Positions 1-48,014 of a DNA stretch of 48,014 nt are shown here, one piece after another. The notes under the pieces were generated by a model that saw only the letters and a list, made by a program, of their open reading frames with translations, did not search any database and was not told the origin of the DNA. The position numbers and the translations under genes were made by a program. Source of the stretch: Elusimicrobiaceae bacterium (GTDB lineage Bacteria > Elusimicrobiota > Elusimicrobia > Elusimicrobiales > Elusimicrobiaceae); the NCBI GenBank assembly GCA_017501565.1, contig JAFVWP010000125.1, forward strand, positions 1 through 48,014. Reading direction: 5' to 3'. Every line of letters starts with the position of its first letter. The stretch's first letter is position 1.

Positions 1-1127
1 GCGGTTGCGTGGATATTGTAAACCTGGAAGGATTACAAAAAAAGTTGGAAAGCGGTAAAAAATTAAAAGTAAAACTCGGTTGTGACCCGACAAGTGCAGA
101 CTTGCACTTAGGCCACAGCGTAGCGCTTTCTTTATTGCGCCGCTTTCAGGATTTAGGGCATACGGCCGTCTTGGTCATTGGGGATTTTACCGCCGCCGTA
201 GGGGACCCGTCCGGCCGCGATTCCACCCGCCCGGTATTGGGACGCGAACAGATTTTAGAAAATGCCAAAACCTATACGGACCAAGCTTTCAAGGTGTTAG
301 ACCCCGCTAAAACGGAAATCCGTTTTAACAGCGAATGGTTGGACCCCTTTGTCAGCGGAAAAGAGCTTTTGCAAACCTTGCAAAAAGTAACCGTTGCGCA
401 AGTTTTAGAACGCGACGACTTTAAAAAGCGTATGGCCGCGGGCAGCCCGATCAGCATGTTGGAAGTATTATACAGCTTATTTCAAGGGCAAGATTCGGTG
501 GCACTTAAAGCCGATGTGGAGTTGGGCGGTACGGACCAAATTTTCAATTTACTCGTCGGCCGTCAATTACAAAAACAAAACGGACAAGAGCCGCAAGTAG
601 CCATGACCATTCCTTTGCTCGTCGGTACCGATGGGGTAAAGAAAATGTCTAAGTCCTATGGCAATTACGTGGGTTTAAACGATGCCCCTAATGACATGTT
701 CGGCAAGCTGATGTCTATTTCCGATGAATTAATGCTCAGCTATTACGAACTCTTAACCGCCGAAGATTTAACTGCCGTTAAAGCCTTGCACCCGATGGAA
801 GCCAAAAAGCAGTTAGCCTCTTTGCTGACGGCGCGTTTCCATGGGCAAGATGCGGCGCAAGCGGCGCGTGAAAACTTTGAAAAGGTCTTTTCCAAAAAAG
901 AAAACCCCGATGATATGCCCGTATTTAAACCGGAAGAAGGGGCTTTGCTGTCTGCCATTTTGTTCCAATCCGGTGCTGCCGCCAGCAAAAACAAAGCACG
1001 CGGGTTGATTGAGCAAGGTGCCGTCAGATTAAACGGCCAAAAAATCACCCAAGACGGACCTTTGTCTTTCCAAGACGGAGATGTCTTGCAAGCCGGCAAA
1101 AGAGCTTTCTTTAAACTTTCCCGTTAA
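1..1127 (+). CDS. tyrS: Tyrosyl-tRNA synthetase, 5' end cut off
   Basis: Class I aminoacyl-tRNA synthetase that charges tRNA-Tyr with tyrosine in the cytoplasm. The HIGH-type signature appears as DLHLGH near the start of the visible part, the KMSKS loop as KKMSKSYGN around residue 214, and the C-terminal about 60 residues look like an S4 RNA-binding domain. The frame is open to the window edge. The GTG at 9 is a poor start, because the homologous N-terminus normally has about 15-25 more residues before the xVDIVNLEGL segment; I therefore read the gene as truncated by the window and the GTG as an internal valine. It ends 9 nt before mltG, whose Shine-Dalgarno overlaps the tyrS stop, so the two are probably co-transcribed. 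The long internal helical region matches the bacterial TyrZ-like subfamily better than the E. coli TyrS subfamily; that subfamily call is a judgement. Confidence 0.96.
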   Translation, partial: GCVDIVNLEGLQKKLESGKKLKVKLGCDPTSADLHLGHSVALSLLRRFQDLGHTAVLVIGDFTAAVGDPSGRDSTRPVLGREQILENAKTYTDQAFKVLDPAKTEIRFNSEWLDPFVSGKELLQTLQKVTVAQVLERDDFKKRMAAGSPISMLEVLYSLFQGQDSVALKADVELGGTDQIFNLLVGRQLQKQNGQEPQVAMTIPLLVGTDGVKKMSKSYGNYVGLNDAPNDMFGKLMSISDELMLSYYELLTAEDLTAVKALHPMEAKKQLASLLTARFHGQDAAQAARENFEKVFSKKENPDDMPVFKPEEGALLSAILFQSGAAASKNKARGLIEQGAVRLNGQKITQDGPLSFQDGDVLQAGKRAFFKLSR

Positions 1128-1136
1128 GGAGCCTGT

Positions 1137-2108
1137 ATGAATAAGCGCGTCATTATTTTTCTTACGCTGTTTTTGTTATGCATAGTGTCAGGCGTGCTGT
1201 TCATAAAGGTTCACTATTTCAGCAAAGGCACGCCTGTATTGTTTGAAATCAAGCCCGGCCAAACAGCGGGCCAAGTGGCTTATCAGCTCAAAGAAAAAGG
1301 CATTATCAAAAGCACTGCTTGGTTTAAATTAATGCTGCGCCTGTCTGCTTCGGCTAAAGATTTAAAAGCCGGCAAGTATGATTTGCGTACCAATATGCCG
1401 GGAGAATCGGTATTAAACTGCATTAAAAGCGGTACTTGTCTGCATTTGAGCAAGTTTACCACCTTAGAAGGGTGGCGCAGTGAAGAAATTGCTGAATTAT
1501 TGGGGCAAGAAAACATCACCGACCCGCACGCATTCTTGGAAATTGTCCGCAAACGCCAATTGGAAGGGTATTTATTCCCTTCTACCTACCATTTTTCGGA
1601 AAATACCCCCGCATGGGCTGTAATAGATGCCATGGTCAACCAATACAACAGCCGCATCAAACCCTTGTTTAAGCAGTTCAAGACTGATCTGAGTGAAAAA
1701 GAGGTTCTCACTGTGGCCTCTATCGTGGAAAGAGAAGCGATTTTTCACGATGAAAGGCCCAAGATAGCGGCGGTCTATTTAAACCGCTTAAAAATAGGAA
1801 AACGCTTGGAAGCAGACCCTACCGTTCAATATGCCGTGGGGTTTAACTTCCGCGAAAACCGCTATTGGAAAAAGGGCCTTACCTATAAAGATTTACGTCA
1901 TCCGTCCCCCTACAATACTTATCGCCACAACGGCTTGCCTCCGGGCCCGATTGCTAACCCGAGCTATGAGTCTGTTAAGGCTGTCTTAAACCCCGAGCCT
2001 AATTTTGAAGCTATTTATTTTGTGGCGGATAATACGGGCCGGCACGATTTCAGCAAAACCTATAATGAACATATTTTAAAGAAAAATAAATACCGCAAAA
2101 AGAAATAA
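1137..2108 (+). CDS. mltG: Endolytic murein transglycosylase MltG (YceG-like)
   Basis: Inner-membrane lytic transglycosylase that cuts nascent glycan strands and is thought to set glycan length. A single N-terminal membrane segment (about residues 5-23) is followed by a LysM-like region and the YceG catalytic domain. The family signature ASIVERE (Glu198/Glu200) is present, followed by the conserved LNRLKIGKRLEADPTVQYA stretch and, near the C-terminus, the HPSPYNTYRHNGLPPGPI segment typical of the family. At 323 residues the length is normal. An AAGGAG site lies 7 nt before the ATG, overlapping the tyrS stop. A strong terminator follows the stop, so tyrS-mltG form the end of an operon. Confidence 0.95.
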   Translation: MNKRVIIFLTLFLLCIVSGVLFIKVHYFSKGTPVLFEIKPGQTAGQVAYQLKEKGIIKSTAWFKLMLRLSASAKDLKAGKYDLRTNMPGESVLNCIKSGTCLHLSKFTTLEGWRSEEIAELLGQENITDPHAFLEIVRKRQLEGYLFPSTYHFSENTPAWAVIDAMVNQYNSRIKPLFKQFKTDLSEKEVLTVASIVEREAIFHDERPKIAAVYLNRLKIGKRLEADPTVQYAVGFNFRENRYWKKGLTYKDLRHPSPYNTYRHNGLPPGPIANPSYESVKAVLNPEPNFEAIYFVADNTGRHDFSKTYNEHILKKNKYRKKK

Positions 2109-2121
2109 TCTATTACCGCCT

Positions 2122-2160
2122 AAAACCCCCGGGGGCTATTGGTACCGGGGGTTTTGTTTG
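2122..2160 (+). terminator. Rho-independent terminator of tyrS-mltG
   Basis: A perfect 11-bp stem, AAAACCCCCGG (2122-2132) with CCGGGGGTTTT (2145-2155), ends in a T-rich run 14 nt after the mltG stop. Confidence 0.85.
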
Positions 2161-2180
2161 AAGTAATATTTACAGAGCAA

Positions 2181-2209
2181 AAAAAGGCCCCCTTTCGGGA
2201 GCCTTTTTA
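2181..2209 (-). terminator. Terminator of the secreted coiled-coil gene
   Basis: On the minus strand a stem AAAAAGGCTCCC / GGGGGCCTTTTT with one mismatch and a GAAA loop lies 13 nt past the stop of the gene at 2222-3028. The A/T-flanked stem could also work in the other direction as a second terminator for mltG. Confidence 0.8.
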
Positions 2210-2221
2210 ATCTTTAGAGTC

Positions 2222-3028
2222 TTATTTTTGATACCACATTCTCCAACCGCCTTGGCCTTCTCTGTAAGAAGAGCACATCAAGTCATCAGCGGCTTTGAAG
2301 TCTTCTTGGTCCAAGAGTTTTACCCAAGAGGACGGCAGATGATATTGGTCTCTGTGGCCGTCTAAATGTTGTTTGTAAGTATCTACAAAGCTTCTGCACC
2401 AGGTATAATTCTCATCTTTATTGCAGTTTAAAGAGCAATAACCGCGGAATAAAGTATCGGCATCGTCTAATTTCAGGTAGAAAGAATGGTGCAATAAATA
2501 GGCCAAAATATCATCGTCTTGGGCATATTGGGTCGGCACGTTCAGCTCGTCTTTTTCTTCATTAGCCGAACAAATAAATTTTTTGTTAGCTAATCCGTAG
2601 TACATAAACTCTTTAACAGCGTCCAAGTTCGTGGTGGATACCACCGCACAGAAAAGCGGCAAACGGCCATAATCGGGCGTAGAAACCAATTCATGCGGCA
2701 ATTTGGGGTTTCTTCTGTTGTTAAACAAAAGATCCCTAAAAAGCTCAGTTTCTTCGTTTCGGGCCGCTTCATAAATTTTTTGCGGCGTGGCGGCTAAAGC
2801 CACTTGGCGATGGTGGGTTTCTTCGGCCAAAGCCATAATGCGGCTGGTTTGCGTGTTAATGACGTTTTGCAAGCTGTCCGCCGTATGTTTCAATTTATGA
2901 TTTCTTTGTTGCAGTTGGGCATTTTCTCTTTCAAGCTCTGTTCTGCTTTTGCGGTCTTTCGGGGCCGGGGCAGCTACTGCAGAAAGGGCCATCAACAGAG
3001 CCACCATGCAAATAAACATTTTTTTCAT
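2222..3028 (-). CDS. Secreted protein, coiled coil plus ankyrin-like region, function unknown
   Basis: A 268-residue protein not recognised as a named family. It has a signal peptide (MKKMFICMVALLMALSAVAA, likely cut after Ala20), a charged heptad-rich coiled-coil stretch at about residues 27-70, then a helical domain whose pattern (EAARNEETELFRDLL, PLFCAVVSTTNLDAVKEFM, DDDILAYLLHHSF) resembles two or three degenerate ankyrin repeats. The C-terminus carries several cysteines and aromatic residues. Export to the periplasm or cell surface is likely. The start is supported by a TAAGGAG site 7 nt upstream. It is a single-gene unit with its own promoter (3094-3122), a hairpin in its 5' leader and its own terminator. 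It resembles the ankyrin gene at 40309-41472 only in style, not in clear sequence. Confidence 0.8.
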   Translation of the reverse strand: MKKMFICMVALLMALSAVAAPAPKDRKSRTELERENAQLQQRNHKLKHTADSLQNVINTQTSRIMALAEETHHRQVALAATPQKIYEAARNEETELFRDLLFNNRRNPKLPHELVSTPDYGRLPLFCAVVSTTNLDAVKEFMYYGLANKKFICSANEEKDELNVPTQYAQDDDILAYLLHHSFYLKLDDADTLFRGYCSLNCNKDENYTWCRSFVDTYKQHLDGHRDQYHLPSSWVKLLDQEDFKAADDLMCSSYREGQGGWRMWYQK

Positions 3029-3043
3029 AATATAATCTCCTTA

Positions 3044-3077
3044 CCCAAACACGCCCAATAAATTGCCGTGTTTTGGG
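3044..3077 (-). promoter_or_regulatory. Hairpin in the 5' leader just before the ribosome site
   Basis: CCCAAACACG (3044-3053) pairs with CGTGTTTTGGG (3067-3077), about 10 bp with one bulge. In the mRNA of the gene at 2222-3028 it sits directly before the TAAGGAG site. It could control translation or mRNA stability; the role is inferred. Confidence 0.5.
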
Positions 3078-3093
3078 TTACCTTACACTCATT

Positions 3094-3122
3094 AGTATAA
3101 ATAAAACGGATTTGAAACGCAA
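3094..3122 (-). promoter_or_regulatory. Sigma70-type promoter for the secreted coiled-coil gene
   Basis: Minus strand TTGCGT (3117-3122), 17-nt spacer, TATACT (3094-3099). Predicted start near 3087 gives a leader of about 60 nt that includes the hairpin at 3044-3077. Confidence 0.65.
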
Positions 3123-3172
3123 GACCTAAATATTTTTTTTTGGACCTAGTTTCTTGTAGGCCAAAAGACCTA

Positions 3173-4267
3173 TTAGAGCTTTTGAAGCGTTTGGGCGATC
3201 CGTTCAGAAGCCGTCATCGGATCGGGCAGATTGAGTTTTGCGTAGTTTTCCGTCATCGTAGTTAAAATACAATTATTGGCGGCATTTAAAATGCGGTCCA
3301 TTAAGGTATAAAGCTCATTTTGAAGCGTGGAGCTTTCTTCCACCAAAGCCGCACAGCCTACGCTTTGCAAGATTTTGGCATTATAAAATTGGTGATTGGC
3401 GGCCGCGGTCGGTAAAGGCACCAGTAAGGCAGGTTTTTTGCAATAAATAAGCTCTGCCAATGTACCGGCCCCGCTGCGGCAGACCACCAAATCAGAAGCA
3501 TGAATCAAATCATAAATTTCATTGGAATAAGGCAATACTTTTACGCGGCTGGTTTTTCCGTAGCGGTTGGTAATGGACTGATACCAACGCTCTCCGCTGA
3601 TGTGAATAAATTGTATATCTTCATTTTCTGCTACCAGACGCTTGACCGCTTCAATTAAAGCCTGATTTAAGGCCTTGGCGCCTTGACTGCCGCCAAAAAG
3701 CAAAATGGTTTGATGCGCCGGGTTTAAGGATAAATCTTTTAATACTTTATTGCGGTTTACCTTTTCGGCAAATTCGGGGCGGATAGGGGTGCCCACCAAC
3801 AGGCTATTGCGAATTTTTTTATGTACGGGCAAACCCAACATAAACAAATCCGTAAAATAGGAACAAGCCTTATTGGCTAAGCCGATTTTGGTATTAGAGT
3901 CATGCACGGCCGTCTTAATCCCTTTACAATGGGCCGTAAAAATCAGCGGAAAAGAAACATATCCCCCGGTGCCGACGGCTACGTCCGGCTTAAATTCATC
4001 TACAATACGGCGGGTTTGGCGCAAAGATTTAATCAGCTTTCCCAAGAAAACAAAGTATTTAAAAATATTAATCGTACGCGGTAAAGCGCAGAAATCTATT
4101 TCATAGAATTTCAGTTTATGGTCTTCCAATACGCGCGCGGCGGGATCGCCTTTGCGTACGATAAAGAGTACGCTGCAATCTTGTTTATTAAGCAAGCGTC
4201 CCAAGGAAAAGCCCGGATAAAAATGTCCGCCGGTGCCACCGGCCGCAATTAAAAAACGTTTATTCAT
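3173..4267 (-). CDS. murG: UDP-GlcNAc:lipid I N-acetylglucosamine transferase MurG
   Basis: Peripheral inner-membrane glycosyltransferase that adds GlcNAc to lipid I to form lipid II. The N-terminal glycine-rich loop AAGGTGGHFYPG (residues 8-19), the second-domain motif LLFGGSQGAKALN and the nucleotide-binding C-terminal segment with CRSGAGTLAEL identify the family; 364 residues is the usual length. It is the last gene of the mnmE-to-murG run and begins 2 nt after the ftsW stop. The 143 nt after its stop carry no clear rho-independent terminator on this strand, only an imperfect hairpin followed by A residues. Confidence 0.96.
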   Translation of the reverse strand: MNKRFLIAAGGTGGHFYPGFSLGRLLNKQDCSVLFIVRKGDPAARVLEDHKLKFYEIDFCALPRTINIFKYFVFLGKLIKSLRQTRRIVDEFKPDVAVGTGGYVSFPLIFTAHCKGIKTAVHDSNTKIGLANKACSYFTDLFMLGLPVHKKIRNSLLVGTPIRPEFAEKVNRNKVLKDLSLNPAHQTILLFGGSQGAKALNQALIEAVKRLVAENEDIQFIHISGERWYQSITNRYGKTSRVKVLPYSNEIYDLIHASDLVVCRSGAGTLAELIYCKKPALLVPLPTAAANHQFYNAKILQSVGCAALVEESSTLQNELYTLMDRILNAANNCILTTMTENYAKLNLPDPMTASERIAQTLQKL

Positions 4268-4269
4268 TG

Positions 4270-5487
4270 TTATCGGTTCCTGTTTCTAAAATCCGTAAAA
4301 TCTTCGTGCCTGGGGGCTTGGGCCTGCGCTTCCGTTCCGGCCATATTGATAATGATACCCATCATCACAAGTGTCATAATGACCGAAGACCCCCCATAAG
4401 AGAAGAAGGGCAACGCAATCCCTTTAGGGGGCAAAAGACCGATAGCCATACCCATATTAAAAAAGGCCTGCAAACAAATGGTCAGGGTAAGGCCGAAGAT
4501 CGTCAGGCTGTGAAAGCTGTTTCGGGCCGCCCGGGCCAAACTGACCCCGCGTATGAGCAACCAACAAAACAAAGCCACCACACACAAAACCCCTATCAAA
4601 CCTACTTCTTCACACATTATAGAAAAAATAAAGTCCGTGTGCGCTTCCGGTAAGTATTCCAACTTTAATTCGCTATTGCCCAATCCCTTGCCGAACCACC
4701 CGCCGGAGCCCACCGCCAAAAAAGACAGATGCAGTTGGTAACCCGTCGTAGAAGCGGTAGCTTCCGGGTCTAAAAACGAAAGCAAACGTTTTAATCGGTA
4801 TCCGTAAAAAAGGAGCTGGTACAATAAAACCGGCACCGCCGCCAAACCTAAGAAAAACAAATGTTTCAAATTCGCCCCGGCTACAAACAACATAGCTATT
4901 AATACCGCCGCCATCAATAAAGGCGTGCCCAAATCGGGCGCCAGGCCGATTAATACAAAAGTAATGCCCGAAACGACCAAAGGCTTAGCTAACATTTTCC
5001 AATTTTTATTGAGTTTTCCTTGCACTTGCCCCAAATAATGAGCCACATATAACACCAAAGTTACCTTTGCAATTTCCGAAGGTTGCAGATTAAAGGGCCC
5101 CAAGTCTATCCAGCGGTGCACATTGGCAATAGGCTTAGTAAAAAGTACCGCTATTAAAAATCCCCAGGTAATATACATCAGCCAAATGGGGCTGAATGAG
5201 CGTTGTATTTTTACATAAAATTGCGACAAAAACAAAGCCGCCGCAACACCGATGGTATCAAACACAATCTGGCGGGTAAAATAGGACGAAGAATCAAAAG
5301 CCGAAGAAGAATACGTAAACACTAACCCGAAACAAATAAAGATAAATGTAATTAAAGCCAATTTTTGGTCCATAATAGGCGTCCACTCTTGCCGGGACGC
5401 GCCCCGTCCGGCAGAAGGCTGAAAAAAGGCCGTCTGTTTGGGTCTGAACGTATGCTTTTTAGCGGATTTTGAAAATAGTTTTTTCAT
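4270..5487 (-). CDS. ftsW: Septal peptidoglycan glycosyltransferase FtsW
   Basis: SEDS-family polytopic membrane enzyme that polymerises lipid II at the septum together with its class B PBP partner. About ten hydrophobic segments follow a basic N-terminal tail of about 35 residues. The family C-terminal signature is readable as GIALPFFSYGGSSVIMTL, and the extracellular-loop segment PEAHTDFIFS is typical of FtsW/RodA/SpoVE. FtsW is preferred over RodA because of its position between mraY and murG and next to an ftsI-type transpeptidase. murD, which usually lies between mraY and ftsW, is absent: the mraY stop is 4 nt upstream. Confidence 0.92.
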   Translation of the reverse strand: MKKLFSKSAKKHTFRPKQTAFFQPSAGRGASRQEWTPIMDQKLALITFIFICFGLVFTYSSSAFDSSSYFTRQIVFDTIGVAAALFLSQFYVKIQRSFSPIWLMYITWGFLIAVLFTKPIANVHRWIDLGPFNLQPSEIAKVTLVLYVAHYLGQVQGKLNKNWKMLAKPLVVSGITFVLIGLAPDLGTPLLMAAVLIAMLFVAGANLKHLFFLGLAAVPVLLYQLLFYGYRLKRLLSFLDPEATASTTGYQLHLSFLAVGSGGWFGKGLGNSELKLEYLPEAHTDFIFSIMCEEVGLIGVLCVVALFCWLLIRGVSLARAARNSFHSLTIFGLTLTICLQAFFNMGMAIGLLPPKGIALPFFSYGGSSVIMTLVMMGIIINMAGTEAQAQAPRHEDFTDFRNRNR

Positions 5488-5491
5488 AAAT

Positions 5492-6577
5492 TTAACGTAT
5501 CTTTAAAGAACCCAACGCCAATAACATCAGCATCGCGCCCATAATCCAAAAGCGCACAATCACTTTAGACTCCGGCACTCCGCACAATTCAAAGTGATGG
5601 TGAATCGGGGCCATTTTGAATAAACGTTTGCCATGGGTTAATTTAAAATAGCCCATTTGCAACATCACAGAAAGGGTTTCCAATACAAAAATACCGCCGG
5701 CAATCGGCAATAAAAGCTCTTGCTTTACACACAAGGCCGCCGTACCCAAAACGCCGCCTAAAAATAAAGAGCTGGTATCTCCCATAAACACACTGGCCGG
5801 GTAGGCATTAAACCATAAAAAGCCCAAACAGGCCCCCACCAAAGCCCCTAAGAAAATGGTAATTTCTCCGGCGCCGGGTACGTAGATAATTTTTAAATAA
5901 TCGGCAAAGTTAATATTGCCCGCCAAATAGGCAAAAACCGCATAGGTCAACGCGGCAAATACCATACAGCCGGCGGCTAAGCCGTCCAAGCCGTCGGTTA
6001 AGTTGGTCGCATTAGAAGCACCGACAATGACCAACATAGAAAATGCAAAATAGAAAATAGACAAGTCAATAAATGCTTTGCTCATATAAGGGATTAACAT
6101 AGACGTTGTATATTGTCCGTTGGGCGGGTTAAGCGCCAAATATCCCACTACCACCAAAGCCGTAAAGAGCTGAATGGTTAATTTTACCGAAGAAGAAATG
6201 CCTTCCGGGTTTTTCTTAACCAGCTTGGTATAGTCATCTAAAATACCGGCAAAGGCCAGGCTGATGGTTGTAAACAGCATAAGGCCGATATAAGCACTAT
6301 CCAAACGTGCCCACAAAAAAACACTGATTAAAAGGCTGATTAAAATTAACAGCCCCCCCATAGTAGGCGTCCCATTTTTAGACAGGTGGGAAGCCGGGCC
6401 GTATTCGCGCTCTATTTGCTGGATTTTAAAGGAGCGTAATTTGGCTATCAAAGCCGGCCCCAACAGCAAAGAAAGCAGAAAAGACGTGACAATCGCCCCG
6501 CCGGTACGAAAGGTAATGTAATTGAAGATATTTAAAAAACTTACATCATCTTTAAAAAGTGCCAAATAATACAGCAT
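5492..6577 (-). CDS. mraY: Phospho-MurNAc-pentapeptide translocase MraY
   Basis: Polytopic inner-membrane enzyme that moves phospho-MurNAc-pentapeptide from UDP to undecaprenyl phosphate, giving lipid I. The family motifs are visible: GTPTMGGLLI, the aspartate-rich DDYTKL, NATNLTDGLDGLA, FMGDTSSLFLGG, and the HHHFEL motif late in the protein. At 361 residues it has standard length. It lies between murF (3 nt upstream) and ftsW, in the classical dcw order but without murD. Confidence 0.97.
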   Translation of the reverse strand: MLYYLALFKDDVSFLNIFNYITFRTGGAIVTSFLLSLLLGPALIAKLRSFKIQQIEREYGPASHLSKNGTPTMGGLLILISLLISVFLWARLDSAYIGLMLFTTISLAFAGILDDYTKLVKKNPEGISSSVKLTIQLFTALVVVGYLALNPPNGQYTTSMLIPYMSKAFIDLSIFYFAFSMLVIVGASNATNLTDGLDGLAAGCMVFAALTYAVFAYLAGNINFADYLKIIYVPGAGEITIFLGALVGACLGFLWFNAYPASVFMGDTSSLFLGGVLGTAALCVKQELLLPIAGGIFVLETLSVMLQMGYFKLTHGKRLFKMAPIHHHFELCGVPESKVIVRFWIMGAMLMLLALGSLKIR

Positions 6578-6580
6578 AGA

Positions 6581-7927
6581 TTATATCTCCTTGAGTAATG
6601 TTTCAAAATTCATACTGCGCGAAGCTTTCAGCAAGCACGTCCCACCGCGTTTTTGAAGTAATTCTTTCAAAACAGGGGTCCACTCTTGCGCATTAACGCC
6701 ATAAAAGGTCTTAACGGAAGTGTCAGCCGCTAAAGCATCGGCGGCATATTTCATTTCCGGCCCGGCTAAAAAAGCGTAATCAATTTTATTATCCAACACC
6801 CAACGCGCAATTAAGCGGTGATAGTGTTTGGAGCTTTCCCCCAATTCTTTCATATCCCCCAAGACCGCAATGCGCGGGCTGGTGCCTTCTCTGCCCACAA
6901 TTTCCAAAGCATTTTGCATGCTGGCGGGGTTGGCATTATAACAATCTAAAATAAATTGCGTTTGGTCGCGTTGGATGCGTTCCATGCGCATCGGCATCGG
7001 CGTAAAGCTAAGTAAGCCTTTTTTAATATCGTCCATAAAAAGCCCCAAAGCAATTGCTGCCGCACAGGCCGCCGCGGCATTTAATTTATCGTGGCGTTGC
7101 AGTTTTACGTCAAATACATAGGCGGTGTCTTTATAGGTAAATGTAAAATTTTCAGTTTCCAAAATATGCAAAGCCGCCGAAGACGAAAAACCGAAAGAAA
7201 TGGCTTTGCCTTTATATTCTTGCAAGCGTGATAACATTACATCATCGGCATTATATACCAGCGTACCGCCCGGGGCTAAACAATCCACAATTTCCGTTTT
7301 CGTTTTATATACGCTTTCTAAATCTTTAAAAAATGCCAAATGTGCCGCAGATACATTGGTGATAACCGCCACGTCCGGCACGGCTAAAGATGCAATTTCG
7401 GCAATATCGCCCGGGTGGGACGCACCCAATTCAAAAACGCCGTATTCATGTTTGGGCTGAATTTCCAATAAAGAAAAAGGCACGCCGAATTGGTTATTAA
7501 AGTTTCCCATATTGGCGGCTGTTTCACCTGCCTGTTGGCAAATGGATTTAAGCATTTGTTTCGTGGTGCTTTTGCCGTTAGAGCCGGTAATAGCGGCCAC
7601 TTTTAAAGTGCTGTTCAAGCGGTGGTATTTTGCTACTTCCTGTAAGGCTTTCAACGTGTTTTCCACTTCCAACACATCTGCTTTTTCCCCGGCAAAACCA
7701 GCCCCGCGGCCTGTTTCCGCCTCCACCAAAGAGGCCCCTTTGCCGATGACATCTTCTATAAATGCATGGGCATCATGTGTCTGGCCTTTAAGTGCCCAAA
7801 AACAATCCCCCTTGGCTATCACACGACTATCGGTTACAAAGGCTTGCACCTTGGCTTGCGGGTCTTTTGCGTATAATTTTCCCCCGGTAATGGCGGCTAG
7901 TTTGGCTAACGTCAAATTAAGTTTCAT
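6581..7927 (-). CDS. murF: UDP-MurNAc-tripeptide-D-Ala-D-Ala ligase MurF
   Basis: Cytoplasmic ATP-dependent Mur ligase that adds D-Ala-D-Ala to the UDP-MurNAc tripeptide. The P-loop GSNGKST lies at residues 115-121; NMGNFNNQFGVP and the ExGxSHPGDI region are MurF-like rather than MurE-like, and YNANPASM is the conserved MurF segment. The start is supported by an AAGGAG site 7 nt before the ATG. It lies 28 nt after ftsI; murE, which normally sits between them, is missing from the cluster. Confidence 0.94.
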   Translation of the reverse strand: MKLNLTLAKLAAITGGKLYAKDPQAKVQAFVTDSRVIAKGDCFWALKGQTHDAHAFIEDVIGKGASLVEAETGRGAGFAGEKADVLEVENTLKALQEVAKYHRLNSTLKVAAITGSNGKSTTKQMLKSICQQAGETAANMGNFNNQFGVPFSLLEIQPKHEYGVFELGASHPGDIAEIASLAVPDVAVITNVSAAHLAFFKDLESVYKTKTEIVDCLAPGGTLVYNADDVMLSRLQEYKGKAISFGFSSSAALHILETENFTFTYKDTAYVFDVKLQRHDKLNAAAACAAAIALGLFMDDIKKGLLSFTPMPMRMERIQRDQTQFILDCYNANPASMQNALEIVGREGTSPRIAVLGDMKELGESSKHYHRLIARWVLDNKIDYAFLAGPEMKYAADALAADTSVKTFYGVNAQEWTPVLKELLQKRGGTCLLKASRSMNFETLLKEI

Positions 7928-7955
7928 ACTTTCTCCTTAAGATAAATCGTGCGGC

Positions 7956-9671
7956 TTATTTTTTTTTCGCATCGGCTTGCACTAATTTTTCCGGTTGATC
8001 CGGGGCAACGCCGTACATGGTTAAAAGCCCTTCGGCTACTTGTTTAAATATCGGCGCGGCCGCTGTCCCGCCGAATGTATATTTTTTCGGATTATCCAAA
8101 ATAATTAAAATGGTAAAGCGCGGGTCTTTAATCGGGGTAAAACCACAAAAAGAAACCACGTGCAAACGTTTGGCATAGCCGCCTTCTTTGCTTACTTTTT
8201 CGGCGGTACCTGTCTTGCCCGCTACGCCGTAACCGGGGATTTGCGCTCTCTTGCCGGAGCCTTCCACCACTACATATTCTAAAATTTCTTTCATCTGCTC
8301 GGTGGTGCTTTCTTTCAGCACGCGGCGTATTTTTTGCGGTTTGGCTTTTTTATCCACCTTTCCGTTGGCATATTCAATGCGGTCCACCAAATGCGGTTGC
8401 ATCAAATATCCCCCATTGGCAATGGCAGAATATGCACTGACCAATTGTATCGGCGTTAATAGCACCCCGTATCCGTACCCTTTGCTGGCTAAATCTACCT
8501 TTGTCCATTTGCTATAAGGGGCCACGGAACCTTTAGATTCCCCATTGAAGTTAATATCTGTTTTGGTGCCAAAACCAAAGGCCTTCATATAATAAAACAA
8601 ATTTTTAGAGCCTAATTCCAGCGCGATTTTTCCGGCACCGATATTGGAAGAAAGCGCCATAATATCGGCAATGGAAAGTTCTTCTTCTTTGTGTTGTTTG
8701 TCTTGCAATACCACCCTGGGGGCTACTTCCCATTTGCGCCCGTCCATATCAATCATATCTTCGGTAGATACGGCGCCGGAATCCAATGCAGAAGCAATGG
8801 AAATGGTCTTAAAGGTAGAGCCCGGCTCATAGGCAAACTGAAAAGCCAAGGCTTGGCCGTCTTCACGCGGGGAAGAAGCCGCCGCCAAAATACGCCCGGT
8901 GCTGGGTTCTTGCACTACAATAATCCCCCGCTCCGGTTCATAGTCTTGCACCGCTTTATCCAATGCGGCTTCGGCATAATGTTGGGCCAAAGCATCTATG
9001 GTCAAATAAATGTTCCCGACAGATTTTTCTTCTTTCAGACTGCGGTCATAAATCACTTCTCCGCGGCGGGCCCGTTTGGCTCTGCGTTTGCTGATGTCTT
9101 GGCTCAGCTCATCGTTATACATCAGCTCCAAGCCCGAAAGGCCTTTATTTTTAGAGTTAGCTTCCCCCAAAATATCCAAAGCAGACGTCCCGTAAGGGTG
9201 AATACGCTCATATTCCGGGGTTAAGTCTAATCCCTGTCCTAAAGGTTTGCGTAACACTGAACGGATTTTCATATAAACATCGGGCTTTATTTTTTTGGCT
9301 ACAAAAAAGAAATTGCCTTTTTCTTTCCATAATTTTTCAATTTCTCTTTTCGGCATGGGTAAATTTTCTGCCAAAAAAGAAATGGTGGCTTCTTTATCTT
9401 TTACATAGCGTTTGTTAATACCGCACGAATGGGTCCGTACAGACTCAGCCAAATAGTTTCCGTTGACGTCTAAAATTTGTCCGCGTAAGCGGTCTTCTTT
9501 CAAAAAGTTATAAATAGCGCGGTCGGCCTTATTGCTTAACTCATCATAAAGAAAGGTTTGCATATAAAAAAGCCGAATACCGATAGCCAAGGGCGGAATC
9601 AGACACAAAAAACCGCACAGCTTCATACGAGCCTTGGCATTAAATGCAAAAGGATTTTTTTTAGGTAACAT
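7956..9671 (-). CDS. ftsI: Septal class B penicillin-binding protein FtsI (PBP3-like)
   Basis: D,D-transpeptidase that cross-links septal peptidoglycan. One N-terminal membrane anchor (about residues 17-40) precedes a pedestal domain and a transpeptidase domain with all three catalytic motifs: STFK at 285-288, SSN at 341-343 and KTG at 486-488. The segment RLRGQILDVNGNYLAESV is the usual class B N-terminal signature. There is no PASTA domain, and the 571-residue length fits an FtsI of a diderm. It follows ftsL with a 1-nt gap, and partnership with the ftsW product is expected. Confidence 0.94.
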   Translation of the reverse strand: MLPKKNPFAFNAKARMKLCGFLCLIPPLAIGIRLFYMQTFLYDELSNKADRAIYNFLKEDRLRGQILDVNGNYLAESVRTHSCGINKRYVKDKEATISFLAENLPMPKREIEKLWKEKGNFFFVAKKIKPDVYMKIRSVLRKPLGQGLDLTPEYERIHPYGTSALDILGEANSKNKGLSGLELMYNDELSQDISKRRAKRARRGEVIYDRSLKEEKSVGNIYLTIDALAQHYAEAALDKAVQDYEPERGIIVVQEPSTGRILAAASSPREDGQALAFQFAYEPGSTFKTISIASALDSGAVSTEDMIDMDGRKWEVAPRVVLQDKQHKEEELSIADIMALSSNIGAGKIALELGSKNLFYYMKAFGFGTKTDINFNGESKGSVAPYSKWTKVDLASKGYGYGVLLTPIQLVSAYSAIANGGYLMQPHLVDRIEYANGKVDKKAKPQKIRRVLKESTTEQMKEILEYVVVEGSGKRAQIPGYGVAGKTGTAEKVSKEGGYAKRLHVVSFCGFTPIKDPRFTILIILDNPKKYTFGGTAAAPIFKQVAEGLLTMYGVAPDQPEKLVQADAKKK

Positions 9672-9672
9672 A

Positions 9673-9924
9673 CTAATCTTCCAATACGATTACTTTTTGC
9701 GGCGGAGTGCGGCGCAAGTGTAAATGCTCTTGGGCAAATTGGCTCACAATTTCCGGCCCGGCCAAGCGGGCATTTTCCAATTCCAAATATTGGTTACGCG
9801 CTTCTTTGACGGCTACTTCGGTCTGTAATTTGCCGATAGCCCGCCCGGAGCGGTTGATTTCAATGCGCATCATCACCACCCCAAAAGCAAATACAGCCAC
9901 TAAAAATACAACAATAAATTTCAT
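9673..9924 (-). CDS. ftsL: FtsL-like divisome protein
   Basis: An 83-residue bitopic protein: a short start, one membrane helix (about residues 3-20), then a leucine-zipper-like periplasmic coiled coil and a small C-terminal segment (AQEHLHLRRTPPQKVIVLED). Sequence identity in this family is always low, so the call rests on topology and on position between rsmH and ftsI. FtsL acts in the FtsQLB complex that activates FtsWI. Its ATG overlaps the rsmH stop by 4 nt (ATGA), indicating coupled translation. Confidence 0.82.
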   Translation of the reverse strand: MKFIVVFLVAVFAFGVVMMRIEINRSGRAIGKLQTEVAVKEARNQYLELENARLAGPEIVSQFAQEHLHLRRTPPQKVIVLED

Positions 9925-10805
9925 AATCTTTCTATCACCCGTAATTTGGCACTGCGGCTGCGGGAATTGGCACGCACTTCCTGATACGAAGGCGCGATAA
10001 CGTGCTTATTTACCAATTTCCAAGCACCGCCGGCAGCCATTTCTTTAAAACGAAGTTTAACCAATCGGTCTTCCAAAGAATGAAAGGTAAGCACCGCCGC
10101 GCGACCGCCCGGCTTGATAATGCTTTGCAAGCTGTTTATCACCCGCTCCACACTGCCCAACTCGTCGTTAACGGCAATGCGCAAAGCCTGAAAAGTTTGC
10201 GTGGCAGGGTGGATTTTTCCGCGGCCGCGTACTATCTGTTCTACAATATTTTTAAGTGCAAAAGTAGTTTTAATCGGTCCTTGCCGTCGGGCAGCCATAA
10301 TCCCCATGGCAATAGCATGGGCATTGCGGTCTTCGCCGTATTGGGTAATAATACGCTCTAAATCTGCCAGGCCCCATTCATTGACAATGCTTTCCGCTGT
10401 CAATGAAGCACTCAAATCAAAGCGCATATCCAAAGGCCCGTCTCTTAATAAGCTAAACCCGCGGGCAGGATTATCCAATTGATAAGAGCTAAGCCCTAAA
10501 TCAAACAAAGCGCCGTCTGCGCCGTCAAATCCGTTTTGGCGCAATATTTCGCCCGCTTGGGTATAGGAGGCATGCACCGCCGTTAAACGTGCGTCTGCCA
10601 CGCGTTCTTTGGCCATAGCTAAGGCTTCTTCATCTTTGTCAAAACCGAAAATCCGCGCTTGCGGGGCTAATCTGTCTAAGAAAAATTTAGTATGTCCGCC
10701 CAAGCCCAATGTTCCGTCCACATAAACACCGACAGGATTGGTTAACAACAGCGCGGCAATTTCCGGAGCTAAAATGGGAATATGGGTCCAAACCTGGCTC
10801 ATCAA
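9921..10805 (-). CDS. rsmH: 16S rRNA (cytosine-1402-N4) methyltransferase RsmH (MraW)
   Basis: SAM-dependent methyltransferase acting on C1402 of 16S rRNA. The signature VDGTLGLGGHTKFFLD lies near residue 30, ALFDLGLSSYQLDNPARGFS near 100 and AVLTFHSLEDRLVK near 240, all diagnostic; 294 residues is typical. It opens the dcw part of this cluster, but mraZ, its usual upstream neighbour, is not present. It overlaps the gene upstream by 4 nt, and ftsL downstream by 4 nt. Confidence 0.96.
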   Translation of the reverse strand: MMSQVWTHIPILAPEIAALLLTNPVGVYVDGTLGLGGHTKFFLDRLAPQARIFGFDKDEEALAMAKERVADARLTAVHASYTQAGEILRQNGFDGADGALFDLGLSSYQLDNPARGFSLLRDGPLDMRFDLSASLTAESIVNEWGLADLERIITQYGEDRNAHAIAMGIMAARRQGPIKTTFALKNIVEQIVRGRGKIHPATQTFQALRIAVNDELGSVERVINSLQSIIKPGGRAAVLTFHSLEDRLVKLRFKEMAAGGAWKLVNKHVIAPSYQEVRANSRSRSAKLRVIERL

Positions 10806-12088
10806 AAGCCTCCTTTATAGCCGTTGGTAGGCACTTTTTCAAGTTTAGGAATATACGTCTTTTGCGGGGCCGTTTTTGCTCTTTTCCGCGGTGCGGAAGA
10901 GCCCTTGGGAGCGACGGAAATCGTCTGCGTGGAAGAAATCACTTCCGGCGGCAAACGGCGTTTCGGCGTTTCTTCGCCCAAAAACATGTGGCCTTCTGCG
11001 TGTTGGCTTAAATCGTGCAACCAAACGTTTTGTAAAACGGATATTTTAGTAAAGGGCATACCATAAGCCCGGTACAAGGCCTGGTGCAACGGCGTGCCGT
11101 TTTTCAGCTCATTGCAAAAGCGGTAAAATTCATCGCGGCTGCGTTCATTAAGCAAGTAATCTACCAAGCTATATGCCTGTGTGTACCACAGCTCCGCTTG
11201 TTTGGTATTTAAAGCAGATAAATCTTCCGTCAAGACCATTTCGTCCAGCGGTATATAGCCCCCGCGCAAAATCCCCGCGATGTTTCTATCCACCCAATTC
11301 GGCTTTTGGTGCGTAGCATAAATTTGCATATATACGGCCATACCTTCCGAAAGCCACAACGGCGAAATAGCCGGCAAGAAATAGCCGTCAAAATATAAAT
11401 GGGTCAACTCATGCACCGAAAGCGGATAAAAATCTTTCCCTTCAATGACATACATGGTATCAGCGCGTAAATCCGAAGCCGCGCCGGACCAGGCCGGGCG
11501 ATTGGTAAAGCGCATATAACTATCTTGTTTACCAAACAGCATGACCAAAATTTTATTCGGTTTGGCTACCAACGTAAAGGGGGTCAAATCCAACATTAAA
11601 TTTCCGTGAATGGTATCTAATACGGATTTTAATTTTTCCCCTACCGATTGATGTTCGCGGTAAATTAAATAATTAAACGTTTCTCCGGTTAAAAATCCGG
11701 GAGGAGGCGGCAGCCAACCGACCTTTTTCTCTGCTCCGCGCTCTGCGCGGAAATGGGCCGGAACGCCTTTTAAGACTTCCTTTCCTTCGTGCGCAACAGA
11801 CTCTATTCTATCCAAACCGCTGATTAATTCATCAAACTGCTTTTGTAAGGCGGCTTTTTCCTGCGGGGTATCTACCGCCTGGTCTTGGAATAACTCGTCA
11901 AAAATATGCGGGTCAATTTCTCTTTTTTCCAAAGCATCTCTTTTGCCGTCTTTTTCAGAGGGTTTAACGGCTAGAACTTTGGAATAAACTTGCTTTACAT
12001 CTATGTCAAAATGGCGCAAAACGGGCGGGGCGATCAAAATAGCGCCCAAGACCCATAACAAAATGGTAATTTGCTTAACAATATCCAT
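10802..12088 (-). CDS. Membrane-anchored peptidase MA-like metalloprotease
   Basis: A 428-residue protein with one N-terminal membrane segment (about residues 7-24), a charged helical region, and a gluzincin-type zinc protease core: HELTH at residues 226-230 and the third ligand in WLSEGMA (Glu248), the arrangement of the peptidase MA-like family. A proline- and lysine-rich tail (about 375-428) follows. Orientation suggests the protease domain is periplasmic. It is embedded between rsmG (1-nt overlap) and rsmH (4-nt overlap), so it is translated with the cell-division cluster. A role in envelope or division-protein processing is an inference from position; no substrate is known. Confidence 0.82.
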   Translation of the reverse strand: MDIVKQITILLWVLGAILIAPPVLRHFDIDVKQVYSKVLAVKPSEKDGKRDALEKREIDPHIFDELFQDQAVDTPQEKAALQKQFDELISGLDRIESVAHEGKEVLKGVPAHFRAERGAEKKVGWLPPPPGFLTGETFNYLIYREHQSVGEKLKSVLDTIHGNLMLDLTPFTLVAKPNKILVMLFGKQDSYMRFTNRPAWSGAASDLRADTMYVIEGKDFYPLSVHELTHLYFDGYFLPAISPLWLSEGMAVYMQIYATHQKPNWVDRNIAGILRGGYIPLDEMVLTEDLSALNTKQAELWYTQAYSLVDYLLNERSRDEFYRFCNELKNGTPLHQALYRAYGMPFTKISVLQNVWLHDLSQHAEGHMFLGEETPKRRLPPEVISSTQTISVAPKGSSAPRKRAKTAPQKTYIPKLEKVPTNGYKGGF

Positions 12089-12729
12089 TAATGCGCAAAT
12101 ACCGCCAAATAACGCACCTTTTCTTCACCGGGTAAAACATATTCTGCCGCGGTTTGCGTTGTAAGGCCTAAACCGGCTACCAATTCAGGCTTGGCATCGT
12201 TCGGTTGGCTTTGGTAAGGCAACACAAGCCCCCCCTGTTTTACACAGGGAGCCAACAAAGGCAAAATATCGTTAATTTGCCCCATGGCACGTTCCGTTAC
12301 AAAATCAAAAGTTTCTATTTCTTTCTGCCCCAAACGCATGCAGTGAACGGAAACATTTTTCAGGCCTAATTTCAAAATGGCCCAATTCATAAAAGAGCGG
12401 CGTTTTTCTAAGCTTTCCACCAAATGTACTTGTGCTTGCGGCAAAGCCATAGCCATCGTCAGCCCGATATACCCCGCGCCGGAGCCCATATCCGCCACCG
12501 AATATCGGGTTTTGCCCTGTTGGCGGGCCCGGCCGTCAATAAAAGCCGCACCGGCCAAACCATCGCACAAATGACGGGTAAAAATTTCTTCTTTTCCCGC
12601 TACGCTGGTTAAATTTAAAAAATCTTTCTTCTGCCAAATTAAATCCGCATACAAGGCTAACTTTTCGCTCGCGTCCTGTGGCAAAGAAAGGCCTTGTTTA
12701 GCGGCAAAATCATGCAGTTTTTGTTGCAT
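12088..12729 (-). CDS. rsmG: 16S rRNA (guanine-527-N7) methyltransferase RsmG (GidB)
   Basis: SAM-dependent methyltransferase that modifies G527 of 16S rRNA. The SAM-binding motif [13 protein letters not shown] and the segment [15 protein letters not shown] are typical, and 213 residues is normal. Its ATG lies 20 nt inside the end of mnmG, with a CGGAG site 8 nt upstream, also inside mnmG. It follows mnmE-mnmG in the widely conserved order. Confidence 0.95.
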
Positions 12730-14494
12730 TTTTCAATCTCCGATAGCGTTCTATATGGATCGCTAACAGCTGAATATCTGCCGGAGTAACCCCCGGAATG
12801 CGCGAAGCTTGCCCCAACGTGCGCGGTTGGACTTCTTTTAATTTTTGGCGGCTTTCTATCAATAAACCCTTCACACCAGACGGGTCAAAGCCTTCGGGAA
12901 TAATGATATTATCCACTTGGGCTAATTTTTCCGCATCTTTTTTACTGCGCTCATAGTAACCCGCATATTTTTGATGTACGTCCACATGAAAACGCACTTT
13001 TTCGGCCGTCCAGGGATATAAATCCGTTTCATCAATCTCATGTTTAGGGTTGGCCTTTAATAATTCTACTTGTTTTTGGTAATTTTCAAAGGCCTTTTTA
13101 TATTTAGATGACAGCGTACCCAAAGCAAACCCGTGCGGACAAAGGCGCAAGTCGGCATTGTCATTTCTGAGCAAAATGCGGTATTCGGCGCGGGAAGTAA
13201 ACATACGATAGGGCTCATTGACACCTTTGGTAACCAAATCATCAATCAATACACCGATATAGGCCTCATCTCTTCTTAAAATAAACGGCTCTAACCCTTG
13301 GGTTTTGCGTGCGGCATTAACTCCAGCAATAAAGCCTTGTCCGCCGGCTTCTTCATAGCCGGTGGTGCCGTTCATTTGGCCCGCGCAATATAAACCGGGT
13401 ACTTTTTTACTTTCCAAGGAAGCAAACAATTCCATCGGGTCCGAAAAATCATATTCTACCGCATATCCGGCCCGCGTAATGGTGGCATTTTCCAATCCGG
13501 GCACCGAAGCAAGCAACGCGCGTTGCACATCTTCGGGCATACTGGTAGAAAAGCCTTGGATATAATATTCCTGTGTATTGTTTCCTTCCGGCTCTAAAAA
13601 GAGCGGGTGGGATTTTACTTCCGGAAATTTCTTTGTTTTATCTTCCACAGACGGACAATAACGCGGCCCTAACGCGGAAATATTGCCGCTATACATGGCA
13701 GAACGCTGGAAATTTTCCCGCAAGATTTTATCCGTAGCATCGGTGGTACGGGTGATATAACAGCTGAGAAATTTGCGTTTGGCTTGGCTTTGATAATCCG
13801 TAAAATACGAAATAGGCTGAAAGGGGTCATCGCTGGGTTGCAAGCGGAACTTAGAAAAATCTACCCCGCGCGCATTGATACGCATAGGAGTACCTGTCTT
13901 AAAACGGATAATGCTAAGCCCCAATTGCTTTAAGGACTTGGAAAGCTCATTGCTGGGCATATCGTTATAGCGCCCGCCGGGGAACATTTCTTCCCCGATA
14001 TGAATGGTCCCCCCCAAAAAGGTACCCGTTGTCAAAACAATCGTTCGGGTATGATAAAACGTTTTGCGCAACGTCATCAGCCCGCATACGCCTTTATCGT
14101 CAGTAGCTATTTGGGTTGCTTCGTCCTGAATTATATCCAAATTGGGCTGAAGCTCCAGGGTATGTTTGAAATTAAATTGATAATCTTTTTTATCGCATTG
14201 TACGCGCGGTGAATGCACCGCCGGACCTTTGCCTGTGTTAAGCAAATGATAGTGTACGGCAGCAGAATCGGTAATCAACCCCATCGCACCGCCTAAAGCA
14301 TCTATTTCACGCACGATTTGCCCTTTGGCAATACCGCCGATGGACGGATTGCAAGACATTTGGGCAATGGTATCTAAGTTTTGCGTCATGAGCAGGGTTT
14401 TAGCCCCTATCTTAGCCGCCGCCAGTGCCGCCTCACACCCGGCATGACCGCCGCCCACCACAATCACATCATATTTTTCTTTATACTCAAACAT
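12710..14494 (-). CDS. mnmG: tRNA uridine-34 carboxymethylaminomethyl-modifying enzyme MnmG (GidA)
   Basis: FAD-binding subunit that, with MnmE, installs the cmnm5 modification at U34 of certain tRNAs. The N-terminal Rossmann motif [12 protein letters not shown], the conserved [20 protein letters not shown]-type stretch near residue 47, and [12 protein letters not shown] are hallmarks. At 594 residues it is slightly shorter than the usual 620-630. The start abuts the mnmE stop with no gap, which fits coupled translation of the two partner subunits. Confidence 0.96.
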
Positions 14495-15853
14495 TTACTT
14501 ACCCATGCAAAATTTTGAAAAAATAATCCCCAATACATCGTCGGGAGTAACATCACCGATCAAATCTTTCAACGCACGCAAGGCCGCGCGGATATGCTCG
14601 GCATACAGCTCCAGGCCTGTTTGGTAATTCATTTGCACCAAGGCGCTTTCCAACTCTGTTTGGGCATTGAGTACCGCTTCATATTGACGTAAATTGGAAA
14701 TCATTACCCCGTCGGTATCTTGCACTGCGGGAGAAGAAACAAAAGCCAATATCGCCTTTTTTAATGCGTCCAAACCTTCTCCGGTTTTACAAGACACATA
14801 CAAGGTCTGCTGTGCTTTGCCAACAAGGCCGCAAGCCCCTTGTAAGGCTTGATCGTTTTTATTAAGCACCAAAATAACCGGCTTGTTTTGCTTTTCTACA
14901 TCGTCCCACAGGGCTTCTTCTTGCGGGGTCAGCTCCCGGCTTAAATCAGCCACAAACAATACTAAATCGGCTTTTTCCATGGCACGCAAACTGCGCTTCA
15001 TACCTTCTTGCTCTGCCGGGTCTAAGGCATGTTCACGAATGCCGGCGGTGTCGGTTAAAATAATTTTTTGTCCGTCTAAATCCAGGGTTTCTTCTATCGT
15101 ATCACGCGTAGTACCGCTTTGGTTGGCTACAATGGCTCTGTCAAAACCTACCAACGCATTGAGCAGGCTGGACTTGCCGCAATTGGGCGCACCGACAATA
15201 GCCGTTTTTAAACCTTCTTTAATAAAGCGGCCGACAGAAAAAGTATCGGCTAACTTAACCAAAGTATCCACTTGTGCTTGCAATACTTGTGCGGTATGGG
15301 CATGATTAAGCGGGGCCATTTCTTCATCTACATCGTCTAAACGCACTTCAATTTGGGCCAAAGTTTCCGCTAAAGCATCTTTAATTTGATTAAATTTTTC
15401 GCTCAATCTGCCGTCTAAAGATGAAATAGCCAAATCATGTGCCGCTTTATTTCCGGCAGAAATCAAATCACATAAACCTTGTGCTTCCAACAGGTCCATT
15501 TTGCCATTTAAAAAAGCGCGGTAAGAAAATTCCCCGCGTTGGGCGGGTACGGCTCCGCAAGCACATAAAATCTCCAACAGACGGCCACGGATATAAGAAG
15601 AGCCGTGTAAAGCAAACTCTACTACGTCTTCCCCGGTGAAACTGCGCGGAGCCGGAAAGTAAGTAACCAAGGCTTCGTCCAATACTTTTTCTCCGTCTTT
15701 AAGACGGCAAAAAACCTGTTCCCTGGGCGGGAACATTTTATCGGCCTTGGTAATTTGGCGCAAAATAGACAGGCTGTCCGGCCCGCTCAAGCGGACCAAA
15801 GCCACCGCACTTTGCCCATGGGCCGTAGCCGGGGCGACAATTGTTGTTTGCAT
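14495..15853 (-). CDS. mnmE: tRNA modification GTPase MnmE (TrmE)
   Basis: GTPase partner of MnmG. It has an N-terminal tetrahydrofolate-binding domain, a helical domain and an inserted G domain with G1 GAPNCGKSS (residues 221-229), DTAG and NKND motifs. The C-terminus is FCMGK, the family CxGK motif with the catalytically required cysteine. At 452 residues it is standard. No Shine-Dalgarno precedes the ATG; a TATAAA box lies 9 nt upstream, so this first gene of the 12.7-kb minus-strand run probably has a very short leader or none. Confidence 0.95.
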   Translation of the reverse strand: MQTTIVAPATAHGQSAVALVRLSGPDSLSILRQITKADKMFPPREQVFCRLKDGEKVLDEALVTYFPAPRSFTGEDVVEFALHGSSYIRGRLLEILCACGAVPAQRGEFSYRAFLNGKMDLLEAQGLCDLISAGNKAAHDLAISSLDGRLSEKFNQIKDALAETLAQIEVRLDDVDEEMAPLNHAHTAQVLQAQVDTLVKLADTFSVGRFIKEGLKTAIVGAPNCGKSSLLNALVGFDRAIVANQSGTTRDTIEETLDLDGQKIILTDTAGIREHALDPAEQEGMKRSLRAMEKADLVLFVADLSRELTPQEEALWDDVEKQNKPVILVLNKNDQALQGACGLVGKAQQTLYVSCKTGEGLDALKKAILAFVSSPAVQDTDGVMISNLRQYEAVLNAQTELESALVQMNYQTGLELYAEHIRAALRALKDLIGDVTPDDVLGIIFSKFCMGK

Positions 15854-15862
15854 AGATTATAT

Positions 15863-15868
15863 TTTATA
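15863..15868 (-). promoter_or_regulatory. Probable -10 box of the mnmE-murG operon
   Basis: TATAAA on the minus strand, 9 nt before the mnmE ATG; a second TATAAT at 15856-15861 would start transcription inside the gene. No ribosome site is present, so a near-leaderless mRNA is predicted. Confidence 0.45.
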
Positions 15869-15938
15869 ATTTTTAGCGTGCTTTTTGGGGGTCTTTTCCG
15901 TACGCACGCGCGAAAAGTGCCATTTATGCCAAAAAGGT

Positions 15939-15969
15939 AAAAAAATACCCCGCTTAATGGCGGGGTATT
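15939..15969 (-). terminator. Terminator of the rpmH-jag operon
   Basis: Minus-strand stem TACCCCGC (15960-15967 read in reverse) with GCGGGGTA (15946-15953), followed by a run of T, 9 nt after the jag stop. It separates this operon from mnmE, which in many bacteria is continuous with it. Confidence 0.85.
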
Positions 15970-15977
15970 AAATGGAT

Positions 15978-17264
15978 TTATTTTGTTTCTTCCGTGCTTA
16001 CGCTGTCAAATAGCGGTCCGCAATCGGAAGGTGCCGGAGTCGGCTCCGCGTTAGCAACAGGCGCTTGTTCGCCGGCGGGTGCTTCAGGGGCCGGTTGTTC
16101 AAGAGTCGGCTCTACTACGACCGGTTCTTCTAACGTAACAGGCACTTCTTGCACCGCAACAGGTTCCGCTACAGGTTGTTCAACGGCAGACTCTTGGATT
16201 TGTTCTGCCACAGGTTCGGCCACGGCCACTTCGGTTGTTTCTTCGGTAGCTGTTACTTGGGGCATTTCTTGCACAACGGCGGAAGTTTCTTCTGCCACAG
16301 GAGCCATCGTTTCAGCGGGAGCTTGCGCTACTTGTTCTTCGGCCAGGGCTTGTTGCACCGGTTGGTCCGCCGGGCGCGGGCGCAAAGTTACTTTACGCCA
16401 TTGGCCTTCCCCTTCGGAAAGAGTGATAACAAAGTCATTGTTTTCAGCGGCGCGGTGAATATAGCGGCGCAATTGGGCACTCATCGGGCGGAAGCGATAG
16501 ACGCTGTATCCGTTTTTAATTTGGTTAATGCCGTATTCCAAATCTGCATTAATTTTATCTTCGGCTTTGCGCCAATAGTTTTGCGTATCGGCAATAACAG
16601 AGATGGGCTTGTCAAAATGGCGGCTTAAGCTGAGCGTAGCCAAATATTGCAAAGATTCCAATGTTTTCCCTTCTTTACCGATGACAATGGCCGGGTGGTC
16701 GCAATCAAACGTCAACAAAATGCGGTGTTGTTTTTCGTCCCACCAAGCATTTAAGTTTTCGGTCGTTACTCCCATGTGGGAAAGGACATTGTTTAAGAAA
16801 TCTTTGGCTTCTTGCAGCGGAGCTTTCAAATATTCGGGCACTACCGCGTTTTGAATTTCCAAAGAAGGTAAAAGTTGCGCTTCATTGGTTTTCAACGCCT
16901 TATCTGCCGACAAACCGCGGCCGGCGCCGTAAGAGCGGCGTCCGCCACGTTTAATTTCGCGCACGCCTTCTTCGTGCTTGCGCCCGCGGCCGCCATGACG
17001 GCTATTGCGGGAAGAATGGCTTTTGCCGTTAGAGCGTTTTTTCTTGGGAACGTCCATATAAATTTGGGCATCTAAATTAGAGGATACCCAACGTTTTTGG
17101 CGCACTTCCACCACAGCAGGGCGGGCACCGATGCCCAAAAAACCCTTGCGCGGATTTTCCAAAACGGATACTTCCACCTGATCGCGGCGAAGGCCTAATT
17201 TTTTTAGTCCTTTTTCAATGGCCAAGGAAACGTCTTTTGCTTCTACTTTCACTTTATGCAACAT
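15978..17264 (-). CDS. jag: Jag (KhpB/EloR) RNA-binding protein with long acidic tail
   Basis: Cytoplasmic RNA-binding protein of the Jag/KhpB family, linked in other bacteria to cell elongation and to YidC. Order of parts: Jag-N domain (residues 1-55, with LENPRKGFLGIGARPA), a basic low-complexity linker (about 70-120), a KH domain (AIVIGKEGKTLESLQYLATL near 200), and an R3H domain (FRPMSAQLRRYIHRAAENN near 265). From about residue 305 to the end is a tail of repeated VAEPVAEQ/EEP-like units, unusual in length for the family. An AGGAG site precedes the ATG. It follows yidC by 11 nt, the classical pairing. Confidence 0.93.
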   Translation of the reverse strand: MLHKVKVEAKDVSLAIEKGLKKLGLRRDQVEVSVLENPRKGFLGIGARPAVVEVRQKRWVSSNLDAQIYMDVPKKKRSNGKSHSSRNSRHGGRGRKHEEGVREIKRGGRRSYGAGRGLSADKALKTNEAQLLPSLEIQNAVVPEYLKAPLQEAKDFLNNVLSHMGVTTENLNAWWDEKQHRILLTFDCDHPAIVIGKEGKTLESLQYLATLSLSRHFDKPISVIADTQNYWRKAEDKINADLEYGINQIKNGYSVYRFRPMSAQLRRYIHRAAENNDFVITLSEGEGQWRKVTLRPRPADQPVQQALAEEQVAQAPAETMAPVAEETSAVVQEMPQVTATEETTEVAVAEPVAEQIQESAVEQPVAEPVAVQEVPVTLEEPVVVEPTLEQPAPEAPAGEQAPVANAEPTPAPSDCGPLFDSVSTEETK

Positions 17265-17275
17265 AAAATAAGCTC

Positions 17276-18862
17276 CTATTTCGCGTTTGCGATTTTTTTA
17301 TTAGCAATGGTTTGAATACCGAACGTAATCAAACTATTGGTCAACCAATACAGCACTAAACCCGAAGGGAAATTCATAAACATCAGGGTAAAAATCAAGG
17401 GCATGTATTTGAACATGGCCGCTTGGGTCGGGTCCATGCCGGCAGGCATACTGCTGCGCTGTTGAAAGAACATAACAGCCCCCATTAAAATGGGCAAGAC
17501 ATAATACGGATCTTTAGAAGACAAGTCCGTAATCCACCAAATAAATCCTGCCCCGTGCAAAGACCAAGACGTACGCAACGCATTGAATAATGCCAAGAAA
17601 ATGGGCAGTTGAATCAACATCGGCAGACAACCCGACACAGGGTTGACCCCCTCTTTTTGATACAAAGCCATTAATTCCCGGTTGAAGGCTTGCGTATCCC
17701 CTTTATACTTTTCTTGTAAGCGTTTTTGTTGGGGTTGGATTTTTTTCATTTTCGCGCTGGATTTAAGAGACATCAATGTAAACTTAAATAAAAGCGCTTG
17801 TATCAAAATGGTCAGCATAATGATAGCTACGCCATAGTTGCCGGTCCACCCGTAGAAAGTTTCCAGCACATTGCGCGCTAAGCGGCCCAAAGCCCCAAAG
17901 AAACCAAACTCAATACTGCGGTTTAAGTAGTAGGGAAGTTTTTCTAAGGTTTGATAATCTTTCGGCCCAAAATAGAAATGGGATTTCAATTCTACCGAGG
18001 CCCCCGGTTGCAAAGTCATTTGCGGCACATCTATTTGCATTTGCGGACCTTTTACATCAGCCGTACCCATCAAGCCCCAAAGGCGTTTTTGGGTGGTGAC
18101 CACTTCTTGTTTGGTATGCAAAGCACCCGCCGTCCAGCCTTGCGGAATCAAGACGCTTAAAAAGTAGCGGTTTTGCACACCGGCCCAAATCCAATCTTTG
18201 CCGGAAGCCGGAGAATCGTCCTTCGGGCCGTATTTGACCAATGTCGGATATTTTTTCCCCTCTTCTTGCGTTAAGTAGACGGCTTTGGATTCGCGTTCAT
18301 TGTCTTTTAATTCGCTTTTGACCGTGGATATACCGGGCCCGAAATTAAAAGTAAAAGAAGGAACGCTCACTTCTTGTTTGTTTTGGTTGGTAAAGGTAAT
18401 ATTTACGTCGTTGATGCCGTTTTCATGAAAGCGGTACGTCTTTTGCATAGACACACCCGCTTCTAACTGCGTTTCAAACGTAATGGAGTCTTGCGTACGT
18501 TTGGTTTCGCGGAAATCGGCTTGCGGCAATGTATCAAAAAAACCCTCACCTTTATAAGGGGTTAAATCCACATCGCCCAATACATCTTTAAACAAATAGG
18601 TTTTGATACCCGCGCCCTTGGAAGTGAACGTAATCTGGGCAGACGGCGTTTGAAAGGAATACAACTCTTCCGGTAAGGAAGTCTTTTTAGCTTTCGCTAC
18701 GGCGGAAGCGGTATCGGACAAGGCCAGCTCTTGCTGTGTTTTGGCCAAGGCCTCTTCAGCGGCTTTTTGCTCGGCTTGCATACGCGGCACTACCACAAAT
18801 TGGTTATACCCCGTAAACAGCAGCATAAAAAACAACGCTGTCAACAAAAATTTTCTATCCAT
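17276..18862 (-). CDS. yidC: Membrane protein insertase YidC, Gram-negative type
   Basis: Inserts and folds inner-membrane proteins with or without SecYEG. An N-terminal membrane helix (about residues 5-22) is followed by a periplasmic beta-rich domain of about 300 residues, then the conserved five-helix core with the cytoplasmic loop (LKSSAKMKKIQPQQKRLQEKY) and NPVSGCLPMLIQLPIFLALF. The large periplasmic domain is the form found in diderms. The start has an AGAGG site 5 nt upstream. Part of rpmH-rnpA-yidD-yidC-jag. Confidence 0.96.
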   Translation of the reverse strand: MDRKFLLTALFFMLLFTGYNQFVVVPRMQAEQKAAEEALAKTQQELALSDTASAVAKAKKTSLPEELYSFQTPSAQITFTSKGAGIKTYLFKDVLGDVDLTPYKGEGFFDTLPQADFRETKRTQDSITFETQLEAGVSMQKTYRFHENGINDVNITFTNQNKQEVSVPSFTFNFGPGISTVKSELKDNERESKAVYLTQEEGKKYPTLVKYGPKDDSPASGKDWIWAGVQNRYFLSVLIPQGWTAGALHTKQEVVTTQKRLWGLMGTADVKGPQMQIDVPQMTLQPGASVELKSHFYFGPKDYQTLEKLPYYLNRSIEFGFFGALGRLARNVLETFYGWTGNYGVAIIMLTILIQALLFKFTLMSLKSSAKMKKIQPQQKRLQEKYKGDTQAFNRELMALYQKEGVNPVSGCLPMLIQLPIFLALFNALRTSWSLHGAGFIWWITDLSSKDPYYVLPILMGAVMFFQQRSSMPAGMDPTQAAMFKYMPLIFTLMFMNFPSGLVLYWLTNSLITFGIQTIANKKIANAK

Positions 18863-18937
18863 AAAAACCTCTGAAAATATAGCCGAAAAATCGGCTTGGC
18901 TTCTTTTCAGCAGGCCTTCAGCGTACGGAAAAGCGGG

Positions 18938-19174
18938 TTACGGGACGGGGTCGTATCCGCCCGCGTGAAAAGGGTGGCATTTGCTCAGCCGCACGGCCGA
19001 GAGCCACAACCCTTTACACACCCCATGTTTTGTTATTGCCTCTTTGGCATATTGGCTGCAAGTGGGTCTGAAACGGCACACCCCGCGCGGCCCCAAAAAC
19101 GGCCGCACCAGCAGCATAAAAGCACTTAAAAAAAATAGCAATAAATTCTTGCCCTTCAGCGAATAGTTACTCAT
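18938..19174 (-). CDS. yidD: Membrane protein insertion efficiency factor YidD
   Basis: Small membrane-associated protein that assists YidC-dependent insertion. The family signature [20 protein letters not shown] and the following [20 protein letters not shown] segment with conserved cysteines are present; 78 residues matches the family. It overlaps the end of rnpA by 4 nt (ATGA) and lies 75 nt before yidC. Confidence 0.95.
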
Positions 19175-19566
19175 TTGGGCACCGCGGACTTTTCGTCCAT
19201 TTCTCGGGCCTTCATCAATAATCCGGCCCGCTCACACAGGCCCAGCATGGCACTCTCTGCCGATGCGGCCGTGTCTAATATCTCGCTGTTGCGGGGACTA
19301 AATACATATCCGATCCCGCTTTGTAATCTTTCCCGGTTCAATCTGAAAGCTTCCCTTAGAAGCCGCTTCACGCGGTTACGAACAACCGCGGATCCTAACT
19401 TTCTAGAAACTACCAGCCCCATTTTTCTGTCGTTTTTTCCCAGGGGGGCAGGCTTCCACCATAACACAAGGCCGGGGCCTTGCACACGCTTGCCGTCGTG
19501 AATTATACTCTTAAAATCATTTTTAAGATGCAAACGGCAGCTTCTGGGGAAGCCCTGGGATGTCAT
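19171..19566 (-). CDS. rnpA: Ribonuclease P protein component
   Basis: Protein subunit of RNase P, which matures tRNA 5' ends. The conserved RNR motif is visible as [18 protein letters not shown], and the N-terminal [17 protein letters not shown] segment is typical. At 131 residues it is within family range. It starts 3 nt after the rpmH stop, the classical arrangement. The RNA subunit gene rnpB is not in this window. Confidence 0.94.
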
Positions 19567-19569
19567 ATA

Positions 19570-19707
19570 CTAGGCACGAATTAATTCGTGGCGGCCTTTG
19601 GCACGTCTGGCGCTAAGGACTTTCCGTCCGCCGGCGGTGGCCATGCGGGCGCGAAATCCAATGTGTTTAGCTCTTTTGGCTTTATTCGGTCTGTATGTAG
19701 GTAACAT
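19570..19707 (-). CDS. rpmH: 50S ribosomal protein L34
   Basis: Small basic ribosomal protein of 45 residues from the ATG at 19707: [20 protein letters not shown] at the N-terminus, then the conserved [15 protein letters not shown] end. This start gives the normal L34 length. An in-frame ATG at 19752 would add 15 residues ([15 protein letters not shown]) and has the better ribosome site (AGGAG), while the short form has only a weak AGAAG; I still prefer 19707 from family conservation. It is the first gene of the rpmH-jag operon. dnaA, the common neighbour, is not adjacent here. Confidence 0.93.
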
Positions 19708-19718
19708 GCTTCTATTTA

Positions 19719-19753
19719 TATGGGCGAAGGCAAAAAGACACCCCAGGCCCATA
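19719..19753 (-). promoter_or_regulatory. Leader hairpin before rpmH
   Basis: TATGGGC (19719-19725) and GCCCATA (19747-19753) form a 7-bp stem in the rpmH leader. The upstream in-frame ATG at 19752 lies inside the stem. It may influence choice of start or level of translation. Confidence 0.4.
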
Positions 19754-19817
19754 CACTCCTGTTTATTAAGTTAAATTCTCCTTATCCGATGTACTACGCG
19801 GAAAAAAGGACCTTTAT

Positions 19818-19848
19818 ATTATAGCTTTTCACAAGCCAAAAAGTCCAA
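19818..19848 (-). promoter_or_regulatory. Promoter of the rpmH operon
   Basis: Perfect TATAAT at 19818-19823 on the minus strand, with TTGGAC at 19843-19848 and a 19-nt spacer, longer than ideal. Predicted leader about 105 nt. Confidence 0.5.
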
Positions 19849-19903
19849 TAAGATTTTTTTTCACCCTTTTTCGCGGGCAAAATACACAATTCGGCCTGAA
19901 ATT

Positions 19904-19912
19904 TGCTACATT
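19904..19912 (+). promoter_or_regulatory. Extended -10 promoter abutting the recO start
   Basis: TGCTACATT ends 6 nt before the recO ATG, placing the transcription start at or next to the A of ATG. No ribosome site is present and no good -35 is seen. Confidence 0.55.
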
Positions 19913-19918
19913 TATTAT

Positions 19919-20635
19919 ATGATATTTACAGACAGCGGGATTGTTCTTTTTCGGCAAGATTTCCGCGAAGCGGACCGAATTATTGCCTTATATACCCTAG
20001 AGCACGGGCGCATTCACTTACGTCTGCCCGGGGTCAACCATGCCAAAGGCAAGCTCAAAGCCTTTAGCGAGCCTTTTACCTGTGCCGATTACCGCATTTA
20101 TACCCGCCGCGCCCATGTATTGGGCACCATTACCGGCGGCAAAATAAACCGCGTATTCCCCGCTATTCGCAGTGATTTGAAACGCCAAACCTTGGCCTTG
20201 CATTTCTGCGAGCTCATGATGCGTCTGACCCCCTTGCATCAACCCAGCCAAGAAAAATACCAATTGCTTTTACAAGCCTTAACCGAGTTGGAAACCTATG
20301 GGGTCAATACTTCTTTTTCTGCGGCTTTTACGTTGCGCTTAATGGCGGCGGCGGGGTTTGGTTTAGACCACCCTGTATTGCAAATTACTCCTGAATTTTG
20401 GGAAAAAATGCATTATGCCCCCTTTTCGGACTTGAGTTTTCAAGATCCGCAAGATTTACTTTCTCTGAGTAAATGTAACGAAGTTTGCCGCCGATTTTTA
20501 AATCAATACTTAACCTATCCGTTGCAAACCTTAAAATCTTTCGCTTTACCGGCAGAGCAGCTGGCCTACTATACCCAAAATACCTTTGCCCCCATAGCCA
20601 CACAAGAAGAACCGGTCCCGGCGGAAGCACTTTAA
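19919..20635 (+). CDS. recO: DNA repair protein RecO
   Basis: RecFOR-pathway mediator that loads RecA on SSB-coated DNA and anneals strands. The N-terminal OB-fold region is recognisable (READRIIALYTLEHGRIHLR and the GKLKAFSEPF segment), followed by a helical domain; 238 residues is typical. The Cys4 zinc site seen in many RecO proteins is not complete; only CNEVC is visible near residue 188. The gene is divergent from rpmH. Its ATG has no Shine-Dalgarno and follows a TGCTACATT box by 6 nt, so translation is probably leaderless. Confidence 0.9.
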   Translation: MIFTDSGIVLFRQDFREADRIIALYTLEHGRIHLRLPGVNHAKGKLKAFSEPFTCADYRIYTRRAHVLGTITGGKINRVFPAIRSDLKRQTLALHFCELMMRLTPLHQPSQEKYQLLLQALTELETYGVNTSFSAAFTLRLMAAAGFGLDHPVLQITPEFWEKMHYAPFSDLSFQDPQDLLSLSKCNEVCRRFLNQYLTYPLQTLKSFALPAEQLAYYTQNTFAPIATQEEPVPAEAL

Positions 20636-20683
20636 TTGCCCCTACATTTGCATTTTATCCCCTTTTTTTGGGAAAATATATAT

Positions 20684-21229
20684 ATGCAGAAAATTTTAAC
20701 CCTTATATTATTTATACTTCTTTTTGCCTGTGGGCCCCTATCGGCGCAAAGGTGGGTATCTTATACCGATCAAAGAGATGTATATAGTATGGTTTTAAGA
20801 TCTACTATTAAGTATTTGCCGTCCAACACTTCTTTTTTAGATGCGCAGACCCATTGGGAGAAAGAAAACACCGATAAGAAAAAACTTATTTTTCAAAACC
20901 CGACTCAATATTTTAATATCCAATCTGCTACACCGCCTTTGGCAGATAAAAAATTTTTTACCCGTTATGAGCACCTGTCCGCTGCGTTGGGGTCTAATTG
21001 GATATTTTGCAGTTATGCACTGACAGGAAAGGTAGATTTGACCGCACTCACCTACTCTCAAATGGAAAGTTTGGAACGCATTTTTTCTTTACGGACAAGT
21101 TTTAAAAGATTGAATTGGTATAAAGCGGAGCTGAAAGGAAGCGAAGTTTTTATCATTCAGGTAGATGAACAGATTTCCATACAAATCTTTCCGGAAATAC
21201 GCGAACTGAAAATTATTTCCAACCATTAA
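20684..21229 (+). CDS. Small secreted protein of unknown function
   Basis: A 181-residue protein not recognised. The start chosen is the ATG before MQKILTLILFILLFACGPLSA, a clear export signal. LFAC could be read as a weak lipobox (cysteine at 16), or the signal may be cut after LSA. The rest is a mixed fold without visible repeats and contains few cysteines. It lies 48 nt after recO in the same direction and ends at a terminator shared with the convergent HAD gene, so it may be co-transcribed with recO. A longer reading from TTG at 20636 is unlikely because it would bury the signal peptide. Confidence 0.72.
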   Translation: MQKILTLILFILLFACGPLSAQRWVSYTDQRDVYSMVLRSTIKYLPSNTSFLDAQTHWEKENTDKKKLIFQNPTQYFNIQSATPPLADKKFFTRYEHLSAALGSNWIFCSYALTGKVDLTALTYSQMESLERIFSLRTSFKRLNWYKAELKGSEVFIIQVDEQISIQIFPEIRELKIISNH

Positions 21230-21255
21230 AAAACCCGCAAACGCGGGTTTTTTTA
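21228..21255. terminator. Bidirectional terminator between convergent genes
   Basis: A-flanked stem ACCCGC / GCGGGT with A and T runs on both sides serves the secreted-protein gene on the plus strand and the HAD gene on the minus strand; the HAD stop codon lies at its edge. Confidence 0.85.
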
Positions 21256-21909
21256 ATGTAAGATTTCTTCTATATCAGCAAAAATATCCCCCATAGACGG
21301 GTACACCTTGAAAGCATGGGCTTTTACAAAAGAGTTGGGCTGTTTTAAGTCCGGAATGACGATGGTACGGATTCCCGCGGAAATAGCAGCCGTAGCCCCG
21401 GCGATAGAATCTTCAAACGCCAAACATTCTTTTACTTCCGTTTGCAAATTTTGCGCACAACGCAAATATACTTCCGGGTCCGGCTTCGGGTGGGTTACCA
21501 CATCGTTAGTTACAACCGATGTAAAGTAGTGGGCTATTTTATTTTTCTCCAATAATTTATCGGCCCATTTTTTGATGTTAGATGTAGCAATCCCCATTTT
21601 GAACCCTCTTTCATGGAAATATTGCAAGGTTTCCAAGGCCTTCGGGCGAAAAGGAATGGGATATTTTTCCATATATTCTTCAAAATTTCGGCAACAATCG
21701 TCGTGCAGTTTTTGCACATCTACGCTACGTCCGAAATAACTTTTCATCATCGGTGCCGCATCTATGGTGCTGACCCCGATACACATTTCAAAAAGCTCAA
21801 AAGTAAAATCCAAGCCCATTTCCTTGGCGGCGGCTTGGTAGCATTTAAAGTAAATCGGCTCGGTACTGAACAAAGTGCCGTCCATATCAAAAATTACGCT
21901 TTTAATCAT
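21253..21909 (-). CDS. HAD-superfamily sugar-phosphate phosphatase (beta-phosphoglucomutase-like)
   Basis: A 218-residue soluble HAD hydrolase of subclass I. Motif I is FDMDGTL (residues 6-12, nucleophile and acid/base aspartates), motif II is ATSN near 115, the lysine motif is HPKPDPEVY, and motif IV is FEDSIAGATAA. The cap region is helical, as in the beta-phosphoglucomutase / phosphoglycolate phosphatase group. Substrate cannot be told from sequence. The start at 21909 is set by the conserved MIKSVIFDMDG start; a longer frame to 22056 would overlap glyQ. A TGCTACAAT box ends 6 nt before this ATG and there is no ribosome site. Confidence 0.9.
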   Translation of the reverse strand: MIKSVIFDMDGTLFSTEPIYFKCYQAAAKEMGLDFTFELFEMCIGVSTIDAAPMMKSYFGRSVDVQKLHDDCCRNFEEYMEKYPIPFRPKALETLQYFHERGFKMGIATSNIKKWADKLLEKNKIAHYFTSVVTNDVVTHPKPDPEVYLRCAQNLQTEVKECLAFEDSIAGATAAISAGIRTIVIPDLKQPNSFVKAHAFKVYPSMGDIFADIEEILH

Positions 21910-21915
21910 AATTTT

Positions 21916-21924
21916 ATTGTAGCA
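21916..21924 (-). promoter_or_regulatory. Extended -10 promoter abutting the HAD start
   Basis: Minus strand TGCTACAAT, 6 nt before the ATG at 21909, predicts a leaderless transcript. Confidence 0.6.
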
Positions 21925-21977
21925 GTTATTTTGGAGTGCGCCAAACATATTTTTCACGCCGCGCTTTCCCCCAGGTT

Positions 21978-21986
21978 TGGTATAAT
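21978..21986 (+). promoter_or_regulatory. Extended -10 promoter abutting the glyQ start
   Basis: TGGTATAAT ends 7 nt before the ATG at 21994. No ribosome site lies upstream of that ATG. Confidence 0.6.
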
Positions 21987-21993
21987 TGTATAT

Positions 21994-22881
21994 ATGAAAC
22001 AAGGAATGAACTTTCAAGACATTATTTCTTCTCTCAATGACTATTGGAAGAAGCAAGGCTGTATTTTAGTACAACCCTATGATATGGAAAAGGGTGCCGG
22101 GACGTTTAACCCCGCCACCGTTTTAGGTGCCTTAACCAAGACGCCCGTCAACCGCGCTTATGTGGAACCTTGCCGCCGCCCCGCCGACGGCCGCTACGGC
22201 GAAAACCCGAACCGCTTGGGTAAATATTATCAGTACCAGGTTATCATGAAGCCGGCCCCTGCCGACATTCAGCAAATCTATTTAAACTCTTTAAAAGCCA
22301 TCGGTTTAGACCCGCAAGAGCATGATATTCGTTTTATTGAAGATGATTGGCAATCCCCCACGCTCGGCGCGTCCGGTGTAGGTTGGGAGATTTGGTTAGA
22401 CGGCATGGAAATTACCCAATTTACGTATTTCCAAAATATGGCCGGCTACTCTTTAAACCCCATCACCGTGGAAATTACTTACGGATTGGAACGTATCGCT
22501 ATGTACTGCCAAAAAGTGGACAATGTGTTTGATATTCGTTGGAACGACCAAGTAACCTATCGCGACGTTCACTACGAAAACGAACGCCAATTTTCCCACT
22601 ACTATTTTGAACAATCCAACGTGGAACACTTGCGCCGTTATATTCAAGAAGCAGAAGAAGAATGCCACGCCTTATGTAAAAAAGGCCTGTATCTGCCGGC
22701 CTACGAATGTGCCATGCGTGTTTCGCATTATTTCAATATGTTGGAAGCACGCGGTGCCATTTCCGTATCGGACCGCACCAATATCATCACTAAAATACGC
22801 AACTTGGCCAAAGCCTGCGCCAAAGTATATGTAGAAAGCGTAGAACCCAAAGAAGAAAAGAAAGAGGAGGCTGCCCAATGA
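21994..22881 (+). CDS. glyQ: Glycyl-tRNA synthetase alpha subunit
   Basis: Catalytic class II subunit of the alpha2-beta2 glycyl-tRNA synthetase. Conserved stretches include NDYWKKQGCILVQPYDMEKG, the AYVEPCRRPADGRYGENPNR segment and GWEIWLDGMEITQFTYFQ. The length is 295 residues from 21994. A second ATG at 22006 (MNFQDIISSL) is equally close to the usual family N-terminus; the promoter places transcription start at about 21993, favouring the first ATG as a leaderless start. The C-terminal tail is Glu/Lys-rich. It overlaps glyS by 4 nt. Confidence 0.95.
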   Translation: MKQGMNFQDIISSLNDYWKKQGCILVQPYDMEKGAGTFNPATVLGALTKTPVNRAYVEPCRRPADGRYGENPNRLGKYYQYQVIMKPAPADIQQIYLNSLKAIGLDPQEHDIRFIEDDWQSPTLGASGVGWEIWLDGMEITQFTYFQNMAGYSLNPITVEITYGLERIAMYCQKVDNVFDIRWNDQVTYRDVHYENERQFSHYYFEQSNVEHLRRYIQEAEEECHALCKKGLYLPAYECAMRVSHYFNMLEARGAISVSDRTNIITKIRNLAKACAKVYVESVEPKEEKKEEAAQ

Positions 22882-24959
22882 ATAACGCCTTTTTAGAAAT
22901 CGGTTGCGAGCATTTGCCCTCCCGTTTTGTAAAACCCGCCTTGAGCCAAATGGAAAATTTGGCTAAAACCTTGTTGGACGAAAAACGCATTGCCTATCAA
23001 AATGTCAGCGCGTTCGGCACTTACCGCCGTTTGTGCGTTATCATTGAAGGAATTGCCGATAAATCGGCCGATATTCAAAAAGAAGTCAAAGGCCCCCCCG
23101 CCAAGCTCTTAAAAGATGCCAACGGCGCCTTTACCCCCCAAAGTGCCGGCTTTGCACAAAGAAACGGCATCAAGCCCGAAGATTTAATTATTAAAGAAAC
23201 CGAAAAAGGCCCCTTTATTTATGCGGATTTGCATATTAAGGGAGAAAAAACAGCCCATCTTTTACCGGAGATTTTTGTCGGTATTATTACCGGTATGGAA
23301 TTTGCCAAAAATATGGTGTGGGAAGAAAGCGGCTTAAAATGGGGTCGCCCGATACGCAGTTTAATCGGTTTATACGGCAGTAAAGTGGTGCCGTTTGAAG
23401 TAGCGGGTGTTAAGTCCAACCGCTACACCTACCCCATTACTTCTTTCGGTCGCAAACCTATTCGCGTAGAAAAAGCCGACAAAGAAGCCTATGTGCAATT
23501 ATTAAAATCCCAACCGCAGCCGATTTTGGTCCTGCCGCAAGACCGCCGCGAAGCCTTAATCCGCAGTGTGATGAGCGAAGCCAAAGCCCGCGGTTATCAT
23601 GCGGATTTAGACCAAGATTTAATAGAAGAAACCATCTATTTCACCGAACACCCGGTAGCTGTTTGCGGCGATTTTGATTTAAAGTTTTTGACCTTACCCA
23701 AAGCATTCATCGGAACAATTTTCAAAACCCAACTTAAAATGTTCCCGGTGGTCAACGAAAGCAGCGAAATCCAGCCCTATTTTATCGCTGTCAGAGACGG
23801 CGTATCAAACAATCAAGACGAAGTCCGCAACGGATTTAAGAAAGTAATGTCTGCGCGTATGTCCGATGCCGTATTCTTCTATGAAAACGACAAAAAAGAA
23901 GGATTGGACCATTTCAAAAATAAACTTGCGGAAAGAACTTTCTTGGAAGGGTTGGGTAATTTATTGGAAAAATCCGACCGCACGCGCGAACTTGCCATGT
24001 GGATGTGCGACCGCTTAAATGAAAACGCCATCAAAGACAGCGTCACCTATGCCGCCGGATATGCGTATGCGGATTTGGCCAGCTCGGTCGTTTACGAGTT
24101 TCCCGAATTACAGGGGTATATGGGCGGACGTTATGCTGAATTGGAAGGACATAAAGAAGAAGCCCGCGCAATTGAACAGGTCTATTTCCCGCTTTCGTCC
24201 AACTCTGACTTGCCCGACACCTTAACGGGTGCATTGGTTTCTTTGGCGGGCAAATTGGACACTTTAGCCGGCAACTTTATCATCGGGCAAATCCCTACCG
24301 GCAGTGAAGACCCGTTTGCCTTGCGCCGCCAAGCGTTTGGCGCGGTACGCATTTTATTGGAAAGCGGCATCAACCTTTCCTTGCAAGAGTTGATTGAAAA
24401 AGCGCTGTCTTTATATAGCGGTAAAGAAACTGCCGAAGCCGAAAAAGCATTAAAAGACTTTTTCTATCAACGCTTGGCCCTGTTAATGCAACAACGCGGT
24501 CATCAGCCTACCAGCTTAAACGCGGTCAATCATTGGTACTCCATGCCGTTGGAAAACGTAGAAACGCTTATCCAAGTATTGGAAACCAACCGCCAAGGCG
24601 AATCTTTCGCCGCCGCGGCAGAAGCGGCCAAACGCGTGTGTAACATCTTGAAAAAAGCCGACATCACCACCGATAAAGTAGATGCTTCGCTATTTCAATT
24701 ACCGGCTGAAAAGGAGCTATTTGATGCCGTGGAAAAAGCAGAAAGCATTGTGGCTTTATTTTCTGCCGGCTGTCAGAGCAAAACAGAATGCGAGAAAACA
24801 TTATCCGTCTGTGCAACCTTTGCCCAACCTTTGGCAAAGTTTTTCGCCGATGTAATGGTAAACGCTGAAGATGTTTCCATTCGCCAAAACCGCTTGGCTT
24901 TGTTAGCCCGTGTGCGCAAAATATTAACGCAAGGCATGGCGGATATTACCAAGCTGTAA
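22878..24959 (+). CDS. glyS: Glycyl-tRNA synthetase beta subunit
   Basis: Tetrameric-type GlyRS beta subunit, responsible for tRNA-Gly recognition. The N-terminus NNAFLEIGCEHLPSRFVKPA, the VKGPPAKLL segment, MEFAKNMVWEESGLKWGRPIR near residue 140 and the C-terminal anticodon-binding region (VMVNAEDVSIRQNRLALLARV) are diagnostic. At 693 residues it is full length. Its ATG overlaps the glyQ stop (ATGA), and GGAGG just upstream inside glyQ acts as ribosome site. Confidence 0.97.
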   Translation: MNNAFLEIGCEHLPSRFVKPALSQMENLAKTLLDEKRIAYQNVSAFGTYRRLCVIIEGIADKSADIQKEVKGPPAKLLKDANGAFTPQSAGFAQRNGIKPEDLIIKETEKGPFIYADLHIKGEKTAHLLPEIFVGIITGMEFAKNMVWEESGLKWGRPIRSLIGLYGSKVVPFEVAGVKSNRYTYPITSFGRKPIRVEKADKEAYVQLLKSQPQPILVLPQDRREALIRSVMSEAKARGYHADLDQDLIEETIYFTEHPVAVCGDFDLKFLTLPKAFIGTIFKTQLKMFPVVNESSEIQPYFIAVRDGVSNNQDEVRNGFKKVMSARMSDAVFFYENDKKEGLDHFKNKLAERTFLEGLGNLLEKSDRTRELAMWMCDRLNENAIKDSVTYAAGYAYADLASSVVYEFPELQGYMGGRYAELEGHKEEARAIEQVYFPLSSNSDLPDTLTGALVSLAGKLDTLAGNFIIGQIPTGSEDPFALRRQAFGAVRILLESGINLSLQELIEKALSLYSGKETAEAEKALKDFFYQRLALLMQQRGHQPTSLNAVNHWYSMPLENVETLIQVLETNRQGESFAAAAEAAKRVCNILKKADITTDKVDASLFQLPAEKELFDAVEKAESIVALFSAGCQSKTECEKTLSVCATFAQPLAKFFADVMVNAEDVSIRQNRLALLARVRKILTQGMADITKL

Positions 24960-24975
24960 GTTTTTCTCTTCACCG

Positions 24976-25010
24976 AAAAACCCCGTTTTACGACGGGGTT
25001 TTTCTTTTTT
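24976..25010 (+). terminator. Terminator of glyQ-glyS
   Basis: Stem AAAAACCCCGT / ACGGGGTTTTT (24976-24986 with 24993-25003) followed by a T-rich run, 16 nt after the glyS stop. Confidence 0.85.
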
Positions 25011-25020
25011 AATTTCCCCC

Positions 25021-25048
25021 TTGATTTTTTATTTATTTCCCTTATACT
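25021..25048 (+). promoter_or_regulatory. Sigma70-type promoter of an RNA gene
   Basis: TTGATT (25021-25026), 16-nt spacer, TATACT (25043-25048). No open reading frame of gene size follows on this strand before the terminator at 25373. Confidence 0.65.
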
Positions 25049-25054
25049 AAGTAG

Positions 25055-25404
25055 TAAGTTAGTCCCGGGTCCGATGTAGTGCGGGGCTTGTATGACTGCT
25101 AGATGTGAGAGGTTGGACCGCTGTTGAGCTTCGTTTATGGGCGGATGTGAGAGCCGAAAACGAAGGTTGCAAGGAAGTGCCGTTGATGGTGGCCGCGGAT
25201 AGAGTGTGTCTTCTGTGCGGCAGTTAGCGGTAGGGCTGTGCAGACGCGGCGGCAGTAGCGGAGGTTGATGTAATTGGTTCGGCCGATGCGAAGTGAGCGG
25301 TTGACGGGCATCCGAAGCGTAAATCGTCGGAGCTGACTAAAAAAGGAAGATGAAATGAACGAAACGAAGTGACCCCCCGATGGGATATCGGGGGGCCTTT
25401 TTGT
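25055..25404 (+). ncRNA. Candidate structured non-coding RNA of about 350 nt, family unknown
   Basis: This is the only gene-free stretch longer than 300 bases in the window. It has a promoter at 25021-25048 and a strong terminator at 25373-25403. The sequence between is G-rich and self-complementary. Ends can close: AGTTAGT (25057-25063) with GCTGACT (25332-25338), counting G-U pairs. Internal stems: CTTCGTTT (25129-25136) with AAACGAAG (25158-25165); GCCGC (25192-25196) with GCGGC (25217-25221); TTCG plus GATGC (25278-25289) with GCATCCGAA (25308-25316). GATGTGAGAG occurs twice (25102 and 25144). I looked for hallmarks of RNase P RNA, tmRNA and SRP RNA and did not find them. A five-codon ATG-AAC-GAA-ACG-AAG-TGA with an upstream AAGGA lies just before the terminator; its relevance is unclear. 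Confidence 0.6.
25373..25403 (+). terminator. Terminator of the candidate ncRNA
   Basis: Perfect 9-bp stem CCCCCCGAT (25373-25381) with ATCGGGGGG (25387-25395), loop GGGAT, then CC and TTTTT. The T run is on the plus strand only, so it serves the RNA and not the convergent lipoprotein gene. Confidence 0.9.
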
Positions 25405-25416
25405 GGGAAAATAAGT

Positions 25417-25875
25417 TTATTCGTCTAGCACACTCGGCGGCGGTAAAGCACCGCTTGTGTATGGGTCGGCATCGGAAGATGACGGCACCGCTTTTGCCCC
25501 TACATTTAATTCTTGCGCTTGAGCGCGGTCTAATTCTTCTTGGCTGGGGGGCAAATCTTCTTCTTGCGTTTGGGATTGGGTCGGGCTTTGCGGGGTCTGT
25601 TCCACCGCTAAGCCGCCTTCTTGTTCGCCGTCCGTTTCCGGTAAAGGGGTTAAACGCATTTCTTCATATTCTTCAAAGGCGGGCTCAAAATGTTGCTCTA
25701 TCGGTTCTTCTTCCACCGGTTGGCTCTCCGGCACGGCTACGCGGGCGGGAGCCGCCTTTTGGGGACGGCTAACAGCTTGGTCCCCCCCATACGCACCCGA
25801 AGGGTTCCACCACGCCGGCGGTGTGCCCGCACAAGCCGTTAAAAAGATAAAAACAAACGGAAAACTTTTTTTCAT
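25417..25875 (-). CDS. Small Pro/Glu-rich lipoprotein, function unknown
   Basis: A 152-residue protein with a lipoprotein signal: MKKSFPFVFIFLTAC, lipobox LTAC with lipidated Cys15. The mature part is low-complexity, acidic and proline/glutamine-rich, probably disordered, with a conserved-looking start (AWWNPSGAYGG). No catalytic motif. It starts 3 nt after the stop of the frameshifted membrane-protein gene, with a distant GGAG site 12 nt upstream, and is likely the third gene of lipA-membrane protein-lipoprotein. Confidence 0.75.
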   Translation of the reverse strand: MKKSFPFVFIFLTACAGTPPAWWNPSGAYGGDQAVSRPQKAAPARVAVPESQPVEEEPIEQHFEPAFEEYEEMRLTPLPETDGEQEGGLAVEQTPQSPTQSQTQEEDLPPSQEELDRAQAQELNVGAKAVPSSSDADPYTSGALPPPSVLDE

Positions 25876-25878
25876 AGT

Positions 25879-26531
25879 CTATTTCATCTCCATATAAATC
25901 ATCCACGCAGAAACTAAGGTACCAAGACCGCCCAACACGGAAACAATATTTCCGCGGCAGCAAATAAAAAACATAGCCGGCAGTGCCGCCGCCAACATAA
26001 GCATTGTATCTTCAAACCCCAAGCCGTGATAATGGTTTACATGGGCGATGTAAGCCTTGATAAGGGCATGGCCTAACACAAGACCCAGCAAAGCCACCCA
26101 AGCCCCATACGCAGGAAAAGGCCTTAATAAAAAATACCCGGCTATTATGGAAAGGAACAAACAAATCCCCCCTATAAAGCGGGGCTCTGCAATCATAGAA
26201 TCAAAGAAAATAGAAATCAACATCAAAATTCCAAAACCCCCTATCGCGATAAATGCCACAAAGCGCGATGCAAAAGGAATGGTCGGCAAACCGAAGATAA
26301 GCACCGCCGCGCTAAAAGCAAGCCAATTGGCAAAGGCGCCCCATAGCCTAAGTATCCCGTCAAAAAAGCAAAGCAGAAAATAGATACATATTGCGCCCAC
26401 GGAGCCAATTGGGCAAACATCGCTACATTATATGTGGGCAATAACCACAACGCAAAACTTGCCAGAGCTAAAAGAATAGCCAGCGGAATTAATCGGGTCA
26501 AATAAGAAAAACCAATCATAATCCATTCCAT
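25879..26531 (-). pseudogene. Polytopic membrane protein gene with a -1 frame change
   Basis: Two overlapping frames read as one protein. Frame 1 (26531 down to 26241) starts at an ATG with a GAGGTG site and encodes two hydrophobic helices. Frame 2 (26400 down to 25879) continues with about five more hydrophobic helices but has only a GTG start without a ribosome site. Switching by -1 at the homopolymer TTTTTTG (plus-strand 26361-26367), read in frame 1 as T TTT TTG, joins them into a protein of about 217 residues ending YMEMK. This sequence has the form of a -1 slippery heptamer. Alternatives are a missing base in the assembly or a real mutation. The family is not recognised. It begins 13 nt after lipA. 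Confidence 0.65.
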
Positions 26532-26544
26532 TTTTTCACCTCAT

Positions 26545-27441
26545 TTATTCAGATAATTTACGGCTTAAAACAGCCGCTTTATACAAAGCACCCGCGCGGT
26601 AACTGCTACGCACTAAAGGTCCGCACGCGGCCCCTAAAAACCCGATAGAAAGTGCATATTCTTCCCACATTTTATATTCTTGCGGTTCGGGATAGCGAAG
26701 CACCGGGTGATGCTCTTTGGACGGGGCTAAATATTGTCCGATGGTCAGCAAATCCACCCCGCTATTGCGCAAATCTTGCAAAGTGGCTTTCACTTGATCC
26801 TGTGTTTCCCCCAGGCCCAACATCAGGCCGGACTTGGTAAAAATATGCGGTGCCACTTTTTTGGAATGGGCCAACAAATCCAAAGAGCGTTTATAATCTG
26901 CCCCCACTCTTACGCGCTCATACAACGCGGGCGTAGTTTCTATATTATGCGCCAAGACGGACGGACCGGCCTGTAATACTTTTTCTAAACTTTCTTTTTT
27001 ACCACAAAAATCAGGCACCAAAGGCTCGGTTTTTACCTGGGGAGTCAACGCATAAATAGCACCGATCACACGCGCAAAGTGTTCTGCTCCGCCGTCGGAT
27101 AAATCGTCGCGCGTAGGGGAGGTAAGCACCGCATAAGCAATTCCCCATTCTTCAACCGCCTTAGCCACTTGCTCCGGTTCGTTTTCATCAGGCGGCAATG
27201 GGGTCTGTTTGGTTACGGCACAAAATTTGCAGCCGCGCGTACAAATACCGCCCAAAATCATAAAAGTAGCATCACCGCAGTTAAAACATTCGCCGCGGTT
27301 GGGGCAACGCGCTTCCACGCATACACTATGCAAAGCACGTCTGTCTAACGAGCTTTGGGCCGCCAAAGCACGCTGCGTACGAAGCGCGGCCTTGTTTTTA
27401 CCGACCATTTCTTTTAACCATTGCGGAATTCGTGCTGTCAT
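26545..27441 (-). CDS. lipA: Lipoyl synthase
   Basis: Radical SAM enzyme that inserts two sulfurs into octanoyl groups on lipoyl domains. The auxiliary cluster cysteines are Cys41, Cys46 and Cys52 (CVEARCPNRGEC), and the radical SAM CxxxCxxC is Cys67, Cys71, Cys74 (CTRGCKFC). The C-terminal RSSY serine ligand is present. At 298 residues it is full length. lipB is not next to it. No Shine-Dalgarno precedes the ATG; a TATAAT box shared with the divergent spoIID gene lies 9 nt upstream. Confidence 0.96.
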   Translation of the reverse strand: MTARIPQWLKEMVGKNKAALRTQRALAAQSSLDRRALHSVCVEARCPNRGECFNCGDATFMILGGICTRGCKFCAVTKQTPLPPDENEPEQVAKAVEEWGIAYAVLTSPTRDDLSDGGAEHFARVIGAIYALTPQVKTEPLVPDFCGKKESLEKVLQAGPSVLAHNIETTPALYERVRVGADYKRSLDLLAHSKKVAPHIFTKSGLMLGLGETQDQVKATLQDLRNSGVDLLTIGQYLAPSKEHHPVLRYPEPQEYKMWEEYALSIGFLGAACGPLVRSSYRAGALYKAAVLSRKLSE

Positions 27442-27443
27442 AT

Positions 27444-27456
27444 TGATATAATTATA
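27444..27456. promoter_or_regulatory. Shared palindromic -10 element for lipA and the SpoIID gene
   Basis: TATAATTATA (27447-27456) is its own reverse complement: plus-strand TATAAT at 27447-27452 (as TGATATAAT) serves the SpoIID gene, minus-strand TATAAT at 27451-27456 serves lipA. The two start codons are only 21 nt apart. Confidence 0.55.
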
Positions 27457-27462
27457 GTAAAT

Positions 27463-29529
27463 ATGAAGAAAATCTTTTTTTCCTTTTTACTGATTTTAGG
27501 CTCTGCTCTTTTACAGGCGCAAGAAGCCCCCGCTATCCTTCCTACGCTTGAGCAAGCGGCGGAACAATATTTTTCCGGGCAACCCCAAAAATCCCTGGAA
27601 AGCTATATTCAAATTTCTAAACAAACCAAAGAAAGAGATTCGTTTTTAAACGCGGCCTACATTGCCTTAGAGCAAGGCACCCCCAAACAAGCCGTAGATA
27701 TTATGGACGCGGCCTACCGCCTTTATCCTGCCGACGCGGATGTGATAGAATTTTTGGCAGAAGCCTATTTGGCAGACGGACAATATGAAAATGCCGAAAA
27801 ATTCTTTTCCCTTTTAGACGGCGGCGGAGAACGCTCCGAATTTTTATTGGTCCAATTGGCCCGCGCTCAGCTGGGTATGGGAGAGCACAAGCTAGCCAAG
27901 CACAATTTGCAAAGAGCCGCCGCAGGAAAAAATCACACTTCTTTATCCAATTTTCTCTTGGGTCAAGCCTTTGAAAAAGAAAAGGATTGGGCGCAAGCCG
28001 CCGCCGCTTATGAAAAAGCCGTCAAATATGACCACCAATTTACCGAAGCCCGCTACGCCTGGGCGCAAACATTGGAAAAAGCCAAAGACTATAACGAAGC
28101 CTACCGCCAATACCGCATTCTTCGTTCGGCCAGCCCCAAAAATGCCGTTTACAATGCCGCTCTGACCCGCTTGAAACCTAAATTAACCAAAAAAGAAAAA
28201 GAATTACAGGCCCATAAAGAACGTCAAACGCATACCATCGTTAAACCGGTGGTTTCCCTGGAAGGCCCACTCCAGCAAGTGCGCGTGGCTATCGGCACCA
28301 CCGGCAGCGGACGCCCCGCCGCACGTACAAAATTGGTTTTTACGCCGTCCCATCCGTTTACGATTACCCTAAAATCCAACGGCAAAACCTTGGCTATCGG
28401 AAAAGCCAAACAGACATGGAGAGTAGAGCTTAGCAAAGGCAAAGCCGTTTTATATTCCCCTAAAGGAAAAAAATATCCTTTCAAGGGAACGATTGTTATT
28501 TCTCCCAAGGCGCCGTCTTCTTCAGAAGGGTCCACCATTTTGGTAGAAAAAGTAATGAGCGGGGCCGGTATGACCTGGGCCAGTGTAGATGACAAAGAAT
28601 ACCGCGGAAAATTGGAAATCAAACACGACTCCAAAAGAGCCACTTTACTCGCTATTAACATTGTCAATATTGAAGAATATTTAATGGGAGTGATGTCTTC
28701 GGAAATGCCGTCCAAATTCCCGATGAATGCTTTGCGGGCACAAGCGGTTTTGGCACGCACCTATGCCATGAAACATTTAGGCAAACACAAAGCCTACGGA
28801 TATGATTTGTGCGACACGCAAAACTGCCAAGTATATGGCGGCGTAACAGCCGAAAGCGAAACCGGAAATGCCGCCGTAGAGTCCACGATGGGGCAAGTAT
28901 TGCTTTATAAAAATAAACCTATTGAAAGCGTATTTTCCGCCAATGCCGGCGGTTTTACGCAAAGTGCCAAAGAAGCCGGGTGGTTTGCCACGCCTTATTT
29001 AAACCCGGTGTCGGATTACCAAGATTTTGATTTTGAAAAACTGCAACCCTATCAATTCAAAAATTTATTGCAACATCCCCACCAAGCATACAGCTTGTAT
29101 GACAAAAATGTCAGTCGGGCCGCTTATCGTTGGGCGCGGGTCGTGGACGCAAAAGAATTACAAAAAATCATCAAACGCAAAAAAGACATAGGTGCTATTA
29201 AAGCCATTGTTCCGCAAAAACGCGGCCGCTCGGGTTATGTTACCCAAGTATTGGTCAAAGGCAGCAAAGGCAGTGTCACCCTTAAAAAAGAAAATGTAAT
29301 CCGCAATAATTTATGCCCCGGTATGTTGCGCAGCAGTTATTTTATTGTGGTACCTAATTATGAAGACCGCCAATTGAAAAACTTTGTTTTCTACGGCGGC
29401 GGTTGGGGGCATGGGGTGGGCTTTTGCCAAACGGGTGCGGCCGGACGCGCCGAAGCGGGGCAAGACTACTCCCAAATTCTGCAACATTATTTCCCGCAAA
29501 CAGATTTAACGGATACCCGAAAAGAATAA
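27463..29529 (+). CDS. TPR - SpoIID/LytB domain protein, exported
   Basis: A 688-residue exported protein. The start at 27463 gives a clean signal peptide (MKKIFFSFLLILGSALLQA, cut near Ala19). Residues about 25-235 form five or six TPR-like helical pairs; residues about 255-370 a beta-rich region; and about 380-685 a SpoIID/LytB domain, with the segments NIEEYLMGVMSSEMPS, ALRAQAVLARTYAM, FSANAGGFTQSA and GGGWGHGVGFCQTGA. SpoIID itself is a lytic transglycosylase acting on denuded glycan in spore formers; homologues in non-sporulating bacteria are thought to trim peptidoglycan. The conserved glutamate SSEMP (about residue 412) is present. Divergent from lipA with a near-leaderless promoter. 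Confidence 0.9.
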   Translation: MKKIFFSFLLILGSALLQAQEAPAILPTLEQAAEQYFSGQPQKSLESYIQISKQTKERDSFLNAAYIALEQGTPKQAVDIMDAAYRLYPADADVIEFLAEAYLADGQYENAEKFFSLLDGGGERSEFLLVQLARAQLGMGEHKLAKHNLQRAAAGKNHTSLSNFLLGQAFEKEKDWAQAAAAYEKAVKYDHQFTEARYAWAQTLEKAKDYNEAYRQYRILRSASPKNAVYNAALTRLKPKLTKKEKELQAHKERQTHTIVKPVVSLEGPLQQVRVAIGTTGSGRPAARTKLVFTPSHPFTITLKSNGKTLAIGKAKQTWRVELSKGKAVLYSPKGKKYPFKGTIVISPKAPSSSEGSTILVEKVMSGAGMTWASVDDKEYRGKLEIKHDSKRATLLAINIVNIEEYLMGVMSSEMPSKFPMNALRAQAVLARTYAMKHLGKHKAYGYDLCDTQNCQVYGGVTAESETGNAAVESTMGQVLLYKNKPIESVFSANAGGFTQSAKEAGWFATPYLNPVSDYQDFDFEKLQPYQFKNLLQHPHQAYSLYDKNVSRAAYRWARVVDAKELQKIIKRKKDIGAIKAIVPQKRGRSGYVTQVLVKGSKGSVTLKKENVIRNNLCPGMLRSSYFIVVPNYEDRQLKNFVFYGGGWGHGVGFCQTGAAGRAEAGQDYSQILQHYFPQTDLTDTRKE

Positions 29530-29539
29530 AAACCAAATA

Positions 29540-29570
29540 AAAATCCCTACCGCTTGGTAGGGATTTTTTT
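29540..29570. terminator. Bidirectional terminator after the SpoIID gene
   Basis: 12-bp stem AAAATCCCTACC / GGTAGGGATTTT with T run on plus and the complementary run on minus; lies between convergent genes. Confidence 0.85.
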
Positions 29571-29596
29571 GTAAAGAAACATGGGGACACATTCGT

Positions 29597-31735
29597 TTAT
29601 TTTTTACCTTGGCCCGACAAAGACACCACCACCGATAAAGCATTGTTAAGTTGTTTGTTGGTATCTTCTTCTATTTGTTTTTGGCGGGCCGCTATTTGTG
29701 CTTCACTCAAGCCTGTTTCCTGTGCCAAGGCGGTTACGCGGCGGTCCATATCATCAAAAATAGCGCGCATTTTTTTTCTAAAAATTTCCTTATGTTCAGC
29801 CGGAAGATTAGCTACTTGCGGCATAGACATAATGCTTTGTTCATTCGCCGCACGTTGTCTGGCCACCGATTCTGCGGCTTCAGCCCGTCTTTTTTCTTCT
29901 TTTTGCGCAAATAAATCTTCTTGTTTTTGCTCTAATTGGCTTAAGGTAATTTCCCCATTTCGGGCTTGCTCCACCCAAGTTTCTACTTGTGCGGCGGCAT
30001 CTGCGCCGTAAGCATCGGCAATCTGGGCAAAATATTCTTCCTGTCTGCGCTGATCTTCCACTTGTTGGGCAGAGAGCGGAATTTCTATGTTCGCCAAAGC
30101 CCGATTGGCTTTTTCGTAAAGGCGCGTAGATTGGATTTGATATTCTTCCTGAGTAGAAGAATTTTTTGCCGCCAGCAACATTTCTTCCGTCAAATTATCT
30201 AATACGGCTTGGGCATCTTTTTTCCAGGATTCTCTTTGAGCCGGGTCTAAAGAAGAAAAATTCTCTGAGGCTAAAATTTCATTCAAATAGGCCGCATTGC
30301 TTTGATTGATGCTCGCGCGCAATTTTTCCATTTCGGTTTCGCTGGCACCGGATACTTTTTCCTGTGTAATACTTTGATTACTTTCGGCGGCTTTATTCAA
30401 TAAAGATTTGGTCACATCTTCATTGATTTTTTGCAATGCAGCTTCCGGATTTTTGAAAGTTGGATTTTTTTCCTTGACCACCGCTAAAAGCTTATCTTGC
30501 AAATCACTTTCCGCCTTGGAAAGAGCCGCTATGGTTTCATCTTCGGTAGAGCCTAATTTAAAAGAGCTGTCCAAAACCGATTGAATGTATTGGTCAAAAT
30601 TCGGCAAGGCGGCCGCGGCAGTTTCCGGATTGAACTCTGTGGTCAGTTTTTCCAAATAAGCATTTTTATAGGTTTGCAAATCCAGATTCATTTGTTCGCG
30701 TGCTTCTTGCAAATCCAGCGCGGCCAATTCATTTTGGTACTTTTCTTTAATAGCGGCGGCGGCCGCTTGTTTTTCTTCGTCCGTACCGGGCCCGCTTAAA
30801 GCTTTTTTCATATCCTGGGCATAATTTCTCATAATGGTGCGGCTACGGCGTCCGGCACGCTTTCCGTAGTTTTTTTCCATTTGCTCTACAATGCCCGGCG
30901 TGGCAGATTCAATTGCTTGTACGGCTTCTTCGGCATTAATGGCGGGCTTGGCAGCAGAGCCGGATTTTCCTTTCCCCCCCACACTGCCGGTGGTAGATTT
31001 TCCGGCTTTTTTCAAATATTTTTCAATATTCTGCTGGCGTTTGCTTTTCACCGGAGCCGCCATACCTACGGCAGACTCTATGGCCTTGGAAAGATTATCT
31101 AACAAAGCGGCTGTTTTTTTCGTTTGTTCCTTTTGTTTTTTCGTTTGCGGATAATAAGAAGATAAAATTTTATCTGCCAAACTTGACTGCGTGTTGGTTT
31201 GTTTTTTATCGGTTTGGGTAGCAACTGCTGTGTTGGCTCCGGTGGCAGTAAGGGGCGGCACTACTCTTTTTGGCAAACGATTTGCCCCGCCATAGGCTTC
31301 TGTTTCCCCGCTGTAAGCTCCGGGCGTTTGGCCTGTCGGTTCCTGCGCTGTTTGCTTAGGGGCGGCCGCTTGGGCGCCGTCCTGGGCCTTAGCCGCGGCG
31401 CGGGTTTTGTCTTGGGGAGTTGAAATCGCGGCGGTAGGGCGGTGGGGCCCTTTTTTCCCAGGCATAAAACGATCGTATTTGGAAGGCATAAAAGAGCCGG
31501 ACGGCTTGGCTTGTTGGGGTTGCAAATGGCGCGGACGATAGGGCTTGTCGTCTAACATCGTTGTAAAATCATAATCGGATTCTTCCACTTGCGGCATATC
31601 CTGATAAACAGGAAAGCGGGCCAGCGGTTGATCTTGTTTTTGGGAGGTGGCACGCCAAACATTAATAGATACTCCCGTCAAACAAACGGCTACAAAAATC
31701 AGCCCTAACATAACGGCACTTTTATTTTGATTCAT
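29597..31735 (-). CDS. Long helical membrane-anchored envelope protein, function unknown
   Basis: A 712-residue protein. One N-terminal membrane segment (about residues 8-25), a Pro/Gln/Thr/Ala-rich linker to about 190, then some 500 residues of nearly pure amphipathic helix rich in Ala, Glu, Gln and Lys. Two stretches contain a YG motif in similar surroundings (EQMEKNYGKRAGRRS near residue 290 and AQIADAYGADAAAQVE near 585) that recurs in the neighbouring lipoprotein. NIEKYLKKAG here matches NIEKYVQKGQ there. It has an AAGGA site and starts 11 nt after the neighbour, so the two are one transcription unit. A structural or bridging role in the periplasm is an inference. Confidence 0.8.
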   Translation of the reverse strand: MNQNKSAVMLGLIFVAVCLTGVSINVWRATSQKQDQPLARFPVYQDMPQVEESDYDFTTMLDDKPYRPRHLQPQQAKPSGSFMPSKYDRFMPGKKGPHRPTAAISTPQDKTRAAAKAQDGAQAAAPKQTAQEPTGQTPGAYSGETEAYGGANRLPKRVVPPLTATGANTAVATQTDKKQTNTQSSLADKILSSYYPQTKKQKEQTKKTAALLDNLSKAIESAVGMAAPVKSKRQQNIEKYLKKAGKSTTGSVGGKGKSGSAAKPAINAEEAVQAIESATPGIVEQMEKNYGKRAGRRSRTIMRNYAQDMKKALSGPGTDEEKQAAAAAIKEKYQNELAALDLQEAREQMNLDLQTYKNAYLEKLTTEFNPETAAAALPNFDQYIQSVLDSSFKLGSTEDETIAALSKAESDLQDKLLAVVKEKNPTFKNPEAALQKINEDVTKSLLNKAAESNQSITQEKVSGASETEMEKLRASINQSNAAYLNEILASENFSSLDPAQRESWKKDAQAVLDNLTEEMLLAAKNSSTQEEYQIQSTRLYEKANRALANIEIPLSAQQVEDQRRQEEYFAQIADAYGADAAAQVETWVEQARNGEITLSQLEQKQEDLFAQKEEKRRAEAAESVARQRAANEQSIMSMPQVANLPAEHKEIFRKKMRAIFDDMDRRVTALAQETGLSEAQIAARQKQIEEDTNKQLNNALSVVVSLSGQGKK

Positions 31736-31746
31736 AATTTTCCTTT

Positions 31747-32799
31747 TTAACGCGCTAAAGATACCAAATACTCAGGCGGGCGTTGGGTACGTTGTTTTAA
31801 TTCGGCATTCCATTGCTGTTGTAAACTGAGCAAGGTTTGTCCGTAATGCTCATTCAAGCGGTTTAAAGCTGTTTTCTTTTGGCTTAAACGTGTATTTTCC
31901 CGCAAGGTCTGTCCGCATTCGGTTAAAAGTTGATTAAACACTTTGCGGGCTTGCAAGACGGCATCTTTTCCGTACAATATTTCAATTTGTTTTTCCAAGG
32001 TTTGGTGGGTGGTAATCATATCCGCCCGCATGGAAGTAATCAAATCTTCAGGCGTTATCCCCAAAGGGTCGCCCTTTTCTTCACAAATTTGCAAAATTTC
32101 TTTTTCCCCGTTTTGGGCAATCAAGGAAATCTTTTCATCTAAAACTTTATCATCTTTGGCACTTGCCATGGCATAAATATAATCTTCAATACTGCGCTGT
32201 AACACTGCGCGGCTTTCCTGTACGGCGGTTTGGCCGTGGTAAAGCTCTATGCGGGTTAAAATATCTTCCGCGCGGCGGTTTAAACGTTGTTGGGTTTTAT
32301 CTAACATTTCTTGGGCCGGGGGCAGACGTCCGGCATTTTTTTGATTATCTAATAAACCGCGCACTTCATCGGTTTGGGCTTGTAAAATTGTTTGGATATG
32401 TTGCCCCAACTCTTCTGCCGCAGAATTTTTGCGGGCCGCTTCTTGAACCTGTGAAACATATTTATTCATCGTATCAGCCAATTTATCGGCCATTTTTTGC
32501 CCATGCGTTTCTTGCAAACGGCGCTCCAAGATTTGGCGGTTGCGGGTCAAAAGCGCTGTTAAAAAACCTGCTTCCAGGTTTTGGCTGTTTTGGGTAAGGC
32601 TGGATACATTGATAGGGGCTTTCCATGGAAGTGGGGCGGCTCTTTCTTGTTGGATTCGGTTGACTTCTTGCCCCTTTTGCACATATTTCTCTATATTTGC
32701 CTCTCTTTCCGTCTTGGCAGAAATCCCGTCATCGGGGCGTTGGCAAGCACAGAAAAAACCGGCTACAAATAAAAGAAAAAGAAAACTATTCTTACGCAT
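31747..32799 (-). CDS. Helical lipoprotein with YG-type repeats, function unknown
   Basis: A 350-residue lipoprotein: signal MRKNSFLFLLFVAGFFCAC with Cys19 as likely lipid site (lipobox FCAC, cysteine 17 also possible). The mature chain is all-helical. A pattern of hydrophobic-x-YG/HG followed by A or L and an arginine-rich helix recurs four times: ETHGQKMADKLA, LYHGQTAVQESR, ILYGKDAVLQAR, EHYGQTLLSL. Spacing is about 90-100 residues. It precedes the 712-residue helical protein with the same signature. The start has a GGAGG site and a sigma70-type promoter upstream. No enzyme motif seen. Confidence 0.8.
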   Translation of the reverse strand: MRKNSFLFLLFVAGFFCACQRPDDGISAKTEREANIEKYVQKGQEVNRIQQERAAPLPWKAPINVSSLTQNSQNLEAGFLTALLTRNRQILERRLQETHGQKMADKLADTMNKYVSQVQEAARKNSAAEELGQHIQTILQAQTDEVRGLLDNQKNAGRLPPAQEMLDKTQQRLNRRAEDILTRIELYHGQTAVQESRAVLQRSIEDYIYAMASAKDDKVLDEKISLIAQNGEKEILQICEEKGDPLGITPEDLITSMRADMITTHQTLEKQIEILYGKDAVLQARKVFNQLLTECGQTLRENTRLSQKKTALNRLNEHYGQTLLSLQQQWNAELKQRTQRPPEYLVSLAR

Positions 32800-32821
32800 A
32801 AAACCTCCGGGTGTTTTTTAT

Positions 32822-32850
32822 ATTATGACTTAAATTGTTCTATCGTGCAA
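32822..32850 (-). promoter_or_regulatory. Promoter of the helical lipoprotein operon
   Basis: Minus strand TTGCAC (32845-32850), 17-nt spacer, CATAAT (32822-32827). Confidence 0.55.
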
Positions 32851-32905
32851 GTGGCTTGAGACTCGTTTGTTAACCTTGCTTTCAGTCCGCCTGTTTTTTG
32901 GATAG

Positions 32906-32934
32906 AAAACCCCCGCCAAAACAGGCGGGGGTTA
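32906..32934 (-). terminator. Terminator of hisS-aspS
   Basis: Minus-strand 10-bp stem AACCCCCGCC / GGCGGGGGTT (32908-32933) with a short T run, right after the aspS stop. Confidence 0.8.
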
Positions 32935-32938
32935 GCAA

Positions 32939-34688
32939 TTATTTTTTAGTGATTTCTATCCCCAGGTCTTTAAGCTGTTGCTCATCTACCACATTCGGCG
33001 ATTCCGTCAGCGGACAAACCGCTTGGGTCGTTTTGGGGAAAGCGATAACTTCACGAATGGACTCTTCCCCACATAACAACGCCGTTACGCGGTCTAACCC
33101 GATTCCGATACCGCCATGCGGAGGGGCTCCGTATTGCAGGGCATTTAAAAGCATACCAAAACGGCGGGCCGCTTCTTCCTTGGGGTGTTTCATTAAGGCT
33201 AAAATGCGCTCTTGCACATCGCGGCGGCAGTTGCGCACCGAACCGGAAGCCAATTCATTGCCGTTAAGCACCATATCAAACTGATAGGAGCGCACGGCAC
33301 CGGGGTCCGTTTCCAATTTATCCAAATCTTCTTCATGCGGAGCGGTAAACGGATTATGCGCCGCGTCCCAGCGGTCTTCTTCGGGAATATATTCCAACAA
33401 CGGAAAATCGGTAATCCAGGCAAAGGCCCAATCCGTAACCGGGGTTTGATTTTTTACCAATTCTTTGCGTAAAGCCCCCATAAAAGATTGGCAAGTGCGC
33501 CGTTGCACATCGCTCCCTACCAAAATAATATCTCCGTCTTGGGCATTTACAGCCGCTTGCAAGGCGGTTAATTCTTCTTGGGTAAAAAATTTGGCGGTGG
33601 GGCTTTCTATTTGGCCTTCTTTTACTTTCAGCCACACCAAGCCTTTCGCGCCGTTCTTTTTCACCAAATCCGTCAATTTATCAATTTGTCCGCGGGACAA
33701 AGTTGCCCCGCCTTGACCGCGCACCGCATAAATGGCCCCTTTGGCAGCCAATACATCGGCAAATACTTTAAAACCGGTCTTGGCAAAAACATCGTCCACA
33801 TTTTTTGATTTGCAAATCATAGCGCAAGTCCGGCTTATCGGAGCCGTACAGGTCCATGGCGGTATGGAACGGAATTTTCGGGAACGGAGTTTTCAACTCT
33901 TTTCCGGCTGTTTTGAAAATCTCTTTCATCAACCCTTCTACAATTTCATGAATATCTTCAATGGTCACGAAAGACATTTCCATATCAATTTGGGTATGCT
34001 CGGGTTGGCGGTCGGCACGCAAATCTTCGTCGCGGAAACAGCGGGCCAATTGGAAATAGCGGTCCACTCCGCTGGCCATTAAGGTTTGTTTGAACATTTG
34101 CGGGCTTTGCGGCAAAGCATAAAACTGCCCATGATGCACCCGGGACGGCACCAAATAATCGCGCGCCCCTTCGGGAGTGGAACGGGTCAACACCGGGGTT
34201 TCTACTTCCAAAAATCCGGCTCCGTCCAAATAACGGCGGGCCGCTTGGGCGATGCGGTGGCGCATGGTCAAGTTGCGCACCATGACCGGGTTGCGCAAAT
34301 CCAAATAGCGGTATTTCATACGGGTTTCTTCGCTGGCTTCGCGGGATTTTTCCACGTCAAACGGCAAAGGAACGGACGTATTTAAAAGTTTTAAGTTTTC
34401 TACGGAAATTTCTATTTCACCCGTAGGGATATTTTTATTAACGGCCCCTTCAATACGGCGTTTGACTTCGCCGGTAATTTCCACCACGTATTCATTGCGC
34501 AACGTGGAAGCCAACTCAAAAAACGGACTTTCCGGTCCGACTACCACCTGCACCAAACCGCTGCGGTCGCGCAAGTCAATAAACAATACGCCGCCATGAT
34601 TGCGGTAGCTGTTTACCCAACCGCACAAAGTTTGTTTAGAGCCGATATGAGCGGCATTTAAACAGCCGCAATAAGATGTTCTTTTCAT
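32939..34688 (-). pseudogene. aspS: Aspartyl-tRNA synthetase gene with a one-base frameshift
   Basis: Class II synthetase for tRNA-Asp. The upstream part (34688 down to 33768) carries the OB-fold anticodon domain and motif 2 (FRDEDLRADRQPEHTQID); the downstream part (33820 down to 32939) carries the GAD insertion and motif 3 ([15 protein letters not shown]). Joined, 1750 nt equals 583 codons plus one base. The break is at a run of six A in the coding strand (plus-strand 33801-33806): with five A the protein reads [20 protein letters not shown], as expected; with six it ends 12 residues later in CFCQDRF. hisS is upstream with 4-nt overlap. Because the gene is normally essential, a sequence error or slippage is likelier than true loss. 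Residue 31 is His, as in AspRS enzymes that also charge tRNA-Asn. Confidence 0.9.
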
Positions 34689-35914
34689 ACGAGTTTTTTA
34701 ACCTCTTCTACAATGCCAGCCAACGAGATTTGCTTTTGCTCTCCGCTGGTTAAATCTTTGCAAGTAATTTCTTGCTTTGCCATTTCATCTTCGCCCAAAA
34801 TTAAAGCATACGCAGCCCCGCAGCGGTTGGCCTGTTTCATTTGCCCTTTGACGTTTTTATCAAACAGCCCGCCTTCGGTGCGTACACCTGCGGCGCGCAA
34901 GTCTTGCATTAAATTAAAAGCCGTTTCGTTACATTCTTTGCCTAAAGAAACCACATAGACCACCGGTTCTTTGACAAAAGGCACTTCCCCGCGCGAGGCA
35001 ATCACGCGTTCTACCCCCATTGCCCAACCGACGGCGGGAGTGGCCGGACCGCCCATACTTTTGATAAGTCCGTCGTAACGTCCGCCCGCCGCAATGGCGT
35101 TTTGGGACGTATCCCCGGCTTGAAATTCAAAAACGGTGCGGCTGTAATAGTCCAGCCCGCGCACCAACATCGGGTCCACAATAAAATCTATTTTTCCTTT
35201 CAGCAATCGTTGCACTTCGTCAAAGTGTGCTTGGCATTCGGGGCATAACGCCATGGTAGGCACTTTGCCTGTAAAACGGGCTCCGTCCACTTTGCAATCC
35301 AATACACGCAAGGGATTTTTTTCCAAACGTGTTTGGCAATTTTGGCACAAAGTATCTTTTTCTTGGGATAAAAAGTCAATCAATGCCTGTCTGTAAAGCG
35401 GACGGCATTTATCGCAACCCAAGCTGTTAATTTTTACGGAATAATTTTTTGCACCGAAAGAAGAAACAATGTCTTTAAGCATCAAAATCATTTCTGCATC
35501 GGCCGCCGGGGCAGAATTGCCGATAGATTCGGCACCGATTTGTTCAAACTCGCGGTAGCGGCCCGCTTGCGGGCGTTCGGCGCGGAACATATTGCCGATA
35601 TAATAAAACTTTTGCACCGGAGCGGCCTGGGTAAAATTGTTCTCCAAATAAGCACGCACCACCCCCGGAGTACCTTCGGGGCGAATGGCTAATTGGCGGT
35701 GGCCGGCATCTTCAAAAGCATACATTTCTTTTTGCACGATGTCCGTCGTTTCTCCGGTAGATTTTACAAAAAGCTCTTTTTGCTCTACCGTAGGCAAGCG
35801 CAACTCACCAAACCCGTAACGGCGCAAAACACCGCGGGCGCAATTTTCCAACTCTGTAAATAAATTTGATTGGGGCTCAAAAATGTCCCGAAAACCTCTG
35901 ACTAATTTGCTCAT
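34685..35914 (-). CDS. hisS: Histidyl-tRNA synthetase
   Basis: Class II synthetase charging tRNA-His. Motifs: VRGFRDIFEP at the N-terminus, RPEGTPGVVRAY (motif 2 region), FRAERPQAGRYREFEQIGAE, and the HisRS-specific VRGLDYYSRTVFEF near residue 260, followed by an anticodon-binding C-terminal domain. Two CxxC pairs (CDKCRPL near 177, CQNCQ near 200 and CPEC near 230) suggest a zinc-binding insertion, seen in some bacterial HisRS. At 409 residues it is standard. It overlaps aspS by 4 nt. There is no Shine-Dalgarno; TGCTAAAAT ends 7 nt before the ATG. Confidence 0.95.
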   Translation of the reverse strand: MSKLVRGFRDIFEPQSNLFTELENCARGVLRRYGFGELRLPTVEQKELFVKSTGETTDIVQKEMYAFEDAGHRQLAIRPEGTPGVVRAYLENNFTQAAPVQKFYYIGNMFRAERPQAGRYREFEQIGAESIGNSAPAADAEMILMLKDIVSSFGAKNYSVKINSLGCDKCRPLYRQALIDFLSQEKDTLCQNCQTRLEKNPLRVLDCKVDGARFTGKVPTMALCPECQAHFDEVQRLLKGKIDFIVDPMLVRGLDYYSRTVFEFQAGDTSQNAIAAGGRYDGLIKSMGGPATPAVGWAMGVERVIASRGEVPFVKEPVVYVVSLGKECNETAFNLMQDLRAAGVRTEGGLFDKNVKGQMKQANRCGAAYALILGEDEMAKQEITCKDLTSGEQKQISLAGIVEEVKKLV

Positions 35915-35921
35915 ATAAAAT

Positions 35922-35930
35922 ATTTTAGCA
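35922..35930 (-). promoter_or_regulatory. Extended -10 promoter abutting the hisS start
   Basis: Minus strand TGCTAAAAT, 7 nt before the hisS ATG; leaderless hisS-aspS mRNA is predicted. Confidence 0.6.
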
Positions 35931-35985
35931 TTTTAAACGAACGCGCGTAGAAAATGCTTGATCCAGGAGAATAACTTTCCCCCAC

Positions 35986-36015
35986 CAAAAATCCCCCGTC
36001 TGTAAAACGGGGGAT
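35986..36015 (-). terminator. Terminator of the alanine-rich coiled-coil gene
   Basis: Minus-strand 9-bp stem ATCCCCCGT / ACGGGGGAT with a TTTTT run, 24 nt after the stop. Confidence 0.85.
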
Positions 36016-36038
36016 CAAAACTTTTCATTTACGGCTTT

Positions 36039-37154
36039 TTATTTATTAGGACCTTGCCCGGCAAAGATTTTTTGGTTAGCCATCTTGGCTACTTCTCTGG
36101 CAATTTCTTGAGAAAGGGCATTGTTTTCCGCACCCACAGCCGCTTGGGCTTTTTGGGCCGCTAATTCAGCCGCTTGGGCAGAAACATCTGCTTTTTGTTT
36201 GGCAAGAGCGGCAGATTGAGCCGTAGTTTTGGCCTTCACCGCCGCATCAGCAGCAGCGGCACTGGCAATATCGGCTTTTTGCTTGGCAATAGCGGCAGAT
36301 TGCGCGGCCGCTTTGGCCTTTTGGTCCGCAATAACCGCCGCGGCGGCTGTTCTGTCTGCTTCGGCTTTAGAAGCAGCAGCGCTGGCGGCAGATTTATCAG
36401 CCGCGGCTTTGGCGGCATCAGCCGTAGCTTTGGCTTTGGCCGCGGCAGCAACAGCTTCCATGACAATTTTTTGGGCCAAATTGACGGCTAAATTTGCGGT
36501 CACTTTGGAATGTTCATAAGCATTAATCACATCTCTTGTATAATCAGAACAGCTATGCCCAGTTTCAGCACAATATTTGGTCCACCAACTATTTTCGTAA
36601 ACCTTTTTAGTATATTGCAGGGTTTTGTCAGCTTTGGCTTTTACTTTATCTGCTTCTATCTTCGCTTTAGAAACGGCGGCTTGCGCTAAATTAGCATCAA
36701 TTCTAGCCTGCTCGGCAACAGCGGCGGAAGCATCGGCGTCGGCCTTGGCTTTGGCCGCGGCGGTGGCAGCCACTTTGGCCTTGGCTAAAGTATCAGCAGC
36801 AGCCATGGCCGAAGCATCTGCATCAGCTTTGGCTTTGGTAGCGGCGGTAGCAGAATCTTTGGCTTTCATAGCCGTATCAGCCGCAGCAGCGGCAGAAATA
36901 TCCGCATCGGCTTTGGCTTTGGCCGCGGCGGCGGCAGATTCTTTAGCTCTTACAAAAGCCGCTTGAGCCGCGGCATTGGCAGCGGCAATAGCTTTTTTGG
37001 CCCCTTGGCTGGCGGCAAATTGAGCCCGCACATTGCGGTGAGCTTTTCTGCCGGCGGCAAGCGCTTCATCATCCGTTGTAGGCGTAGCCGCAAAAGCAGA
37101 CAGGGAAAAGACAAAAATCCCGGTCAACAAGAAAACTTGTTTTAATAAGTTCAT
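36039..37154 (-). CDS. Secreted alanine-rich coiled-coil protein with 28-residue repeats
   Basis: A 371-residue exported protein (signal MNLLKQVFLLTGIFVFSLSA, cut after FAA near residue 23). Two long Ala/Lys/Asp-rich coiled coils flank a short globular-looking centre. In the first, KAKADAD-type units start at residues 79, 107, 135 and 163, a period of 28 residues, i.e. four heptads. In the second, KAKAAAQSAAIAKQ and KAKTTAQSAALAKQ (from 279 and 307) show the same period. The centre (about 181-225) contains WW, and Cys195 and Cys202, which could form a disulfide. Family unknown; an envelope spacer or surface fibre is possible. It has its own promoter, AGGAG site and terminator. Confidence 0.82.
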   Translation of the reverse strand: MNLLKQVFLLTGIFVFSLSAFAATPTTDDEALAAGRKAHRNVRAQFAASQGAKKAIAAANAAAQAAFVRAKESAAAAAKAKADADISAAAAADTAMKAKDSATAATKAKADADASAMAAADTLAKAKVAATAAAKAKADADASAAVAEQARIDANLAQAAVSKAKIEADKVKAKADKTLQYTKKVYENSWWTKYCAETGHSCSDYTRDVINAYEHSKVTANLAVNLAQKIVMEAVAAAAKAKATADAAKAAADKSAASAAASKAEADRTAAAAVIADQKAKAAAQSAAIAKQKADIASAAAADAAVKAKTTAQSAALAKQKADVSAQAAELAAQKAQAAVGAENNALSQEIAREVAKMANQKIFAGQGPNK

Positions 37155-37186
37155 AACATTCTCCTTTGTAAAGATACTACTCTATC

Positions 37187-37215
37187 AATATATGAATTTT
37201 ACCCCGAATTTTCAA
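37187..37215 (-). promoter_or_regulatory. Promoter of the alanine-rich coiled-coil gene
   Basis: Minus strand TTGAAA (37210-37215), 17-nt spacer, TATATT (37187-37192). Confidence 0.6.
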
Positions 37216-37244
37216 GGATAAAAATGTAAAAGTTTCCAAAACTT

Positions 37245-37272
37245 TTTACATTTGTTTGAAAAATGCTATAAT
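37245..37272 (+). promoter_or_regulatory. Promoter of tRNA-Ala
   Basis: TTTACA (37245-37250), 16-nt spacer, TATAAT (37267-37272) preceded by TGC. Starts about 28 nt before the mature tRNA. Confidence 0.7.
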
Positions 37273-37306
37273 AAATGTGTTGAAAATATTGCAGGACCCG
37301 ATTTTC

Positions 37307-37379
37307 GGGCGTGTAGCTCAGCTGGGAGAGCGCCTCGTTCGCAACGAGGAGGTCGTCGGTTCGATCCCGATCACGTCCA
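37307..37379 (+). tRNA. tRNA-Ala, anticodon CGC
   Basis: Complete cloverleaf of 73 nt: acceptor stem GGGCGTG / CACGTCC, D arm GCTC...GAGC, anticodon stem CCTCG / CGAGG with loop TTCGCAA (anticodon CGC, reads GCG), and T arm GTCGG-TTCGATC-CCGAT. The acceptor stem contains G3-U70, the main alanine identity element, and discriminator A73. The 3' CCA is not encoded (ACTTT follows), so it must be added after transcription. A terminator follows 12 nt later. Confidence 0.96.
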
Positions 37380-37391
37380 CTTTCTAAAATG

Positions 37392-37417
37392 AACCCCGCG
37401 CAAAGCGGGGTTTTTTT
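37392..37417 (+). terminator. Terminator of tRNA-Ala
   Basis: Stem AACCCCGC / GCGGGGTT (37392-37399 with 37405-37412) and T7. A second copy lies 107 nt downstream. Confidence 0.85.
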
Positions 37418-37454
37418 GTTAAAAGGGGGCGCGTTTCGCTCCGAAGTGAGCCTG

Positions 37455-37524
37455 GGAGGTCGTTGGTTCGTCACGGGTCACGTCCACTTTTTAAAATGAA
37501 CCCCGCGCAAAGCGGGGTTTTTTG
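37455..37524 (+). repeat. Decayed copy of the tRNA-Ala 3' end plus terminator
   Basis: This 70-nt segment matches 37348-37417 at a constant offset of 107 nt without gaps. Conserved: GGAGGTCGT, GGTTCG, TCACGTCCAC and the whole terminator stem. About eight differences cluster in the T-arm 3' strand, so it cannot form a tRNA. The 5' half of the tRNA has no counterpart upstream. It could be an old tandem duplication or an attachment-site-like remnant. Confidence 0.8.
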
Positions 37525-37680
37525 TTGTTTTTTTACGGATTAATCACCACTCATAACTAGTAAAGAACGCACTAATTGTTTTTTTTCATTCTATGTTTCC
37601 TTCTGCGCTTGTATTGCTGTTATCGTTTAGAAAATATAAAATATATGTAGCTTGTATGTTTAGTAAGGAGTTATTTTATT

Positions 37681-38979
37681 ATGTCTAGCAAAATCAGAGT
37701 TTCCGACGTAGGCCAATACGTCGGGCAAGAAATTACTTTAAAAGGTTGGCTTTATAACAAACGCTCCAGCGGTAAATTGCACTTTTTACAATTGCGCGAC
37801 GGAAGCGGTATTATCCAATGCGTTATTTTTAAAGGAGACGTTTCGCCGGAATTATTTGACCAAGCCGACAAACTGACCCAAGAGTCTTCTATCATCGTTA
37901 CCGGTACTATTCGTGAAGATAAACGCTCTCCGTTAGGTTTTGAAATGGGTGTAAAAGATTTGCAAATCTTACAGCTTGCCAAAGATTATCCCATTTCCCC
38001 CAAAGAACACGGCCCCGACTTTTTGATGCAAAACCGCCACTTGTGGCTTCGCTCCGCTAAACAAAATGCTATCTTAAAAATCCGTGACGAAATTATTTTT
38101 GCCATTCGCGAATATTTGCATAATAACGGATTTATTTTATCTGACTCCCCCATTTTAACCCCGGCGGCCTGTGAAGGCACCAGCACCTTGTTTGAAACGG
38201 ATTATTTTGGGGAAAAAGCCTTCTTAACCCAAAGCGGTCAGCTCTACGGAGAAGCATCTGCCATGGCCTTAGGAAAAACGTATTGTTTCGGTCCTACTTT
38301 CCGCGCCGAAAAAAGCAAAACCCGCCGCCACTTGACCGAGTTTTGGATGGTAGAGCCGGAAGTAGCTTACAATGATTTGGACGATAACATGGATTTAGCA
38401 GAAGACTTTATCAAGTACATCGTCGGAAAAGTACTCAAAAACCGCGCCGCCGAACTCAAAGTATTAGAACGCGACACTACCAAACTGCAAGCGACGTTGG
38501 AAAAGAAATTCCCGCGCATTGACTACACCGATGCCATTGAAATTTTGCACAAAAAAGGCAATGATACCCCTTGGGGCGGTGATATTGGCGGAGACGAAGA
38601 AACATTACTCGGTGAAGATTACGATACACCGATTATGATTCACCGCTATCCCACCGCTATTAAAGCTTTCTATATGAAACAAGACCCCAAAAATCCGGAC
38701 GTGGTGTTAGCCGTAGATGTCATCGGCCCCGAAGGCGCTGGCGAAATTATCGGCGGTAGCCAAAGAGAAGAAGATTATGACACCCTGGTCCGCCGTATGA
38801 AAGAAAGCGGATTAGACCCCGCCGGGTACGAATGGTACTTGGATTTGCGCAAATACGGCAGCGTCCCCCATTCCGGCTTTGGTATGGGCATTGAACGTAT
38901 GGTGCGTTGGATTTGCGGATTACAGCACGTAAGAGAAACCATTCCTTTCGCGCGCATGATGGACAAAATCCACCCGTAA
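37681..38979 (+). CDS. asnS: Asparaginyl-tRNA synthetase
   Basis: Class IIb synthetase for tRNA-Asn. An N-terminal OB-fold ([22 protein letters not shown]) is followed by the catalytic domain with [11 protein letters not shown], the motif 2 region [21 protein letters not shown] and motif 3 [15 protein letters not shown]. The segment [16 protein letters not shown] and [10 protein letters not shown] distinguish AsnRS from AspRS. At 432 residues it is standard. The start has an AAGGAG site 9 nt upstream. The 156 nt before the gene, after the repeated terminator, show AT-rich sequence with several possible -10 boxes (for example TATAAA near 37637) but no clear single promoter. Confidence 0.94.
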
Positions 38980-38991
38980 TCATTCCCACTT

Positions 38992-39023
38992 AAAAACTCC
39001 GGTCCAAAGACCGGAGTTTTTTT
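38992..39023 (+). terminator. Terminator of asnS
   Basis: 13-bp stem AAAAACTCCGGTC / GACCGGAGTTTTT (38992-39004 with 39009-39021). Confidence 0.88.
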
Positions 39024-39027
39024 ATGT

Positions 39028-39056
39028 AAAAAAATCCCCCGCTGAAGCAGGGGATT
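39028..39056 (-). terminator. Terminator of the Cys-rich secreted gene
   Basis: Minus-strand stem ATCCCC-TGC / GC-GGGGAT with one unpaired base and a following run of T. Confidence 0.78.
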
Positions 39057-39063
39057 ATAAAAA

Positions 39064-40182
39064 TTAAATACAGCTGTCTATTTCTTGGCCGCATTGTTGG
39101 GTGGATTTGCATTGCCAAGTTTTTTGTGTGTACGTACATTTTAAGATGCCCACTACGCAGAAAGGCCCGGTGGACGAAGGCCAGCTAGCCGTAGAGGTGG
39201 AGTAAAAACCGCAAGATTCAGCTTTGCCGTCTTGAGAATAGCCAAATTGCTCTTGGCAGTTTAACCCCAACGGCCCTACTAAAGAATCTGGATAAGATGT
39301 GGCATTGTAGCTGGGCGGGGTCTCACAAATTTTGCCGCCTGTCTTAGCCAGCAAGCCGCCATAATCAACACTCCAAAAAGAATCAGCCTCTTCTAAGCAA
39401 GAGCCGTCTGTTTGCGTCATACCGCTATAAACGGAAGTACAGGCCGGGCCGCCGCATGTTTCAATTTTTTCTTTGGCTTTGTATCCTGTGCAAGTGCGCA
39501 AGCATTGGCCGTTTACCCATTCAAATCCATCTGCTTTACAGCAAATTTCCGCATGCGCTGCGGCATATTCGGGGTCTTGGCACGTGGGCACACCCGGGCA
39601 ACCGACCAATCCCAACACCCGGTGTTTTTTCTCATCGGGGCTAGACGTGCGGACTACCCACTGCAACGAAGCGCAACCCTGGGGCGGGATAGGAATATCG
39701 TTATTTCCCAACTTTAACCCCACAACAGGAGCTCCGTCAAAGTCAACGCCTGTTTCATCTTCTTCAAATCCTGTTACCACTAAATTTTGTTTAGTCATCT
39801 GAAGTACTTTTGCTTTCAAATATACCGGCACATCATTAGAAGAAACGGATATATTATCTACTTCCGCACGGGTAAAGTGGGCTTGCCCGCCGGATTGCTC
39901 AAAAACAGGCGTGTTCAGCTGAGCCTGTGGCAAAGAGACGTTCATAGCTGTCGTATTTTCTATGGCATAATTACCCGCATTTTCAATAGTAATGCCATCA
40001 GTAGATTGCAAGGTGGCGGCAGTAGTTTGTAAGGAATCGTTCGTCTTTAGCTCTTCCGATATTTTCAAGCGTTCAAACCGACCTAAACGGGTGGGGTTGA
40101 GAGAAACAGATTCTATTTCTTCGGCCCATAAAAAAGAACTGACACAAAAGAACAAGCATAAAACGACCAGATTTCTCTTCAT
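39064..40182 (-). CDS. Cysteine-rich secreted protein, function unknown
   Basis: A 372-residue exported protein (signal MKRNLVVLCLFFCVSSFLWA, cut near Ala20). Residues about 25-165 are Ser/Thr/Asn-rich and cysteine-free, looking like a beta-sheet or surface stalk domain. From about 165 on, 18 cysteines occur in patterns such as CPGVPTC, EICC, CLRTC and CGGPAC, suggesting a disulfide-stabilised C-terminal region. No known catalytic motif. Likely extracellular or outer-surface. It has a good promoter (40220-40249), a weak GAGG ribosome site, and its own terminator. Confidence 0.78.
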   Translation of the reverse strand: MKRNLVVLCLFFCVSSFLWAEEIESVSLNPTRLGRFERLKISEELKTNDSLQTTAATLQSTDGITIENAGNYAIENTTAMNVSLPQAQLNTPVFEQSGGQAHFTRAEVDNISVSSNDVPVYLKAKVLQMTKQNLVVTGFEEDETGVDFDGAPVVGLKLGNNDIPIPPQGCASLQWVVRTSSPDEKKHRVLGLVGCPGVPTCQDPEYAAAHAEICCKADGFEWVNGQCLRTCTGYKAKEKIETCGGPACTSVYSGMTQTDGSCLEEADSFWSVDYGGLLAKTGGKICETPPSYNATSYPDSLVGPLGLNCQEQFGYSQDGKAESCGFYSTSTASWPSSTGPFCVVGILKCTYTQKTWQCKSTQQCGQEIDSCI

Positions 40183-40219
40183 AAAAACCTCTTTTATCGC
40201 TAAATAACAAACTTACTTT

Positions 40220-40249
40220 AATGTAACATAAAAAAACAGATAGGGTCAA
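40220..40249 (-). promoter_or_regulatory. Promoter of the Cys-rich secreted gene
   Basis: Minus strand TTGACC (40244-40249), 18-nt spacer, TACATT (40220-40225) preceded by TGT. Confidence 0.65.
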
Positions 40250-40260
40250 TATTTTTATAC

Positions 40261-40288
40261 AAAAAAGCCCCCGGATAAAATCCGGGGA
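40261..40288 (-). terminator. Terminator of the DUF177-to-ankyrin operon
   Basis: Minus-strand stem CCCCGGA / TCCGGGG (40269-40275 with 40281-40287) followed by GGC and TTTTTT. Confidence 0.85.
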
Positions 40289-40308
40289 CACTGAAAGAAA
40301 ATTTCCGT

Positions 40309-41472
40309 CTATTGTCTGGCGGCGATGTCTTGATTATAAGAGTCTTTTAATTCGTTAATCGGCATATTAAATAAATCCATCACTTTTTGCCGGTTATATT
40401 TTTTAGCCGCATCATAAGCAGTTAACCCGGCCTTGGTCTTTAGGGTGCGGTCGGCATCTTGCGCCAATAAGATTTTCACCACCGGAGCATAGCCCTTGGC
40501 CGCGGCCCAATACAATGCGGTTTCCCCGCGTTTATTTTGCATATTCAAATCCGTTTTGTACTGCATCGTCAATGCCGATAAAAGCACTAAAATTGTATTG
40601 GGGTGGTTGTAGCGGGCGGCATAAATCAAGGCGGTATTTCCTTCGTTATTGGTGGCGTTCACATCGGCATTGTAAGCTAATAAATTTTTGACAGCCGCCG
40701 AATCCCCCAACGAAGAAGAAATAATCAACGGCGTATTGCCTTGGGCATTTTTAACATTGGGGTCCACCCCCCCTTTTAACATACCCACCACGCCTACAAA
40801 ATTTTTCTTGGCTACGGCACGGAATAAGGTATCGGCATTGACATCTGCCGTAACACCATTGGCTAAAAATAAATCTACTAATTGGCCTTTTTGTTTTTCT
40901 ACGGCAAGACCCATCGGAGTTTGGCGGTAATTGTTAGGTAAGTTTAAATTGGCCCCTTCATGCACCAATAAGGCGGTAATTTCGTCGTGGTTGCCACTGA
41001 CACTGCGCAAAACAGCCGTATCGCGGTTGTATGTGTTTTGTTTGTTAACATCGGCATTCATGGCCAACAAACGTTGCACGGCTTCTACATTCCCCATGGT
41101 AGCGGCGGCAATCAGCAAAGTATCACCATAGCTGTTATAAACATTGGGGTCCTTTACTTTGGTGTCTAAAATATCCAAAAAAGTGGCCGTATCCTTTTTG
41201 CGCAAGGCAAGGGTGGCTTCTTCAGCTATTTCCTGAGGGGTTTGGCGTGAGATAATGACATTGATATTGCCGACTTTGCGCGGTTTGGCATGAGAAATAC
41301 TGCCCTTTAAGGTAAAGGCCAACATACCCACCAATGGAATAAGCGCCAAAGTAATAATCAAAAGTTTGGGTTTCTTTTGCGCTTTTTCCAACACTTTGCT
41401 AACAGGTTTTATAGCGCCTGTTTTTAGCGCACCTGCCGGCATTCTGACCGTACTTGTCTTTTTAAAACCCAC
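40309..41472 (-). CDS. Membrane-anchored ankyrin-repeat protein
   Basis: A 387-residue protein with a basic cytoplasmic N-terminus, one membrane helix (about residues 34-53) and at least seven ankyrin repeats from about 90 to 370, e.g. YGDTLLIAAATMGNVEAVQRL, NTPLIISSSLGDSAAVKNLL, NTALIYAARYNHPNTILVLL, ETALYWAAAKGYAPVVKILL. Ankyrin repeats mediate protein binding; the partner is unknown and topology puts the repeats in the periplasm. The start is GTG at 41472 with a GAGGGG site 8 nt upstream. It lies 21 nt after rnc, so it is the last gene of the lipid-synthesis/rnc operon, an unusual place. Confidence 0.85.
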   Translation of the reverse strand: MGFKKTSTVRMPAGALKTGAIKPVSKVLEKAQKKPKLLIITLALIPLVGMLAFTLKGSISHAKPRKVGNINVIISRQTPQEIAEEATLALRKKDTATFLDILDTKVKDPNVYNSYGDTLLIAAATMGNVEAVQRLLAMNADVNKQNTYNRDTAVLRSVSGNHDEITALLVHEGANLNLPNNYRQTPMGLAVEKQKGQLVDLFLANGVTADVNADTLFRAVAKKNFVGVVGMLKGGVDPNVKNAQGNTPLIISSSLGDSAAVKNLLAYNADVNATNNEGNTALIYAARYNHPNTILVLLSALTMQYKTDLNMQNKRGETALYWAAAKGYAPVVKILLAQDADRTLKTKAGLTAYDAAKKYNRQKVMDLFNMPINELKDSYNQDIAARQ

Positions 41473-41493
41473 AAGCCAATCCCCTCAGAAAAA

Positions 41494-42159
41494 TTATTTT
41501 TTGAGATGACGGTAAGCGTCTCTGGCAGCGTCTTGCTCAGCGAGTTTCTTATTTCTGCCTTTGCCTACGCCGAGGCGTTTGCCGTCAAGGGATACCGCAA
41601 CCGTGAAAATCTTGTCGTGTTCCGGTCCCACCGTTTGTAATACTTCATAGTCAGGTACACTGCGGGTTCTTTTTTGGATAAACTCTTGCAGGCGGCTTTT
41701 ATAGTCTCCGCTGTCTTGCTTAAGTTCCTGCGTACGTACCCAAGGCAACACCACCTTCTCTGCGGCCGGATAACCGCCGTCCAAATATACCGCTCCGATA
41801 ACGGCTTCCATCGCATTAGAAAGTATGCTGTCGCGTTGGCGGCCCCCGGTAGCCAGCTCGCCATGGCCTAAGCGCATAAAGCGGCCCAGGTCCAATTTCT
41901 TCGCCCAAAGATACAGATTGTGACGAGATACCAGGTTTGATTTGATTTTAGAAAGCACCCCCTCTTCGCTCCAAGGGCAGCGGCAATAAATATAATTTGC
42001 CACGATGGCTCCAAGTATGCTGTCTCCCAGGAACTCAAGCCGTTCATTATGGTGAACGGCTTTATGTTCGCCGGAATAAGACTTATGAGTGAGTGCTTCT
42101 TTTAAAATCGCCGTATCTTTAAAGCAATAGTTGATTAGTTTTTCTAATTCTTTTGACAC
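41494..42159 (-). CDS. rnc: Ribonuclease III
   Basis: Double-strand-specific endoribonuclease for rRNA and mRNA processing. The signature NERLEFLGDSILG (residues 38-50, Glu42 and Asp46 in the active site) and the second acidic site in SILSNAMEAVIGAVYLD (Glu118) are present; the position often Asp is Asn115, a variant I believe occurs in other bacterial homologues. A C-terminal dsRNA-binding domain (about 150-220) ends GKGRNKKLAEQDAARDAYR. At 221 residues it is standard. It follows acpP by 6 nt in the classic acpP-rnc order. Confidence 0.96.
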   Translation of the reverse strand: MSKELEKLINYCFKDTAILKEALTHKSYSGEHKAVHHNERLEFLGDSILGAIVANYIYCRCPWSEEGVLSKIKSNLVSRHNLYLWAKKLDLGRFMRLGHGELATGGRQRDSILSNAMEAVIGAVYLDGGYPAAEKVVLPWVRTQELKQDSGDYKSRLQEFIQKRTRSVPDYEVLQTVGPEHDKIFTVAVSLDGKRLGVGKGRNKKLAEQDAARDAYRHLKK

Positions 42160-42165
42160 TTTTGC

Positions 42166-42411
42166 TTATTTTTTGACTACCGCTTCAATATAGCTGATAG
42201 CTTCACCTACGGTTTTGATATTTTCAGCTTTATCGTCCGGGATTTCAATATCAAAGGCTTCTTCCAAAGCCATGATGAGTTCCACGGTGTCCAAAGAATC
42301 CGCGCCCAAATCGTTTACAAATTGGGCTTCCGGTTTCACTTGGTCCGCTTCAACGCCCAGGTGTTCCACGATGATATTTTTTACTTTTTCTTGCACATTT
42401 TCTACAGACAT
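42166..42411 (-). CDS. acpP: Acyl carrier protein
   Basis: 81-residue acidic carrier protein of type II fatty acid synthesis. Ser39 in GADSLDTVE is the 4'-phosphopantetheine attachment site. The start at 42411 has a GGAGG site 7 nt upstream; a longer frame to 42465 would overlap fabG and is not supported by family length. Between fabG and rnc. Confidence 0.97.
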
Positions 42412-42430
42412 TTTGTCCTCCGAATGTAAT

Positions 42431-43174
42431 TTAAATATAAAGTCCGCCATTGACGGCCAATACATGCCCTGTAATATAGGCGGCGTCTTGGCTGGCCAAA
42501 AACATTACTGCTTTGGCGATGTCCTGCGGTTCTGCAAATCTTTTTAACGGGATTGCTTCAAAGGCTTTGTTTTTCATTTCGTCGCTTAACGCATCGGTCA
42601 TAGCGGTACGAACAAAACCCGGGGCCACGGCATTTACGCGCACCCCGCGGGATCCGAATTCTTTGGCTAAAGATTTGGTTAAGCCTACAATCCCGGCTTT
42701 GCTGGCAGCATAATTAGCTTGGCCGGCATTACCCATTTCTCCGATGACGGAAGAAATATTTACCACATTGCCGCTTTTTTGTTTAAACATTACTTTCAAA
42801 GCGGCTTTAGACATATAAAAAGTTCCGTTCAAATTGACATCAATAACGCCGTTCCAATCTTGCGGGCTCATACGCACCACCAACCCGTCTTTGGTAATAC
42901 CGGCATTGTTAATAAGCACGTCCAACCCGCCTAATTCTTTTAAGGTGTCGGACACAAAAGCATCGCATTCTTCGGCGTGGGCTATATTTACCTTCGCCGC
43001 ATATACTTTGCCGCCAAACGCTTCCAATTCGGCTTTGGCTTTGGCAAGCAATTCGTCATTCGTACCGCAAATAGCCACATCGGCACCGGCTTGGGCAAAC
43101 GCTTCTGCCAAGGCCAACCCTATTCCGCGTGTGGCACCGGTAACAATGACTTTCTTTCCCTTAAAATCTGCCAT
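42431..43174 (-). CDS. fabG: 3-oxoacyl-[acyl-carrier-protein] reductase FabG
   Basis: NADPH-dependent short-chain dehydrogenase of fatty acid elongation. The cofactor motif TGATRGIG (residues 12-19), NNAG near 90, catalytic Ser in [11 protein letters not shown] and YAASKAG (Tyr and Lys) are all present. At 247 residues it is typical. It follows plsX with no gap; fabH and fabD, which often lie between, are not here. Confidence 0.95.
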
Positions 43175-44224
43175 TTATTCCCCCTCTTTTGCGCTTTGCT
43201 CTTCTATTTTAGCAAAAACATCTTTCAAGTCTTCCATTTTTTTAGCTACGTCTGCAATGAAATTTTTTTCTACCAATTTTTTAGCATTTTTCAAAGCATT
43301 AAAGATAGCTACTTCGTTAGACTTGCCGTGCGCAATCAAGGCCACTCCGTTTACCCCTACCAACGGCGCACCGCCGTAATTGTCGGGATTGGTGTGGTCT
43401 TTTACCGCCTTAAAAGCAGATTTAGACAAGAGCGCACCCAAAATGGCTAAGGGGCGTTTTTTCACTTCGCGCTTAATCATATTGAGCATGGTTTTAGACA
43501 AACCTTCGGCCATTTTAAGCACGATGTTTCCTACAAATCCGTCGCAAACCACTACGTCCACATCACCGGTGTTTACGTCACGTCCTTCTATCGTGCCGGC
43601 AAAATTTACGCCGATACCGCGCATATGCGGCACGGTGTGTTTAACCAAGTGGTTTCCTTTGGTTTCTTCTTCCCCGATGGATAAAATACCTACTTTCGGA
43701 GATTCAATATCAAAAACTTTTTGCATATAAGCCGAACCCATCACCGCAAACTGCAATAAGTGAATCGGCTTACAATCTGCATTGGCTCCGCCGTCCAACA
43801 ACAAGCTTACCCCCGTATAGGTGGGCATCGGTGTTGCAATGGCCGGGCGGGACACTCCCTTCATACGGCCCATACCAAATAAAGAAGCCACCATCGCCGC
43901 GCCGCTATGACCGGCAGAAACGAAAGCATCGGCTTCCCCTTTGCGCACCAAAGAAGCACAAACAACGATGCTTGCCGTTTTTTTAGCGCGCACTTCACGT
44001 GCAGGATCGGCCCCCATGTCTATCACATCGGGAGCATGCACTATGGAAATTTGGTTGGGTAATTTATCAGAATAGCCCTGCTCCGCTAACTCACGGCGCA
44101 GGACTACTTCATCACCGACCAAAATGATATGGGCATCTAACTGCTTGGCAGCTTTTAACGCGCCAATCACATTGGGTCTGGCTCCAAAATCCCCACCTAA
44201 GGCGTCCAGGGCTATTCTAATCAT
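43175..44224 (-). CDS. plsX: Phosphate acyltransferase PlsX
   Basis: Makes acyl-phosphate from acyl-ACP for phospholipid synthesis; peripheral membrane enzyme. Characteristic segments are IALDALGGDFGARPN at the N-terminus, FVSAGHSGAAMVASLF, LLLDGGANADCKP and VVCDGFVGNIVLKMAEG. At 349 residues it is standard. It lies 11 nt after rpmF. Confidence 0.96.
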   Translation of the reverse strand: MIRIALDALGGDFGARPNVIGALKAAKQLDAHIILVGDEVVLRRELAEQGYSDKLPNQISIVHAPDVIDMGADPAREVRAKKTASIVVCASLVRKGEADAFVSAGHSGAAMVASLFGMGRMKGVSRPAIATPMPTYTGVSLLLDGGANADCKPIHLLQFAVMGSAYMQKVFDIESPKVGILSIGEEETKGNHLVKHTVPHMRGIGVNFAGTIEGRDVNTGDVDVVVCDGFVGNIVLKMAEGLSKTMLNMIKREVKKRPLAILGALLSKSAFKAVKDHTNPDNYGGAPLVGVNGVALIAHGKSNEVAIFNALKNAKKLVEKNFIADVAKKMEDLKDVFAKIEEQSAKEGE

Positions 44225-44235
44225 ATAAGGAAGAT

Positions 44236-44439
44236 TTATTTAGCTTCTTCTTTTTCAGCCGCTTTTTGAGCGACGACAACATGGTCTTTATAAAACCCGC
44301 AAGAGGGGCAGACGTTGTGCGGCAAGCGCATGGATTTGCAGTTCGGGCATTCCACGAGCTGGGGCACTTCGATCACAGAATTGTGAGAGCGTCTTAAATC
44401 TCTTCTGGAACGGGTATGTTTTTTCTTCGGATTAGGCAT
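44236..44439 (-). CDS. rpmF: 50S ribosomal protein L32
   Basis: Small ribosomal protein. N-terminus MPNPKKKHTRSRRDLRRSHN and four zinc-ligand cysteines (Cys31, Cys34, Cys44, Cys47) identify it. At 67 residues it has a short acidic/lysine extension. The start has an AGGAG site 8 nt upstream, right after a palindromic hairpin. Position between DUF177 and plsX is conserved in many bacteria. Confidence 0.96.
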   Translation of the reverse strand: MPNPKKKHTRSRRDLRRSHNSVIEVPQLVECPNCKSMRLPHNVCPSCGFYKDHVVVAQKAAEKEEAK

Positions 44440-44455
44440 TGTTGTAACTCCTGTA

Positions 44456-44473
44456 CATTTGACACGTCAAATG
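44456..44473 (-). promoter_or_regulatory. Palindromic hairpin upstream of rpmF
   Basis: CATTTGAC (44456-44463) and GTCAAATG (44466-44473) form a near-perfect inverted repeat in the 37-nt gap between DUF177 and rpmF, just before the rpmF ribosome site. It could be an RNA hairpin or a protein operator. Confidence 0.4.
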
Positions 44474-44476
44474 ATG

Positions 44477-44971
44477 TTATTTAAATTTTCCTTTTAACGC
44501 CGCAAACGGCGAAAGAACTTCCGGCCGGCACTCACAAGGACCTTCATTCAAATCCTTTCCGCACAAGGAGCAAAGCCCCTTACATTCGGCGGAACACAAA
44601 AACTGAATATCTTCAGTCAAAGCAAGCGTTTGCCGCACAAGTAACATTATATCAATTATTTCGCTCTGCGTGCTATAACTATCTATAAAATTTTCTTCAA
44701 ACGTCTGAGAAGTTTCTTTTAAACAGCGGTCGCAACGCACCTGGCGTTGGCCCCATACGCGGCCGCGGGCCATAATTTCTTTGCCGGTAGGCCAAAACTC
44801 AAGCTCTACGTGCACTTGCGTAATTTTATTGGGAAGTGTAAAAAGATCTTCAAAATATTGGGGCGCCAGCTTGGCAGAACAATTCAACCCACCCAGCAAC
44901 AAAATATCCGCCGTACGAAATTTTAAATCTTGCGGCACTTCATAATTTTTATAAAATTCGTTTTCCGTCAT
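44477..44971 (-). CDS. DUF177 (YceD) family protein
   Basis: 164-residue homologue of YceD, a conserved protein implicated in 23S rRNA metabolism. Typical features: VRCDRCL (Cys80, Cys83), then a C-terminal cluster ECKGLCSLCGKDLNEGPCEC that probably binds metal. First gene of DUF177-rpmF-plsX-fabG-acpP-rnc-ankyrin. The ATG has no Shine-Dalgarno; TGCTACAAT ends 8 nt upstream. Confidence 0.9.
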   Translation of the reverse strand: MTENEFYKNYEVPQDLKFRTADILLLGGLNCSAKLAPQYFEDLFTLPNKITQVHVELEFWPTGKEIMARGRVWGQRQVRCDRCLKETSQTFEENFIDSYSTQSEIIDIMLLVRQTLALTEDIQFLCSAECKGLCSLCGKDLNEGPCECRPEVLSPFAALKGKFK

Positions 44972-44979
44972 ATATATTT

Positions 44980-44988
44980 ATTGTAGCA
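44980..44988 (-). promoter_or_regulatory. Extended -10 promoter abutting the DUF177 start
   Basis: Minus strand TGCTACAAT, identical to the box before the HAD gene, 8 nt before the ATG. Confidence 0.6.
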
Positions 44989-45090
44989 AATTATAACGCT
45001 ACAAAAAATCTAATCCTTTTTTTGATGATACAAATGGGCTGATATTTCATACAAAAGAAGAGTAGTAATTAACTTATAGGGGGTCGTAAT

Positions 45091-45597
45091 ATGAAGAAAC
45101 TAGTCATTATGGCAACTCTTTTGTTGCTCACCGCACCGGTCTTTGCCGGAGCGCTCAAGCTGTCCATTTGGGACAAAGCCGCCATCGCCATTCCGGGAAA
45201 CATTAATCATGTAACAGGGTTGGACTTGGGCTTAGGCTCTACTGCACAAAATTTATATGGGGTGCAGTTTGATGTGCTTTATTCCAATACGCACCAAAAT
45301 ATGTATGGTATTAGCCACGCATTGGTTGATATGGCTTCAGAGGTAAAAGGGGTACAAGGCGGTTTATATGCGCGTGCCGAAAACGTAACCGGCGTACAAT
45401 GGGGTGGCATAAGCATAACAGACGGCCAAATGACCGGCTTACAATGGGGGCTTTATAATCAGGCCGAGAATGTAACCGGATTGCAATTGGGCTTAATCAA
45501 CTATGCAAAAAACATTCATGGTTTGCAAATCGGATTGGTAAACATCGCAGACAATGGTTTCTTACCTGCGATGGTGTTGCTCAACGGACGTTTCTAA
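45091..45597 (+). CDS. Secreted GLQxGLxN-repeat protein
   Basis: A 168-residue exported protein (signal MKKLVIMATLLLLTAPVFAG, cut after VFA). The mature part is built of 14-residue repeats of the form GhQhGLhNxAENhx: e.g. GVQGGLYARAENVT, GLQWGLYNQAENVT, GLQLGLINYAKNIH, GLQIGLVN. Such repeats recall the LA_2272-type surface repeat proteins and suggest a beta-solenoid; that assignment is from memory of the pattern only. The C-terminus PAMVLLNGRF ends in Phe, as outer-membrane or secreted proteins may. An AGGGGG site precedes the ATG. A paralogue lies at 46458-47021. Confidence 0.82.
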   Translation: MKKLVIMATLLLLTAPVFAGALKLSIWDKAAIAIPGNINHVTGLDLGLGSTAQNLYGVQFDVLYSNTHQNMYGISHALVDMASEVKGVQGGLYARAENVTGVQWGGISITDGQMTGLQWGLYNQAENVTGLQLGLINYAKNIHGLQIGLVNIADNGFLPAMVLLNGRF

Positions 45598-45615
45598 TTG
45601 CCGTTTAAAGGCAAA

Positions 45616-45645
45616 CAAAAACCCCGCTTCCGGCGGGGTTTTTGT
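45616..45645. terminator. Bidirectional terminator between convergent secreted-protein genes
   Basis: 12-bp stem ACAAAAACCCCGC / GCGGGGTTTTTGT with A and T runs on either side. Confidence 0.85.
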
Positions 45646-45660
45646 CAGTGAACTTATCGT

Positions 45661-46305
45661 TTAATTTATTTCATTTTCGCCTACAAATTCTTTGCCGATG
45701 CTTTTCATCAACGAAGTTTTGGTGTTTCCGGCCGCCGGACAAAACACCAAATACCCCACTTCTTCACTCAAAGTTTCGCAAGCGTCAAAAAACTTATCTT
45801 CCTTATAGACAGGGCATTGGGCCGGGGTTACCCCATACAACACATCTTCGCGGTAGCTGCCAAACTCAAAATAATCCCCTTCTTCATCATAAAAGAAGAA
45901 ATTGCCCAACGCGCTGACCGGACGCCCTTTCACCTGTTTTCCGTCTTGAACGGGGTTTTTCAGCAAAACACTTTGCCACAAGTTATACGGATGGCCTTGT
46001 TTGGTGCGCCAGGAAGCGCAATCATAAAAAGAAGGGTAGTCGCAAACAATATATTCCTTATCTAATACGCTGCATTTTGTTTTTTCTTTGATAACTTCTT
46101 TCATGGCATTGTGGTCTTCGGCCAAAACAATTAATTTATTTTGCAAAGAAATTTCTGCCTTTAAAGCAGCTTGGGCTAACTTGACGGCATAAAAATTTTT
46201 TACTTGGGCAAATTTTTCTAATTGTTGTACTTTTTCTTCTATACTAGAGGCGTATGTAATCCCCGCTAACGACAAAAGCAGAACTGACAATAAAGTTTTC
46301 TTCAT
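45661..46305 (-). CDS. Secreted protein with six cysteines, function unknown
   Basis: 214-residue exported protein (signal MKKTLLSVLLLSLAGITYAS, cut after TYA). Residues about 22-70 form a helix, as in minor pilin-like or adaptor proteins, followed by a mixed domain containing six cysteines (KCSVLDKEYIVC, YDC, AQC, DAC, VFC). The pattern of N-terminal helix plus disulfide domain is reminiscent of pseudopilins, but there is no prepilin peptidase site, so that is not claimed. It lies between the two GLQ-repeat genes, transcribed against the first and divergent from the second. Confidence 0.78.
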   Translation of the reverse strand: MKKTLLSVLLLSLAGITYASSIEEKVQQLEKFAQVKNFYAVKLAQAALKAEISLQNKLIVLAEDHNAMKEVIKEKTKCSVLDKEYIVCDYPSFYDCASWRTKQGHPYNLWQSVLLKNPVQDGKQVKGRPVSALGNFFFYDEEGDYFEFGSYREDVLYGVTPAQCPVYKEDKFFDACETLSEEVGYLVFCPAAGNTKTSLMKSIGKEFVGENEIN

Positions 46306-46384
46306 CTTAAACTCCCATAAAATAATTTATTTAATTATTATTTCATAATTTTTAAATCTTTTGCAAGGTTTTCCCTATATTTAT

Positions 46385-46413
46385 TTTACATTGCAGAAAG
46401 AAAAAGTTAAAAT
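46385..46413 (+). promoter_or_regulatory. Promoter of the second GLQ-repeat gene
   Basis: TTTACA (46385-46390), 17-nt spacer, TAAAAT (46408-46413). The leader would be about 38 nt with a GGGAG ribosome site. Confidence 0.6.
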
Positions 46414-46457
46414 AATTGGGTTATTTCCACTTTAATAATAACAGGGAGACTATCTTC

Positions 46458-47021
46458 ATGAAAAAATTAGTATTCGCCTTATTTTTAACGGCATTTACCT
46501 TGCCTGCCATAGCAGGTGCAAACTCTAATATTAAAGTTTCTTTGTGGAACACATTGGCCGTAGCCGCCCCCAACCATAATATTGATGAAGTGAAAGGGCT
46601 GGATTTAGGTATCGGGTCCGTTACCGAAGAAATGACCGGCTTGCAGTTTGACTTTCTTTATGCCAATGCCCATCGCGAATTTATCGGCGTACAATGGTCC
46701 TGGATATATGCCGTAACGCCCGAATTTAAAGGGTGGCAAGGGGCTCTTTTGGCCCATAGCGATGAATTTATCGGTTTACAATCCGGGGCCGTAACCTATA
46801 CCGAGCAAAACTTTATCGGGGCCCAATGGGGTTTTATCAACATCACCGGCGGCTTTGAAGGGGCCCAATTGGGTTTTATCAACTATGCCAAAGATGCAAA
46901 CGGCTTGCAATTGGGCTTTGTAAACTATGCCGAACATATTTATGGATTGCAAATCGGTTTGGCCAATATCGCCCGCAACGGCTATTTCCCGGCAATGATT
47001 ATTGTCAACGGACGATTCTGA
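46458..47021 (+). CDS. Secreted GLQxGLxN-repeat protein (paralogue)
   Basis: 187-residue exported protein; the ATG at 46458 gives a clean signal (MKKLVFALFLTAFTLPAIAG). Mature repeats: FKGWQGALLAHSDE, FIGLQSGAVTYTEQN, FIGAQWGFINITGG, FEGAQLGFINYAKDA, NGLQLGFVNYAEHI, YGLQIGLANIARNG. It shares layout and the end PAMIIVNGRF with the protein at 45091-45597, and both begin with the segment LxVSLWN/LSIWD followed by GLDLGxGS. A recent duplication followed by divergence is likely. A GGGAG site lies 12 nt upstream. Confidence 0.82.
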   Translation: MKKLVFALFLTAFTLPAIAGANSNIKVSLWNTLAVAAPNHNIDEVKGLDLGIGSVTEEMTGLQFDFLYANAHREFIGVQWSWIYAVTPEFKGWQGALLAHSDEFIGLQSGAVTYTEQNFIGAQWGFINITGGFEGAQLGFINYAKDANGLQLGFVNYAEHIYGLQIGLANIARNGYFPAMIIVNGRF

Positions 47022-47040
47022 TATTATCTTCCCCGCTTTC

Positions 47041-47070
47041 AAACCGCGCCCCCAAAGGCGCGGTTTTTTT
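47041..47070 (+). terminator. Terminator of the second GLQ-repeat gene
   Basis: 10-bp stem AAACCGCGCC / GGCGCGGTTT (47041-47050 with 47057-47066) and T7. Confidence 0.88.
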
Positions 47071-47071
47071 G

Positions 47072-47211
47072 TATAATAAATATAAGGTTTATATAAGCCG
47101 GGCGCAATATAGTTTGCAAATCAAAGCCTGGGCTTTTATAAATCCCGGGTATTCCACCGCCGGAGAATCCTCTTCTCTAATTTTGGTGTGAAACCCCACA
47201 AGGAGATTATA
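47072..47211 (+). promoter_or_regulatory. rpsB promoter and structured leader
   Basis: TATAAT at 47072-47077 directly follows the preceding terminator; no good -35. The leader of about 127 nt can form CCGGG (47098-47102) with CCCGG (47144-47148) and an inner hairpin AAAGC / GCTTT (47123-47136). An AAGGAG site lies 7 nt before the ATG. An S2 autoregulatory leader is possible but not shown. Confidence 0.45.
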
Positions 47212-48014
47212 ATGAGCAACGTATCCATGAAGTCCATGTTGGAAGCGGGTGTGCACTTTGGTCACCAAACCTCCCGCTGGAACCCCAAAATGAGCCGCTA
47301 CATTTTCGGCGAACGCAACGGGGTACATATCTTAGACTTACAAAAAACCGCTAAAGAACTGAAAAAAGCCTGCGCTTTTGTAAAAGAAGAATCCAAAAAA
47401 GGCGCCAAATTTTTGTTCGTCGGCACCAAGAAACAAGCCCAAGAAGCCATCGGTACGGAAGCCGCCCGCTGCGGTGCTTTCTGCATCTGTGAAAAATGGT
47501 TGGGTGGTACCTTGACCAACTTCCAAACCGTCAAAAAATCTATTGAACGCATGAACGAGTTGGAAAAATGGGAAACCTCCGGTGTTTTCAAAGCCATTTC
47601 CAAAAAAGAAGCCAGCCGTTTAACCAAAGAATTAAACCGCTTGCAAAAACTCTTGGGTGGTATCCGCGACATGAAAGTTCTGCCCGATGTGGTGTTCGTC
47701 ATTGACCCGGTTGATACTGCCGGTGCCGTGCGCGAATCGCGCGTATTGGGTATCCCGGTGGTTGCCGTCTGTGATACCAACTCTGATCCGGACTTGATTG
47801 ACGTACCCGTCCCGGGTAACGACGATGCCGCCCGCTCCATTAAGCTTTTCTGCGGTGCTATTGCTGATGCCGTCTTAGAAGGCCGCGCCGAAGCCGAAGC
47901 TGCCAAACAGCCCGCCCAAGCCGCCACCGAAGATGGTGAAGCCGCCCCGGCCAACCCGGCCATGGCTCAAGCTTTTGAAAGCGTTATGTTAGCCGCTGAA
48001 AAAGCCGAACAAGA
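47212..48014 (+). CDS. rpsB: 30S ribosomal protein S2, 3' end cut off
   Basis: Ribosomal protein S2, needed for S1 docking on the 30S subunit. Starts [20 protein letters not shown]; then [52 protein letters not shown] and [20 protein letters not shown] are all diagnostic. The normal end of S2 (about 230 residues) is passed and an Ala/Glu-rich tail continues to the window edge with no stop at 267 codons, so the tail is longer than usual. tsf often follows but lies outside. A clear AAGGAG site supports the start. Confidence 0.97.

Follow-up and report, generated by a model that had tools for sequence, protein, structure and literature searches.

We found that the gap downstream of a glyS gene in an Elusimicrobiaceae genome holds a structured RNA gene, and that this RNA ends in a five-codon open reading frame (ORF) whose start, stop, length and distance to the terminator are conserved across homologues while its peptide is not. 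The lack of any Rfam match, together with helices that covary, supports a previously undescribed RNA family restricted to one genus, and no description of such an RNA turned up in the literature we searched (open-access articles only). Throughout, the window is the whole stretch of DNA analysed, 48,014 nt of contig JAFVWP010000125.1. Transcription of the RNA is inferred, without transcription data; its start is inferred from the -10 box and its end is set at the T run, with no experimental proof of either. The neighbouring genes, which we take to be glyS, a lipoprotein gene and lipA, are named from general knowledge. Features of the locus in window coordinates are:

22878-24959, + strand: glyS (glycyl-tRNA synthetase beta chain), syntenic neighbour
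24976-25003: the terminator of glyS itself
25021-25048, + strand: promoter, with -35 TTGATT (25021-25026), a 16-nt spacer and -10 TATACT (25043-25048)
25055-25402, + strand: structured RNA gene
25059-25076, + strand: 5' arm of closing helix P1, UUAGUC plus CGGGUCCGAUG, partner 25325-25340
25093-25100, + strand: 5' arm of helix P2, partner 25296-25303
25129-25165, + strand: hairpin P3, CUUCGUUU (25129-25136) with AAACGAAG (25158-25165)
25142-25156, + strand: inner hairpin of P3, CGG..CCG, with a conserved GAUGUGAGAG loop
25263-25284, + strand: core hairpin GGUUGAUGUAAUUGGUUCGGCC, the most conserved element, with an outer stem whose sequence differs among clades
25296-25303, + strand: 3' arm of P2, pairing with 25093-25100
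25319-25326, + strand: conserved internal-loop motif, GUAAAUCG in the window and AUAAGUC in most relatives
25325-25340, + strand: 3' arm of P1, CGUCGGAGCU-GACUAA
25343-25349, + strand: Shine-Dalgarno sequence AAGGAAG, within a linker predicted to be unpaired
25355-25372, + strand: five-codon micro-ORF ATG AAC GAA ACG AAG TGA (MNETK)
25373-25402, + strand: intrinsic terminator directly after the stop codon of the micro-ORF, a perfect 9-bp stem (25373-25395) followed by TTTTT (25398-25402)
25417-25875, - strand: small predicted lipoprotein gene, convergent syntenic neighbour
26545-27441, - strand: lipA-like gene, beyond the lipoprotein gene

An earlier note, made from the sequence alone, had placed an unidentified structured non-coding RNA at 25055-25404 on the + strand, with its own TTGATT-16-TATACT promoter and a perfect 9-bp terminator, with no gene-sized frame on that strand, and in the only gene-free stretch longer than 300 nt. 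All of these held except the purely non-coding label, which failed in part owing to the conserved five-codon ORF at the 3' end; the note had overlooked this micro-ORF and its Shine-Dalgarno sequence (together 25343-25372). About one promoter-like match is expected by chance per 1.2 kb (0.9), but a TTGA..-TATAMT promoter stands at the equivalent position in homologues with enough upstream sequence. The window's ORF list contains no gene-sized frame on the + strand of 25055-25404. The gap between the neighbouring ORFs, at 458 nt, is the largest in the window, and the other gaps of more than 300 nt in a rough ORF chain are filled by yidD-like, rpmH-like and HAD-family ORFs. Across species the RNA ranges in length from about 220 nt (L102) up to about 545 nt (L010).

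The RNA has a conserved, covarying structure. Its + strand folds more stably than every one of 100 shuffled sequences (z -3.59, versus z -2.04 for the - strand), and changes on both sides of a pair were observed across the window's clade and its sister in 5 of 11 pairs of P1, 5 of 8 pairs of P2 and 7 of 8 pairs of P3. For the 14 sequences of these two clades (clade A/B), RNAalifold produced 57 pairs, 22 of which changed on both sides compared to 11.3 by shuffling, a count reached in none of 500 shuffles; 96.0% of cells were paired, compared to 35-45% when partners were slid. In clade C, with RNAs of about 480 nt, 29 of 141 pairs were compensated and 97.9% paired, again reached in 0 of 500 shuffles. 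The shuffle counts ignore relatedness and the slide control does not, and the two agree, although each structure came from the alignment on which it was tested and is biased towards it. We also compared, across distant clades, the pairing of each RNA's own arms with the mean for swapped arms, and found that own pairing exceeded the swapped mean in 44 of 51 cases for the P1 arms and likewise in 44 of 51 for the outer stem of the core hairpin. In the four clade-A copies, including the window's, the outer core stem is not shown by this swap test. These results bear out the internal helices and the closing pair between the RNA's ends that the earlier note had drawn, and a covariation check of the kind it proposed returned compensated pairs beyond the shuffle controls. 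Its exact repeat of GATGTGAGAG at 25102 and 25144 is present in the sequence, yet failed as a feature, because only the second copy, in a hairpin loop, is conserved.

No known RNA family accounts for the gene. A cmscan of the window with 4227 Rfam families at gathering thresholds matched only a tRNA (37307-37379) and left the RNA without a match, and ten homologue loci likewise yielded nothing at the gathering threshold. When the limit was relaxed to E<=10, a single chance match fell in the RNA body (12.6 bits, E 9.1), and the remaining matches arose from the glyS terminator rather than the RNA. RNase P RNA (RF00010) has no match in the window and the genome's own copy lies at C4:24375-24710 (207.6 bits); tmRNA (RF00023) has no match here and its own copy lies at C5:25833-26178 (132.3 bits). 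Neither SRP RNA (RF00169, RF01854) nor 6S RNA (RF00013) matched the RNA at E<=10. The earlier note had likewise seen no RNase P core, tmRNA tag or tRNA-like end, or SRP S-domain motif, and its suggestion of a new family or a highly divergent known member is supported. We considered whether the core hairpin resembles 16S rRNA and dropped the idea, as the likeness fails in other clades (not computed).

The RNA could in principle be a lineage-specific 6S or SRP RNA altered beyond recognition, in keeping with the absence of RF00169, RF01854 and RF00013 matches from its own genome and from relatives. We consider this very unlikely. The same models also miss across the whole order, including genomes in which this RNA was not found, so that they probably fail in this phylum; the RNA itself gives not even a weak match; in the sister genus, the glyS-lipA slot lacks an RNA of this kind; and neither class is known to carry a terminal ORF. 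The exclusion nevertheless rests on lack of resemblance only, as the true genes were not located. Separately, the Rfam models identified no 6S or SRP RNA in any of 13-31 Elusimicrobiota genomes, the window's included, and such genes may be very diverged or overlooked by the models.

The family is confined, as far as we searched, to one genus. BLASTN recovered full-length copies at 84-86% identity in two relatives and the shared core in more, and in a search of 84,980 species genomes the core motif GGTTGATGTANWTGSTTCGGCC occurred on 20 contigs, whose titles read Elusimicrobiales, Elusimicrobiaceae, Elusimicrobium or simply uncultured bacterium. The genus (gut Elusimicrobiaceae) and the phylum were searched with a covariance model of the RNA's 3' half (R1). 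Within the genus, 56 of 66 genomes had a match at E<=1e-6; 2 of 36 good-quality genus genomes (G001, G063) had no convincing match. Outside the genus, a phylum sample of 295 genomes gave no convincing R1 match. Three of the weak matches outside (L115, L116, L117) proved on reading to be unrelated terminators, and those inside (L112, L113) were other terminators. Phage records and viral contigs, when searched, contained no match to the RNA. A pilin-like gene directly follows glyS in the sister genus, and no RNA of this kind is seen in the sequence 3' of glyS there.

Gene organisation shows the RNA to be a stand-alone gene and argues against its being the leader of a conserved downstream gene. 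It occupies a single syntenic slot, between glyS and the lipoprotein-lipA pair: of 54 extracted homologues, 48 follow glyS on its own strand and/or precede the convergent lipoprotein gene and lipA, 5 are inverted within that slot (L095, L102, L105, L109, L111), and 1 is on a contig without a visible neighbour. All 53 placed copies converge with their downstream neighbour where it is visible, the inverted copies facing glyS; because the downstream neighbour is convergent in both orientations, there is no gene for the RNA to lead. A riboswitch or attenuator leader would require a co-directional downstream gene, a condition that is not fulfilled here. In the attenuator version, a ribosome translating the micro-ORF would open the terminator and let transcription continue into the neighbour; in its favour, the geometry is such that a ribosome on the stop codon would extend over the stem's 5' arm. 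However, read-through into a convergent neighbour, whether glyS or the lipoprotein gene, would yield only antisense RNA, and we disfavour this explanation as very unlikely. Gene-sized inserts separate glyS from the RNA in four homologues (L005, L006, L010, L015), at least one of them pilin-like (L010, on the reverse strand).

The 3' tail has the same order in the homologues: P1 is followed by a linker carrying either AAGGAAG or AGGAG, then by AUG, four further codons, a stop and the terminator stem. The ORF is exactly five codons long in 54 of 56 homologues, the exceptions being L104 (8-9 codons) and L110 (4 codons), and the stop is TGA in 43, TAA in 7 and TAG in 6. Among 36 distinct five-codon ORFs, all begin with ATG, all close with a stop triplet, TGG never taking its place, and each of the twelve inner positions carries 3-4 different bases. 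The five ORFs that end in G all have A before it (TAG), for which the chance is 462/376,992, or about 0.001, by a hand count that ignores kinship. Base-shuffled tails give the arrangement 0.0013 (0.13%) of the time, compared to 42 of 44 representatives. Spacing is constrained as well: in each of the 54 extracted homologues the terminator stem begins 0-2 nt past the stop, and in 52 of the 54 it lies 18-20 nt from the A of AUG. The window's linker is unpaired in the predicted fold from the Shine-Dalgarno sequence through the ORF start, and the whole stretch from P1 to the terminator stem, 32 nt, is predicted to be mostly unpaired; the clade with RNAs of about 480 nt has a longer linker between P1 and the Shine-Dalgarno sequence. 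In shortened homologues (L102, about 220 nt, and L111) much of the body is lost and the promoter, core hairpin, micro-ORF and terminator are kept. These two may be viewed as a natural minimal form of the RNA.

The ORF is thus shown to be conserved in its start, stop and length and in the spacing from AUG to terminator, and not in its peptide: the 56 homologues encode 35 different peptides with no invariant residue besides Met, and MKGRP, MYSCC and METSR share almost no residues. A rival reading is that the gene makes an mRNA coding for a functional pentapeptide, such as a signal, a toxin or a ribosome inhibitor, with the 300-500 nt structure as a long regulatory leader. In its favour, the Shine-Dalgarno sequence, start and stop are conserved, related species often have a peptide in common (MKEST in 9, METSR in 9), a second RNA family described below encodes peptides similar to these (MEQSTN, MEESTN), and 3 of 8 single-base differences between ORFs are synonymous. 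Against it stand the diversity of the peptides and the fact that neither neighbour, lipoprotein gene or glyS, resembles an export or receptor gene. We regard this rival as unlikely; because sister species often share a peptide, some constraint on the peptide remains possible.

The RNA resembles several known systems in part. The raiA motif, ROOL, GOLLD and OLE are large structured bacterial RNAs whose function is unknown or only partly known; they likewise span hundreds of nucleotides, covary strongly and form single-gene families discovered through comparative genomics (PMC11706538, PMC12286853); in contrast, the present RNA is genus-restricted, lacks an Rfam match and bears a length-locked five-codon ORF at its 3' end. 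tmRNA is a single-gene structured RNA of similar length with a short ORF, but here there is no tRNA or tmRNA match and the genome's tmRNA lies elsewhere. Dual-function RNAs, of which RNAIII and SgrS are examples, and peptide-linked RNAs also combine a structured part and a short ORF in one molecule. By the standards for dual-function small RNAs, the Shine-Dalgarno sequence, start and stop are conserved as they should be, and the conserved peptide is missing. The ORFs of the yfr6 and Downstream-peptide motifs are typically 17-100 aa with signs of conserved coding sequence (PMC2864571), whereas here the ORF is five codons of free sequence at the extreme 3' end. Minigenes are defined by an ORF of a few codons with its own Shine-Dalgarno sequence, which the tail satisfies, ribosome binding and translation being inferred. 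Published cases are the two-codon mini-ORFs of the axe-txe leader and the six-codon mini-ORF of the EHEC LEE4 leader, where a ribosome-occupied Shine-Dalgarno sequence protects the mRNA from RNase E and the peptide is unneeded (PMC8708949). The LEE4 minigene offers the nearest published principle, although these minigenes act in cis in leaders of downstream genes and our ORF comes last in a stand-alone RNA, with no gene following it. RNA-discovery work labels motifs of a Shine-Dalgarno sequence plus terminator as uORFs or sORFs (PMC6429828), a practice that could overlook RNAs of this type.

We propose that the gene encodes a trans-acting folded RNA with a ribosome-landing module at its 3' end, a reading to which we give slightly less than even odds, its function and expression being unproven. 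The module would be the roughly 32 nt, mostly unpaired, between P1 and the terminator stem, with the Shine-Dalgarno sequence, AUG and five-codon ORF. A ribosome would initiate at the micro-ORF, make at most a throw-away pentapeptide and halt at the foot of the terminator, and selection would act on start, stop, length and AUG-to-stem distance rather than on the peptide. At initiation a bacterial ribosome covers the mRNA to about +16, so that with 18-20 nt from AUG to stem it would sit just before the terminator stem; by the same inferred geometry, the 32-nt stretch in the window matches about one ribosome footprint. Ribosome engagement would then be the purpose, either stabilising the RNA or carrying its folded body to ribosomes. 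Translation of the micro-ORF, ribosome engagement as its purpose and action in trans are all inferred, without ribosome profiling or binding data. Two observations sit uneasily with the proposal: a fixed length and an in-frame stop are surprising if only ribosome binding mattered, and L104 and L110 break the length rule. There may be roles for active translation or termination that this reading does not capture.

A plainer alternative is an ordinary trans-acting RNA whose Shine-Dalgarno-AUG-stop tail serves 3'-end protection or quality control and has no role in the specific function. We hold this to be possible but rather unlikely: Shine-Dalgarno occupancy at a published minigene stabilises an mRNA (PMC8708949), and the tail behaves as a separate module that persists as the body shrinks. 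However, stabilisation alone leaves the five-codon length and the distance to the stem unexplained. Our data do not separate protection of the RNA from an action on translation. Even with a merely protective tail, the RNA would constitute a well-supported new family in this phylum, for which we found no RNA-discovery work in the literature searched (open access).

The ribosome-landing reading can be taken further, to a categorically new class of folded, trans-acting RNA whose five-codon 3' ORF, free in sequence and fixed in length, lets it dock on initiating ribosomes, with the ribosome, rather than a peptide or a base-paired mRNA, as its partner and with at least two such families in the genus. 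We lean against this bolder version. Its logic would be akin to that of 6S RNA acting on RNA polymerase. If it is true, bacteria possess RNAs that use the ribosome as an evolved handle through an ORF conserved in length and not in content, which would give RNAs a new route to sensing translation or acting on it, and the order Shine-Dalgarno, AUG, N12, stop, terminator would provide a search rule for RNAs now filed as plain non-coding.

The second RNA of like design came from a second, non-syntenic match in G088 (L114), which led to another stand-alone RNA gene at L114:2150-2720. It is about 370 nt long, with a TTGATTT-TATACT promoter and a six-codon ORF before the terminator; its ORFs encode MEQSTN, MEESTN or MEESTK and stop at TGA or TAA. 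BLAST did not find it in the window's genome, and detected it, whole or in part, in 16 genomes of the genus, with loci (L137-L145) on G088:C8, G062:C10, G082:C2, G005:C18, G077:C4 and G034:C1.
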